Shown one piece after another: positions 1 to 64,000 of a stretch of 64,000 nucleotides of DNA. Every line of letters starts with the position of its first letter. Position 1 is the first letter of the stretch. The stretch comes from Isoetes taiwanensis. Taxonomy: Eukaryota > Streptophyta > Lycopodiopsida > Isoetales > Isoetaceae. The position numbers and the translations under genes were made by a program. The notes beneath the pieces are model-generated. The model was not told the DNA's origin, made no database searches, and was given only the letters and a program-made list of their open reading frames with translations. The stretch is taken from assembly GCA_021234155.1 (NCBI GenBank), contig JAJEKV010000036.1:10305426-10369425 (forward strand), in the 5' to 3' direction.

Positions 1-561
1 TCCGTCCTTATATCCTTGCAAAGACTAGCCCATACTTGCTTAATTTCCACGCTTGAAGGAATGGCTTCCTCTATTTTCTTACCGAATTTACTTGACAAGG
101 TGGAGATGGCATTGCAATGCACTCGAGTCTCTAGTGACCGTCGAGAAAGCGCATCAGCAACCACATTTAACTTGCCTGGCTTATATACTATCTCAAAGTC
201 ATATTCTTCGAGAAATTCCATTCAATGCTCTGCCTCAAGTTGAGGAATGGTTGCGTCTTAATATATTGGAGGCCCGATGATCAGTATCCAGCTGAAATTT
301 TATGCTAAGCAAGTAGTCCCTTCATATATGAAGAGTTCTTACAACTGCTAGAAGCTCATGTTCGTGTGTTGGATAATGTTGTTTTGCTTTATTCATCTTC
401 TTAGAGTTGTAGGCCATTACTCTTCCTTCTTGCATGAGGACTTCTTGTTGAGCTGCCGATGGTTGATACACATCCTGCAACTTCCATCCTAGCTGGATGA
501 ATTCCAGCTTTAGCAACTGCTGCAACTGCTTCTTGAGCTCTGCTAGCCCAGAAATGCTCAT
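1..561 (-). pseudogene. Ty3/gypsy pol remnant (RT start fused to RNase H)
   Basis: Read on the minus strand, this is a degenerate piece of a Ty3/gypsy polyprotein. From about 561 downwards it reads ELKKQLQQLLKLEFIQLGW, which resembles the start of the reverse transcriptase domain. It then jumps to an RNase H segment (VMAYNSKKMNKAKQHYPTHE, then HELLAVVRTL), so most of RT is deleted. After a frameshift and stop around 250-320, the frame resumes with YDFEIVYKPGKLNVVADALS, the hallmark end of gypsy RNase H, and runs towards an integrase linker at the window edge. Several frame changes mean it is not coding. The fragment continues beyond base 1. Family assignment is confident; the lineage within gypsy is not. 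Confidence 0.8.
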
Positions 562-589
562 TCTACAAGGAGCTTTGCTGGTCAGCTTT

Positions 590-1345
590 GCGTCTGGTAC
601 AAAAGTGATTTCAGAACTGCCTCCAAACCCCTCAGCACTCCATTGGCTGCATCAGTTCATCCCCTTACACGGACATGATGGGTCCTTGCAAGTGCCATCT
701 CTATTCAACAAAGTCGGCTGCATATTGTATTGGCCTGAATTTCAGGCAAAATTTCGACTATCCCATTGGGATGTATCCGTATGAGAGAAGGCCACAGAAA
801 ATTTGCCTTTTATGGCAGGTTGGTAATATAGAAAGGCTGCCTCAGGACTATCACGAAAATATTCATAAAGGCAAGCACTTTGTCAACTCACTATATCGCC
901 TTCTCTTATCTTCACAACCCCTCCCGTTGTTAGATGGGTGTCGCCTACCACAATGAAATTCGAGTCGTACATAGTGTTGTCTTTGGGATATGTTGCTCCA
1001 TCCTAAAGTTTCTGTACTTTACTAGTAGGTTATCCATAGGTGCTGCATATTAATGCCTTCCGGCATTGTTATTATCTTTGGATATATGCAGTATACCCGC
1101 TCTGCCTTTCAGACGTTGAGACTCTTGAGCATTATCTTTTTTATTATCCAAAGATTCAGCCAGCCTGGTTCTGGCTACAAGATTTGTTTAATAGCGCACT
1201 GAAATGTCGATGTATCCTCTTGTCATCCTATCCCAATGCATGGCCCCCAGGTAAATAGAGAACAGTTCATCTTGGTGTACTTTTCATATCTGATTACGAA
1301 ACTTTTTGCTTTCGTCCTTCAAAAAAGAAAAAAGAAAAAAAGAAA
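590..1345 (+). pseudogene. LINE ORF2 3' end (RT zinc-binding region) with A-rich tail
   Basis: This is a decayed 3' fragment of a non-LTR retrotransposon on the plus strand. Around 640-780 the translation (IPLHGHDGSLQVPSLFNKVG, then WPEFQAKFRLSHWD) parallels the better preserved minus-strand LINE at 27.0-28.9 kb (IPLGDGQADYPLVSS, then WNEFKLKFLLLRWD). At 1080-1240 a zf-RVT-like stretch is visible: PLCLSDVETLEHYLFYYP with downstream Trp and Leu residues, in the same order as the 27-kb copy. The unit ends with GTCCTTC followed by an A-rich tail at about 1314-1345. The LINE-derived element ending at 10,796 ends the same way. Stops and frameshifts break the frame. Confidence 0.7.
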
Positions 1346-1571
1346 TTGGAAATCCTCCATTATTATGCTAAACATTTGAAACGAGAGGCAACCGAGGCTC
1401 CAACATGTCCTTCGGGCCATGGGATAGATGGATTCAATGACCCAGGTGTTCGAAGTTGCATCTCGTCTCAAATATCTACCATAATAAGAAAGAAAACCAG
1501 CAAGTACACATAAGATCTAACACACTTGTACACTTTCCCAATGACTCCAACCGATGAGAAACCTCCACCAT

Positions 1572-1865
1572 ACATGCCATTGAGGCAATTTGTAGTGCCT
1601 TGGCAGTGTCCTCCAAGGACACCTCATTTCTTGCATCAAGATTTTCTTCAATAAACACTTTCAAGTGCCATCACTATCGCAAGACTTACGACGAATTTTA
1701 ATCCTAATATAACCACCACATATGCCATTGATGCAATTTGTAGTGCCTTGATAGTCTCCTCCAAGGATATCTTATTTCTTGCATCAAAATTTTCTTCAAT
1801 AACCATTTTCGCGTGCCATCATTATTGCAAAATGTACGAAGAATTTTAATCCTAATATAGTAGTG
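1572..1865. repeat. Tandem duplication, unit about 148 bp
   Basis: Two adjacent, diverged copies start at about 1572 (ACATGCCATTGAGGCAATTT) and about 1720 (ATATGCCATTGATGCAATTT). Both continue through CTCCAAGGA, CATTTCTTGCATCAA-like sequence, TTTTCTTCAATAA and GAATTTTAATCCTAATATA. On the minus strand both copies encode similar peptides (IEENLDARNEVSLEDTAKAL in the first), so the ancestor may have been coding. No protein family was recognised. Confidence 0.8.
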
Positions 1866-4730
1866 GTGCTAATCAAATCGATGGCCCATGACGAATTGAT
1901 ATTTATCTTCTATCCCTCAATTGGTAGTTCTTAAATAGCCAAACCTTTGGTATGAAAATGCCTTCCCAAAGAGGTTGACTCTATGATGCATATTTGACGT
2001 AGTCTATATAGCGTAATTTTTCAGCAGTATTAGCAATACTTCTCCACCTCATATACCCCCCCAAGCATTTAGTTGATCATCACCTATTTCTAATGTCTAT
2101 AGTAGCAGCTGGATATATTATACCTATAAGAATGTCGATGTATTTTGTGTTATCACTCATATGTAATCCAGTCTCCTTTTCTGTTTGATACTATTTGTTT
2201 GAAGCTAATTTGTTTGAAGCATCTTGGTGCTGACACGCGTTTGATACGATGATAATATTTTTGGGCTGAGGACAGCCTGGGATCGCCATGAGTATCTTCA
2301 GATTTCTTGCTCTGCAAGCAATCCCGGCTCTGGATTCACAAGCTCTACTCCGGCATCCCCTTGCTTGAAGGATCTGTGGGGTGCAAGAAACAATCCGGCC
2401 AGAATTTCCCAAGCAAACAATATTTCTCCCAAAAGATCCATCACGGCCTTCTATCTGATTAAGGGGTTTTAGAAATGCAGTCTGCTACATCATTCTAGCA
2501 TCGCCAAAAGTTTGTTATAGCATAAACGATGGTCATGTTTTCACTTTTCAACAAGGCCTATCACTCATCCGGCCATCGTTATTCATAGTATGCGCCTATT
2601 TTTTCATGACATATGCCATTCGGTTAACTAGCAAAAGCAGCTGCAATGGAACATGCTCTATATTCGACATCATCTACATTCGACATGATGGTACATGTGT
2701 TGGACGAACCCTAAAAATATGTTTCAAAGATGCGGCTTGCCTTCCTCTCCTGGATTTACACCTTAGATATTTGGCAGGGTCGTAGGGCAGAATAAAGGAA
2801 AAATCCTTATATTTGTTTGCTTCTGGGCAGGTGCCAGCTATATTGCAAGTCCTGGATTTACCATAGTGGTCCTGATTGCATTTTCAGAGTTGTTAATGGA
2901 GATTGGTACATTGCAGATTACAGAGCCTAGGACATATGTCTGATATCAGAAGTCTACACTAGGCCATGTAATCTGAATGTTGATATTGCAGTGGATGGTT
3001 GAAATCATATGGGTAAGCAACATGAAATTTTTTTGTGTGGAGGCGAGTCTGCAATTCGCCTCTATGTCCGCCCTTCTGTTTGGTCCGATATTATGGTATT
3101 GGTAGATGCCTTCGGTAGATGAGCACCAAGCTCAGTTTTAGAGGTGTGCAAGATTTTATAGTAAGAGCCTCCTTGATTCTTCTGCAATCTAATCAGTTGA
3201 AGCCGTTTTGCATCCAAAAGCCCTGTTTGATAGCTGTTTTTTTAGCTGGCTTTTGATGCAATAGAAGCTTTTTTCATCCCCAAGATAAATGTGACATTTT
3301 TATTTCTCTGTTTTCAGGGCTAATCTTCATTTGCTTGCAATGGTACAGTCATTATCTTCACCTTTTGATATTTATTTCACGATTTTGGACTAGAACAACT
3401 TTTTCTTGGCCGTTTTGCTGTTTGTCTTCCCTGCTTCTTTCTTTTTGCCAAAAGGTTTATTCTTTTTTATCAATGTTTACCATCTAATGGGGATCCGCCT
3501 CTCATCTATAGCCTGTAAGGCAAGAATTATAATGTAATGCTCATGTGGATGCCAAATACCTAGAATATGTGAATTGTGGATGCCAGATCTTGCCCTTTTG
3601 ATGCCCTCTTTACAGCTCTGTACCATAATGGGGCTAAAGTTCTTCTCGTTAGATGTTGTTTGCCAGATAATTCCTAGCTTTATCCCTTTGCATGAGTGTG
3701 TCATCGTCTTCAGCATCATATTAACAGTTATGGCAGTGGCTTCATTTCAGTCTGTTTCATGGGCAGTCTTAAGGAGGTTCAAGCGCTCGAATCAGAAGCA
3801 GGTGCCTTCTATTTCGCGGGAAATCTTTTGATGTTTAAGTTTTTGCCTGAGTATCCTATATCCCCAAATAATTTCAAGAAGACAAACTCAAGGATGGATG
3901 TGAGTTTCTCTAAATAGCATTCTTAGCTCCGTATGGGTTTCTGGCTTTTGAAGTTTTCTCTGATAAATCTATAGAAACAAGTGAGGCTCTCCTATTTTTA
4001 TGCTCCTAGGATATCTTGATAGATTAGAGGAATATTGCTTGATACTTTTGCCACGATTTACTCCTAGTGCAAGCTTTTAGGTCGTGGGGCTTCAACAGGT
4101 CGTATGGCTGATCGAGAGCTTTATGGATATCCTTGCGAGATCTAGGTTTATGTGTTGTTGTGAGAATAGAAAGATATGCCATGAGAAGCATCTGAAATAG
4201 CATCAAAACAGTCAGTTTTTGAAACTCTGGCTCTCCTTTTGCAGATGCTAATTAAGCTTGAAGAGCCATATTGCTGCATGTTTATTTTGAATGCTAGGGT
4301 GAGCAACTCTCTCTATAAGAAATAGAACAAGAACGTGCAAAATTGCAAGACAATTTTGTGAAATACGGGTTCTTTTGCATCACAATTATTTCAAGTAACA
4401 ATTTTAGCTGCGTTTGTTGGGGTTTATTATGTCATATATTAGATGTCATACTTGTGGTACCACATTTAATAACTATCAGGGTTTAACATTGGGTCGAATG
4501 GCCATTGATCTGCGCACGAATGTCTTTGCACATGGCCAGTTATATACAGTCTTTACCGCATGGCAGAAAACATTGATTGAGGTTTGTTTCATTGACTGAG
4601 CTTTGTTTGTTATGGCTGTGTCTTATATTGTAACTATTTACCAGTATATTTAGGCTTTGGAATATGACATAGGATGTAAGATTCTATATTATCGAAAAGG
4701 CATTATAGGAATGGTAATGCATCTTCTATC
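1866..4730. other. Intergenic stretch without recognisable gene
   Basis: This is AT-rich sequence with only short open frames. None shows a known motif or splice-consistent coding structure, and I see no transposon ends. Confidence 0.5.
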
Positions 4731-4737
4731 TATAACA

Positions 4738-4835
4738 GCTCTTCAAGGTTACAATGTACTGTCGTGATGTAACAGTTGTGATATTTTATTGCATTCTTCA
4801 AGGTTACTATGTGCTGTCGTGGTGTAACAGTTGAT
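4738..4835. repeat. Short tandem duplication, about 56-bp period
   Basis: The segment TCTTCAAGGTTACAATGTAC at about 4739 recurs as TCTTCAAGGTTACTATGTGC at about 4795. Each copy is followed by TGTCGTGRTGTAACAGTTG. No function is apparent. Confidence 0.75.
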
Positions 4836-4849
4836 GTAATATGTTATTA

Positions 4850-7800
4850 CATAGTATCTTGAAGCACCACATGAGCATGTTCGCCTTTCAATTTACATGA
4901 AAGGATCACGAGAATATCAGGAAGATTAAAAGTTGTTGATCTAAAGTTGCTCAAAATTCTGCATCCACAACCTTAGCACTGCTATAACAACAAACTTAAT
5001 ACATGAATGACCATCAAAGTTTTAACATGTGTCTCCTTTAGTACATTAATAACAACTGACCAATACCTTGCACTGTATTTGCTTTTGCATAAGCTGAGTA
5101 TGTAATGGAAATTAAAACCTCAACAAACAAAATGAAATTGTGAAGAAGCAAAAGAAAAAGGATGATTTGAGATATCCAGTTTGAAGGATATTTGAAGGAT
5201 AATCAATTGCATGAATCAATCTATTAGTAGGAATAAATTTCTACATGTCGGCATTTCCCATACATTTTGAACTGTAAAATGCTATCATAAGCAAAACAAC
5301 ATATCATCATAAGCACACTCATAAAAAAAATATTCTATTCTATTCATAATCAAAATCGTTTTTCTCCCTTTTTTTTATGACTCTCCATAAACTTGGAGGA
5401 TTAGATTGAAGAGACCATGAACTTTTTCCCATGTCTATGCTTCCATTATTGGAAAGAGAATACACAAACAAATGTTCGAGCACTGATTCCCTTCCCTACA
5501 CACAGGGCATCAACAGAGAGAAATGTGCCGCCACGATAAATTTCTTATATAGGTAATCTATGATTACATGGTGTATTATTCACAACATGATACCAAAATG
5601 CTCTATAAATAAACAACGAAAGGTCTATTTCAAATTTTCTCCACTTGCTTTTTGAAAAGGCCTTATATATCAAACATTCAAAACATATTATATCCACACT
5701 TGGAAAAGAGCGTCTAGGCATATGTGCAGATAATCATGTCCATCTTGGATCTCTTACAGCTTAGGATCTTACTTAATTTGAGTTTTCTAAAAGGAAGAAT
5801 TTTAAATAATCTAACTTTATTGAAGGAAGTTTCATGCGAAATTGCCCACTAGTAGTTAAATAAGTCAATGACATCGTGGGTGTGTATTTTACAATATACT
5901 AAATGACAAACAAGAACTTTTGTGCGAGATCCAAGTGTGCTATTTAAAAATAGGCGTTTCAAAGAACTTGTTTATTGATTATTGTTAAAACCTTAACTTT
6001 TGGTCAGTAGTGGAGTATTATATTAATAAAGGAACATGATGCTTATTAACATGTTGTAGGACCATGAATTTTCTACCAGATGCTTGGAACAATATCTAAA
6101 AATGATGATATTTTTTTTCTTCAACTTGTGCGTACTATTTGAGCATGTGCGTATTCATGGATACTGACAAGAACAAGGAATATATAACGCGCACAATGGA
6201 TCTTAAAATATCAATTATTTTTCTTGAGTAATTATACATTTTGCAATCAGCGATTAATGTTTAATGTTAATCTCTAATTCTATTTAGTGCCTTTTAACTT
6301 TGTCTCTTATTTGTTACCTGTAAAATATTGTCAACTTGTGTGGATGCTCTATTAATCATGCATATAGTGTATAACATCATAAAATGTAAAACTTCAAGAA
6401 GAAAATAGAAAAGGAAAAGGAAAAGGAAAAGAAAAAAGAAATAAAATAAGAAATAAAATAAAAAGAAAAATGTATGACACTTAGAACATTCTAATTTAGA
6501 CACCAAATTCCTCCCCATCCCACAAAATCACAAATAATTCAGTAAATAGGACATAGAGTTTGAGGTAATAAATTAATTATCATGTAACCAGCGGCAGTCC
6601 AATGGTTTAGTTTGCAACAAAAGTTATGAGGTGAGATTATATGCATGCTAATTATATTGGAGATGAAAACCATATACTTCTGAAATGTCATGCTTTTCTG
6701 ATGATCAAGAATCGTTATTTTACATTAGCATTACATTCCACACTTATCTTATCTTATCTTATTATACATACTTGATGTACTAAATGCGCGTTTTAAATTG
6801 TTGAGCTATCAACAGTCCCAATGACCACCTATGTACAAACTTATTGATTACTGACTGCCTAGTATCATCATTACTACAAATGTTTTTTCCTTGGAAATTA
6901 CAGAGACCCCTATCTGACTCGTGGACCACATCACACCTATTACCACATTTGACTACGAGATGTTATCGGGGCGTTGAGATAGCTAAGTAGGTTGATGAAC
7001 TAAGGGAGTCTTTATCAACTAAGAACCCTAGAAAATGAATGACATACACTCCAGATTTTTCTAACATTTACGACTATTAGAGGAAAATATGCAGCTTTCT
7101 TGGGCGTACACATATTCTACATGTAGATTGAACCAATCCTTCTATATGGCATGAAAGTGTAGGGTCATGTGATAATAACCACTATCACATTGGATACATT
7201 AGGGTGTATTTAGAAAGCCTTCTTGGCATAGTTCCATATATCCAGTCCGCTTGAAAGAGACGAGGTTCATGCCTTTCCAGCATGCTGCAATGGAGCGACA
7301 CATATTCTACTGCCAAAGATGGTTCACATGGAGGACACATGCATTACAAACCTGTCATACACACTTGCCATGCTCAGGAGTGACTAAAGCCTAGGGAAAC
7401 ATCTTGAATGGCTATTAAAGTGGATGATTGCATTTACGTGTACAATTGAATGGCCATGCATAGCTTGCTCATCTAAGGCAGTAACTTGGAAGGGGTTAAG
7501 ATAGCTTATTATAGAAGACAAATAATTTTTCTCGGGATAGTGTAGCATTCTTAGCACATCTGCCTATGAAAAGGTATCGAGCCATTGCATCTCTTTGCAC
7601 AGGTGACCGACTTAGAATTGGAATAGATAAGTAGGTTAATGAGCCATGGCTCAATATAAAATTTGTCGGTATTGTCAACTGGGAGTTCTAAGAAATGAAT
7701 GCCAGATTATTTTTGTCTAAGTCTCAGTTACTTTATCTGCATTAACTCAATACCTCCATAACTTTTATAGACATCTCAAGTGGCCAACTTAGCATTTTAA

Positions 7801-8650
7801 ATTCTAGAACTGCTTGAGCGATATGCATTATTATAAGGTAGTCTATATATATTTCTAATTAGGTTAATTACTAGGGCAAGGTTTTTCTAATTCTACATAG
7901 TAATGAATATTATATTTTGAGTCCCATCGATCGTTTGATATCTGGATGATAAAAATCAAATTATATCAAATAAATTCTAAGTGTGCATCATATACGTTCA
8001 GTGAAAAACATTAGTAGTAATGAGCCAAGTATGAAGCACTTGTTAGATCTTATCAGTCAAACTACTAGTGAAGCATCACATTGAAAGCACTTGCAAAGTA
8101 GGTTGAGCGAAACATGAAACAAATGCACTCAAGAGTCATGTAAGGTGGGAGTTGAGTATTAGAGATCCTTTTTTTTTATGTACATGTTCAAAGATATGAT
8201 AACATTACAGTTTATGTCGATTCATCTGCAACTGATAACTCTATCATGTCAGGTTCTCACATTTTATATTGGCCCATTGCCTGGTTCAATAAGCAAAAGG
8301 CAAGTCATTCTGATAAATGCGATAGCGTTTTTCTTTTCTGCAGATAGAGGAGATAACAAATAGGTTTATAGACATTATGTAAAAGATGATTTTGTACACT
8401 GACAATAATGGCAAGTTTTGACTCTAACTAATATATTTTGGCATCATATATTGTCAAGATAAGTATGAAGCTGAGATGTTGCAACTACCTAACCCGCAAT
8501 ATCTAACTATATGTAATACAAACTCCTAAGTACTCTACAATTGTTCCTTCTAACACTGGTAAGTGTATACTAGTTCAAATACCTTATATGGGACTTGATG
8601 AACATTCATGAGCATAACTTGATACCAATGTACTATCTCTTTATATAACA
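4850..8650. other. Gene-poor AT-rich stretch with purine-rich low-complexity tract
   Basis: I see no protein-coding gene, RNA gene or complete element here. A purine-rich run at about 6400-6475 is made of AAAAGG and AAATA units. It produces an artificial low-complexity minus-strand frame rich in Phe and Leu. Confidence 0.5.
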
Positions 8651-8654
8651 GAAC

Positions 8655-9030
8655 ACTACAACAGTAGAAAACTAGTCTCCTGCAAAAGAATATATTATGG
8701 TACTCTAGATCAACTATATATCATCATCTCCCCTCCCCAAGAATCTTTCTGCTTCTTCAAAATCATCATTCCCCTCTTATCATTACGAACGTGATAATAA
8801 AACCATTTCATTCCTCCTCTCCCCTCCCCCCCAAAAAAAAAAAAAAAAAAAAGTTGGAACGGTAGAAAACTAGTCTCCTGCAAAATAATATACTACGAAC
8901 TCTAGATCAACTATATATCATCATCTCCCCTCTCCAAAAATCTTTTTGCGCCTTCAAAATCATCATTCCCCTCCTATCCCTACAAATGGGATAATAAAAC
9001 CGTTTCATCTCCTCCCCCACCCTCGCCCCC
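8655..9030. repeat. Tandem duplication of about 175-bp copies, period about 205 bp, separated by a poly-A run
   Basis: The first copy starts at about 8662 (GTAGAAAACTAGTCTCCTGC). The second starts at about 8863 with the same 20 bases. Both continue through TACTCTAGATCAACTATATA-like sequence, CATCATCTCCCCTC, TCAAAATCATCATTCCCCTC and GATAATAAAACCRTTTCAT. Copy 1 ends in a C run followed by about 20 A at 8828-8852. An A-tailed short element duplicated in place is one possibility. Nothing in it is coding. Confidence 0.75.
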
Positions 9031-9166
9031 AAAACACAAGAAAAAAATCCCAATGTGAGCCTCGCAATGTGAGGTCAATACTTGTACCGTACTTGAGAGG
9101 ACCATGTGGACTGTTTTTAACACCACCATAACATGCCCGACAGCTACCCGAGCTAGTTTTGGGGCA

Positions 9167-10810
9167 TTCGCTTACTACTATGCCTTCCTTGATTTTGAGA
9201 TAACTCTCGGGGGGCGGGCGTGATGGCCGCCATGTAGGGTCTCGACGCAGTTTTCTTCATAACTTATGAATCGAGTGTCAGATTCGTGTGTTCTTTAGTG
9301 CTTTGGAAAGCTAGTGTGATCTTTCCATTGGTGTATAATTCATACAGTTTTATTGTGTCTATCTGGGCCGGATTTGGAGTTTACACCGCCTATACCCGGC
9401 CGTCGTGGCAAGTGCGAGGCCTCGATGAGTAGGAGGGCGTGGGTGTCGTGGAGCAGCTCATGGCAAACCCTAGATTGTCAGCTTCCGGAACACGTTTGCC
9501 AGCCAAGAAATTGGTAGGTGGTGCTTCTGCTTTCTCTTTTGCGCATGGTATGAATTCTCCTTTGCCGCTTTCTAATTTACCTGATAATTCTCGCCTCAAT
9601 CCTCTTGCTTTTGACTCTTCTCTTGTTAATATGAGTACAAGCTTGCAACACTTTCCCCCTCTGTCTAAATCTGCACCTTTGTCTACTTCTCAAGTAGAGA
9701 CCACTGTAAATACTTCTACTGTTGCTTCTGCCTCCTTTATATGTACTTCTGCTGGGCGTGTATCTGCTCCTTCTGCGCCGTGGGGTTCTTCTGATGCTGT
9801 GGCTGATGCTGTGGCTAGAGCGTCTTCTACACGATTTAGCGATTGGATCAAACGTGATCTGACATCCAGTGTGCAATCTACTCGTGTTTCTGCTGCATTG
9901 AATATTATGTTACAGAATAACAAGAAAGAATTGAGCTCGTATCTAAATGAGTTACAAGCACAAGATGATCGTATGGATGTTCAGTTGCCTCCTGAGGGTG
10001 TATTCTATGAGGCACAACAGTGTTCGAACGCTTTTACACAGGCTGGCCTACCGGTTGTTGAAATTGATCATAATGCTCATTTGCAATGTGCTCAGAACCT
10101 TGTGTCTCATGCAGTTGTTTACCATTTCACTGGACAGTTTTTGGATCTCAGGAGAGTTGGATTCTGGCTAAAACATCACCTTCAGAGACTGGGTCTCCCT
10201 CATTATGCGTCTCGATCAAAATGAGTTGCAGTTCGATATGCAACATGTCAACCTTCTACAGTTATTTGAGAAGTAGGCAAGTGCCTTCTTCTATTGCATC
10301 TCCGTCTCAGTCTATATCAATAGACCCTCGTAATGAGGATCAACACTCTCGTCTTCAGGACATTGCTCAGAAGCAAGAATTATTGGAAGAAGGGTGGTCT
10401 GAAACTTGCACGTTGCAAAAATAGCTCGGCTCCTCAATCTGCGTTGGTTCACTCTGTAGCTCCAATATCTGCTATGATTGTTACAGTGGATGTCCCTGAT
10501 TCATTGGCATTGAGACACCGGGGAGCAGATCAAGTTACTGTTAATGATTCTATGGATGTGGAAGTTCGACCTGATTAAAGTAACTTTTTTAAAAATATGT
10601 ATACATATTATTCTTCTCTTTTGTAGGAGAGGAAAATAATGTGAACTGCATTATATTGTCATGCTTAGACGGGTGGCTCTGCTCAGTTGGATCTGATTGT
10701 CCGCTGGGTTTTTTATTCATGTCTCTGCATTTTATTATGTATTATGTATTATGTTGGAGTGTTATTAATAAAGTTTGACGTCCTTCAAAAAAAAATTTCG
10801 CTTACTACTA
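9167..10810 (+). mobile_element. LINE-derived insertion with 14-bp target-site duplication
   Basis: The insertion body is 9181-10,796. It is flanked by the 14-bp duplication TTCGCTTACTACTA at 9167-9180 and 10,797-10,810. It ends in GTCCTTC plus a short A tail at about 10,784-10,796, the usual signature of target-primed reverse transcription. Inside is an ORF1-like frame (9439-10,224) and decayed sequence, but no reverse transcriptase or endonuclease. At about 1.6 kb it is far too short for a full LINE, so it must have moved with proteins supplied by another copy. The ORF1 frame stops at nearly the same residue at which the 28-kb LINE copy jumps to the end of ORF2. Confidence 0.8.
9439..10224 (+). 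CDS. LINE ORF1-like protein, C-terminally truncated
   Basis: This 261-codon frame is Ser/Thr/Ala-rich in its first half, like the disordered N-terminus of plant LINE ORF1 proteins. From about residue 135 it has a conserved block (FSDWIKRDLTSSVQSTRVSA, NNKKELSSYL, then VVEIDHNAHLQ, then GFWLKHHLQRLGLPHYASRS). The same block order occurs on the minus strand at about 28.3-28.73 kb, with VVEIDHDLHKK and YWLTNHLRRVGLPRY. That match is the main reason to regard it as a real, conserved domain. No CCHC knuckle is visible. Downstream frames at 10,333-10,578 may be further decayed ORF1 sequence. It is probably not functional in isolation, and its RNA-binding role is inferred only from LINE biology. Confidence 0.6.
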   Translation: MGVVEQLMANPRLSASGTRLPAKKLVGGASAFSFAHGMNSPLPLSNLPDNSRLNPLAFDSSLVNMSTSLQHFPPLSKSAPLSTSQVETTVNTSTVASASFICTSAGRVSAPSAPWGSSDAVADAVARASSTRFSDWIKRDLTSSVQSTRVSAALNIMLQNNKKELSSYLNELQAQDDRMDVQLPPEGVFYEAQQCSNAFTQAGLPVVEIDHNAHLQCAQNLVSHAVVYHFTGQFLDLRRVGFWLKHHLQRLGLPHYASRSK

Positions 10811-10885
10811 CAAGAAATTTATCGCGGCGGCCAAGGCCGCCGCGAACATTTCTTTAGTGGCCGCCGCGAACATTTCTTTAGTTCA
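10805..10885. repeat. CACTA-like palindrome with 24-bp tandem repeat
   Basis: An imperfect palindrome spans about 10,807-10,858. The left arm begins ACTACAAGAAATTTATCGCG. The right arm ends GCGAACATTTCTTTAGT, and the centre is GGCGGCCAAGGCCGCC. The unit GGCCGCCGCGAACATTTCTT, continuing TAGT, is then repeated once more to about 10,882. ACTACAAGAAA resembles the ends of plant CACTA transposons (CACTACAAGAAA). The LINE-derived insertion landed immediately beside it. No transposase is present. Confidence 0.55.
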
Positions 10886-10889
10886 AACC

Positions 10890-13800
10890 TTTGCACTGTT
10901 AAAGTCCCCATTTGACAATGCAATGCCTGATTAGAAAAAATGAAGCTAACTTCGCCAAGGAACACATTCATTGTATATACTAAGAAAGTTAGAAGCAAAC
11001 AACAATATATCAAACTAGGTGCCAAGTTTATTGTTTGGCCAGAGAGTTCCATTTGAGCCCTTAATCAAAGGGTTTAGTGCCTCGTAAAAGAGGGGCTTGT
11101 TAGAAGAAAGGGACGATTTTGGAGACAACACACTAGAGATTAGGTGTGGCGTAAGACAGACTTGATGAAAAGATACAAACATTTTATAACGATTACGAAC
11201 AATAAGAATGAATCTATGTACAATTACAAATGAATCTTTGCTGACAAATAATTGTGGGGTTTCCTTCTAACATCCGACAAATAATCTCTAGTTTATATTC
11301 AAAGTCCGATGGAGCATGACACTTACTGGCAAATTATCTGGTTAGAGCTACTGGGGATTTCGAAGCCTGTTAAGAATACATGGTACGTTGACCATGGCCA
11401 TATGAGCAATTTTTTCAAAACTTAGGGGTAGATTGTGAATTATGGCAAAACATAAAGGTATCTATTAGTTTTTCCCTATTTTATGTTATTCATTGACATG
11501 TATTCTTATAAATGTCTGGGGGTGATAAATTTGTGAATTCATAGCCGTTGAGATCAAAAAATAATGAAGGGCTCAGATTTCGATCCGAGCGTCTTTGGAT
11601 CTAGCCTCTGTTTTTTCTTCAGCTCCTTCAGCAGTCATGGGCTCGTAATTTGTATAAGGAACAAAATAGAGGAGAACAAAAATAGACACTGCATTACATA
11701 AGAAGGACTACAAAGATGCCATTATAATGGTAAGGCTTGTTTTGTAAGTTGTCCAACTATTCTAGTGAAAAGCAATGTCTATTTGAATAAATAAGCTTAT
11801 CAAATTAATAAGATAAGATAAGATTAATGTAACATGATATAAGTATCATGATAAAATTAAATGTCGTAGATCTCTGTTACTTGTAATTGTTTGAGCTGCA
11901 TTCTACATATGCTAATCCACTTTCACAATATTCTGAACATTGTGTCAGCATACCCTGCATTAGCTCGACACTAGCTCTTACTCACTTCGTTGGCAACCTA
12001 ATGGAAAGCATATGTGTCAGGGTGGCTACATTTATATGATCGAGTTTATATGAGAACACATTGAATTCAATCTGTGTTAACAAATTATACTTAAGCTATA
12101 GTTGGCCATATTCAGTCAATATCAATAGATCACAGCTTCCTTACCAGTGGTAATCTGTAGCAATAGATTATCAATAATCAATTAAATTACCAGAGTAATC
12201 CATGGCAATAGATGTAGCAAGACGAAGAGTCATCTACTGCAAGCCCCAAACTGTAGCAAGCCAACTGTCATCTATTGCAAGCCCAAATTGTAGCAAGCCG
12301 AAACTCTTACCCGAAGCTGTAGTCAGAAACTATGGCTAGAAGCCCCCCAATGTCAACTGACATGTATCATCTCTTGTCATTATTAAATTGGAGATTTCAG
12401 TTTAGAGAAAGAATGGACGTAAAGGAATACTTTGTGTATAAGTATCTAAATTTTCTCTGGATGAGCGTCATGCTGCAGACAAAAAGTTGTTGGCACAAAC
12501 ATGTGTGCTACATGGTCTATGGCTCAGGATCTATGGCTCAAGATCTAGGCATGGTTTAGTTTTCTTCAGCTGTGTTGCTACACTTAATTTGCCAGCATTT
12601 GTGGAAGTCATCAATATAACAGAGGCTTATTCTGTACTGCAAGCCTAATCAGACCGAACTGAAAACAAAAAAATTGGAGGCCATAGTTAGAAGTAGGTTG
12701 AATCAAGCTTTACTGTGAAAAGTTTGGAGACAAAAAAAGAGTTGAATCTGTACAAAGCTGACCCGAAGCTCTATTTAGGAAGCAAAAGGGCCATGAACAG
12801 TAATCTTAAAACCTAATAAGACACAGATAGAGCCAAACAACTCATGCCACTCCCTGGCCTCAACTGAGATGTTTGCAGAGCTCCCAGGCACGAGATCAGT
12901 CGCATCTTCATCAAAAATAATTTTTTTGCTGTACTCCTTCTCTGAAAAGCTCGATCAAAAGCCTGTAGCAAGGTATTATTCAGCATTCATCATTACCTAC
13001 ACAGAAAAAAAAAACTTCTTAAGATCCTAATCTGACCTGAGGAGCACCGGGGGCGACATCGCCCCAAAGCCATGCAAGATCCTCACCAGATCTTTAGGGC
13101 GGGGGGTCTGTCGCACTCCGTCATCGCCACTTAGAACGGATTAGAGCCAAAGATTTTTATTTTCTTCTGTCATTTTCGAGTTTTTCTGGGTTGGCTATGG
13201 CGGGCCTGGCTTGGCTATGGCGGGGCCGAACTTCGCCTAATTGGAGCAGGCCGGATTGCTTGCAGCGGAAGAACGGGGCATCCCTGGATTTTTTGAATTG
13301 CAAAAATTGCAAAAATGTTCCCCGAAAAAAAATTTTGACATTTGGCACGCATGCAATGGAGCATCAAGGAATCTTGAAGAATAGAATCAAAGTGAATGCT
13401 TTATATATGTTTTGATAAGAGGACTGAATGAATATCCATTAGACATTCGAATGGTTTTGGCTAGTTGGTCAGGAGGCATTGGCCAGTTGGTTAGCAGACA
13501 TTGCATGTAGGTTAGGCATTTGATTGCACCTTCTCATGTTTAAACTCATAGATTAATGTGAAAGATTAGGTGAACTCATGGGCCATGCACCTATAATTCC
13601 CTTTAAGAAAGATTTGATGCAATAATAACCAAGTGTGCAATGATGGTTGCCAATGCTACAATTAGCAGGTGTTATGAGGAATGCATTTATGGAATGAATG
13701 AAAGAGCAAGGTTTGAAAGTCAGGATCAGAGCATGTGAAAAGGTGGAGCTATCACGTGAAGACTCGTCGGTATGCAAATGCATTGAATCATGCCAACTAC

Positions 13801-14180
13801 TTGGTGTATGGAGGGCTGGTTGTTTCATTGGTGGCTAGTTGTTTGTTGGGCTCTAGTGATTAAAGGGGTGTACTGCAAATTCGAAGAGGAAGAAACAATG
13901 TCAAAGAGGAATTGCTTGATTCTTTGAGAAGTATTGATGGATAGGACAAACAAAAGATAGCATTGAATTGATGTCAATTACCTAGTTGGTGAAAAAAGGG
14001 AGTGGAATGGATAAAGATAGATAGGTATCATTCTAAGATAAAAGTAAATAGAAAATAAAAATACGATGTGCAATAAAGGTGCAATCGAAAAGGGGAAAAT
14101 AGGAAAGCACTAATGAAAAAGAAATGTAAGCTACCACATTATTATATATTTAGCCGAAATTTTACGATGGTTCTAAGTAC
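10890..14180. other. Intergenic stretch without recognisable gene
   Basis: Only short open frames occur. Minor repeats include a CTGTAGCAAGCC-type duplication near 12,230-12,300 and GGCTATGGCGGG repeated near 13,195-13,225. No RNA gene was recognised. Confidence 0.5.
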
Positions 14181-14184
14181 TCCC

Positions 14185-16005
14185 TATTTGGGTTGGGCTC
14201 CCATGGAAACCCTTCCTATTTTCCATGGAAACCCTTCCAATTTTCCATGGAAAATAGGAAGGGTTTCCATGGAAAATTATGGAAACCCTTCCTGGTTTTA
14301 ATGGAAAATTGGAAGGGTTTCCAATTTGAAAATCGGAAGGGTTTCCGTGGAAAACAAGAAGGGTTTCCACGGAATTTTTTTTTTTTTTTAAAACACACAC
14401 GTGAGCCTTTATGGCTCACACTTTTCGACACGGACGCCTGACATTAAGGTGCACGTCCATCGAGTGAAGGTGGGTTATTTCATTGTGCACATATCAAGCT
14501 AGGATTGCACATTGAATTGTTTTCTAAGGTTACAAAATAAGTAAACCTTTAACAAAATTGCCCCTTAACAAATCCCAGCCCGATTTCTTGCCCAATATTG
14601 ATGTTAATCTATGGGGCTTTGGAGTAAGATGGGAGGGAGCATAGATCCGACCATGATTCAGCGATTTTGATGTCTAATCTTGGGCCTTTAGAGGGTACAT
14701 TAGTTCGGTGCCTGGCAGTCTTTGCAGCAAATGGAAAGCCTATGATTACGGGAGAAATCGTGGGCAATCCATGGGGCTTTCTGGATCAAAATGTTGGGAT
14801 CAGCCATAAGATCATTCTAGCAAAGTTAATTGAAAAATAGAGAGCATTTGGGTGTCCAATTCGAAGGGACAAGTCTGTTACAGTTCTTAGTTCTTGACTA
14901 TGGCAGGAATTTTTTTGCAAAAATGGAAACCAAAATGAGCAAATCAGATGGGGCTTTTTGCAGATTCAGGTTCGGAAGGGCCTCTTGAGCCAATGATGAA
15001 AGTTAATTAGAATTTGGCCTTGAAATCGAATGGATTTGGAAGAAAAAGAAGATCGGGCTCCTTATTTGGGGCAGAAATCTGGGCTGATCTAATTGGAGCA
15101 CTAATTGGCCAAATTGGATGGGGCTTTTTGCACATCTAGATTCGGAAGGCAATTTCGAGCTAGTGGGGTGAAGGAATTAGATTTTGGCCCCATAACCAGC
15201 TGGAATTAGAAGAAAATCCCCATCGGGTCTGTAATTAGGGGCAGAACTGTGATTGAACTGTGATTGAACAATTGAAACCCAAAACAGGGTGATCTCATGA
15301 AGATTGTGTGTCGCTATGTCAAATCCAGGCCTGTAAATCATTTCATGCAGTTCTGAACTCACTGTTGAAGCATTTCCGATGGATTCTTTAGGCGGATTCT
15401 TTTGATGCACATATCCGCAAATGTAACTATGGCATGATTCATACCGTTGTTCCAAAATGGCAGAGTTCCCCCAAATCCACAACCTCCCCCAAATCCACAA
15501 CCTGCTGCTGCTCTGCGAAAAACCGAGAAACAAAGCAGACGAGAAAAACCTCCCAGGGAAGCCATTTTTCTTGATAAAGAAGAAAGATCTGCCGGAAAGA
15601 ATGTGCGCTTAAGAGATGCAAAGTAGAATCTAAGGTTTTGCTGGGAAGAAGGAGAAGAAGAGAGGCTGTTTTGATTTGAAGAACCCGAAGAACAGAGCGC
15701 CGTTTTGAAATACAGAAGAAACGCCCGATTACAAACAAGAATCCATCATTTTCGTTTCCTTTTCTGCCCAAATCCGCACCAAATCCGCCATAGCTGAAGC
15801 ACCAAATCCGCCATAGCTGAAGCTTCGCAGCAGAACAAGACAAAGCGCGGGCATGATCAAAGCGCGGGCATGATCAGGGCAGAATTTTCGTGATTAATTC
15901 GAAGCATTAATTACCGATGGCTATCTTGAAAACCCAAAAAAAATATATTATTGTGGAAACCCTTCCGGATTTTAGGGAAATTTGGAAGGGTTTCCATTAT
16001 TTTTT
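14185..16005. repeat. Foldback region bounded by GGAAACCCTTCC / GGAAGGGTTTCC motifs
   Basis: At 14,200-14,376 the 12-mer GGAAACCCTTCC or its reverse complement GGAAGGGTTTCC occurs about eight times in mixed orientation, mostly joined by ATTTTCCATGG-like spacers. The result is a dense set of overlapping hairpins. The same motif pair reappears at 15,956-15,996 (GGAAACCCTTCC, then GGAAGGGTTTCC). Between them lie internal duplications: GATGGGGCTTTTTGCA near 14,950 and 15,117, CACCAAATCCGCCATAGCTG near 15,777 and 15,799, and AAAGCGCGGGCATGATCA near 15,842. It may be a foldback or MITE-like element. No target duplication was found and nothing is coding. Confidence 0.45.
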
Positions 16006-16191
16006 TTTAAATAACCCCAATCGGGGGGAGATAGTGTGAGCGGAAATTTTAGGGACCTTGAAATTTCGGCCCAAATCACCAAGTTTTTATAAATCGAAAT
16101 CTTCTATCGATTTCTGCTGAGCATCAGTGAGCAGCGGCACTGCCGGAAACGCCAAATTTCAAGCTCCCCTAAAATTTCGTTGAAGAATTTT

Positions 16192-16331
16192 CATGACCAA
16201 AAAATTTCCCTCGAAATTTTCTGGCGGCCGCCTGCTGACGTGGCAGTGCCGCTCGTGGCTTCGCCACTCGCGACCTGCCACGTCAGCAGGCGGCCGCCAG
16301 AAAATTTCTTCGCGAATTTTTTTAGTCATGA
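16192..16331. promoter_or_regulatory. Long palindrome carrying TGACGTGGCA in each arm, upstream of BBX
   Basis: Positions 16,213-16,246 are the exact reverse complement of 16,275-16,308 (34 bp, starting GAAATTTTCTGGCGGCCGCC). The 28-nt loop itself contains a GTGGC/GCCAC stem. Imperfect pairing extends outwards to CATGAC near 16,192 and GTCATG near 16,330. Each arm contains TGACGTGGCA, an ACGT-core C/G-box type site bound by plant bZIP factors such as HY5. It lies about 310-450 bp before the BBX start codon, so it could be a MITE-derived regulatory element. Regulatory function is inferred. Confidence 0.6.
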
Positions 16332-16454
16332 AAATTACTCCTTCCTAAGTAGCCGACCCGAACTGTTTGGACTTTTTGTCATTAACAGAAGCCTCTTCTC
16401 AGGGTCTTCGATCTGGAGCTTCAAGCCCCACCCTCTTTTTTTTACCTTACTCCG

Positions 16455-16482
16455 GCAGTATATGAAGGGCGCCCATATATGA
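16455..16482 (+). promoter_or_regulatory. Candidate TATA region of the BBX gene
   Basis: GTATATGAAG at about 16,458 and CATATATGA at about 16,474 flank the palindrome GGGCGCCC, roughly 160-185 bp before the ATG at 16,643. Either could position transcription. This is a weak, motif-only call. Confidence 0.35.
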
Positions 16483-16642
16483 GGACCTTTCTTCTTCCTT
16501 CTAGTCCGGCTTCCGGTAAGATCTTGGTCTCCTTTGCCCAGTTTTTTTTTCCGTTTTTTCCTTCAAGAGCTCAAAAATTGGTACTTTGTACTTCTTCAGC
16601 GAAGATAAGGCTCTCTTAATTGCTGCTCCCAGTTTTGTAAAC

Positions 16643-17765
16643 ATGAGGCTACATTGTGATGTCTGTGAGAAAGCTGAAGCTATGGTTATGTGCTGTGCCG
16701 ATGAGGCGGTTCTTTGCACAGAGTGTGACATTAAAGTACACGAAGCTAATAAACTTGCAAGTAAACATCAACGGATTGCTCTGATCAGAACCAAAAAAGG
16801 GGATCATCCTTGCTGCGACATCTGCCAGGTAAATCAAACTTTTTTGCACGATTTGCAGGCCTGCATCTTACACCATGTCTGGGCTTGCAGGAAAAAACAG
16901 GATATTTTTTCTGCTTGGAAGATCGAGCCCTGCTTTGCAGAAACTGCGATGTTTCCATACACTCTGCAAATGCTCTTGCTTCAAACCATAGGAGGTTTTT
17001 GGTGTCTGGAATCCGTGTTGCTCTTGAGGTTCTATCTAGCAAAGAGCGGGAGGGTTCAGTTTGTAGTAAAGCAGATGATCTAAACGTTGTTCCCACAGTT
17101 AACTTAGATCCAGAAAGTCCACTGCTTTCTAGTGATCTGGAGACCCTAACTGAGAACCAGGTCAATTCCACATACAATGAAGGTCAGAATGTATACGAAT
17201 CTGAAATATCAAGTGTTCCTTCAGAAAGAATTCCTATTTGTTTTGAGAGTCAGAATGGGCCTCTCCGAGAAATCAAGAACAGCATATCTGATTTTCTTGG
17301 TGAGACTGTGCCTGGTTGGGGAGTGGATGATTTGTGGGGATTTACAGACTATTCTGAGATGAATAACGTGTGTGATCTTAAGGTTATTATCATGCATCTC
17401 TACAATATTTTCTTAATTTGCTCACAATTTTGTAAAGTGTCTTTAGTTTTTTCTCTTTGTCAGTTCTTCAGCTGATGCTTTCATGTGCCTATGTGCAGAC
17501 TGAAATTCCCAACTGTGGAGAATTCGAATGGGCTGATTTCTCTTTTCTCGAAGGCGCCCTACCTGATGCCTTTCATACTGTTCCTTCGTCACAAACAGGA
17601 GCATCTTCAAGGCCAAAACGGGCCATTGTTGATACTTCCAAAGCAAAAACAAGACAAGATGATCTGTTCTATGTCCCTCAGTTTGAAGATGCATTTACTG
17701 TTCCTGATGTTGGACTGAGATTTGTTCCTGCATCTTCTCCTGCCTTAAAACGTCAAAGGTTCTAG
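16643..17765 (+). CDS. Double B-box zinc finger protein (BBX18-25 / DBB group)
   Basis: The model has three exons: 16,643-16,828, 16,891-17,382 and 17,499-17,765, all phase 0 with GT-AG introns, giving 314 aa. B-box 1 is at residues 5-45 (CDVCEKAEAMVMCCADEAVL, then CTECDIKVHEANKLASKHQR). B-box 2 spans the first intron (CDICQ joined to EKTGYFFCLEDRALLCRNCD, then NALASNHRR). All zinc-ligand Cys, Asp and His positions are present. No CCT domain follows, which places it in the two-B-box group that includes BBX24 and BBX25. Arabidopsis members of that group act in the nucleus in light signalling, through HY5 and COP1. The tail has acidic and Trp-rich patches (WGVDDLWGFTDYSE; FEWADFSFLEG) and ends in basic ALKRQRF. 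The ATG chosen opens directly into B-box 1. An alternative second donor at 17,368 would also keep frame. The gene appears intact, and the exact orthologue is not decided. Confidence 0.93.
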
Positions 17766-19540
17766 TGGGATAGATAACAGGGCCTCAAGTCCCATATAGT
17801 TCTTGAATGGTGTTGCAAGTTATATCATCTGTACAATGCTGGCCTGATACCATATACCAAGGTTGATAGCAAAAATGGATGGATCAAGGCCAGTTTGAAA
17901 TAGTTGTTAGGTGTTCCATCTGGTTTTTCCTTGCTCGCTTATCATGTTCTTTTCTGTGGTGTTTGAAACGGCATCGAAGAGTTCTCTTAACTTGCAGTGG
18001 CTATTGTGCGTGAGACATATTGTATATTATGTTCACTACTGATGCAGATCTTGAAAAAACAGCACATAGAGCAATTTCTCCTTCCGATTTTTTAATGTGG
18101 TCTGTGGGAGATGTGCTTCTCAAGCCTTATGGGGAAATCCTCAATGCCCTGTTTGAAGATTAAGAAGCCTTTAAGTTCAGTTCATCAAGTTACAGAGCTC
18201 GAGTACAAACATGCCACCAGCCATCAAGCCACAACTGAAAGTTGGATTCAAACATGCCTCAACAAAAGCATGGGATGGCAATGCAGCAGTATTTCAAGAT
18301 CTGCAAGAATAAAAGATGAAGCAGCACTAGCCAGGCTAGCAAACCTGCCTTTAATATTGTTGTATAGCTCGACAAGTTTTACATTTTTAATACAGTATTT
18401 GGCAGATGGAAGTACTGCCCTCTACCATGTTTATTCCTCAGTTTTTATCTGGTGAATCAATTCGGTATGTTTGTTCTGATGTATATAACATTTCCTTCTT
18501 GATTCTTATTATTTTTCTGCCAAGATGCTGTACTGTCCTGCATGATCTTTGTTCCATATGAAATTTGAGCAATTATCAGACCTTTATTGCCATTATCTTT
18601 ATGCCAAGTTGCTGTACTACTCAGCATGATGTTTGTGCATAGGAAATTGAGCAACTAGCAAACCTTATCTGTGTATATCGAGCTTAGTGGCAATAGAATC
18701 TGCTTTCAAAACAGTCAAATCAGGGGTTAAAAATTGGTGATACAGCTGCCGTCCATCTACCTCTATCTAAACAAAGGAAATAATGTCAAAATCAGAGGTG
18801 AAAACCAATAACTGGGCTGTACAGATACGAAACCAGCCATCAGCATATAAAATAATTAGCAAAGGGTCCCCCTGGAAGGTAAGGTCTTTGCTGTGCAGCC
18901 ATGACAGAGATGTGAACAGATAAATATGTGATAATTGTTCTGATTCTTATTGGCAAGGAAGATTTGGTACCAATGAGATATTTGATGTGAAAGTGGGAGG
19001 ATAATGCCATTTGCCAGGCTTGACTAAAACGTGGCAGGTACTGTAAGAAAAAAACTTCCTGGTTTTGAACCAAAAAGACTCGACATATTTCAACCTGGAA
19101 GCAGGGGCATCAAATGTACCAAAGATGGCGTCATAATATGGTCATAGGTTACAGTTGTAAGAGTACTTGTGCACTTATGATGAGGTTGAAAAGTAGGAAA
19201 AGATGGACAGAATTGAACAGCACATGTGCCTGGGCTATGCAGCCTTCAATTTTTTTAAGTGTGGAAAATGGTGGAGGGTTCCATTAATATCCATGCCTGT
19301 TAACAATTGTGACAGAGGCGCTGACTGCTTCCTTGGCAGCATGCAAGTTGTCTTTTTACCTTCTTACATGGAATTTATACTCGTTTTTTTTGTGTTGGCC
19401 ATGATGTGGACCTTGCCACGTGCCTTTTAGAAGCCCATTCATTGGGGCCTACTAGGCACATCCAAGGGCTCCGAGCTCGCCGCAGCGCAAGTTGTGTTCT
19501 GCGGCGATCTCGGCAGTCGCAAAAACTCGCCTTTCTTTTC
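17766..19540. other. BBX 3' region and intergenic DNA
   Basis: The 3' UTR of the BBX gene probably occupies the first few hundred bases. Beyond it I see no gene. A short repeat, TTATTTTTCTGCCAAGATGC and the similar TTATCTTTATGCCAAGTTGC with CTGTACT, occurs at about 18,507 and 18,592. Confidence 0.5.
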
Positions 19541-19544
19541 CCGT

Positions 19545-20203
19545 GACCCTTGTGTACAATTCGCTCCCCTTTGCACTATGTGTCCTGCTTGGATGGGACT
19601 ATTGTGGCGGTGGTGACATCCCTTTCAATATGCCACCTTCAAGCATTTGTGTTGGACTTCGAGGTTTCATGATCTGGGTTTGGTATGAAATTGTGGCCTC
19701 TTAGGTTCTGTGAGTTGTGTTGGTTTGATATGGAGTTGTGGCATCCATGAAATAGCCATAGCCCACTACCAACAACTACTATATTTCCTAAAGATAATCA
19801 TATCTACTCCAGGATCAGTCAGGCCTGACCGTCGGTCAAAAAGTCAGCACGTGAATGGGAGCGCGACTGCAAACCGACAAGCGTGATCTTTGATCGTTAA
19901 TTTCTTTTAAATCCTCGATCGGATTGATCCAGTTCAAAAACTTACTTTGCTCCCCTTTGCATTATGTGCCCTCCATTATAAGAATTTTGTTGAACGTGTT
20001 TGGATTGCACTATTGTGGCGGTGGTAACATCCCTTTGAATATGCCACCTTCAAGCATATGTGACTTTGAGGTTTATTGATTTGGATTTGATGTGAAGTTG
20101 TGAGCCTATAAGGTTCTGTGACATTGTACTGGTTTGATATGAGATGTGGGCTGGTGGTGGCATCCATGAAATAGCCATAGCCCACCAGCAACAAATTCTA
20201 TAT
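19545..20203. repeat. Diverged direct duplication, copies of about 245 bp
   Basis: Copy 1 (about 19,552-19,793) and copy 2 (about 19,946-20,203) share TTGCTCCCCTTTGCA-like starts. They also share CTATTGTGGCGGTGGTRACA, ATGCCACCTTCAAGCAT, GGTTCTGTGA, GGTTTGATATG and CATGAAATAGCCATAGCCCA. Between them lies about 150 bp containing a CCTGACCGTCGGTCAAAAAG palindromic piece. No coding signal is clear; this may be an old transposon-associated duplication. Confidence 0.75.
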
Positions 20204-20639
20204 CACGGTCAAGGATGCGCAAGAGCGAGCAGCCATCTTCCTTCAAGTAGTTGAAGGTGACCGACCTGTATGTTGACCGAGATCTAACCCTTGCACAACA
20301 AGAAGATCGTAAGCGCGAGTTGGACAAAGTTAAGGACGTTCACAGACAGGGCCGTCCGACTGCCAAAGATATAGATCGCCCGACTGCCAAACGCTCCTCG
20401 GGGCCCTCATGCTAAGGCCCCAGTCGCTCCAGGCCATGCCCATACTTCACCTGCTACAGCCTCACACGCCGCTTTTGTGGCCTCACGTGTTGCTGCCCGC
20501 ACGCCGCATGATGCTTTCACCTCTACCGCCCCCGCCAGTGCTGCAGCTGCGGCTCCTGTAAGCAAATAGAGATTGTGCCTCCACATGGTCTCCTGGTATT
20601 GTTAGGGCTTTCCATAGCAAAAAATAGATAGTCTCAACT

Positions 20640-23600
20640 CGGTCGCCACAGATATGGATCTCATCTTCCTGATAGAAACATGGGAGCATGCAGGACATAG
20701 GCTATCCGACTTGCCAGACATCAGCATTATTCTATCTTCAATGAGTGCACAGGAAAGCGGGAACATGGGGCCAGGGAAGAGGGGATTGCCTGCTACTACT
20801 GGACAACCTTGGCACAGTCAGTCTCCCTGTGCAAGACAGACAGGCACAACCGGTACATGTACGTGCGTGTGCAGAACTGCAGCAACATCCCTCTCTTTGT
20901 GGCGGCCTGCTATGCTGAGAACAACTTCTATCACACCCACTCGGATGTGGATAGGTTGGACTCCTATATTGATCTATATGATGACATATAGCAGCACAAG
21001 CAGTTGGGTACTGTCATGCTTGTCGGAGACTTTAATGCACGCACCAATGCGGAACATCCCGTGAGATTTGATCCCTTGGCTGATGATGTATTGCAACTGT
21101 GTCCTTCAGAAGGATCATGACCACAGACATTAGATGAGCCGTCCTCTCGCAGGCACACTTGCAGACAGGAGAACCGGAGGTGGATCTAGTGCGGTGGGTT
21201 ATGTGTTGGTTGTTGAGCAGGATATGCACATTGTTAACCACTTTTAAGTGGAACAGATAGTCAAGATGAGGACTTGGACTCAAACCACCGACCACTTTAC
21301 TTGTAACTAGCTTGGTAGGTTGTTCCAACCTCCTATGTAGCACCTCCTCGCACGTCTCAGCTGCGATTGGACTATGAACATGCAGAGGCCTACGCCCAGA
21401 TGCTCGTAGATGACTTGACAGGAATTCTGCAGTTCTTTACACTAGAGCAACAGATAGGCAGATTGATTGACCTCCTTAGGACTGCCGCGGAAAGGTGCTT
21501 TGGGAGAAGCCACACCCTAGACGGCCCTCGGGGACCACAACCTTCCCACGCAACCAATGATTTGATACTGAGTGCAAGGAACTCAAATGCTGGCTTCATC
21601 AGGTCACAGACCCTACTCTACACCCGCACGCCGCCAGACAATACTGCCTTTTCCTTAAGGCTAGGAAAGCTAGGTACATAGCCGCCCATCAAAGGAAATG
21701 TTCTTCCCTCTAGACCGTCATCTAGGACCTTCTGACGAAGGATACTCAGAAAGCCAGTATAGCCTACAAGGTACATTACTTCAGAGCAGTGGATATACCT
21801 GCAGCAGCTTTATGATCTTCAGGATGCACAAGCAACACTATCCCCATAGCAGGGCCTGGTGCTGGAAATCACAGGCAGATATAGATCAGGGTTTACAGCA
21901 TCTAGCCAATGTAAAAGCGCCAGAATTGGATGGTATACAGGCAGAGCTTCTTAAGTGGACAGTACTAACCATAGTACCAGTACTAACCGCCATGTTCAAC
22001 ATGGCATTACAAGAGGGTCCCCCCCCCCCTCCCCCCCAAGTATACCATTAATAGAGTTGTCCCCATATACAAGGCAGACGACCCACACTGCCCAACCAAT
22101 TGCCAAACAATCATAGTCAATATTTGCGAAACTACTAGCCGGGATTTTCGACCAATGGTTGATGGTCTGGACAGAGGCAGCTGATGTGTGGGCCCTCCTA
22201 CAGGTAGGATTCAGGACGTGCCACTCAACCACTGACCATATCTTCACATTACGGACCCTAGTTGAGGACAGCATGAACTGCCGGCAAGACTTCTATTGCT
22301 GCTTTGTGGACTTTGCAAAGGCTTTTGACATTGTACCTCGGTAAAAGCTATGGATAAGATTGCAATAGCTGGGGGTTCCTATAGACTTACAGAATGCAGT
22401 ATATGGGTTGTAGGAGACATGCTCAAGCTGATTGTAGTAGACCGGCATACTGGCCAATTGTAGCAGAGCAGCCTCCGCTAAGAATGCCCTGTAGGCTCTC
22501 CTACATTGTTTGGGTTGTACATTGATTAGTTGAAGAGTTGGCTAGTTGAAAATGGGGGTGATAGAGCTCACCTCCTGCACCAGATTGCCAGACAGCTAAT
22601 ATATCTGAAGATGTAGACCTCCTGGCTTACGCGCTTGCAGACATGGAGTGCCATCTTGACGCCCTAGACATATTCTGCCTAGGCAACTGACATGCGCGTT
22701 AATTTGTCCAAGACTAAGGTGGTCCTCATATCATCCTCCCACCAGTCAAGGGCTCCCTTTTTCAGCTATTGGGAGCAAAATGTAGAAGTGGCACCTGCTT
22801 ACAAATATTTGGGAGTGGAGTTATCCTATGCTATGCACTGGGATGCTTCCATCCGTCTACGAGTGACAACAGGCTAGAAGGCGTGTTATGTAATGCAGAA
22901 CAACAATCATAGAGCGAAGCTGAGTGATTGGAGCCTCAATGGCACCTGTTCAAGATATTGGTGGAGCATGTCCTTTTGTATGGGGTTGAGATCTGGAGTT
23001 TCCTAGTCTCCCTCGCTACTTGGAATGAGTTGGAGCAGGTGCAGAAAGCATTCTTAGCTTAGGCAAAGGGGGTGAGATCCACGGTCCTATACCAAATCCT
23101 ATTGTAGGAGATAGGGTTCTTGCTCCTTTAGAGGGCAGCCCGTGATCGCCACATTGTCTACTTTCAGAAGGTAGCCAGTATAGATGATGCTCGTCTCCCT
23201 AGTCTGGCTTATACTGTGGCACTATGGCCACAATGCCTCAAGTCCTATTGGAAGGAAAAACAAGCTTAGTGGCTCGCCAGATGGAATGTGCAGGAGCACA
23301 AGTGCATACAGATGCAGAGAGAGGTATACCGCCATAGTTTGAGGCGATATCTAGATGCTTGCTTCCTCAATAAGCTCTATGATTCCGACGCTCTAGAACA
23401 CGTCAAGGCAACACATTACCAACGCCATATAAATCCCAACTTGAAACATGGGCCTATGAAAAAGCATAGACTCATTACCTCCATTCGCATGGGTGCCCAC
23501 TGTCTTTGAATTGAGGCGGGCAGATGGATTGGAGAGCCAAGTTAGGATAGGCTTTGTCGGTGTTGCCAAATGGGAGAAGTTGAGGTTGAATGCCATATCC

Positions 23601-23850
23601 TCCAGAGCTGCCCAACATATGATCAAATTTGCGTACGCTATGTTGAGTTGGTTAGGCCTGGCCAGCCGCTACATATGATACTGAGCATGGCTTCAGTCCG
23701 AATGCCGGAATCATGCCTTCAGGAGGTCATGGATATGCGTGATCAGCTTTGTCCTCAGACACTTGCCTCACTTGTATATATTTCATTACATGTATATTTA
23801 TACAGTTTGACAACACTTTTATTGCTGCCACAAATTTTCCTTCAAAAATA
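20640..23850 (+). pseudogene. Decayed LINE ORF2 (endonuclease, RT, zinc finger)
   Basis: This is a plus-strand non-LTR retrotransposon. Endonuclease blocks include LIFLIETW near 20,660, VRVQNCSNIPLFVAACYAEN near 20,865 and MLVGDFNAR near 21,020. Reverse transcriptase blocks include LANVKAPELDGIQAELLKW near 21,905, GFRTCHSTTDHIF near 22,205, CCFVDFAKAFDIVPR at about 22,296-22,340 and YKYLGVEL near 22,800. A terminal zinc finger follows near 23,555-23,620 (CRCCQMGEVEVECHILQSCP). It ends near 23,850 at CCTTCAAAAATA. The finger and the FVDFAKAFD motif suit a CR1/RTE/I-type LINE rather than the L1-like copies elsewhere here. Many in-frame TAGs replace expected Gln codons, for example at 20,989 and 22,366, so it is non-functional. 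Confidence 0.85.
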
Positions 23851-23999
23851 TTTCGGAATAGAGGTTTTTCAACCTAGGTAGTAAGAAGTCTGTTGCGCTC
23901 ATTTATTAGTCTCTGCGGCCGATTAAAAAACTATTCTATATATTCTACTCTATTCTATTATGGCATCCCAAGCATCAAACATTGAGATGAGAGTGCCCA

Positions 24000-26300
24000 C
24001 AGGAATACCAAGAAGTTTGTTTGCCTTCCCATGAGGCAATACCCTCCAGGGATAAGCAAGAACACATTGTGGGACCATCATCTAGAGTTCACAGAGCAGA
24101 ACACTTTTGCCAACCAACCAAAGCACCAGAGGCTAAGAAAAATATGTCTAGCAGAAGCTTTGCATTTTGGAGATTATCATCTTCTGCTATCAAGAATAGA
24201 AAGGTATATACATATTGATTACATATTAATTGAGAGCCATTCTCCATAGATAGACCCTAATCACATCAACCTCAGCAGCACTAGACAAGAATTGTGAGAA
24301 CACCTCTGTCATGATTGTAAAAAGCAATGGAGCCAAGGGGCAACCTTTGCGAATTCCTCTACCAACAGAAAACACTGCAGAGGGCTCTCCCTAGAAAAGT
24401 ATCGTAGATCTTGTAGAAGTATGCAGTTCCTTGTGAATGGGATACCAAACCCTAAGGCCAATAAATACCTCTCTAAAAAACTCTAATCCACGCTAGGCCA
24501 ATATACTATGCATGGGCCTTTAGCTTTGCCCAATACATGCCTCCATATGCTGATGCAATATTATCAAGGATACACCTTCCAGGCAAGAATCTTGTGTGGA
24601 TGGAATACACTGTAGTGAGCAATGCTATAGGACGCCAGTCCAAAATGGTCTTTACATTTGGAAATCAAGCAAATGGAACATGTATTAAGAATTTTATTTA
24701 AAACCTTTGTATCTTCTAAATTCATAAAATGCATTATATTCATCATCTCCAATCCACTCCCAATATTCTTGAAAAACTTCTATTGGAAAATCAGCAAGAT
24801 TTTAACATTTTCCTTCCTCCAAAAGTTGAATTGCAGAACACAGGACATCTTTAGTGATATTTGTCTCCAAAAATCCTCTACCGAAGTGTTGCCTAGCAAA
24901 GAATGCGACAAAATGATTATAAAGGTGTTGCTTTACCTGCATCGGGACAGAAACCTCCGAGTCATCTAGTAAAAGAAGGTAATTAACGAAAGTTGCCATC
25001 CGCCTCCTTTTAGCAGTCTTAAAAGAGAATTGTGAACACCTATCACCACGCTTGAAACAAATTGTAAACCAACTTTCAGCTTAACTGCATTCACGTGCTC
25101 AACCTCGATATTTTTAATTTCTGTCAGAATTTCTTTCTCTTTAACTCTAAAAGAGGGAGCTTGAACTGTCAACTACCCTTTAGTCTCAAGTACTTTGCTC
25201 TAACCGCATTCCTTTCCAAAGGATTTGACAGCAGCCATGGCAGCGATGACCTCTGACATCCCTCTAGATTGAGAATGCACGTGACACACATCTTTACATC
25301 CCGTTTTAAACTCTTCATCCTTCAAGTAACTGGTGTTGGGTTAAAAAAAATGTTTCAATAGGTCTCCTAGTATTTACACCAAAGAAGAAAACCATTGTGG
25401 GTTGAGATCTGAAACTGAACTATCCAAAAGATTAGTCCTGCGAAAATGAAGTACCAAACTAATAGCAACAACATTATAATAGCCACAATCATGGCGAGCA
25501 TATGTTCTAACACTACCCATCCAACCATTACATCATGTGTAAGACTGGCCCCGATCAATTTGCGCCCATCCACAATCCTGCAAGAAGCATTTGCACTACT
25601 CCCTCTCAAATCCTTGAATTACTTATGATCCCCTACCACATCTGTCAGCTTCTATTTTCACCATATTAAAATCACCAACCATAAATCAAGCAACATTCAT
25701 TCCAAGTCTAAGAATCTTACTCCTTAAAGAAGGTCCGGTCGATCATGAGCATAAACATTCACTATACCCCATTCCTGAACTTTGTCCTACCATTTAACAA
25801 TAATCCAACGACCAAACTTATCAATATGGATAAATGTAATATCAATAAACAACCTCCAAGCAGTGAGGACCCCTGCTTTAGCTGAGTCGACAGCTGCAAT
25901 GAGAACATTATAGTCACGACCCAGAATGGAAGCCAACTTGTGAACATCTCCTCCACGACATTTGTGTTCTCGAAGGCAGCAAGAATCCATGGAAATTTTA
26001 GATAAATACAGAGATAATCTGCTCCTTTTACTTGGAAAAGAAGCAATGCCCCTAGTCCATGACAAAATATTCATAGTACCGAATCGGTCTGATCCACTTC
26101 TATACTTTCTACCACGTCGGTACCATGAGACTCTCTTGAAAGATCTGTCCAACAAGTCCCAGAAAGAAGTAAGGGGGAGCTTCCTCTCTGTTCCACCCTT
26201 CCATTGTGCACTTCCATTATTGGCAGAGGAGAGCCTCCTCTCTGCTCCCTCCACCCCCCCATATATTGTATAACTCCACTATGGTTCTGTATTGGTGAGG
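24000..26300 (-). pseudogene. Decayed LINE ORF2 (endonuclease to RT)
   Basis: Reading down the minus strand from about 26,090, endonuclease-like blocks appear: MNILSWTRGIA, then LREHKCRGGDVHKLASILGR, then AKAGVLTAW and FGRWIIVKWQ. Next come linker blocks (IGVHNSLLRLL; DDSEVSVPMQVKQHLYNHFV near 24,920-24,970) and an RT motif, GIRKGCPLAPLLFTIM, at about 24,320-24,365. Frames shift repeatedly, so the copy is dead. The order EN then RT fixes the orientation. The region 26,300-26,620 may be its 5' part, with a Pro/Ser-rich minus frame, but this is uncertain. No poly-A tail or target duplication was found. Confidence 0.75.
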
Positions 26301-26332
26301 GAGAATTTCCTCTCTGCTCTACCCTTCTGACT

Positions 26333-26614
26333 TTAGTTCATTCCTGCCGGAACTCCTTTTTGCCGCTCTTGTTCTAATTGAGTCGATTGCAATTTTGCTC
26401 TAGCAGCATCATAGAAAAGAATGTCACATGTCTCTTTAAGAGGGAGAAGAGTTATAGAAGCCACATTTATTGCAGTTGTACAAGACAGAGGCTGAGAAGG
26501 AAGAGAAATGGGCGGTATAGAAGTATAGGCAAAAGCAAGAGGTGTAGAGGAAGATGGCATGGGCATGGAGGGAGACTGCGACATGATAACTCCTCTTCGC
26601 TTGAAAATTTGCAA
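26333..26614 (-). other. Pro/Ser-rich open frame, unrecognised
   Basis: This 93-codon minus-strand frame has a Pro/Ser-rich start (SMPMPSSSTPLAF) and a charged end (AKLQSTQLEQERQKGVPAG). It lies just upstream, in the transcriptional sense, of the decayed LINE endonuclease at 26.1 kb. It may be the tail of that element's ORF1 or chance sequence. There is no motif evidence. Confidence 0.25.
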
Positions 26615-27006
26615 ATATTGCTAGCTGGGGAAATAAAATAGCAAGCTAGGGACCGTTAAGTAATTTCAAGTCAAACTTGAGAAACATGGGGCCACTTTTA
26701 ATCACAATTAACTATGGCAAAGCACGATCATGGGGACGTGATTCTTTTCCCCGTCAACAATGGAGTGGACCAAGTGAGTGCCTAAGCCATTAACAATGTT
26801 AATTAGGAACTCTGATACCAACAAATCAGGAGGAACATTGGAGATTGAGAACTATCAAGGCATTTTCATCGCATTGAGCATGTTGGAGTTAAAAGCTGGG
26901 GAATAAGATTGGTAAATATATAATCACTCCAAATGGGATCAACCCCACATGCCATCAATTGTTCTGCTACAACATCATAAAAAACAACCAAGAAACAGTT
27001 TTGTAT

Positions 27007-28950
27007 CCAATATTTTTTTTTTTTGATGAACGTGGACCTTTATTACTCAAAAGAATACAAAGAGTACATGGGGGACTCAGAACCCAGTGCAGAAGATATC
27101 CACTAGAGCAACACTACCCACCACATACATAACATAGAAAAGCAGAGAACACAGATGACTATGAGCACAACTGTTTGCTATGAGTAGATGTGAATCTGAA
27201 GATATTGCTCCCAAATGACACGTTTGATGTCATCCTTTAAGGAAGAACACTTGTACGCATTCACAATGCGACTACGGGCATCGCTAAGCACTTGCATATC
27301 TGAAAAGAACTGTCCCTTGAAGATGAGGAGATTTCGTCTCTTCCAGATGGACCAGATGATCCAAGCAGATGCTAAGTGGAAAGCCCTCTTTGCCAACTTG
27401 TCCCAAGAACTAGGATAGACTGACAATAGGACCTGCTGACTATTCAAGTCACAATGGAAAAGACTCAGAAGCCACTGCCAAGCAGGTCGAACATGGCGAC
27501 ACAAGAAAAAGCAGTGCTCAATTGTCTCATCCCTCTGCGTGCAAAGAGGGCAGATCACAGAGACTTCTGGACGAAATCGATGAACAACAGTGTTTACCCG
27601 TATGCATCTATGAGTGACCTGCCACCATAAAATGGATAGCTTAGGATGAAGCAATTTATCCCATACCCATCGCCAGACTGCTTTACGATGAGGCTCGGGG
27701 ATAACTAAAGGCCACTTTGGCGATGGAGGCAACACCTCAGGATGAAGCAGGACCACATACATCGAGTGCACCAGATGCTCCTCCTTAACACTGCCATGAA
27801 CCACCCAGAGCTGGGGAGCCACGGCTTGTGGGTGTGGAGGAAGTAGCAGCTACTTTTTCCCAAATGCCCCGGTCCCAACGAAGGAGAAGGAACTTCAATT
27901 TGAACTCATTCCATGTCAACAATCTTGTCTCATTATACCATGCAGATACCGTGAGCACACCTGCTGCTCGCCACCGACGTTGCGTCAATGGATGGACAGA
28001 AGAGACCAGGGGATAATCTGCCTGACCATCACCCAAAGGGATCCACCAACAACTGGCTGTAGGATCTGTGTGGGCCATTGGATGGAACTGAAACAAAGTG
28101 CGAACAGTCTCCCAAGCAGCTAGCAACCCCTTGAGGAAAGGAGATGCATTAGGATAATAATGCCCATGGGAGGAGAGGCTTAATGGATGGAGAGCCCTCT
28201 GTAAAGACTGGTGAGTGAGACGCAGACCTGGAGAATTATCAGCATTATTGAGAATCCGCCATATGAACTTAGAGATCAGCACCTTGCTCTGGAGAAGAAA
28301 GTGAATCATCCCCAGCCCTCCACAAAGTTTAGGCATAATGCACTTCGCCCAACTAACTTTAACATAAGCTCCAATATTTTTCAATGTGCAATATCTAGGA
28401 AGGCCAACTCTTCGAAGGTGATTTGTTAGCCAGTAACCAAGTTTCTTAACATCCAAATAGACACCAGTATAAAGACCCCTAACTTCAAATGACATCAAAT
28501 TACCAATGCACTTCTTATGTAGATCATGATCAATCTCTACCACATGATATCCAAAAGCTTTGAGGGTGTCTCTACATATCTCATCTTGATAGAACATGTC
28601 CACTAGTGGTAACTCAAAATCAAGCAGAGCCTCACATGCTAGAAGCTCATCCAAAAGCGAGCCAATAAATTTCTTATTATTATAAATCATCAAATCAATA
28701 GCTCTCGAGATACGAGAAGAAGAAATAGCAGAAGATAAATCTTACTTAATTCAATTATTAAAATGCTCCCTTTATCCTATTCACCGAGTTTCTAGATCTC
28801 CATTGTAATGCGGGGGCTGGAGCCACAATTCTACTACCATTTGAGGGAATACTCTGAGCTGGCGATTGAGGAAAATCACTATGTGAGAAATACATACATT
28901 TCAGAATCAAACTCTCTTGCACCAAAAGGTGTTCTCGCTACATAAACTAG
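27007..28950 (-). mobile_element. Internally deleted LINE: ORF1 conserved block fused to ORF2 C-terminus, with poly-A tail
   Basis: The minus-strand element ends in a 13-nt A run (T run at about 27,007-27,021). Its 5' part encodes an ORF1-like block (near 28,730 SAISSSRISRAID, then NNKKFIGSLLDELL, VVEIDHDLHKK and YWLTNHLRRVGLPRY). This runs without a break into the late part of ORF2: VSWAKCIMPKLCGGLGMIHF, then the zf-RVT region VICPLCTQRDETIEHCFFLC and SAWIIWSIWKRRNLLIF. Endonuclease and the RT core are missing, so it was presumably mobilised in trans. A frameshift near 27,800 separates the two long frames (28,693-27,785 and 27,822-27,178). Stops at 28,735-28,750 precede the first. The deletion starts at nearly the same ORF1 residue at which the 9.2-10.8 kb element stops matching. 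Confidence 0.8.
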
Positions 28951-29454
28951 CTCCCCGGGACTTCTTCGCTATCGAGGACTTGAGAGCCAATTGAGAAGAA
29001 GAAATAGAAGACACTACTTGTGTCACCATTGAGGGCAAGATGGCCGAAGATTATCAGATTAGATCTGGCTCCCTTATGCAAAAAGAAACCCACCAGAACA
29101 CACAGTGATGGAAAACCTCTGCACAAGCTTTTCAATAAGCCCAAACACACCAAAAAGTGGGTGCGGATGCAAAGTTATGGCAGAAAAGGCAAAATTGCCC
29201 TATCTGAAAGCTGCCCATCAGAGCGCCCAACCGACTTTCATACATCAAAACTTTATTGGTCTTGCAACGTCTTTAGGCTGGTTACACGGAATATCCAGCA
29301 TATATCGACATATACCAAAATATGCTCACCCACGAACAGGAGTAAGGGATTGCCCGTTAGGGGCAACCCAAAAATGTCAGAGGAGATGTCCAAGTGCACA
29401 TCATCCCAAAGATATTTAAAAATCCAATCACTAACAATAAGAACAAAAGAAACT

Positions 29455-29513
29455 GTGACGTTCCACGTATTTATATACCTTTTTAAGTATAAATACATGG
29501 CACGTCACTATGA
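29455..29513. repeat. Short inverted repeat with TATA-like loop
   Basis: GTGACGTTCCACGTATTTAT at about 29,455 pairs imperfectly with ATAAATACATGGCACGTCAC at about 29,490-29,509. The arms contain ACGT cores and the loop is AT-rich. It may be a small MITE or a promoter piece. No associated gene is visible. Confidence 0.45.
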
Positions 29514-29514
29514 A

Positions 29515-30409
29515 TAAATAATGGTACATTAATTATTCATAAGCTAAGGTTAGCTATGTTAATCACTAATTATTAAGGTGGAAACCTAACTCTAAACCCT
29601 AATTCGAATTTTATTAAAAGGGCTAAAATATTAAATTAATTAATGATAACCAATCTAGACTTGCCACCTGGCCCAAATCGATTGGGCAAGGCAAACCTGC
29701 TAACTTGATACACCCAAATTGGGGTTTCTGCCCACAATTTGCCTCAATTCGATTTGGGGGCAGTTGGAGGAGGAGGAGGAGCTTATTCAACCAGCAGGAC
29801 ATGGAGGACCTGAGAGATGGGAGATCTAGCTCAGATACCAGTTAATAGACTTAGTTAGCTTGAGATTCTAGCTAGGAACTAACCCTTGCGTGTTAGATGG
29901 ATGATTAGTCTCTCTATTTTATGTTCTAGATGAGATTACGATGGATGTATCAAATAGGAATGCTCTCTTTTTGTTCCTCCTGTATTGTATGGGTAAAAGG
30001 GGGGTAGAGACCTAAAGGCCATCTAGGATTAGATATGCTCCTAGTTAGAACCCCTTACATCCCATTAGATGCGGCCTAAGCACAAAAACCCACTTGGTGT
30101 GGATGCTATGTTGTGATTCAGCGCCAGATAACGGGTATGATGGTGAAACGACGGTGGGATCCTGCCTAGCATAGCTACAGGATTCCTATAGTGTGCTAGG
30201 CTTATAGTCGGTCACTGAAGGGGCCGGGTATGGATCTCACACTTCCTGGGTCGCAGGATACATGCCTATAGGGACGTGGTGAGCCGACCTTTAGATTTAG
30301 GGGAGTAAGTTGGGTACGGATGCGGGGGCTGCTGAAGTGTGTAAGGCACAAAGCCTGCTGGCAAACCAAATAAGATCATCCTCATGTCGGGCGGCATGCA
30401 GTGGCTAGG
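29515..30409. other. No recognisable gene
   Basis: The sequence shows no coding signal. It adjoins the broken edge of an HUH element at 30,410. A minus-strand TGGTATCTGAGC near 29,840 resembles a retrotransposon primer-binding site, but no LTR pair was found. Confidence 0.4.
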
Positions 30410-31526
30410 ATTTAGCAAGACTCTCTAGACTGCTCGAACACGATGCTCATTGATATTAACCATGTTTGAAGGTATGGTCCAAGAGCTAGACAAAGTAAAC
30501 TTCCCAGATCGAATCATTCTAGTCAAGGCATACAACAGACTAGAAGTCAGCCTACGATTGCTATGGTAATTCACAAAATGCGCAGCTCTATTCAAAAGAT
30601 TCTTATTGTCAAGAACAACAGGGTTCTTTGTATCACCAGCCCCCCATCTCAAATACAGGTCTTTTCCCTTCTCAACAGTAGCTTCACTGACATTATGGAG
30701 GTGGCAGACATAGTGGCCTTTGCCAACATCCTTCCTGCAGTACCCAATCATGCCTTCAAAGCAATGAAGGCGACTGTTCTTGAGGGCCTTGCATACCAGA
30801 ATCACACTCGATGGCTTTGACATCCAATTGAAATCCTTCTTTATAGCATCGTTCATGGCTCTAGGGCTCTGCTCTGAAAACAACTTGGCAATGCAAGAGA
30901 CTCACACTTGCACCACGCTCCATGGCCACGGCCCCAGCCAAACAGATTCGATTGCAAAAACCAACAAGAGCATTATAAAGACTTATGGGCACATCTTGCC
31001 CAGAAAGACCCAAGGTCACGCTCACATCTATGGCACTCCAATCCTGACCAATGTCCTCTAGTATGAGGTTCTCCAGAAGAGGACCCGATTTTCAAAGAAT
31101 TCAGAGAAGGGGACACAGACTAGGCAACACCCTTCCCATTCCTCGCTGCTCTCTTCAAAGACATCACAAAAAAAAAAACAAGCAGCAAACATGACTTACC
31201 TGTAATAGAGGTCCGCTGACAGAAACCTGGAAATGTGCTTCTGAAGACCCGAGGCGATCCCTGCTTATAGTGTGGGGGAAATGAGAAAGGGTGACAGAGC
31301 AACGACACATACCCAGCACTGCCTTTGCCATCTTCGCCATGCCCATCTGCCGACCACGTGAACAGAGCCAGTTCTGACCAACCCAGGCGCAGATTCAAGC
31401 CCTAGATTCCCCTGTTTCGAATCCACACTGCCAGCATAATTTTCTACCATATTTCCATACGAATACGCATATCAACCATCCAAAATATTAAGTTATAAAC
31501 ATACCCTTCCTCATTTCGGCCATATA
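30410..31526 (-). mobile_element. 5' half of an HUH (Replitron-like) element, broken at 30,410
   Basis: This segment matches the 5' half of the fuller copy at 35,995-38,403. The match runs from its outer end (near 31,526, AATGAGGAAGGGTATGTTTA on the minus strand) down to 30,410, where similarity stops abruptly at CTTGCTAAATCCT. The Rep frame is present (IDVSVTLGLSGQD near 31,000; CFEGMIGYCRKDVGKGHY near 30,720), and copy-specific changes are visible. The HUH region reads SLLHCQ instead of DHLHSQ, and a TAG follows shortly after at about 30,860. This copy keeps the correct frame before motif 1, where the other copy has lost one base. It is non-functional. Confidence 0.8.
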
Positions 31527-34425
31527 ATATCACTGACACAAATTGTAAATATAATTCTTTTCCTCATTAAACAAAAAAAAAAAAATCAACAGAAATTGCC
31601 GTGGAACTCACAGAAATCCGCCAAGTGCTACACCCGCAGCATTTTCTTGTGCAGCTAATCCTATTATGGCTATCTAACATTGCAATTTGAAAGGTTATAA
31701 TTTGCTAGAATCTAAAACTTATGCAGAGTTATTATCTGGCTCCGATCACCCCATTTTCCAAGAAAGGTTAGTGAAAATGCCTATGATCAGTAAGAAAAAT
31801 TTATTAAGGTTCAACCACAACCATGGAACAAAATATAGTCTGTAGATGCATGATGCATCACTACCTCAACAAGGACTGGTGAGAAGAAGTTAGTGGAAAC
31901 AATCTTCTTTTTCTTAAGCCCTTCATCCTTCTATAATCAAATCAAGGATGTCAGAAGACACTCTAGACCATACAATCACCATGTTAGTTATACACCTTTC
32001 TTGCGGCTCCATTCTCTAGTTTACGTTTTTCATTTCCAAAATGCCATAAAGCTTAATCTGAAAGAAGCTACCAAAAAAGGGGAAAATAAAGATTGTATAT
32101 TGTACCATTTTTTGCTTCATCCTCTGCAAGTTCAGATTCCCTGGAAACCAAATGAAATGCATGGAACGAAATTGCAGAAGAGAAAACAAACTTAAACAAG
32201 AATGCATACCCATCACCATCAATGATACTATTCCATAGAGACCGTATACCAAATGCAAAAACAAGAATGTTGCTGCATTGTTTGTCAAATTTGGTGACAT
32301 GTCATATAAAAACATCCATTAGGTATTTGTAAGATGACCAACTCCCACAGTAATACTTCAGAACACATGCTATTATTGTTGAGATTTTTATGAAATAAGT
32401 AAAAATCGTTAGACACCAATCAAATTAACCAGTCTATTGACATCTACTAGAGAAAGCAAGTGAAGTAGAGTCAAAATGATAAACCTACCTAATCTAATTC
32501 ATTACGTTGACTGTAAGTTATAGGCAACAGCTAAAAGTGCCATCATTTTAGACATGACATTGAGTCTTCCACGGCATAAATAATATTTCTTCTTGTCCAC
32601 TAGCCTTAGCCATCCAATATATGCACCTAAAGCCTTAGGTAAAAGGCAATTGCTATATGGACTTCTTGGACAAACTCAATCTCCTCCTTTGAGTTGATGA
32701 ATTGTAGTCATGTTTGACATATCATGATAAGGGCTAAACCATGAACTGCAGCTCGTAATATAGGAATGAAAGTGCAGAGAAGATGCATCAGGCGGGACGA
32801 CAGAGGGAAGGAAGTGCGGAGAAGATGCATCCGACGAGATGGACTGACATAGCTGAATATGTGGATGGGCTAGAATTCCAGAAAGTCTTGCACCTCAAGT
32901 TAGGCAACCCTGCTAAAAACTAGCGAAAGGAACTCAACAGGCTATAGAAAATACAGGCACAGAGAAATTAGGGCAAACTAATATAAAGTGAATTGAAGTG
33001 AATTGAATATCAGAGAACAATTAAAATGTCATTTACGTCTTCTTCAAATCATTTCAAAGTCTAATTAGGGCAAAATAATATAAATTGAATTGAATTTTAG
33101 TGTTTATGATATAAATAGCATATGTTTAGGTGATGTCCCTGCATTTAAGGTACCAGTATTTTCTAGTTTTGGAAGGGCAGGATATAAGGTTGTTGTAGCC
33201 CTCTTTGGTGGTGTTGTAGAGGTTCATATAATATTTTCCGATTTCATTTGCCTTTTTCTTGCATTTGGTTTCTGTTAAAAGGTCAATGTCGAAGTTTTTC
33301 GTATAGTTTGTGTTTGTCGACGTCTGTTGCCATTTTTATGTTTGGTTTTGCTTTGTGTTGTTTGTACATAGTTGATAAGTTTGTTATTTGTCCTATATAT
33401 TTCCTGTTTTTACTTGCGCCACTGTTAGTTATGTTAGAGTTGTTTTGACGTGTATATATTTTTTCTTTTTTCCTTAGTATTATTAGTTGTGGTGTATTTA
33501 TAGTAGTTAAGATAAAGTTTGAGTTTGAGATTGAGATCGAGTATTGTATTCTATTATATTGTATTGTATTGTATTAGGTTGAACATTTTAGCATTGTGAG
33601 TAGTTCAGCATTTGAAACATATCAAATTCAAGTTTGTACGGCTATCAACTATCATCCATGGTGAGTCTGAAAAGATGTATGTTTTGGTTTTTGATAAAAA
33701 AAATTATTTAACATTTTCTAAATTGAATAGCATTTTCTAGTTGTTAAATTGAAGTAAACATATTTTAGCATCTTGTAGTTGTAAAATTTGAATATTTGCC
33801 ATGGGGTGGTGGTATGCTTTGTTGGCAGTTTGCTATGATTCAATTGTTTAGTCTGTTTTTGTGATGCTCCCTGAATCCATACGATGCTCCCATCGTATAA
33901 ATACGAGAAATTCCCCTCCCATGGCGACTCCATCACCACGGAAAGGCCCTCCATCTGACTCAGACCACTTGTGATGGCCAACGGAGGTGTCATTCGTCCC
34001 ATGCCTTCTATGGGAATCCTATATAGCGGAAGTGTACATACATGTTACTTGGCAACAATACTAATAAGGGTGGCCCAATACAACTAACAACAGAATACCA
34101 ACATAACAAAGGAAATGCACCATAAATCAGGGCTCTACCCCGGGCTCAGACTCATGGGGGTCGACTGACAATCAAGGCCTCTGGATAACAGCAGACAGAA
34201 GTATAACATGACGTTGGATGGCATAGAACAATGGCTAGGGTAGTCCATTCCATCCGCCCCTCCTGTGCACACTTTGCAAATAGGCTGGAACATGCTATGG
34301 CATGATTGTAACCCTCCGGAGACACAATCCCATGGAATCACCCTATGAGACTGCTCCGGGTTACATCTCCCCGGCCCGATGAGGCAGGTCAAGGAGACGT
34401 CCCCTGGGCCTGGACGTAGGAGTTA
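31527..34425. other. No recognisable gene; interior of a possible inversion
   Basis: I see no coding structure or element ends. Microsatellite-like GTATT/CTATT repeats lie near 33,540-33,580. CCATACGATGCTCCCATCGT near 33,877 forms a small inverted repeat (CATACGATG with CATCGTATA) next to ATAAATACG. If the flanking HUH halves were one element, this stretch was inverted along with the 5' half. Confidence 0.4.
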
Positions 34426-34429
34426 TTGG

Positions 34430-35211
34430 GATGAGATGATGCTATTCTTGCTGATCAGGGGGACAATAATTTTGAAGACATACACGATGCTTCTTACAGT
34501 GCATATAACCCTGATGTCATGATAGTTGAGCCTGGTGTAGATTATACCACAAGGGTGATCGTATGACTCGGCGATGAATTAGTTCTGTTTGTTGTTTATA
34601 TTTTGTTATTTGTATGTGAGATTATGATCCAGGTTGATGTAAATTTCTGTTGTAGTGCTTGCAGGAGCACGGCTGTTGGGGAGCTCAACTTCCTTGGCTT
34701 GGTTGAGTGTCATTCAACATATTGTAAAGTTTGTTTTCAGTTAATGTATGGTTGTGGCGATGCTGCTTATGGGAAATGCTTTGTTAATGACTGCCATTGG
34801 ATTGAAATTTCTTAGAGATCGTTGTGAGATCATTTTTTATTCATGTTTCGTGGTAGCACTAACTTGTTTGATGTGTTAGTGGGCTTCGGCCCCTAGGCAT
34901 AGCAGGCATCCCTTGTGTAGGATGTATGCTATGCTTGGATGAGCATGGGAATTATGCTGGGGTTCGACTTCCCATGCTCATTGTAATTTGATGGCCATTA
35001 TGTGGTGGCTGCTGCTGGAATTATGATGCTGGGATATCGAACCATGGGATGGTTCTTGTGTTAAAGGGGTGAGTCAAATGTGATGGATTTGAACCCATCT
35101 TGACTTGCATTGAAGGCTCCAAAAACTATGAGGTGGAATATCATGTGTAATATGCCTCCATCCAATGGTCACAAAAATTTATGATAAACCCCAAATGATA
35201 ATACACCCCAA
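34430..35211 (+). mobile_element. 3' half of an HUH (Replitron-like) element, plus orientation
   Basis: From about 34,440 (TTGCTGATCAGGGGGACAAT) to 35,211 this plus-strand segment matches the 3' half of the copy at 35,995-38,403. It encodes the same acidic tail (NNFEDIHDASYSA; EPGVDYT). A jump at about 34,566 removes roughly 480 bp present in the other copy. It ends, like that copy, at GATAATACACCCCAA. Its left edge corresponds to the same point at which the 30.4-31.5 kb half stops, but its orientation is opposite. Confidence 0.8.
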
Positions 35212-36580
35212 ATGCTCCTTGTACAACAGCTACTGTTTGAGGAGACAAACATTTGGCAGCCAAAATCTCAGAAAGGATGGTAGGGGCATTCTTGTCATCT
35301 CACTTGTCTTCTTGAAAACTTGGAGACTCATAGGCTTGATATATTTTGTAGGTCGCCCTTTCTGGAGGTGTATTGTTCTTTCTTTTTGGTATACACTCTA
35401 TTATTGATACAACAAATTGGAGGTGCAGCCCATCTGAGATCACACTTGCGCATTTCTTAGGGCCCGAAGGCATTATGGACATCCAGATGTCTTTCATAGA
35501 GTGTTCACCTACCATGAGGCAACTTCAGTAAAGCTTCTCATGTAATAAATATTAGTGAACCGCAGGTGCTATCCATAATCCTTGCTTACAACATATATCA
35601 TATTGTGTTTGCCCTGGCAGATGCCAGCTATTATTTATCTTCACTGCAAGTTTTAATTCTACTTTGCAGCAGGGGAGCATTACACATCATGAGTACATAC
35701 AGGTTAATATATGTTCAACACATTATATATTCTCCACAATATTTATATTTCCTAGCATATTCAAGTTGGAAAATGTCGGGATGTGGGCAGAGATGTCTAT
35801 CGACTAGGAAACCTTTTAGATTTTTTCTGAATGATGTCTTTCTTTTACATTTCAGATGGATATTATATTTGTACCTTGGTAGATGCCCATAGGTTCTAGT
35901 AAGTTATTCTAATAATCCTCTGGCTAATATTTTCATCTGTCTGGACTATGCATGCTTTCCTCTATGGCAATGTATACCTGGTATGCTACTTATCTTGGGG
36001 TGTATTATCATTTGGGGTGTATTATAAATTTTTATGACCATTGGATGGAGGCATATTACACATGATATTCCATCTCACGGTTCTTGGACCCTCCAATGCA
36101 AGTCAAGATGGGGTCAAAGCCATCCCATTTGACTCACCCCTTTAACACAAGAACCATCCCATGGTTCGATATCTCAGCAACATAATTCCAGCAACCGTCA
36201 CCACATAATGGCCATTAAATTATAATGAGCCTGGGGAGTCCAACCCCAACATAATTCCCATGCCCATCCAAGCATAGCATGCATCCCACACAAGGGGTGC
36301 CTGCTATGCCCAGGGGCCGAAGCCCACTAACACATCAAACAAGTTAGTGCTACCATGAAACATGAATAAAAAATGACCTAACAACGATCTCTAAGAAATT
36401 TCAATCCAATGGCAGTCATTAACAAAGCATTTCCCATAAGCAGCATCACCACAGCCATACAATAACTGAAAATAAACTTTACAATATGTTGAAGGACACT
36501 CAACCAAGCCAAGGAAGTTGAGCTCCCAAACAACAACGTGCTCCTGCAGGCACTACAACAGAAATTTACGTGAACCTGGA

Positions 36581-36943
36581 TCACAACCTCACATACAAAT
36601 AACAAAATATAAACAGCAAAACATATAACAGAACTAGTTCATCACCGAGCCACTCTGTGCATGCCTTATGACCGCATCTAATTGGCGCATTTTCTGAACA
36701 AGCAATGCTCATATGAGACCGCAATGTATGCAACTCAGAAGCTGGGACACCCAAGTGCTCCCACTCCACAACAGATATGGCACTATCAATGGACATGTAG
36801 AATGCCTTGAGCTGCCGCCTAAGCACATGGAGTGATGCTATGCACCTCAATGCCCACCTAAATGACATTATTAACAAATTCTTGCGCGGAGAACGCTGCC
36901 TCTGGTTCAGCTGAATACACAACAGGGTCGGGATATGATGCAT
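36581..36943 (-). other. Downstream open frame inside the HUH element
   Basis: This 120-codon frame (Leu/Ile-rich C-terminus LLYVLLFIFCYLYV; central MSIDSAISVVEWEHLG) partly overlaps the proposed last Rep exon in another frame. The plus-strand sister copy has lost most of this segment. No family was recognised, and it may be 3' UTR read by chance. Confidence 0.25.
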
Positions 36944-37960
36944 CTATGGCAGATGAAATGAAAGACTCTGGCAAGGATACAACTGGTTCCTCCATACACA
37001 ACTGGTTCCTCCATACCAACAACTGGGTCCGGGTCACCCTCCATTACTCCTGCAACTATACAACCAACAAATACATGAAAACAATAAAAGTGAACTGTAC
37101 AACACCCAAGCAAGTCTATCAACCAACAGCCATCGTACGATCACCCTTGTGGACAGGGATATAATCCACACCAGGCTCAAGTATCACGACATCAGGACTA
37201 TCTGCACTGTAAGAAGCATCATGTATGTCTTCAAAATTATTGTCCTCCTCATCAGCAGGAGGATTTAGCAAGACTCTCCAGGACACTCGAACACAATGCT
37301 CATTGATATGAGCTGTGTTTGAAGGTATGATCCAAGAGCTGGACAAAGCAAACTTCTCAGATCGAATCATTCTAGCCAAGTTATACAACAGACTAGCAGT
37401 CAACCTATGATTTCCATGGTAATTCACAAAATGCGCAGCTCTATTCAAAAGATTCTTATTGTCAAGAACAACAACGTTCTTCGTATCACCAGCCCCCCAT
37501 CTCAAATACAGGTCTTTTCCCTTCTCAATAGCAGCTTCACTGACATTATGGAGGTGGCAGACATAGTGGACTTTGCCAACATCCTTCATGCAGTACCCAA
37601 TCATGCCTTCAAAGCAATGAAGGCGACTGTTCTTAAGGGCCTTGCATACCAGAATCACACCTGGTAGCTTTGACACCCAATTGAAATCCTTCTTCATATC
37701 ATCGTTCATGGCCCTGGAGCTCTTGAACCGGGCTCTGAAAACAGCCTGGGAGTGCAAGTGATCCATACTTGCACCACGCTCCATGGCCATGGCTCCAGCC
37801 AAACACCTTCGATTGCAAAAACCAACAATGGCATTATAAAAACTTGTGGGCACATCTTGCCCAGAAAGACCCAAGGTCACGTCACATCTATGGCACTCCA
37901 ATCTTGACCAGGAGAAGCATCAGCAGAATGTCCTCCAGTATGAGGCTCTCAAGAAAAAGG
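36862..37960 (-). pseudogene. HUH endonuclease (Rep-like protein), one frameshift upstream of motif 1
   Basis: The main frame (37,901-37,119) carries the three motifs expected of rolling-circle Rep/HUH nucleases. Motif 1 is VTLGLSGQDVP. Motif 2 is ERGASMDHLHSQAVF, with the H-L-H pair at 37,760-37,752. Motif 3 is CFEGMIGYCMKDVGK, with a candidate nucleophile Tyr at about 37,595. The frame runs on through NVSEAAIEKGKDLYLRWG and NRAAHFVNYHGNHRLTASLL to an acidic tail. The frame opens at a TTG, and comparison with 31,000 shows one base missing here (GATGTGACGTGACC against GATGTGAGCGTGACC), so upstream coding is out of register. An acidic last exon probably lies at 37,054-36,862 (SFISSAIDASYPDPVVYSAE), disturbed by a 19-bp duplication at about 36,976-37,015. 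HUH proteins cut and join single-stranded DNA. Assignment to Replitrons is from memory of that group; other algal or protist Rep families are possible. Confidence 0.65.
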
Positions 37961-38403
37961 CTCGATTTTCAAAGAACTCAGAGAAGGAGGCACAGACCAG
38001 CACCCTTCCCATCCCTCGCTGCTCTCTTCAAAGACATCACACAAAAAAAAAAATAAGCAGCAAACACGACTTACCTATAACAGAGGTCCGCTGACAGAAA
38101 CCTGGAGATATGCTTCTGAAGACCCGAGGCGATCCCTGCTTATTGTGTGGCTGAAATCAGAAAGGATGACAAAGCAAAGACACATACGCAGTGCCGCCTT
38201 CGCCATCACTGCCATGCCCGTCTGCCGACCACGTGAACAGAGCCAGCTCCGACCAACCCAGGCGCAGATTCGAGCCCTAGATTCTCCTGTTTCGAATCCA
38301 CACTGCCAGCATAATTTTCTACCATATTTCCATACGAATACGCATACAACCATCCAAAATCTTAAGTTATAAACATACCCTTCCTCATTTCGACCACATA
38401 ATT

Positions 38404-38663
38404 ATCAGGGATGGCGAAAGATATTATTCGACAAGCTGATATTCTAAACAACACCTCGCTACAGACTATACAAAATGCACAGTTCCTTTACCAAATTGGA
38501 ATATTTACCGCAATTCCAATGATTGTGTGTTTCATACTAGAGGAGGGACTGTTAAAGGTAAACACTTCCTTGCTTTATGGAATATTTGGAAGCATAGAAA
38601 TAGATGTGTACATGGGGGACATAATCCTTCTCCTTTGTGGATTAAGTTGCAAGTTATATATGA
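38404..38663 (+). pseudogene. LINE ORF2 C-terminal fragment interrupted by the large transposon
   Basis: The plus-strand frame reads GKHFLALWNIWKHRNRC then HGGHNPSPLWIKLQVIY. This matches the Trp-rich segment after zf-RVT in LINEs (compare SAWIIWSIWKRRNLLIF at 27.4 kb). The frame is cut at 38,663 by the transposon end. If 38,664-56,613 and one ATGA are removed, it continues as DIELTAIKNLDSHIDNN to a stop at about 56,667. That identifies the pre-insertion site. Confidence 0.65.
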
Positions 38664-38689
38664 GGGTGAAAGCATGTTGTAGTGGAACA
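38664..38689 (+). repeat. Left terminal inverted repeat
   Basis: It begins GGGTGAAAGCATG at 38,664 and is preceded by ATGA. It is followed by subterminal TTAGCACCACAATTTTGG, AAGTGTGGTGGGA and TTTGTAGTGGGA. Confidence 0.85.
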
Positions 38690-38919
38690 AAAACGTGCAT
38701 TTTAGCACCACAATTTTGGGTGCTAAGTGTGGTGGGATAAACCGAATTTGTAGTGGGAGAGGCAGTTATTTTTTCAAATATACACATGATTACTTATTCA
38801 AAATTTTGTCTTTTCTTAATTACATGATGCCTGTTCTCATTTTCCCACAAAAACTCTGATCCCGCTCCCTAAATCCGGCAAGACCATTTCTGATTTCTGG
38901 CAAGAAGATCGATCACGAA

Positions 38920-40925
38920 ATGGCTTTGATCATACCGAACTTGAATGCCACGGGATACACCTACAAGGAAATGTACAGGCAAGAAAAGCATCACGCCACA
39001 CAAGAAGAAATCGAGTCTGTTTGGGGGCCGAAAGTATCAGGGAAATCCGCTTACAGGTGGGTTGCATTGTAGATTCGGGGATGCCCATGATTCTCTGTTG
39101 TTTAAAATATTGTTTTGTTTCATCATGCAGGTTGAAGAATCTGAGCAAGGAGAGGTATAATGAATATATGTCCCTTTACAGGAAAATCTCACAAAGGACG
39201 TGTGCCTGGGGAGGCATGGCCTCACAGACTATGGCTGTTGCGTATTACCTTCACACAAAAGGTAAAGAAATAAACTGGTTGAGTTTCTGGCAACAGTTAA
39301 GAGAAAAAGGGTCTGAAGCCTCTCCGTTCCAACGTAAGAGGAAGCATGCAAGCATTTCAAATAGTGAGGAAGCAGAGCAAAATGCCACAGATGATGCTTC
39401 CTCTCTTGAAATGACTAGGCCACAATTCAAGCCTCCTCAAGCTGTAAGAAGAATCTCGGGGAAAATCACTGAAAAAATAGGTACTTTTCAACCCTCTTCT
39501 TCTGGAACCACCATATGATGCAATTTAATATTGGAACTGTTATTTTCCAGAGAGGTCTAGCAAGCTTGAACAATCAGGTACACCACTTCTTCTTCATTTG
39601 GGTGTGTTGTAAGATATGTGTAGGAAATTTGTGCTACTAGTTTCGAGTTGTGGTGGATAATTTCAGTTCAAAGTAGTATGTAGCTCCAAATGTGTTACAG
39701 GGCAGTCATATGGTGCCAATTATATGTTAATAATATAGTTTATAACATATGTAGTGTCACATATAGTACCAAACGTGGCACCTTATCTGAATAGTGAATT
39801 GGCTTCCATATGTTTCTATACTTAGTGTCATATGTGATGTTAGATATGGCGATACTTGTGAATGGTGGATTGTCTGCCATATGTGGTGGCAACTGCTGCG
39901 CTAAATATTGCACCACGCTAGGTGCCACATATGGGGTGGTGGATGCCTGCCGGATGTGGTGCTTTCTGTGCATTGTGGTGCCACATGTGGTGTCGAATGT
40001 GGCACCACTATGGTTCCACATTTTGCACCACATGTGGTGTCTTTGACGCCATTTGTGGTGCGAAGTAATAGATGTCTGCCATATGTGGTGCTTTGGGTGC
40101 ATTGTGGTGTCATATGTGGTGTGGCATATGGTGCCACATGCCACACCACATGTGGTGCCTATGACGTCATTTGTGGTGTAGTTTGTCATGATGGAATTTG
40201 TGGTGTGTAAAGTGGTGCATGTTGTGTCATGTGGTACTAACCTTGGACTACTTTCCAGTTGAATTCAACAGGACACTGGGAGAATGGATCAACTCTACAA
40301 GATCAGAAGTGATTCAGTGTAAGGCAAGGTTGCAAACTTGTGATCAAATGAAGGTTCAGCACCTTGAGTTCCAGACCGAGAAGATGAATAAAGATTTAAA
40401 AAAATGGGAAGGAATGATTAAGGATAAACCAAGTCGTGCAGACGGTATTCGGGCTATATGCCAAGATACAGAGGCTGAGCTCAAGGAACTATTACCACAC
40501 CTTGAGCAGACAAAAATCGAGGAGCTTAATCTGCTGTCAGCCAGGGAAGCAGACACAACAGCATTGAAAGTGCTGGAACCAAGGTTAGAGAGGTTTCTGT
40601 CTTGCAAGGATCGTCTTCCTTTATTTGTCTTGGATCCACTACTTCCAGACCTTGATAAGGCTGAAGATTATGGTAGTGGCTGTCCATTCTGTGGCAAGAT
40701 CCTCCAGTGGATGGGAAAACCACTACCAAGTTTGATTGCTGAATGCAGTCACCAATACCATCTTCCATGTCTACTCAGCCTCTTGAGGTACTTCATAACA
40801 AAATTCCTGAAGTGCTTAGTATAATTGTATTCTCATTGAGAAATTTGTGTTCACTTTGCAGGATTTGTAATCACTGTTGCATTGAGAATTGCTGTCATGA
40901 ATTTTCTACAGCATGCAAGCCTTAG
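38920..40925 (+). CDS. Coiled-coil / RING-like zinc protein of the large transposon (5' part of a longer gene)
   Basis: There are four exons: 38,920-39,056, 39,131-39,480, 40,259-40,787 and 40,862-40,925. All introns are GT-AG with consistent phases, giving 359 aa to a TAG. The N-terminal part includes KERYNEYMSLYRKISQRTCA and HTKGKEINWLSFWQQL. A basic linker (FQRKRKHAS) could act in nuclear import. Residues about 160-290 are highly charged and probably coiled-coil (EFQTEKMNKDLKKWEGMIKD). The C-terminus is a Cys/His cluster: CPFCGK, then AECSHQYHLPCL, then ICNHCCIENCCHEF. The spacing resembles a modified RING finger, so an E3-like role is possible but unproven. The final TAG sits exactly at a strong donor (TAG|GTATGAGT). 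Reading it as an original CAG makes this one gene with the FCP1-like part downstream. Confidence 0.6.
39760..40230 (+). repeat. TGTGGTG-rich array in the second intron
   Basis: Within the intron 39,481-40,258 the motif TGTGGTG (also ATGTGGTGC, TGCCACATGTGGTG and CCACACCACATGTGGTGC) recurs many times with irregular spacing. The transcribed strand orientation is mostly TGTGGTG. The array does not encode protein. The same motif occurs in the subterminal regions, at 42,440-42,600, at 50,450-50,495 and, complemented, in the transposase intron. Confidence 0.8.
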
Positions 40926-41048
40926 GTATGAGTAGGGAGGATCAAAAGCAACTTCAAACTACTGAGGCACTTAAAGATGAGCGCCCTTGTCATATTGAGA
41001 TGCCAAAGCATAGTTACAATCAATTGTGATTCAATTCCAGGTTTGCAG

Positions 41049-42227
41049 AGCATGGTGCCGTTTACTAATTCAGGCTTAACTGTTTGTACTGGTGGCAATG
41101 ACTTTGTGAGTCCATATAGCACACCAAAAAGGGACTTATTTTCTACCCTCAAAGGTAATCAAGTCTTGTTTGATGCAATTGGGATATGTAGCTTACTTCT
41201 TCATCCCTACTTTGTAGATATAGAGGTACAATGTGATCAGCTAGGGGGACAAGACACTCACACCCCTTCAAAAGCATTAGACACAGATAGAAACTCGGGC
41301 AAATCAGAAGATGCATCAGGTTATAGGAACTCGGACAAATTAGTAGATGTCAACAAATCAGTAGGTGCATCAAGTCAAGCTCCAGCTGGACAACAATCTG
41401 CCAAATCAGCAGATGCATTAAGTCATGCTCCACACCAATTTGCCAAATCAGCAGATGCATCAAGTTATGATCTGAACAAATCGATATGTGAATCTAAGTC
41501 ACAAGGTAACTTCCAACCTTTTGTGCCTGTCTTCTTTTTAATTTGGCCCATATAGTTACAGAATCTGTTCAATTTTTGCAGCTGGAAGTGTTTCAGAGAA
41601 AAATCAACAGCAGAACTCCAAGCAAAAGACACCTCCAAGACATGCTGAAGCAGAAGTTTCCAGCCCTGCACCAAGACATGCTGAAGCAGAAGTTTCCAGC
41701 CCTGCACCAACTCTGTCCATGTAGAAGACTACAAGGTTAAGCCCAATCCTGCTTGTTTTTTACTACAATGGAGTTTTGGGTAGAAGCTATGACAAGAGTC
41801 AAAAAATACCCACTGTCAAAGAAGATGGTGTTACCATGGTCACACTTAACAGATCCAAGTTTGCAATAACTAGACCAGGCTGGGCCGAGTTCTTAGATTG
41901 GTGCAGTCAGAATTTTCATATAGCACTTTGGTCCAGCCTGCAGGCTCAAAACATGAGAATGATAGTTAAGGGAGCATTGATGAAATACAAGGACAAATTC
42001 CAGTTCATATGGACTCAGGATCAGTGTACAAGCACAAATTTATATAACAGTGGAAAGCCAATTTTGGTATTACCCATCCAATATGAGGCCTGATATGTTT
42101 GTTGCAGGGTGTACCAATTTCTAGTGGGGAGCTGTTGGACACGCGCAGAATGATGATTGATGTTGTGAAGCACAGTTGCTCTAGTAATGAAGCTGAGGTT
42201 GACAGATCAATAGATCTTTATTTGTAA
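41049..42227 (+). pseudogene. FCP1/NIF-like phosphatase domain carried by the transposon, catalytic Asp replaced
   Basis: Exons 41,049-41,154, 41,218-41,505, 41,582-42,066 and 42,108-42,227 join in phase with each other and with the upstream RING-like gene. The low-complexity first half has repeated SAKSADA/APHQFAKSADASS units and a 36-bp tandem repeat at 41,638-41,709 (RHAEAEVSSPAP twice). The second half is an FCP1-homology domain: RPGWAEFLDWCSQNFHIALW, SSLQAQN, then FQFIWTQDQCTS. The motif 1 region reads LLVFYYNGVLG at 41,749-41,781. FCP1-type enzymes have Asp where the first Tyr (TAC, 41,761-41,763) stands, so catalysis is unlikely. One in-frame TAG lies at 41,722-41,724. FCP1 enzymes dephosphorylate the RNA polymerase II tail; binding without catalysis is possible here. 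This was probably a captured host domain. Confidence 0.65.
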
Positions 42228-42439
42228 TCTATTGTTTGTATTATTGTAACCGAAGAGGTTATTCTTGTAACCTATTCTTTTATTGACACTCTAATGTACA
42301 TTGTTGTATACTATTGTATACAATAGATTTTTCTGGCTGACCAGAGCAACACTCTGGTGGAGTTCAAATCTCCAGAAGAAATTGATGTATTCAAAGATTC
42401 AAAGATGTATTCAAAGAGACATCTAGATGAAAATGACAA

Positions 42440-42600
42440 TGTGGTGATACATGTAGTGATGCAAATGGTACATGTGGTGAATCATGTGGTGACATGTGGT
42501 AAATGTGGCGAAGCATGTGGTGAAAACTGTGGTAAAAACTGTGGTGATGCAAATGGTACATGTGGTGAATCATGTGGTGACATGTGGTGGGTGGCTAGGC
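42440..42600 (+). repeat. TGTGGTG repeat cluster with internal 87-bp duplication
   Basis: GATGCAAATGGTACATGTGG followed by TGAATCATGTGGTGACATGT occurs at about 42,459 and again at about 42,546. TGTGGTG and close variants fill the interval. The cluster lies in the 3' flank of the plus-strand gene, roughly 200 bp after its stop. Confidence 0.8.
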
Positions 42601-42800
42601 TCCCGAGGTGTGAAATCGTATACATGCAAACATCCCTTTCCTCTTCTGCCTCATTCCCAAAAATCGTATGCATGCAAACATCCCTTTTATTCCCAAAATT
42701 CTGCCCTGCAGCTTCATTCCGTCCATCTTCCTCTTCCCTCCGTCCATTTCGTCCTTCCGTCCATTTCGTTCATTCCGCCCATTTCTTATCTAGCTCGATC

Positions 42801-43097
42801 ATGGCCAGGTTCAAGACTACAGTGCGCAGGAATACTATCCCGGCCATTGTGCCTGCTCCTTCGCCACTAGCATGGTCAGAATCCGTGTCTTCGTCTGGAG
42901 GCCACCCGGTTACAGTGGTGGCCAAGTTCACAACACCAGAGGTGGAAAAGCTCATCATGGAGGCACAGGCTGTCTGTTCGATGCGGGTGCTCGAGTGGGT
43001 CGATCGAGATTACCCCGACGAGGAGCGACTGCTAGAAATGAAGATGTATGCCATGGAGGACGACCTCCATATAGAGCTGAGGATGGCCCCCGCCTGA
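42801..43097 (+). CDS. Small hypothetical protein inside the transposon
   Basis: This 98-codon frame starts MARFKTTVRRN and has a central HPVTVVAKFTTPEVEKLIME and an acidic end (DRDYPDEERLLEMKMYAMED). It follows a Pro/Ser-rich, TCC-rich leader (42,690-42,790) that looks like 5' UTR. The arrangement is compatible with an independent small gene. No family was recognised. The next 250 bp hold T-rich DNA up to the nested retroelement. Confidence 0.35.
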   Translation: MARFKTTVRRNTIPAIVPAPSPLAWSESVSSSGGHPVTVVAKFTTPEVEKLIMEAQAVCSMRVLEWVDRDYPDEERLLEMKMYAMEDDLHIELRMAPA

Positions 43098-43861
43098 AGA
43101 TCAAGCCTGCTCCAGCCCTGATTAGTTTAGATTTGTTGTTTTAATCCCTGTTTTCAAATGCTTGCAATAGTCCTTGTGACTATTTTTTGTAAAGCTTTTT
43201 CGTTAATGACAGAAATCCTCTTCTCTACAGCTGTGTTGACTATTTTTTTTTGCTTTAAATGTTCTCTTAGTTTCCACTGTTCTTTTAGTTAACTGAACTA
43301 TTTCTATCCTTTTTTGTACAGATATAAGAAACATGTTTGGTATTTAGTTTGCAACTCAAGTTTTTGGTATTTCTAGAGTCTAGTTGCACACACAAACAAC
43401 ACCAAGCTGATAAACCCTCAAGCTGACCAGCTTTGTTGGGCGAACAAGCATAGGGAAACAACATGGGGAACCCAAACATAGTGTCCAACAAGATGAACAA
43501 ACTCCCATAGCATCCAAAAGAATTAAGCGAGGTGCTCCCAGACTAAGGCGCGCAAAGGAACTCCAAGGGCCGCTACCAGCAACCTGCAAAAAGGGGACAA
43601 ACAACTCCACATGACCCATGTTGTGCATGAGAGCACACCAAAACAAGCAGTCACTCCTGCCCATACTAGGGCCACCGCAAAAGACACGAGACCACCACCA
43701 AGGGAAAAAAGGAACACGAATCCAGCACGAGGGCTATCACACTACAGCGGGCACGAGGGTTACCATATGCTCAGACCAGCCCACGGGCCACACCTAAAGA
43801 GAACTCGACAGTGGAGGAGAAATAGACATCAGTACTACTAGAAGAGGGGTGGGGAGGGTGG

Positions 43862-44053
43862 GAAGAGGAGGCGACAATGGGAGAGACGCTTAAAGACGGC
43901 TGATGGGGAATCCCAAGGAGAGCAGGACATAAATACACGAAGGGGAGAGGACACGTCACCTAGACTCAAGAAGCGGATTTATCTGCTTATCTCAAAACGC
44001 AGATAAATCGTACTTCTAGAGTCTAGTTGCACACACAAACAACACCAAGCTGA
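43862..44053 (-). repeat. Internal split-repeat junction (A2-B1) of the retroelement
   Basis: A2 (43,862-44,015) ends AGATAAATCGTACTT, identical to the outer end A1 at 49,971-49,985. It passes directly into B1 (CTAGAGTCTAGTTGCACACA from 44,016), identical to B2 at 43,373. The junction matches the product of joining the two element ends. It is the expected recombination site for the element's tyrosine recombinase. Confidence 0.85.
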
Positions 44054-44100
44054 AAAAAGAGGCAGGAGGAAGAGACGTCGCATACCAGGCAAGAGATGTG

Positions 44101-45095
44101 TTACTTGAACTCGGAGGATAGGCGGCAGATAGCGCGGGCATCTTCGCGACCCAGGCCCAGAGAGCGGGAGACTAAAAGTTGCTGGTGGAGGGAGGGATTG
44201 ACATATCCATCCTTGGCGGTCTCGGAACGCCAACGACCATGGGCCTTAAAAAGGCGGTCTGGTACATCGAAGGCAGCTGCTGGGGTGGCACCGCCACGCC
44301 GTCCGGAATGGGTACCAAAGGAGGAAGGGTCTTCACCAATGGCGACAAGGCAATGCTTAAACCAAGAGCGCAGTGTGGAATAAGAGACCGGCTTCTTGCG
44401 GATAGACACACTGTGAGGAGAGACACGGACACCACGAAACAAGTGCCCCCCAGAAGGACCATCTATCCGACTAAAATCCCCCAAAGCAATAAGACGTTCC
44501 AAGAGACCCACGGGGCAGTAGAAACCACCAAGGCGTGCAATGGACACCCAAGACCCCACACCATGCTGGTCGGTTTTGGAAGACTTAATGAAAAGGCTAG
44601 CGTGGGACGGAAGAATGAGAATCTCCTCCCAACGCAAGGCAAGCAGCTCGGCACTACGCAAAAATGCAACAAAGGACAAGACCAAGGCACAACATTTCAT
44701 TACCTCGGGCAGGGTCGCAGCAGGGGACGCAAACTTATCCATGACACGCCTAACCAAGTGGGGCAACAAAGGCTTCTTCTTTGCCGCCCGGACATCCAAG
44801 GAACCCTTTGCAGAATCCCGGACCAGGTCAACAAGGGGTGGTCAGTGGGCTTGCGAAATCCGGCCAAGGCATGATGGAAAGCAATCGCAGCAATAGACAT
44901 CTGAAACACAGCGAGTGAAGGGGAGGAGGCTAAAAGACGGGTAAGGAATAAGCAGACGGAGAGGGGTTCAGCAGGTAGGGGGACAAGGTGTTTAGAAAGG
45001 CACCAATCTTTGAACTCCGACCATGGACGTGCATAAGACTTTAAGGTGTTAACAGAACGGGACCCAACTAGTTGCTCTTGTAAGGCCTCTTTCAA
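44101..45095 (-). pseudogene. Tyrosine recombinase of the retroelement
   Basis: Two overlapping minus-strand frames join at about 44,835 through a one-base shift beside a C run. The N-terminal core-binding part reads SRSVNTLKSYARPWSEFKDW, CLFLTRLLAS and GFRKPTDHPL. The catalytic part has Arg I in FLRSAELLAL, His-x-x-Arg in GTHSGRRGGAT (about 44,290-44,312), GRWRSETAKDG in place of the H/W box, and the nucleophile Tyr in DGYVNPS (about 44,200). All R-H-R-Y residues are present. Its role is to integrate circular cDNA without an integrase. About 44,100 to the A2-B1 junction is short 3' sequence. It is active only if the indel is an artefact. Confidence 0.8.
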
Positions 45096-45289
45096 AAAAC
45101 AAGTTCAGCATCCCCATCACCAAGCGAGCTCCAAAAATTAGACGAGAAAACATCTGAAAAAGACAACAAACTCACCGTTAGAAGCCACCAGACGAAGTGC
45201 AATCAAAGGACTTGAAGGCTTGCGACATGGAAGGGTTGACCGCGTTCCGGGTCGTAAGAAATGTCCACCAGATGGAAAATACAAGCTAT

Positions 45290-47147
45290 CTACAAATGCA
45301 GGGTGGGCCACCAAGGAGCGGACTCCCAATGAAAAATGACGAAAGTAGCGTCCGCAGCGCAAGCAAGAGCAAACTTGAAGGCCTTAAAGACTAAAGCAGG
45401 CGGGGGAAAGCAATAATTGTTGTAGCCATGCCAGGTTTGAGCAAAAGCATCTGGAGGAGAGGACAAACAAGGTGACAAATGCCAGCAATTAAAGTTTGGT
45501 AAGCGGTGGTTATCGAAGTTCGCAAAACGGTCCCAATCATGAGGACCCCAAGCAAACTCGATAAGGCGAAAGGCGATGTCTGTCAAACTATAATCATCGT
45601 ACTCCTCAAGCTTGGAAAGGTAATCTGCCCATTGGTTCAGGGTACGGGGAATCCAAGCTGGTTTCAGGACAAGCTGGTGTTTTAAGCACGAGGAAAAAAT
45701 CTTGACGCACAAGAGATGCAGGTCGGGGACCCGAGAGCCACCGCGAGAAAGGATAAAGAATGCGTTCAAATTATCGCCATATGCTATGATAGAACGCCCT
45801 TGAAGGGAAGCGGCATGACGTTCCAGAAAATGAAAAAGGCAAGACAGCTCGCGGAAGGTTGAAGACATAGATTGTTCAAGAGGGGTAAACTTCGCTGCGA
45901 GACTGGCAAGATCACGAGATTCAGGCACCCAAGCGCCCCAGCCAGAGCCACTAGCATCATAAAAGAGGGAGACCACGGGGGAAAAAGACTCCCAAATATG
46001 GGCAGAGTTAAGTAGGTCAAACCAATCGCCCCAAGCCTTGACCTCGGCCATGGCTAAGTGGGATAGTGGCACCACCTGCTCCCAAGAGGTAATGGCAGAC
46101 AGGGCAGCAAATAGGTGGAAGGAGAGGATCTTGCAAAACGGTCCAAAGACTAGACTGCAGGAGGTGATCATTCCCAAGAAAGAGGCGAGTTTGCGAGCTT
46201 TGACCAGATGGTTGTCGCAAAGATTGCGGGCAAGGTCCAAGAACTTAGCACGACGTGAGGGAGCGATGGAGAGAAGACCAGATTGAGCATTAACAACGAA
46301 TCCTAAGAACTTGGCCTCGTGAGAAGGTAGCAGCTGACATTTGTGGAGGGCAACCACGAAACCGGCCGACTCAAAATCTGCAAGCACTAGTTGCTGGTGG
46401 TCGAGAAAGGAGGAGGGTCTAGAAGCGAAGAAGAAATCGTCGACATAGGGAATGCAACGCAAACTCATGAACCGCCATCGCTTGACGAGCTGACGCATGA
46501 CTTTGGTAAACACAAAGCAGGCAGTCGAGAGGCCAAAAGGCAAAGAAGTGAACATGTAAAAGGAGCCCTCAAAGGCGAACCCCAAATACGACCAAAACTG
46601 GGGATTAATGTCAATGTGATGATAACCCGAATGCAAGTCTAAAGTAAAAAGATGGTCACCCGGTTGGATGGTCAAGGCAATGTTGCTGATAGTCTCATAA
46701 CAAAAGGGGCTTTGAGCCAGAAACGTATTTAGATGGCGCAAGTCAAGAATGAGACGAAGCTTGTTGTTGGCCTTGGGCACCACACCCAGGGGCGATCAGA
46801 AAAAGGCTTGTGATCAGAACTAATAGCAGACCCAGCCGAGATCAAGTCCTTTATAGCAGTGCGGACAAAGGCAGCCTGTTGTAAAGCAGACCGATGGTTT
46901 GAGCTAGACCAAGGGTGGGGGGAGGAGAAGAATGCCAAGGCAGAGAGTAACCATTCCGTATCCAATCCAACACCATAGCAGAAGTACAAAAGGATTGCCA
47001 AAAGTCAAAGCAGTTCCGCAGGCGATGCCGGAGAAAGGTAGAAGGAGGGGGAGGGGGACCCTGAAATTCTGAAAAATTAACAAAGACAAAGTGATTACCG
47101 TTAGACAAGAAATCGACCACACTACTAAGGAACGAGCATGGGGACAA
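45290..47147 (-). pseudogene. Reverse transcriptase / RNase H of the retroelement
   Basis: The main frame is 46,783-45,290 (497 codons). RT blocks are PKANNKLRLILDLRHLN, FTLDLHSGYHHIDINPQFW, FGLSTACFVFTKVMR and the catalytic IPYVDDFFFASRPSS (about 46,430-46,455). RNase H follows (LFYDASGSGWGAWV; STFRELSCLFHFLE; DNLNAF; LNQWADYLSK). The N-terminal piece lies in other frames at 47,147-46,790 (CFDFWQSFCTSAMVLDWIRN; AAFVRTAIKDLISAGS) and rejoins after single-base shifts near a C run at about 46,920 and at about 46,792 (expected DSPLGVVPKAN). All catalytic Asp residues are visible. The order RT, RNase H, YR is typical of DIRS-order elements. Confidence 0.85.
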
Positions 47148-47429
47148 GAAATGGAACTAAGAACCGTAACACAAAGAACTACCCACATAATGCAAAAAAA
47201 TAGCATGCGAACCAAGGGAAACCTAGATGAAAAATAAAGGAGGACCACCAACTAAAGGGCAAAGCCAACCTACGACCCACCAAGCATAACGACTAAAATG
47301 AGAATATGAGGTGTTGGAATGCTAGAATCTATTGTGGAAAACACATAGCGTCAAAGAATACAAACATAGGCGGCAAACACCATACCAAAATGAAAGGGAG
47401 TCAAATGTCAAACGACCGGGAACTAAACA

Positions 47430-47685
47430 ATACCAAAAGAATTGAAAGGGGGACACGAAACACCTAATGCAACTCAACACCAAATGAATTGAAAAGGGGA
47501 CACGAAACACCTAAAGCAACTCAACACCAAATGAATTGAAAAGGGGACACGAAACACCTAATGCAACTTAACACGGCTAGGTCACCCCCTAAACATGCCA
47601 CCCAAATGCAAAAATGAGGTTCAAAAGTCAACAAAACATAACCCAATGCAAAAATGAGGTTCAAAAGTCAACAAAACATAAACAC
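47430..47685. repeat. Two short tandem arrays between gag and RT
   Basis: About three copies of a 47-bp unit (AATTGAAAAGGGGACACGAA, then ACACCTAATGCAACTCAACA) run over 47,434-47,575. Two copies of a 40-bp unit (GCAAAAATGAGGTTCAAAAG, then TCAACAAAACATAA) run over 47,607-47,682. They lie between the gag and RT frames of the nested retroelement. Confidence 0.85.
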
Positions 47686-47733
47686 ACTGGTAACGTTAAC
47701 TTCAAACTAGCAACCAAAAAACATTATGTCAAC

Positions 47734-48483
47734 TCAAGGGTTAGCTACAGATGGGCCCGTGCTGGGAAAACCAGGCTTATAAAACAAAGCATTGGTTGGG
47801 TTAAAATTTGGTAGTTTGAGCTGTTGGGGGCTAGGGGATAATAAAAGCCTGGCAGGGCAAGCAGCCGCACGATGATCTGGTCTCTGACAAATAAAACACA
47901 ACAAAGGATTAGCAAAGGATCTCTTCTTGGAGTTTTTGGGGTCCCATTCCATGGCCAACTTCCGAGCAGCGCGAAGCCTCTTATCATCATCGCTAAGTTG
48001 GACTAGATCGCTCAATTCATAGCAATCAGCAACCTTCGCCCCTTCTCGGTCCCTAATCAACACAAGTTGCTTCCTATTCCGTAACAAAGTATTACCTTTA
48101 TCGATCAGCTGCTTGACTGGGGGCTCCAAAGCCTTCTGAAGCCGGAGCTTGCTTTCCAAATCTGAAAACACATCTTCCACCTCATTCAAGAAATCAAATT
48201 GCTTCATGTTGCCCTCGAACTTCAAGACAGGTGTGCGACTCTTCTTGATCTTACGCTCGACATCCTCCTGTAGCGCCGAAATCTTAGCCTCCAAATATGC
48301 CAAATAATCTGTCTTTGCATTGGCCAGCCGAACTTCCATAGCTTTTGCCCATGTCGGGGCTTCAGCAAGATCCGAGGCAGCGGGAGCAGCTGGAGCAGCT
48401 GGGGCAGGAGGAGCATTCGATGGGCCGGCCTCATCACGACTCTCCATAGGTCGCTTACCAAGCCTAGTGCTACCCCGAGTCAT
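47734..48483 (-). CDS. Gag-like nucleocapsid protein of the retroelement
   Basis: This intact 249-codon frame starts MTRGSTRLGKRPMES. An Ala/Pro-rich segment (APPAPAAPAAPAAS) is followed by a predicted helical region (LANAKTDYLAYLEAKISALQ, EDVERKIKK), a charged middle (LRAARKLAMEWDPKNSKKRS) and one CCHC zinc knuckle, CFICQRPDHRAAAC, with the exact C-x2-C-x4-H-x4-C spacing. It is the first frame on the coding strand, about 1.35 kb inside A1. Gag proteins of this order package the element RNA; that is family knowledge rather than shown here. Confidence 0.8.
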   Translation of the reverse strand: MTRGSTRLGKRPMESRDEAGPSNAPPAPAAPAAPAASDLAEAPTWAKAMEVRLANAKTDYLAYLEAKISALQEDVERKIKKSRTPVLKFEGNMKQFDFLNEVEDVFSDLESKLRLQKALEPPVKQLIDKGNTLLRNRKQLVLIRDREGAKVADCYELSDLVQLSDDDKRLRAARKLAMEWDPKNSKKRSFANPLLCFICQRPDHRAAACPARLLLSPSPQQLKLPNFNPTNALFYKPGFPSTGPSVANP

Positions 48484-50439
48484 CTATCATGCCAAAGGTC
48501 AGTAAACAACAGACAACACTAAACAGACATAACCTACAGAATAGGCAGAGAAACTACCACCGCAACTACAGTTGTGGAGACAGACCAGCTACAAGGCCAA
48601 ATCACAACTAAACATAGCAGGAAGGGGAGGATGGGTCAGACAGAAACGGTGAGAAACAAACCCAAGAGCATAAACGAGACAACAAAATGTCGAAACATGG
48701 AGCAGAAGAAACGGAGGGTAACAACACAGAGGGAGTAATCAGGAGACCGAGAAAAGGGGGAGGGGCTCCAAATCGCACAGAGGAGTGAAGCACCAGGACA
48801 GACCCGGGGTGCAGACCGGCAGACTCAAGGGGGGGTTGGGGAAAACCAAGGAAAGAGCGGGGCAAGGTGAGGCTCAGACTGCTCCAAGACAAACACTGCA
48901 ACTGTAAACAAGAGCAACAAAACAACCAACTCACAAACAACCAACTTACAAATCGAATTGCATCCCAAACAAGCCTAAAGGCACCGGGCAAGAGCAGAGC
49001 CTCTGCAGGGACGCCCAACATCCCGCCGCTCCCAGCTAGCTACTACCGGACATGCACTGATTGATCGACTGCAGAGGAGTGGTTAGAAATAACACGCTGC
49101 AAGCCCGACACAGCAAATTTGCAAGAGGTCAGTCGCCCAGGGCCAAGAACTGCCCCGGATACCAAACACCTACAGCAAAATCCTGCCAGGGGGATCCCGC
49201 TCAGCTCATGGGTCCGCCCAAGTGCAGCCAGGAAAAAAGGCCGGGTCCAAACTGTGCAGAGGGGGGAGAAAACCTGCAGGCCAGCCCCGGAATCGACCAA
49301 CCAGACCACCCAGGCCAGCGAAAGCCTGCCAAACCCGGTCCAATCCGTCCCAATCAGAAGCAAATACAAGAGTGACACTCCGCGAGGCTGAAGAAGGCTA
49401 TTCGACAGAGCAAAATTGGAAACCAAGGAGACGAAGTGCAGCAAACTAAAAGTGGGCAACGCAGCAAAGCAAAACAGAGGGGACCTCATCCACCCACCAG
49501 AAATATGAGCAACCAAAACCCACTGAAGCAAATCCGCTAGATCCTCTCTGGCCCGAAGAACGGCAAGCAGAGCCTAAGGGTAGAGGGTTCAAGCCAAACA
49601 CCGGAAGGACCAGCGAGACTCACAGCAAAGCACACATCACGAGCCGCATCTAAGAACGGACCAAACTCCCCTGAACCATCCAAAGTCCCAGCAGCTGGGG
49701 AGGGGCCACAGAAAGGAGATCTCCAACAAGAGGGAGCTCTATCCAGCCGGGCACACCCAGAAACCTTGCAAAAGAACACGACGTACCTGGGAAGGAGAGC
49801 TGTCGTCACGAACTGGGAGGGGGACAAGCACCAAGAGGAGGCGACGATGGGAGAGACGCTCAAAGACGGCTGCTGGGGAATCCCAAGGAGAGCAGGACAT
49901 AAATACACGAAGGGGAGAGGACACGTCACCTAGACTCAAGAAGCGGATTTATCTGCTTATCTCAAAACGCAGATAAATCGTACTTACTTTGCAACTCAAG
50001 TTAATGACAATTTTTGTCATTCATTATAAAATGCAAAGTACAAAGCAAAGTATGCCTTTACTGAAATAGCATACCATTGAAACAAACATTAAAGCCAATA
50101 AGGAATTTCAAGGTGCAGAATTTATGATCTGCACACTAACAAAATATGGTAACCAGCAGCAAATAGGAAAATATAAGGTGGGTGGCTCGGGTTCAAAAGA
50201 AATAGAGTTCAGAAGAAACTGAAAAGAAAAACACAGAATTCCCTGAAGCAATAGTTAGTGGCCTTGCAAGAATCTTTGCACAAAGCAGAGCTTAATGAAT
50301 TTTGGCCTCATATCGATTCAGGGACCTAATTTGGGATCCATATATTGCTGTCACCAAAATCAGTCAAGATACTGTCAGGAATCTGAGAGCCATTCCATTT
50401 TCTGACCGGGTCAAAAAATGGTCAATGCCCCTGGCTGAT

Positions 50440-50500
50440 TATGGTGAAATCTGTGGTGAAAGCTGTAAACTGTGGTGAAGCTGTGGTGATGCAAACGTTG
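50440..50500 (-). repeat. TGTGGTG cluster
   Basis: Four spaced copies of TGTGGTGAA or a close form lie in about 60 bp. They continue the motif theme of the large transposon on the right side of the nested retroelement. Confidence 0.7.
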
Positions 50501-50687
50501 TTTTTATATTTCAAATAATAAAAATACATATGGAAATCTACCATACCCAGTAGAATAGTTCATACTTCTTATGAAATGAAGTATGCAGAAAAATCAGGGA
50601 AAACTATAACCTTGAGCTTCTAGTATTATCAAAATGCATTAGAGATATAATAATAGCTGTTTTGAAGAGGTTAATGATGACATACAG

Positions 50688-51260
50688 TTATTGGGCCTCA
50701 ATCAGATCCTGCATTGTGAGATCTGTAACTCTTCTTCTTCCAAGTATGTTCAAGATGAGATCAAGTTTTTCTGCTGAATAGTTGGTGAAATCCAGGAACA
50801 CTAAAACACGAGCTTCTCGTTTCTGCTCCCACTTATGATACAAATTCATAAAGTATTGTGTCAGGTTGTTGTGTCTCCATGCATCTGGCCTGTTGAGCAC
50901 TTTTTTAATGGCTAAAGCATGGATCATTTCCTGCTTTAGTTGGATGAACATATCCTCTTGCTCACTCGGGGAGAGAGCTGCGAACTCATCATCAGAATCA
51001 TACGCCACCCCCAGATCCCTGTCAGCTGCACCAACTCTGTTAAGTCTCCTGACTGCATCTGTGTAAACAACATCATTAGTAATATAGAAATCACATTCTA
51101 CTACAAAGAAAGGCAACTGCCTATCACTGCCTTGGCTTCTAATTCTTTAAGCCTATCAGGAATTAACCTATGTTTTAAGCCTAGAATACCTCGAAATTCA
51201 TGGATCCTCCGCTTCTCTAATATCCGCCTCTGTTCCTGGTTTATTTGCTCCAGTATAGGT
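50688..51260 (-). pseudogene. Accessory minus-strand coding region of the transposon, unrecognised
   Basis: The frame 51,116-50,688 reads DFYITNDVVYTDAVRRLNRV, then YDSDDEFAALSPSEQEDMF, NRPDAWRHNNLTQYFMNLYH, KWEQKREARVLVFLDFTNYS and IEAQ at its end. Upstream, in a frame one base off, a charged segment (EQINQEQRRILEKRRIHEFR, then RLIPDRLKELEAKAVIG) reads into it, so the original protein was longer. The join is near 51,118. No known domain was recognised. Its composition (helical, charged, one hydrophobic core strand VLVFLDF) suggests a folded protein. It lies 3' of the transposase on the same strand and may be a second transposon protein or its continuation. Confidence 0.45.
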
Positions 51261-51668
51261 CATACCAGATGCGACTGCATTTGAACTGGCGAAATTGTTT
51301 CTGCTCATGTTCTCCTTCTGTCTTCTTCCGCCATAGCTGGATTGGGATAAGCCAATGGCTGCATGCAAAACTAGATTTAGGGTTTTCGTCCAATGCTTCC
51401 TGCACAGCTAGCTTTTGAATGATTGACCTTGCATTTGATGTGACAGATTTTCAATGGTGGGTTTCATCATGTGTTTCTCTGTCCCATTCTGTTCATCCTT
51501 AATGTAATTTTTCTGTGTGTCACTTTCACCATGTCTATTAAAAAGTGAAGATTGAAGAGTGAACCATATAAAATGATTACATAAAGTTACATTTCAGATT
51601 ACAAGCGAGGATTTGTATTAAACATTTCAGATTACATGAGAAACAAAACTTTTTATATACACTTGCTT

Positions 51669-54600
51669 TCATTCCTGTGCTTCTATAAAAAAGAGATCTG
51701 GGTCCAACTCCTCCTCGTCCTCTTCTATGATCACCAGATCAGTGGCCACCGGGTCAGCTTGCCAGCCTATTTCATCCCATTCTGGAGGGAAAGCAAAAAA
51801 CCATAATGGTGCAGTGTTACCAAACAGAATAGCAGCTTCTCCATGTGCATCCTGCTTGGCCTTGACCTTGGCATCACCTTTGACCGAGGCTTCTTTCTAT
51901 AGTAAATGCCATCCACAACGGTTTCACCTCTCATAAACCAGTTTCCGTTCTGCTTGAAGTCATTTTCAACTTCAAATTTTGGCTTGGTGCATAGCAACAT
52001 CCAAAATACAGAATCCTCCTCATTCCCTTTAGGTGCAGCAACTGCAAAGTTGTCTCCTTCTCTAAGTGCTTCTGCAAGTACATTTGCCAAGGTTGAGTAT
52101 AGTGGCCTGGTAGACTTGCAGGTCTCTTCCACATCTGCATGAACATTGGAGGATGGTTCAACGACTACAAGGTTCCATTTGTTCTCACACATGTCCCATT
52201 TTCCATCTAAACAATTGCTGCAAAAACATGATAGCTTTCTGGTTTGTAGCTGTGTTGGATTTCCTGTGCTCAGGTATCGAAATTAAAAAATGTCTTAATA
52301 AGTAAAATGCCGTCTTCCGTTTACTAATATCGGATATTATAATATGCAACCGGAAAATCCTGTTTGTTACAAGAATTACCGGATTAATGCCTTCAAATAA
52401 GAACTTTAAGCGGCCATACGAAAAAAAACTATAACAGATAAGTTTGCCTTTAAAGCCCTATTTTTTAGTCAATATAATAGGCCATATAACATATACACAA
52501 AACAGATCAAAATATCCTCTTCAAACAGAAGATGGTAAGTGGCCTCCTTTGGATATCATCAAATTCCCCATTCAAATGAAAGGATTCAACAAGTTAATAT
52601 GATAAGTTTTTTCCTTCGAAAACCAACATATCCTTCTTTCCCTAGATAAGCAAAAACCAACATACCATTCTTCACCTAGATAAGCTTTTCACTTGAAAAA
52701 CATCTTGCAAACAATTTAACATAGATAATTTCTCTTTTCTGCATAACAGATAAGTCATTACATTCAGCTTAGGGATCATCCAAAGCCTTCCTTGTTGCTA
52801 CTTTCTTGAGTACATCAAGAACATTACTACCAAGAATACCTGTACTTTTCCTTTTCTTTGTTCCTCTTGCCATGTCTTGCACAGCCTACGCACACAAATT
52901 AAAACTCAGAATTAGGAGGCATTGAGGAACACATTATGTACGATAAGTAAATCTAAACTGAGCAAGAAATTTAAGTATAAAGAAGACTTATTTATCAAAG
53001 TTACGTACAACCAAAGTAACTCAGACATTGCTACTTACTAGAATGATGGAAGGAGTTGTCCAATGATAGAGAAAGTCAGATCACGAAATAAATAATGGCA
53101 TGTCCTTCTTCTTGTTAAAACTGATTTGAAGAAGATAGCTGAACTGCTATTGCCTTCTACAGCAAAAAATCACAGAAATAAACCTCGATTCCATAAGTTT
53201 AAATCGAGAGCTGCAGAGCCATGGCCTCAAATCCGCAGTTCCATTCTTGCAGGGTCTGCTGGACGACGAGATATGATGCTTGGGAAGTTCAGACCAGAGC
53301 AGAGCCAGCGGGAGGAGAGGAGGAGATGCGCCATGATGCCAGCGTTTTGCTTCTCCGCCGTCATTGCTTGAATGAAGATGAAAAGGACCGAAATGACAAG
53401 CCCTAAATTGAAAACGAGGGAAAGGAAAAAACAAAATAGAGGAAGAAACGGGGGACAAGTGAAATATCGCAAAATGGAAAAATAGTATATTATATCCTAT
53501 AAAAAAAATCCGCCACCTCAAATTTCAAACGGATAAATGCTGGTATATGTGGCAAGGAAAAGGCCACTTGCCTTCCATATATTTTTTTGGCCGGAACTAG
53601 GTTCCGGCTTTAATATTATTAATCGGTTTTTAACCAAATAAACCGGATTTTTAGGGGAGGAACCCCCTTAATTTCGAACATGCCTGTGCTGAATCCATGG
53701 ACTGAATGAATTTGCCTGGTTTCTGGAATTGTCTCTGCACCCCAAGCCTTTTTCCTGTTGATATCCTCAGGTTTTATTTCCCAGGAGTATCTCCGAACTT
53801 TTCTTCCATTTTCAGTCCACTCAGATGTACCACATTGAAATTGTTTCTCTGCAATTTTCACCACATCATGGGCATTATCTAGTTTAATGTCAGGATGTTT
53901 AAGCTGTAGACCTCGTATCCATCTTTTCAATTCTGCTGCCTTCCCATCATGTTCACCTTTTCCATGGTTTGATCCAAAGAAGTTCCACATCATGTTGACC
54001 TCTCTCAGTATCACAACCGTACCTTCCAACAAAATAAAATGGTCCGCTTTGCTTTGAATTGTGATGCAAAGACCATCCGAAAAAAATACATAGTGCTGTT
54101 TGGGGACATTGCCTTTCTTCTTTAAGTACTCAAAATGTTTCATAAAACAACGTTGAACAAAAAGTGTGTCATGTTCCCTATCATCCGACACATAGTAGTG
54201 TGTTTCCTTTTTAATGGTGTGCATGCGGGATCAACCCGATAGGTTATTTGAACAAATATAGTTATCTCGGTTGTTGACCCAAAGACATGGACTGAACTTC
54301 ATTCTCGCTCCTTAAAAGTATAATTCTCTGCCCGAAGTCAACCACGGATAGGTAAGCATCTCCGTGCAAGTTATCAAGGAGTTCTTTGTCTTGGCCTTTG
54401 CCACTTATATCCTAAGTTGTGTAAAGGAAATTTTGGAAGCTTCTCCAACATTTTATTCACCGATGGAAGACTTGCGGTTTCATTGTATTGGTGAACGAGC
54501 TTAGACTTCTTGCGCCATCTCTCGAATTCGGTTTTTCATAGTCTAGGTATTCCCACTTCACCATGCCACTATCACTAGATTGTTCATGTGGGCAGATAGG

Positions 54601-56507
54601 GAACTTCTTAATCCCGCACTCTTTACACTCACCCAGAATGCATTCCCTCTTATGGTAAGGTTGGAAGCTAGTTTTCTCACATAAAATTCCCTGCCACAGA
54701 CTTCTCGTGCTACTTATTTTGTATTCGGGCCACTGCATTCACCAATATATATGTCCGACCTGCAAAGTTGACAGTCGCATTTACCGCAGACTTTTTGGGT
54801 ACTTAGTTCTCATACTATTGAAGCCATCTATTAGCATCTGCATTCTAACATGGTATATACAGCAGCAACTATTGAAGTCCTTTAATTTTATAACAAACCA
54901 TAGTTTCAGCTTTTCAAACATCCTCTGTTTGATCATAACACTAGGATGTTCCGTCTTGAATTTCCTGAACAATTGCAACTACAAGGAAGATAACAAGGTG
55001 ATCAGCATATATTACATAATTTATTGCACACTACGTTTTCCACCACACTAGGCACCACATAGAATATATTACAACATTTATTAACACCACGTTATTCACC
55101 ACACTAGGCACCACATAGCATATATTACAGACATTCATCTTACACCTCATTATTCACCACACTAGGCACCACAAAGCATATATTACATAATTTATTGTAC
55201 ACCTTATTTTTCACCACACTAGGCACCACATAGCATATATTACAACATTTATTTTACACCATATTTTTCACCACACTAAGCACCACATAGCATATATTAC
55301 AGCATTTATTTTACACTATGTTATTCACCACACTAGGCACCACAAAGCATATATTTACAGCATTTATTTTACACCATATTTTTCACCACACTAGGCACCA
55401 CATAGCATATATTACAACATGTATTTTACACCATGTTATTCACCACACTCGGCAACACAAAGCATATATTTACATCATTTATTTTACACCACGTGCCTCA
55501 CCACACTGGGCGCCACATATCATATATCACAGCATTAATAGGCACCACATACCACAAGCAATGACTAACCACACCAACCACATATCACAAGCAATCACTG
55601 ACCACATACCACATTAACAATAAAGAATGTGGTGAAGATGAAGAAATGAAATAACCTGTGATTCTTCCAGATAGTGAGTGGCATGATCTTGTCTTACATT
55701 TGGAGAGACCCTACTGTTTTCAGTCCAAAATTGCTGCACAAGTTCTATGACAGAATTGGGAATTGCATCTGCTCTTCTAACTCTTTTGTACAAAACCCAT
55801 TTCCCCCCTTTGCAATCTATCTCTTCCCTCTTCAATTTTGCTTTGGTAAGATTCCTAGGATGAACACCCAGCAGTTTACCAAAACCCCGAGCACTGACAG
55901 GATTAGCATTTTCGGTAATGCTTCCTCTTACGGCCATAGAAAGGCAACTACTCTTGGCTGCTAAACTGTCATTGCTATTAGACTTCTTCACAAGTTGAAT
56001 GGAAGCCCTAAGGTTGCTGACCACAATGCTCTTGGCTTGCTAATCTTTCAGCTCTTCACCAAGTACGCTGTCCATTGTGTCATCTTCCAGGAAATCTCGT
56101 AAAACCTCTTTCTTATCACTGTCAGCCAAGCCATTAGTGGTGCTATGAAATGAAGATAATAATTTCAATACCATCCGACGCCTAGTAGAGGCCGTTCTGG
56201 TGGATCCTCCCTCTGCTGATGCAATTTTTGCTAATTCTTCTTTGGCTTCCCTTTTTCTTTTCCTTTGGCGTCTTTTATGATCACGTTCTTGTTCTGGAGT
56301 TCTCTTTCTCACACCTTTGCTCCGGTTTGAGATTTTAGGCAGATTTGCTTCCAAATTAAATGATTCAAAGTATGAACCGGATTGATCCACAACCGGATTA
56401 AGCGCCATAGCCGTGTGCTTCAGGAAAGGCGCGGGTGGGTTTAGGAATCGGTTAGGTGGAAATTGGAATGGGATGGGTGGTTTAGGAATCGGGTTGTTGC
56501 AGTACAA
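51669..56507 (-). pseudogene. DDE-like transposase of the large transposon (multi-exon, decayed)
   Basis: Exons on the minus strand: 56,507 to 55,656 (basic N-terminus RKRTPEQERDHKRRQRKRKR; then RADAIPNSVIELVQQFWTEN), 54,978 to about 54,780 (LFRKFKTEHPSVMIKQRMFE, then FNSCCCIYHVRMQM), about 54,740 to 53,650, and about 52,274 to 51,669. The third holds the Cys-rich YHKRECILGECKECGIKKFP, then YLSVVDFGQR (Asp at 54,339), SDDREHDTLF, VFFSDG (Asp at 54,077) and NFFGSNHGKGEHDGKAAELK. The last has CFCSNCLDGKWDMCEN and an acidic tail. DFG and SDG are candidate catalytic Asp residues; the third is unclear. Defects: TAG at 56,042, a missing A at 54,532-54,536, and further one-base shifts near 54,250-54,285, about 54,220 and about 51,893. 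Related metazoan proteins share the SDG and HGKG-DG pattern (recollection, not searched). Confidence 0.6.
54979..55655 (-). repeat. 57-58 bp minisatellite filling a transposase intron
   Basis: About nine copies of a unit starting CACCACACTAGGCACCACAT, then AGCATATATTACAACATTTA and TTTTACACCATGTTATT, run from about 55,041 to 55,560. They fill the intron bounded by the CAG|GT donor at 55,656/55,655 and the TAG acceptor at 54,979. On the sense (minus) strand the repeated motif is TGTGGTG, as in the other gene of the element. Copies differ by a few substitutions and one-base indels. Confidence 0.85.
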
Positions 56508-56587
56508 GAAATGATTGAATCCGGGCAGTTATGCACTAGGCGCCAAACAAACATTTAAAATCGCACCACAAATTTGATCACCTAGGG

Positions 56588-56613
56588 TGTTCCACTACAC
56601 CATGCTTTCACCC
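56588..56613 (-). repeat. Right terminal inverted repeat
   Basis: On the minus strand it reads GGGTGAAAGCATGGTGTAGT and then GGAACA. It is followed outside by ATGA at 56,614. Just inside lie TTTGTGGTGCGATTTT and GGCGCCTAGTGC. Confidence 0.85.
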
Positions 56614-56739
56614 ATGATATTGAACTCACAGCTATTAAGAACTTGGATTCTCACATTGATAACAACTGACATTCAATAGGAAATTATTCTGGCTATTATG
56701 GTTTCTTTAAACTTTTCTGTCATCAACCATTGACTAACA

Positions 56740-57216
56740 TTGAGGTCTTTGATGCTAGATTATCTGATGAACTATAAATTCAAGCTCAACCTTGATCTTG
56801 ATGATGCTGAAGTTGAAAAGTATAACCCAAGAATTCTCTCAGTTCATAGGATCTGGGATTATAACTTCTGGACAGGGTCAGTAAGAGGCAGATTAATTCA
56901 GAGCATACAACAAGTTCCTGAGAAAGAGATTCTGTGGGGCAGGGAGTTCTCAAAGGAAACATACTTGATGTTTTTATTGTTTTGGTTTCTGGAAAACAAT
57001 AGTAACAATATAACAGATGAGCAATTTGAATTCTACAGAGAATGCTATTATTACCATAGGGGCAAGGCAGATTGTTATGGAACAATGATTCATCTCATGT
57101 CCACTTGTAACTCAGACAGATTGATTGAGCTGGTCAACTGGGGAAACAGTGGGAGACCTATTCTGCAGCCACAATTCCGAGATTACTTTCACTTCCTGGA
57201 TACCTATGATTTTTGA
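56740..57216 (+). other. Hypothetical 158-codon frame right of the transposon
   Basis: The frame contains KFKLNLDLDDAEVEKYNPRI, FWTGSVRGRLIQSIQ, EFSKETYLMFLLFWFLENNS and NWGNSGRPILQPQFRDY. It has ordinary amino-acid composition and no stop, but I recognise no family. It has no visible promoter or splice context, and it begins about 130 bp outside the transposon end. A following frame (57,240-57,355, YAQSLLDGFSSIKGLLLLF) may continue it after an intron, with AG at about 57,245. It could be a gene fragment or a transposon remnant. Confidence 0.3.
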
Positions 57217-57359
57217 CCCATTCCTTGCTTTCAGTTTTGTACAGGTTGCTGGCTCAACAGTATATGCACAAAGCCTCTTGGATGGTTTCAGTTCAATCAA
57301 AGGATTGCTGCTTCTTTTTGCTGGATGGAGAATTTACAGTGTGATCGAGCCCTAATTCT

Positions 57360-60100
57360 AAAGGACAATTTTCAACATCTCGAGCTCTTTAGTTTTCAGC
57401 CACATGAAAAGATTATTTATGCTTAATGTCTAAACATTTAACAATATACTTTTATTGAATTGAGGTTTCAGGCCTCAATCCTAGTTTTCAAGTGATCATT
57501 CACTATGATCCTTTTCTTATGTATATTTATTTTCCATAATTAATAACTAAAAAGCTTCACTTTTTTTTTTTTAAAAAAAGGGGCATTTTGACTCTCTAAG
57601 GTACAACTTACATTACTTTGTTTATATCCAAGTATACACCTTTCTACAATCCATTATGCAATAATAGATAATTGATCTTACATTTTCCCTCTTATCCTTA
57701 TAGCTCTATCTCAGCAAGATAGCTCTAAATTCTACCTTATTTGCCTTGTATGTGAGCATATGCCATGCATTTGGTTGTATCTTTCACAAATTGGTTGTTG
57801 CACTTCAATGAAATTTGAAAATGATGATCTTTAGCTTTCTGCACTACTGGCATTGGAAATATTAATATGAAATTTATGTGTATATAATGTCAGATGGATG
57901 GCTAAGCTTTTGTCAAAACAAATGCAACAAGCAAGCTCATATCTAATTGCCAGCTTTAAAGACTAGACAAATGTATCTCGATATTTGTGTGAAGATTCAA
58001 CATTTTCATATTGTGTGTATTCATTCTAGCATTGCTTTAGAATGTTAGTTGATCTGGACCATGTGGATATGTTGCTTTCTAGTTAGAAAGAAAAAAATGT
58101 TGGCTTTTGTAACTTTGAGATGTTAGGAAATGTCTTCTCTTGTTGTAAGTTTGAGGACATCTTTATCTTTTTTAACTTCCTCATTAGGTATTCTACATTC
58201 TTTAACATCTTGTGTTGGTTAAACATGTAAGTACAGAAACATTGATGCAGATTGCATGGCTGCTTTGAAAGTTAGAAATGATGGACACAACTAAGGATTT
58301 GTATGACTGTTTTAAAAGCACCTATGATAGTAGTTTCAAAGTTGTCGAAGCTGATAGATACTTATGTAGAAGCTAATAGATACTTAAGATATTAGAGCTG
58401 ATTATGTAGCACCATTATAGTTCGTTCACAATTATCATTATGGTTCGTTCGCAATTAAAGTTGATTTGCATGGCAAGAAGATTAACAGTTCGATGAAAAG
58501 CCCCATTTGTGTATGAATGTGGTCTGTCAAAGGATTCAAGAGAGCATCAATGCTTATGACAAATCGTAATGTTGTAGTTCATTTGCTTTACCATTGCTAC
58601 ATCTATTTTTTCCCTTTTACCATTTATCTCGATACCAATTGCATTATAAATAAAAGACCTTTTGATGAATCAATGTGAGATCCCATGGTGCAACAACCTT
58701 TTGATGTTAAAAATATTATCTCTCACAAGTACATGCATCATGTATAACCTTTAGCTGAGAAGATGAAGATCTCCTCAGCTAAAACCTTGACCCCTTTAAC
58801 CGTGATCTCCTGTCATGATTTTCCCCCCGAAAACCCTTCCGGGGGGGAGGGGGAGTTTAACCCGGACAATAATAAGTTTGTTGCGCCTCCTTTTTGGGTC
58901 CCCTAGGCCGACTGGTCTCCGTGGACGATAAAAACTCTATTTTATTTTATTTTATTTTATTCTATTCTATTCATAAAGTTTGCATTCATGCTACTTGTAC
59001 TTTTACATCTAGATTTTCTTCTCATGATGACATTTATCCCACGTGGAAATTCTTTGTCTATACAATGTTACAGTTCACATGTTCAATGATCTGCCTTGTA
59101 TTATGTCTTACGTCTAGTAAGAAAATGTTACTTCAATAAAAAGCATAGAGAGCATTCATGATTTGCCTTTTTTATTACCCCTCAACAGGTTTGGAATTTA
59201 GATTTTCCATCAACCAACAAAAATGTCACCCTTTATCTATACTTATCAGATTTTCAAGAAAAACACCCCTAATTTGCCGGATCTTACACTAATTTTATAA
59301 AATTTCAACCGAAAATTTGCTTGCATCTACTTTATCAAATCGGATATTCCTAACTTTAATCAGAGATTCTGGGGAGGAGCCCCTCTAATTTCAACCCTGG
59401 CCCCTCAATCTGGTTGCAATCTGATAGAGAATGAAATAACATAATGTTACTTCAATAAATAGAATAGAGATAGTTCATGAATTGCCTTTTTATTATTCAT
59501 CAATCTGGTTGCAATATGATAGAGGTTGAAATATACAACCCATAAACCCCAAAACACCTATAACATTCCCTTTGCAAGTTTAATGCAATCACCAAGGTTT
59601 CCATGATGAACACATTTGAACATAAAGATACATTTTGACTCCACGAGAGATAATAACATCTATATGATTACAACAACATCCAAGATCTACAATTACCCAA
59701 TCCAGCACACACCCCTGCCGCCTTCCCACTATACCACCCGCAACAGTAACATATGCAAACTTATGCATTCATATGCTATGTTTTGATATGGTTTGCTATA
59801 ATATGAAGCGACACAACTACAAAGATTACAAGAATTTGAGTACCAATTTCTTAAAAATGTTTGCCATTAGAGGATCGATTGAAGTTGCTAGCATTGTAAG
59901 AGTTAGTCGTACCTGGCTACAGTAGAAAAAAAAACAAGAAAAATCTCATGATCCAACTATGGTCCCTCTAATGTGCACGTCTACTCCATCCCCGCCGTAA
60001 CCTTCACCCCAACTCTGCATTTCCGCTAGTTGTTTGTTTCTGACATAGTGTGATAGGCTAGGCTATAGGTTATAGGCTAATGGCAGAACCATTTTTGGGC
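57360..60100. other. Gene-poor stretch with minor repeats
   Basis: I see no coding gene. A TTTTA/TTCTA microsatellite lies at 58,938-58,975. A small GC hairpin (CCCCCGAAAACCCTTCCGGG) is near 58,827. A diverged direct repeat of about 60 bp (GTTACTTCAATAAAWAGMAT) lies at about 59,126 and 59,446, with a TCAATCTGGTTGCAATMTGA duplication at about 59,405 and 59,500. Confidence 0.55.
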
Positions 60101-60116
60101 TGAATACCCAGTTTGC

Positions 60117-60164
60117 CACGTGGCGATAGGATATATACATGGGCTCGTGTAAGCGTGGCACGTG
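60117..60164 (+). promoter_or_regulatory. Two G-boxes flanking a TATA-like site upstream of the YrdC gene
   Basis: GCCACGTGGC (core CACGTG 60,117-60,122) and GGCACGTGGG (core 60,159-60,164) lie 15-62 bp before the ATG at 60,179. GGATATATACAT lies between them at about 60,129. CACGTG is bound by plant bHLH and bZIP factors, so light or stress control is plausible. The closeness to the ATG means the true start codon could be the next one at 60,224. Confidence 0.5.
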
Positions 60165-60178
60165 GGATGTAGTATCTC

Positions 60179-63100
60179 ATGCTTCGTCGCCGTAATCCAA
60201 ATTCCAATTTATCTTTGTATAGCATGAAAATTGCTTCATTGCAGCTGCCAAGTTTTAGCATAGCCGATGGGCTCATGCTTTGCCCCTCCTATTCTAATTC
60301 TACAGCTCATGGCTTTGGATTTGCGTTGCCACCTTTCCGCTCGAGAGAAAGCCATAGTCATGGAGCCAGTTTAACCACAATAACGGCCGTAGTCAAGCGC
60401 AGTCCAAAGAGACTGAAGTATGACATCCCAGCATCCCGAAAGGTCAGATTATATGCGTTAAGCAAAAAATACCTCTCTGACTTTAGTTAAGCCCTTAGCA
60501 TAGGAATTTATGGAACTGACATCAGGTCATGCAGAAAAACGAACATTTGAATTGGTAAGCATTAGACTTAGGTTATTGCAACTCTCGCAAGACACCCTTA
60601 ATAGTATTTCAAGCAGTTGGCGATGATATACACGTCTGTCGTTATCGTTACTTCATTTATTGTCAATCACATTCGGGAAACAAAACACACCTCTATTTTA
60701 GTAACGAGTATTCTTTTCAAATCCCAAATGATATGAGATGTAGCAGTGTTTCTTTTGCATGCCAGTTAGCATTATCATGGCTGGAATTCCTAATGTGTTT
60801 TTATTTGCTTAGAAACATCTGGCTTGCTGTTTTAGATTCCAAATAAAGCACCTGATTCCTTTTACACTTCAATGCTCTTGCAATAGATGCTAATTACCAA
60901 TAGAGAGTTATTGATGTTGGAGTAGTGACAAAAGTAGCAACTTGCATTTTCTTGTTGAAATATAAGGATGCATGGGTCATTTGCTGCTATATGGTTATCA
61001 TAAAAATGGCTGTTTTATACTGAAGAGTTCTTGCAACCAATCTGTGGCATCACACAAGTGCCATGTTAGTCTGTTGCATAAGTGAATCCTAAAGGAGAAC
61101 TGAAGGTTACACGGCATTTTTTTGCCTTAACGCAAAGTTCTATTTTATCAGTGTCTTTTACTGAAAACTTTCAGGTTGACAGGGTGCTTTTAGTACAAGT
61201 TGATCCATCTGGTTCGGATCTTTGGAAGCTGGAAGAAGTTGTGAAGCTGTTGAAAGATGGTGGTGTTGGTATCATACCAACTGATACAGTGTACGCTCCA
61301 TTTTGTGATTGTAAAAGGGTTTAAGCACATCTATCATTATAAGCTCATGGACATGCGTGCTTAATAAAAGTTAAGACACAAACGAATTGTAAATTGGAAT
61401 GAAGAATGAGAAAGAAAGTATGGGAACTTGACAACACTAAATTCAATTGCTTGTCATTACACACGAAAACCTGTCAACAATACTTCAATTACTTAGGATC
61501 ACACTTTCACTTTAATTGTTGTATTAGGTTTTATTTTTAACATGAGTATCTATTGAGCGCAAATCACCCAGCTTTGATGTATGATTCAGTCTAGTTTTGC
61601 AAGATTGGAAGCAATAAGTATTTGTCCATTGGTTTCTTATGCATCATTGAGTAGTGCCTATTTACTTGCAGTTATGCCATAGTTTGCAGTCTGAGAAGTA
61701 GGGAGGGCATTGAACGCATGTACAGGTATGCATGCAAGAAACAGAAGTTCAAATATTATAGTTTTCTTCCCCTAAATTTTACATTCTATGCTTGCTGTTG
61801 CAGAATAAAGAATATGAATGCAAAGAAGGTACTAAACTGCAGGATTATACATTCTCATCATATTGCTGGAACTGGCTTTGCAATATTTATTTAAATTCTG
61901 TTTATGCCTGTCTTGGCATTGCAGCCACTCAGCATATTATGTAGGTCGTTTCATGATATTGACCAGTATACCTTGGGTTTCCCTCGTGGTAATAGCCAAG
62001 GTCAAACAAACATATTTCGTGCCGCCCGCCAGTGCCTGCCTGGACCGGTATTGTCTTCACCATGATTCTCTGGATAGGTTCCTCATATCAAAACAATCTC
62101 TATACTCCTTTTCGTTTCTTGAACTGCAGTACACTTTTATACTACCAGCAAGCAAGGAAATGCCGAAACAGTGCATCAAATTTGGTGGAAGCACAACTGC
62201 TAGCTATGCTCCACGAAGAAGTGTGGGTGTTCGCATGCCAAATGATTTAATATGCCAAGAAATTCTTAAGAATTTAGACGATCCCCTGCTGTGTACCAGG
62301 TATCAGTTACTTTTCTGCTAATGATAGCTTATTTAATATGTTATCTATATTCATGAATGGGCTGCAGTGTTACAAGACCGGCGGATGATCAGTGGTTACT
62401 TGATCCCGTCCTCATTGCAGACATTTATGGTACTTCGGAAGGAAATGAGGTGATTCTAAATTTGGAAATGATTTAGTTCCCTGCTGCACTGTGATTATTT
62501 CTTACCAAAATAATTTGTGTACCAGAGCTTAAAATGGTTTATGGTTTAAATTTATAATATGATAGGATCATTTACCCACATGGTTTATCACCTCATAGAA
62601 AGTTCAACACGAAAATCACCAATCCAATACTGCTTATATACAGAGAACAGAAAGAGTGATGAGAGCAGACTCAATTATCGTATTTACAGTTCTGCTTTGT
62701 ACAGAACTTTCTGGCCTCTGCTGAAAAATTTGAGGTATTTAGTACTGCAAGCACAGGTCATAACTCCTCCCTTATGATCATTAGGTCCGTGTCATGGAAT
62801 ATCATTTTAATAGCAATAGGCAAGGATTTAGTGCAACCGAGTCTTCTCCTTGGCAGTGATATATGCCCTATAGGATCTGGATGGGGAGGCAGTTCTTCTG
62901 CGATTGAAGGATTGTATTGGAATGGCTAGTGAGTAGATATTTAAGGCCTGTAAGTCGCTTATTGTAACTGTTGTGCTTAACTAAGGTCAGATGACTAGGT
63001 TTATTTGGCACACTGGCTCTGCAAAGATTTATCAATGGCTTGATTTGATGGATTACGTGGCAGCTTTAGATTCATTTTGTATGTGCTGCAGGCAGTTTTT

Positions 63101-63522
63101 GAATGGTGAATCTATTTTAAAAGCATAGTATTCACGATCTTAATTCAGTGAATCCTTACAGGGTGTAGATTTTGTTGTTGATGGTGCTGTGAGGATTGCT
63201 GAACCTTCCACAGTTGTGGACATGACAGGAACTAGACCTGTACTTTTGCGAAGTGGCAAGGTATACTCTATCAAATATTGAAACTTTTAAACTTTATTCC
63301 ACATTCTCATTTAGGGAATTGGAGATAATTGTCATGTTGTCATTAGTGGCGAAAATTTAGCTGGCTTTTGGCATTTTGCAGGGTGTTGTAGAAGATTGGA
63401 TGCTCATGGAAGCCCATGATTCCACTGAGACTTCTGAAGTGGAAGTTTTTTCTAATCCTTATAAACGTAAGGCAATACCTGTCAATACATCTGACCTTAA
63501 CATTGAGGCATCACCAAGATAG
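60179..63522 (+). CDS. YrdC/Sua5-domain protein, probably organelle-targeted
   Basis: Nine exons: 60,179-60,442, 61,175-61,290, 61,672-61,725, 61,804-61,828, 61,925-62,047, 62,130-62,299, 62,368-62,449, 63,162-63,260 and 63,382-63,522. All are GT-AG with consistent phase, giving 357 aa. Residues 1-90 are Ser/Arg-rich without many acids, like a transit peptide. The domain follows: LEEVVKLLKDGGVGIIPTDT, VYAIVCSLRSREGIERMYRI, AKKPLSILCRSF, NIFRAARQCLPGPYTFILPA and RRSVGVRMPND. YrdC/Sua5 enzymes make threonylcarbamoyl-AMP for tRNA t6A. The usual SAN-x-SG-like motif is replaced by TSVTRPADDQWLL, as in a divergent plant group (compare Arabidopsis AT3G01920 type, from memory), so activity is uncertain. 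A C-terminal extension (VEDWMLMEAHDSTETSEVEV) follows. An alternative start is Met at 60,224. Intron 7 is about 710 bp and has no visible insertion. Confidence 0.85.
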
Positions 63523-64000
63523 TTTAACATAGCTTTGGAAATCTTTGTAAAAAAATAAGTTGTGTATTATAGACTACAATAATGTAATTACTAATAAGTA
63601 GTATATAATTTCTCAAAGTGTGAAATATAACTCCTGATCTTTTTCTTTTTTTTTCCTCAAATCTTATTGCTTTAACCGGCAGATCCTCACTGGTTCTAAG
63701 ATTGTCCCAATTGCCAGCTTTTCAAGAGCTGGTTATATGTCATATCAGTAGATGCTGCCAGATTAATCTAGCAGCATCTCTGTTTTCTTCTACTCCCTTT
63801 TTGGATAGCTGAGGGTTTGGATCCGTGGCAAAAGCTTGCCACAAACAACAGGAACTGGCAACTTACCCTGTTTGAATCCAACCGTGCAGCAATAATATAT
63901 AAGATGGACTCCCGGTGAAGAGTAATGGTTCATTTTGAGATTGAGAAGAACAGAGAACACAACTCATCATACCAGGCAACAGAAAATAAGGGTGTTTTTT
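63523..64000. other. 3' flank of the YrdC gene
   Basis: This is probably 3' UTR followed by intergenic DNA. A short inverted pair is visible (GCTGCCAGATTAATCTAGCAGC at about 63,753, with arms GCTGC/GCAGC and GATTAATC centre). No gene is recognised before the window ends. Confidence 0.4.

Follow-up and report, generated by a model that had tools for sequence, protein, structure and literature searches.

A large DNA transposon of Isoetes taiwanensis with a DDE/D-like transposase and accessory RING-like/FCP1 and Ulp1-like protease genes

Cut-and-paste DNA transposons as a rule manage with one or two genes. Sola elements duplicate 4 bp of their target and, to our knowledge, carry neither a RING-like/FCP1 nor an Ulp1-like gene. 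Academ elements have 3- to 4-bp duplications and XPG-like nuclease or helicase parts, and Mutator elements duplicate 9-11 bp. KDZ transposons with TET/JBP genes have long retained an enzyme gene related to chromatin, and transposons of the RAG1-RAG2 type combine a convergent gene layout with a 5-bp duplication. According to published reports, RAG1 and RAG2 (Transib lineage) are a transposase and an accessory gene from one transposon (PMC4411706), Sola1 elements, with a mean of 5445 bp, rank with the longest DDE/D elements curated for bivalves (PMC10294476), and typical Kolobok elements duplicate TTAA (PMC9587614). Ginger1 elements are marked by CCGG or CCGT duplications and TGTNR ends; their transposase resembles a Gypsy integrase and in some of them bears a C-terminal Ulp1 domain (PMC2836005). 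For plants, an Ulp1 domain is reported in an accessory gene of Mutator-like elements (KIU/Kaonashi, Vandal-VANC), and VANC brings about the hypomethylation of related elements (PMC13317346).

We analyzed a 64,000-nucleotide stretch of the Isoetes taiwanensis genome (the window), in which positions 38664-56613 had been predicted to form a DNA transposon whose 26-bp inverted ends are equal at 25 of 26 positions, with an ATGA target-site duplication. Both features were borne out by the sequence, by further copies and by empty sites. The left inverted end (TIR), GGGTGAAAGCATGTTGTAGTGGAACA, lies at 38664-38689 on the plus strand and the right one, GGGTGAAAGCATGGTGTAGTGGAACA, at 56588-56613 on the minus strand, directly flanked by ATGA at 38660-38663 and 56614-56617. 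A 13-mer of the end occurs exactly twice in the window, and at two more places when two mismatches are allowed. In the whole genome the 26-mer of the window's family, called family A, gave 848 matches with up to three mismatches (430 + 418) against 0 + 0 for the reversed-pattern control, and among the termini listed at least 22 facing pairs lie within 25 kb. The end patterns of two diverged families, B and C, gave 733 and 138 matches respectively (control 0 for each), bringing the termini of the three families to about 1,700 in the genome. The ends read GGGT-N-AAAGCA or close in all three families, and paired ends are of the GGGT...ACCC type. Part of the 138 family C matches, reading ...GTGGGTCA, may belong to a further family.

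The 4-mers flanking the ends were identical in 10 of the 11 complete family A copies (the window copy and ten others), the duplications being GATA, AAAT, CATA, CAAG, CAAC, GATT, TTAC, ATTG, GTTG and ATGA; in the odd copy, C674, they agree in three of four letters. At 56 shifted offsets only 4 of 616 comparisons in these 11 copies gave identical 4-mers, and none of the 11 had identical 5-mer flanks. Five elements of families B and C were checked likewise: paired ends and a 4-bp duplicate are present in two (TCTT, TTTT), a third has ends but no such duplicate, and for two no end pair was found. A search with the joined flanks of the window copy yielded 451 candidates; 38 of the 40 scored matches cross the junction, the other two being the window's own flanks, and the three paralogous empty sites inspected each contain a single ATGA. 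The element at 38664-56613 is thereby confirmed as a genuine high-copy DNA transposon with defined ends.

The window copy spans 17.95 kb, of which about 8 kb is younger nested DNA. The ten other complete family A copies, most of which are without transposase exon 2, measure 9.06-10.84 kb between their ends, three family B and C elements 9.5-11.2 kb, and C1053, whose right end was not recognized, about 14.0 kb. The larger of the two nested elements, a 6.6-kb DIRS-like retroelement that is not part of the transposon proper, occupies 43373-49979 on the minus strand (limits within about 6 bp, as judged from the uninterrupted copy C1064) and has split direct repeats and an RT match in Pfam (E 9e-18); by eye, one of its ORFs resembles gag and another a tyrosine recombinase. 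The other, of 1.4 kb, lies at 52271-53682 within transposase exon 2, flanked on either side by AGCACAGG, and is missing from all 12 core copies and from C33; it would be hAT-like, judged solely by the length of this duplicate. With broken reading frames, about 1.2 kb missing at two places and these two insertions, the window copy is dead, and the prediction of an autonomous-type element does not hold for it.

Two convergent multi-exon genes are present as predicted, though both are broken in the window copy. The transposase gene, on the minus strand, consists of exon 1 (55656-56408; basic N-terminal part, 264 aa in the consensus, one stop in the window copy) and of exon 2 in two parts: a 5' part at 53683-54978 with the putative catalytic motifs (a frame-shifted DFAENY, SDG and SNHGKGEHDG) and a 3' part at 51872-52270 with a Cys cluster, CFCSNCLDGKWDMCEN, found in the window copy and in the consensus. 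The consensus that we built from the copies (13 rows) is a two-exon protein of 889 aa in which DFAEN, SDG and HGKGEHDG are conserved, and these motifs are kept across the diverged families. It upholds the HGKG-x2-DG motif of the original prediction, as HGKGEHDG; the DFG motif described with it is a frame-shift artefact of the window copy, the family consensus reading DFAENY. The Asp of SDG and the Glu of GEHDG do not vary in sets A2 and A3; the Asp of GEHDG is likewise invariant in A2 and close to invariant in A3, and the Asp of DFAEN is conserved, with replacements or shifts in single copies. Between families A and B the transposase core has pN 0.13-0.14 and pS 0.95-0.97 (both of two comparisons). 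Eight of the ten complete copies besides the window share one alignment edge and have no exon 2 match, which indicates that a deleted subfamily has multiplied.

A DDE-like transposase of a superfamily that could not be named had been predicted; the searches gave it no convincing Pfam family. No Pfam family matched the 889-aa consensus at E up to 10 with filters that can lose weak matches, and no transposase model matched 10 natural transposase rows at E up to 1, the best Pfam row among these being EPCAM-Trop-2_C (E 0.0035, in 2 of 10). PDB sequence searches gave nothing convincing (best E 0.11 and 0.011, the latter an ABC transporter), and no relative was confirmed in viral, prokaryotic and phage collections. 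For exon 2 as a whole AF2 gave no usable model (pLDDT 33.7); the model of the core reached pLDDT 63 and pTM 0.69. This core model aligns best, inconclusively, with DDE transposases and integrases: in a comparison with selected chains rather than a search, in which Z below 8 may reflect no more than a common arrangement, it scored Z 7.1 with IstA, 7.0 with the STLV intasome, 5.8 with Hermes (hAT), 5.7 with the P element and 5.4 with HIV integrase, and Argonaute-type chains had similar scores. Foldseek returned nothing for it in PDB and BFVD at E <= 0.001, with no transposase among the best 50 of 745 rows.

The RING-like/FCP1 gene lies on the plus strand at 38920-42093. Its exon limits, as suggested by the reading frames, are N-terminal exons within 38920-39480, a coiled-coil and RING-like exon at 40262-40790 and a middle exon at 41043-41510, followed within 41725-42093 by a truncated NIF/FCP1 domain (Pfam NIF, E 3.6e-7 in the window). 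The NIF domain passes the Pfam cut-off of 21.8 bits in the consensus of family B (61.4 bits, E 1.1e-16) and of family A (48.4 bits, E 1.1e-12). The best match of the RING-like part, zf-rbx1 (E 0.0025), stays at 18.4 bits, under the Pfam cut-off of 31; by eye its Cys/His spacing fits RING-H2. Motif I departs from the catalytic D-x-D of active FCP1/NIF phosphatases, reading D-x-N in family B (all three loci), E-x-D in family C (one locus, L041) and Y-x-N in family A, where Tyr replaces the nucleophilic Asp in 12 of the 13 copies that could be read, C67 having D. All six diverged elements of families B and C match at least one of the two parts, the RING-like part in five (not L040) and FCP1 in five (not L042). 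About half of the FCP1 residues differ between families. Between families A and B, pN is 0.32-0.34 and pS 0.82-0.86 in all six comparisons, with silent sites saturated, so that FCP1 appears to be conserved at the protein level; within family A one pair of copies gave dN/dS 0.72, close to unconstrained change after insertion.

A third gene, for an Ulp1-like protease, is represented in the window by a C-terminal remnant at 42110-42228 on the plus strand, recognized by the fuller gene in C501 and family B. Compared with C501 and C1053, about 1.2 kb is absent just upstream of it, with the junction near 42065; most of the gene is thus absent from the window copy, which is why the original prediction missed it. 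The three-copy consensus of family B matches Peptidase_C48 (E 1.8e-9, 38.2 bits; Pfam cut-off 20.7) with the catalytic His, Asp and Cys all present, L037 reading CDP at the Cys, and all three family B elements match the gene. The family A protease had no Pfam match; tblastn shows it to resemble the family B protease (E 1e-7 to 1e-9), and its consensus has the His replaced.

The two diverged families B and C, at 51-64% identity in transposase exon 2, have related ends and the same layout, in which the RING-like/FCP1 gene is convergent with the transposase gene; families A and B have the protease gene as well. Where a transposase and an FCP1 match lie within 13 kb of each other, the two are convergent in 20 of 21 pairs (C1025 is on the same strand) in a count that took in 70 of 87 transposase rows and 84 of 152 FCP1 matches, and the gap is 0.9-1.4 kb in the six family B pairs. 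The predicted union of a zinc-finger/FCP1-like gene and a transposase in one mobile unit is thus found again in other copies, which share both the ends and the genes. The FCP1 gene belongs to the element as had been proposed, but not as one-off host cargo: its presence in three diverged families, the convergent layout and the protein conservation rule out a single host-gene capture. Both the FCP1 and the Ulp1-like gene have the look of old, integral parts of the element and, kept through so long a history, would be working equipment more than stray luggage.

We conclude that the element is probably a DDE/D cut-and-paste transposon in a multi-gene form that appears to be new, and the window very probably holds a degraded copy of a large element of class II that moves as DNA with its transposase and integral accessory genes. 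A two-exon RNase H-type DDE/D transposase, using the catalytic Asp of DFAEN, the Asp of SDG and the Glu or Asp of HGKGEHDG, would bind the 26-bp ends and excise the element, which would then be inserted at a 4-bp staggered cut; the same enzyme would act in trans on deleted copies. The RING-like/FCP1 gene, tail to tail with the transposase gene and with the Ulp1-like gene beside it, would have travelled with the transposase since before the family split, as would the protease gene of families A and B. An accidental patchwork of unrelated repeats with coincidental ends, to which the two nested younger elements might point, is refuted by complete copies and empty sites; given also the facing end pairs and the colinear copies with 4-bp duplications, its probability is negligible. 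That both accessory genes are passively captured host genes of Pack type, with no role in mobility, is improbable. Plant transposons are reported often to capture genes, Ulp1 among them (PMC13317346), both genes are without a catalytic residue in family A, and the within-family dN/dS of FCP1 is 0.72 in one pair; against this stand the near-constant convergent position beside the transposase and an FCP1 protein whose amino-acid change is limited while silent change is saturated. Within the integral-gene reading, the most likely role of the FCP1 and Ulp1-like proteins, at somewhat less than even odds, would be to act on host factors controlled by SUMO/ubiquitin or phosphorylation, so that the element is protected, targeted or relieved of silencing. 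Since the family A FCP1 has Tyr for Asp and the protease consensus is without His, these two may serve as binding proteins.

Two further alternatives concern the name. The element has close to an even chance of being a lycophyte branch of Sola (Sola1, 2 or 3) to which accessory genes have been added, with nothing new at superfamily level, which is compatible with our preferred explanation. The 4-bp duplications fit, and some animal transposase-like proteins have motifs similar to DFAENY, SDG-x-x-x-QFK and SHGKG-x-x-DG; long Sola1 elements are reported from bivalves (PMC10294476). Against Sola, compared here by description, are the missing convincing Pfam match and the two extra genes, which Sola is not known to have. 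A new superfamily, unrelated at the defining level to the about 20 named ones, is rather unlikely; it would account for ends of its own in three families and for the lack of relatives in the Pfam, PDB, viral, prokaryotic and phage collections, but these were not built to hold eukaryotic transposases of rarer superfamilies and missing matches therefore say little. More doubtful still is a lineage of superfamily rank whose mobility depends on a built-in protein-modification kit, RING-like/FCP1 and SUMO-protease-like, co-inherited with the transposase across deep divergence and reduced in the window's family to binding proteins without catalytic activity. The duplication length would fit Academ; the consensus transposase has no XPG-like nuclease or helicase Pfam domain. 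KDZ elements differ in transposase motifs and duplication length, the RAG1-RAG2 type in its proteins, ends and duplication length, and the Mutator-like elements with Ulp1 in that the present element has 4-bp duplications, no MULE Pfam match and an FCP1 gene too. Ginger1, like our element in its 4-bp duplications and the Ulp1 domain of some members, is rejected on the GGGT ends and varied duplications found here, where Ulp1 is moreover a separate gene (PMC2836005). Typical Kolobok, with its TTAA (PMC9587614), is rejected as this tetramer is absent among the present duplications; the KolobokP lineage has various duplications of 3-5 bp. In the titles and abstract beginnings of open-licence literature we found no description of this element or of an FCP1/NIF-bearing transposon, and 'DNA transposon' and 'Sola' are absent from the main text of the I. 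taiwanensis paper PMC8566536 and of PMC10541799.

Next to its transposase, this plant element lineage has retained a phosphatase-like gene, joined in two of the families by one for a SUMO-protease-like protein. Retention while about half of the FCP1 residues changed suggests a need to control host protein modification in movement or silencing. The element gives lycophyte genome repeat annotation something to look for, and offers a case to set beside RAG2 or VANC when asking how accessory genes come to belong to a transposon. Three small reading frames complete the window copy. ORF-Y (...DAVRRLNRVGAADRDLG...MQDLIEAQ; 50688-51146, minus strand) had no convincing Pfam family, and tblastn against six loci of families B and C gave no match. 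A remnant of ORF-X, which is 205 aa long in the consensus, lies at 51690-51863 on the minus strand, its rest missing in the window copy. The small ORF 'MAR' (MARFKTT..., 98 aa; 42801-43097, plus strand) resembles, at 38-41% identity, an ORF of three family C elements that lies there on the transposase strand.

Re-inspection of the window confirmed that the transposon (38664-56613) has its inverted ends and ATGA duplication at the positions originally proposed. We fetched ten complete copies of family A, to which the window copy belongs, and with the latter included the 4-bp flanks were identical in 10 out of 11 copies (GATA, AAAT, CATA, CAAG, CAAC, GATT, TTAC, ATTG, GTTG and ATGA), against 4 out of 616 at shifted offsets. 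The exception, copy C674, has flanking 4-mers that match in three of four letters. The window copy was inserted within another repeat, and empty sites could be obtained because the target is itself a repeat. A search with the joined flanks (38560-38663 and 56614-56720) gave 451 candidates at first look; 38 of the 40 scored matches cross the junction and the other two are the window's own halves. Three empty sites, fetched and aligned out of the junction-crossing matches, carry a single ATGA, and a 12-bp difference in the alignment lies 18 bp further right, away from the junction.

The 1.658-Gb assembly (1110 contigs) was then searched with the end patterns of three diverged families sharing related ends and layout. 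This led to 848 matches for family A, 733 for family B and 138 for family C, the reversed-pattern controls giving 0. The original prediction proposed to look for such ends spaced under 25 kb, and facing pairs at this distance were indeed found, at least 22 for family A and at least 19 for family B among the matches listed. Part of the 138 family C matches may represent a further family, and GGGTCCAAGCACAATATAGTGGGTCA, a recurrent variant among the one-mismatch matches of the family C pattern, may mark it. Out of five diverged elements completed, C1048 of family B (9503 bp) has a TCTT duplicate, and its ends match at 22 of 26 positions; C1033 of family C (9771 bp) has a TTTT duplicate with 20 of 26, and C1066 of family C (11192 bp) has 24 of 26 with no target duplication at its paired ends; no end pair was found for C1036 and C1028.

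The original prediction of an autonomous-type element does not hold for the window copy, which is dead. Its transposase contains stops and shifts, it is interrupted by nested insertions, and compared with copy C1053 about 1.2 kb is absent near 42065, and again at 51863-51872. The first insertion (43373-49979, limits to about 6 bp) was delimited by comparison with copy C1064, which is uninterrupted there. We named it DIRS-like because it encodes a reverse transcriptase (Pfam 9e-18) and, by eye, tyrosine-recombinase-like and gag-like ORFs, and contains direct repeats in a split arrangement (153 and 48 nt). The second, of 1.4 kb (52271-53682), lies inside transposase exon 2, is flanked on both sides by AGCACAGG and is missing from all 12 fetched copies of the transposase core; the length of its duplicate and its similar ends suggest that it may be hAT-like. 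Minisatellite-like introns in which TGTGGTGCC-type words are abundant occur in both genes of the window copy (55030-55630 and 39700-40240).

A transposase consensus was built from these 12 core copies, picked from 40 scored matches of 1082 candidates, and the window. It comprises exon 1 (264 aa) and exon 2 (625 aa), with a splice predicted from the reading frames at CAG/GTTATT...TTGCAG/TTGCAA, a basic N-terminal part, Cys-rich stretches and the motifs LSVVDFAENY, SDGAASQFKA, SNHGKGEHDG and CFCSNCLDGKWDMCEN. A genomic protein search (87 matches; 70 of 13148 candidates scored) identified relatives at about 93%, 75%, 60-66% and 52-58% identity. Two alignments, of 10 and 16 rows, show no variation at the SDG Asp and the GEHDG Glu. 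The GEHDG Asp does not vary in the first and hardly does in the second, and the DFAEN Asp is retained apart from isolated exceptions. AF2 modelled the core with moderate confidence (pLDDT 63, pTM 0.69). The best structural alignments of this model were with IstA, a retroviral intasome, Hermes, the P element and HIV integrase, at Z values (7.1 to 5.4) below the level deemed safe and with Argonaute-type RNase H folds interspersed among the matches; Foldseek returned nothing significant. The structural alignments are compatible with an RNase H-type recombinase.

Ginger1 and typical Kolobok were ruled out by ends or duplications. Sola is the main candidate superfamily, given its 4-bp duplications and the motif resemblance to animal proteins, and the element was filed among cut-and-paste transposons of the DDE/D type, as a new variant with several genes. 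The copies show insertion with a 4-bp duplication, conserved ends, and a subfamily that multiplied although devoid of its own transposase; the enzyme would cut at the element ends by DDE/D chemistry. That subfamily accounts for 8 of the 10 fetched complete family A copies (L001-L006 and L009-L018), which share one deletion edge and the extra stretch seen in copy C501 and in which no match to transposase exon 2 was found. Since it multiplied without a transposase of its own, it was presumably mobilised in trans.

Beside the transposase, the plus-strand gene of family A in the window encodes an FCP1/NIF domain, recognised by Pfam in the family consensus at 1.1e-12, together with a coiled coil and a RING-like cluster of Cys and His residues that scores under the Pfam cut-off. 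It is followed by a protease-like gene, mostly absent in the window and present in C501 and in a 14-row consensus. In the three-copy consensus of family B, the FCP1 gene (NIF, 1.1e-16) closes with a stop and precedes a gene with WFND, HHW, HFDS and SCGPAVC (Peptidase_C48, 1.8e-9); in sequence, the two come closest among solved structures to UBLCP1 (0.0019) and SENP5 (4.8e-5), respectively. The accessory proteins may target host factors at the level of their SUMO/ubiquitin modification or phosphorylation. Ulp1 in transposons has precedents in two reports (PMC2836005, PMC13317346), the latter also presenting VANC as an anti-silencing gene.

The presence of an FCP1 gene in the same unit was correctly predicted, but its reading as host-like cargo is at odds with its retention across diverged families. 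Among the first 70 of the 87 transposase matches and 84 of 152 FCP1 places, 21 pairs less than 13 kb apart were found, of which 20 are convergent (C1025 is the sole same-strand pair). Six convergent pairs belong to family B, with gaps of 0.9-1.4 kb (two on C1028; C1048, C1081, C1029 and C985). RING-like and FCP1 matches were each found in five of six diverged elements fetched, and at least one of the two in all six; an Ulp1-like match was present in all three family B elements and none was seen in the fetched family C elements. Between families A and B, pN is 0.32-0.34 and pS 0.82-0.86 for the FCP1 domain (6/6 comparisons), and 0.13-0.14 and 0.95-0.97 for the transposase core (2/2); core comparisons with family C gave 0.24 and 0.86-0.95 (4/4). 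Saturated silent sites together with a conserved protein indicate long selection on the protein, and because the layout is shared we infer that this selection took place within the transposon. Within families, one pair of A copies gave an FCP1 dN/dS of 0.72 and three pairs of B copies gave 0.28-0.37; all these rate comparisons cover readable copies. The "cargo" genes are therefore probably not cargo.

FCP1 motif I reads LLVLDFNGVLG or near it in 3/3 family B loci (D-x-N), LLVFYYNGVLG or near it in 12 of 13 readable family A copies (Y-x-N; C67 has D, and C118 and C938, unreadable there, are outside the 13) and LLIFELDGVLL in one family C copy (E-x-D; L041 near 2189, own orientation). Because the full D-x-D is absent from all copies read, phosphatase activity appears doubtful in all three families. 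The nucleophile is lost in family A and in the family C copy; as for the protease, H, D and C are kept in the family B consensus and H is lost in that of family A. Judging from these residues, both proteins may now bind their targets without cutting; alternatively, the source copy of family A may already have been in decay. Of the further ORFs of family A, ORF-X and ORF-Y had no match in six family B and C loci, and the small MAR ORF was matched in 3/3 family C loci (38-41%).
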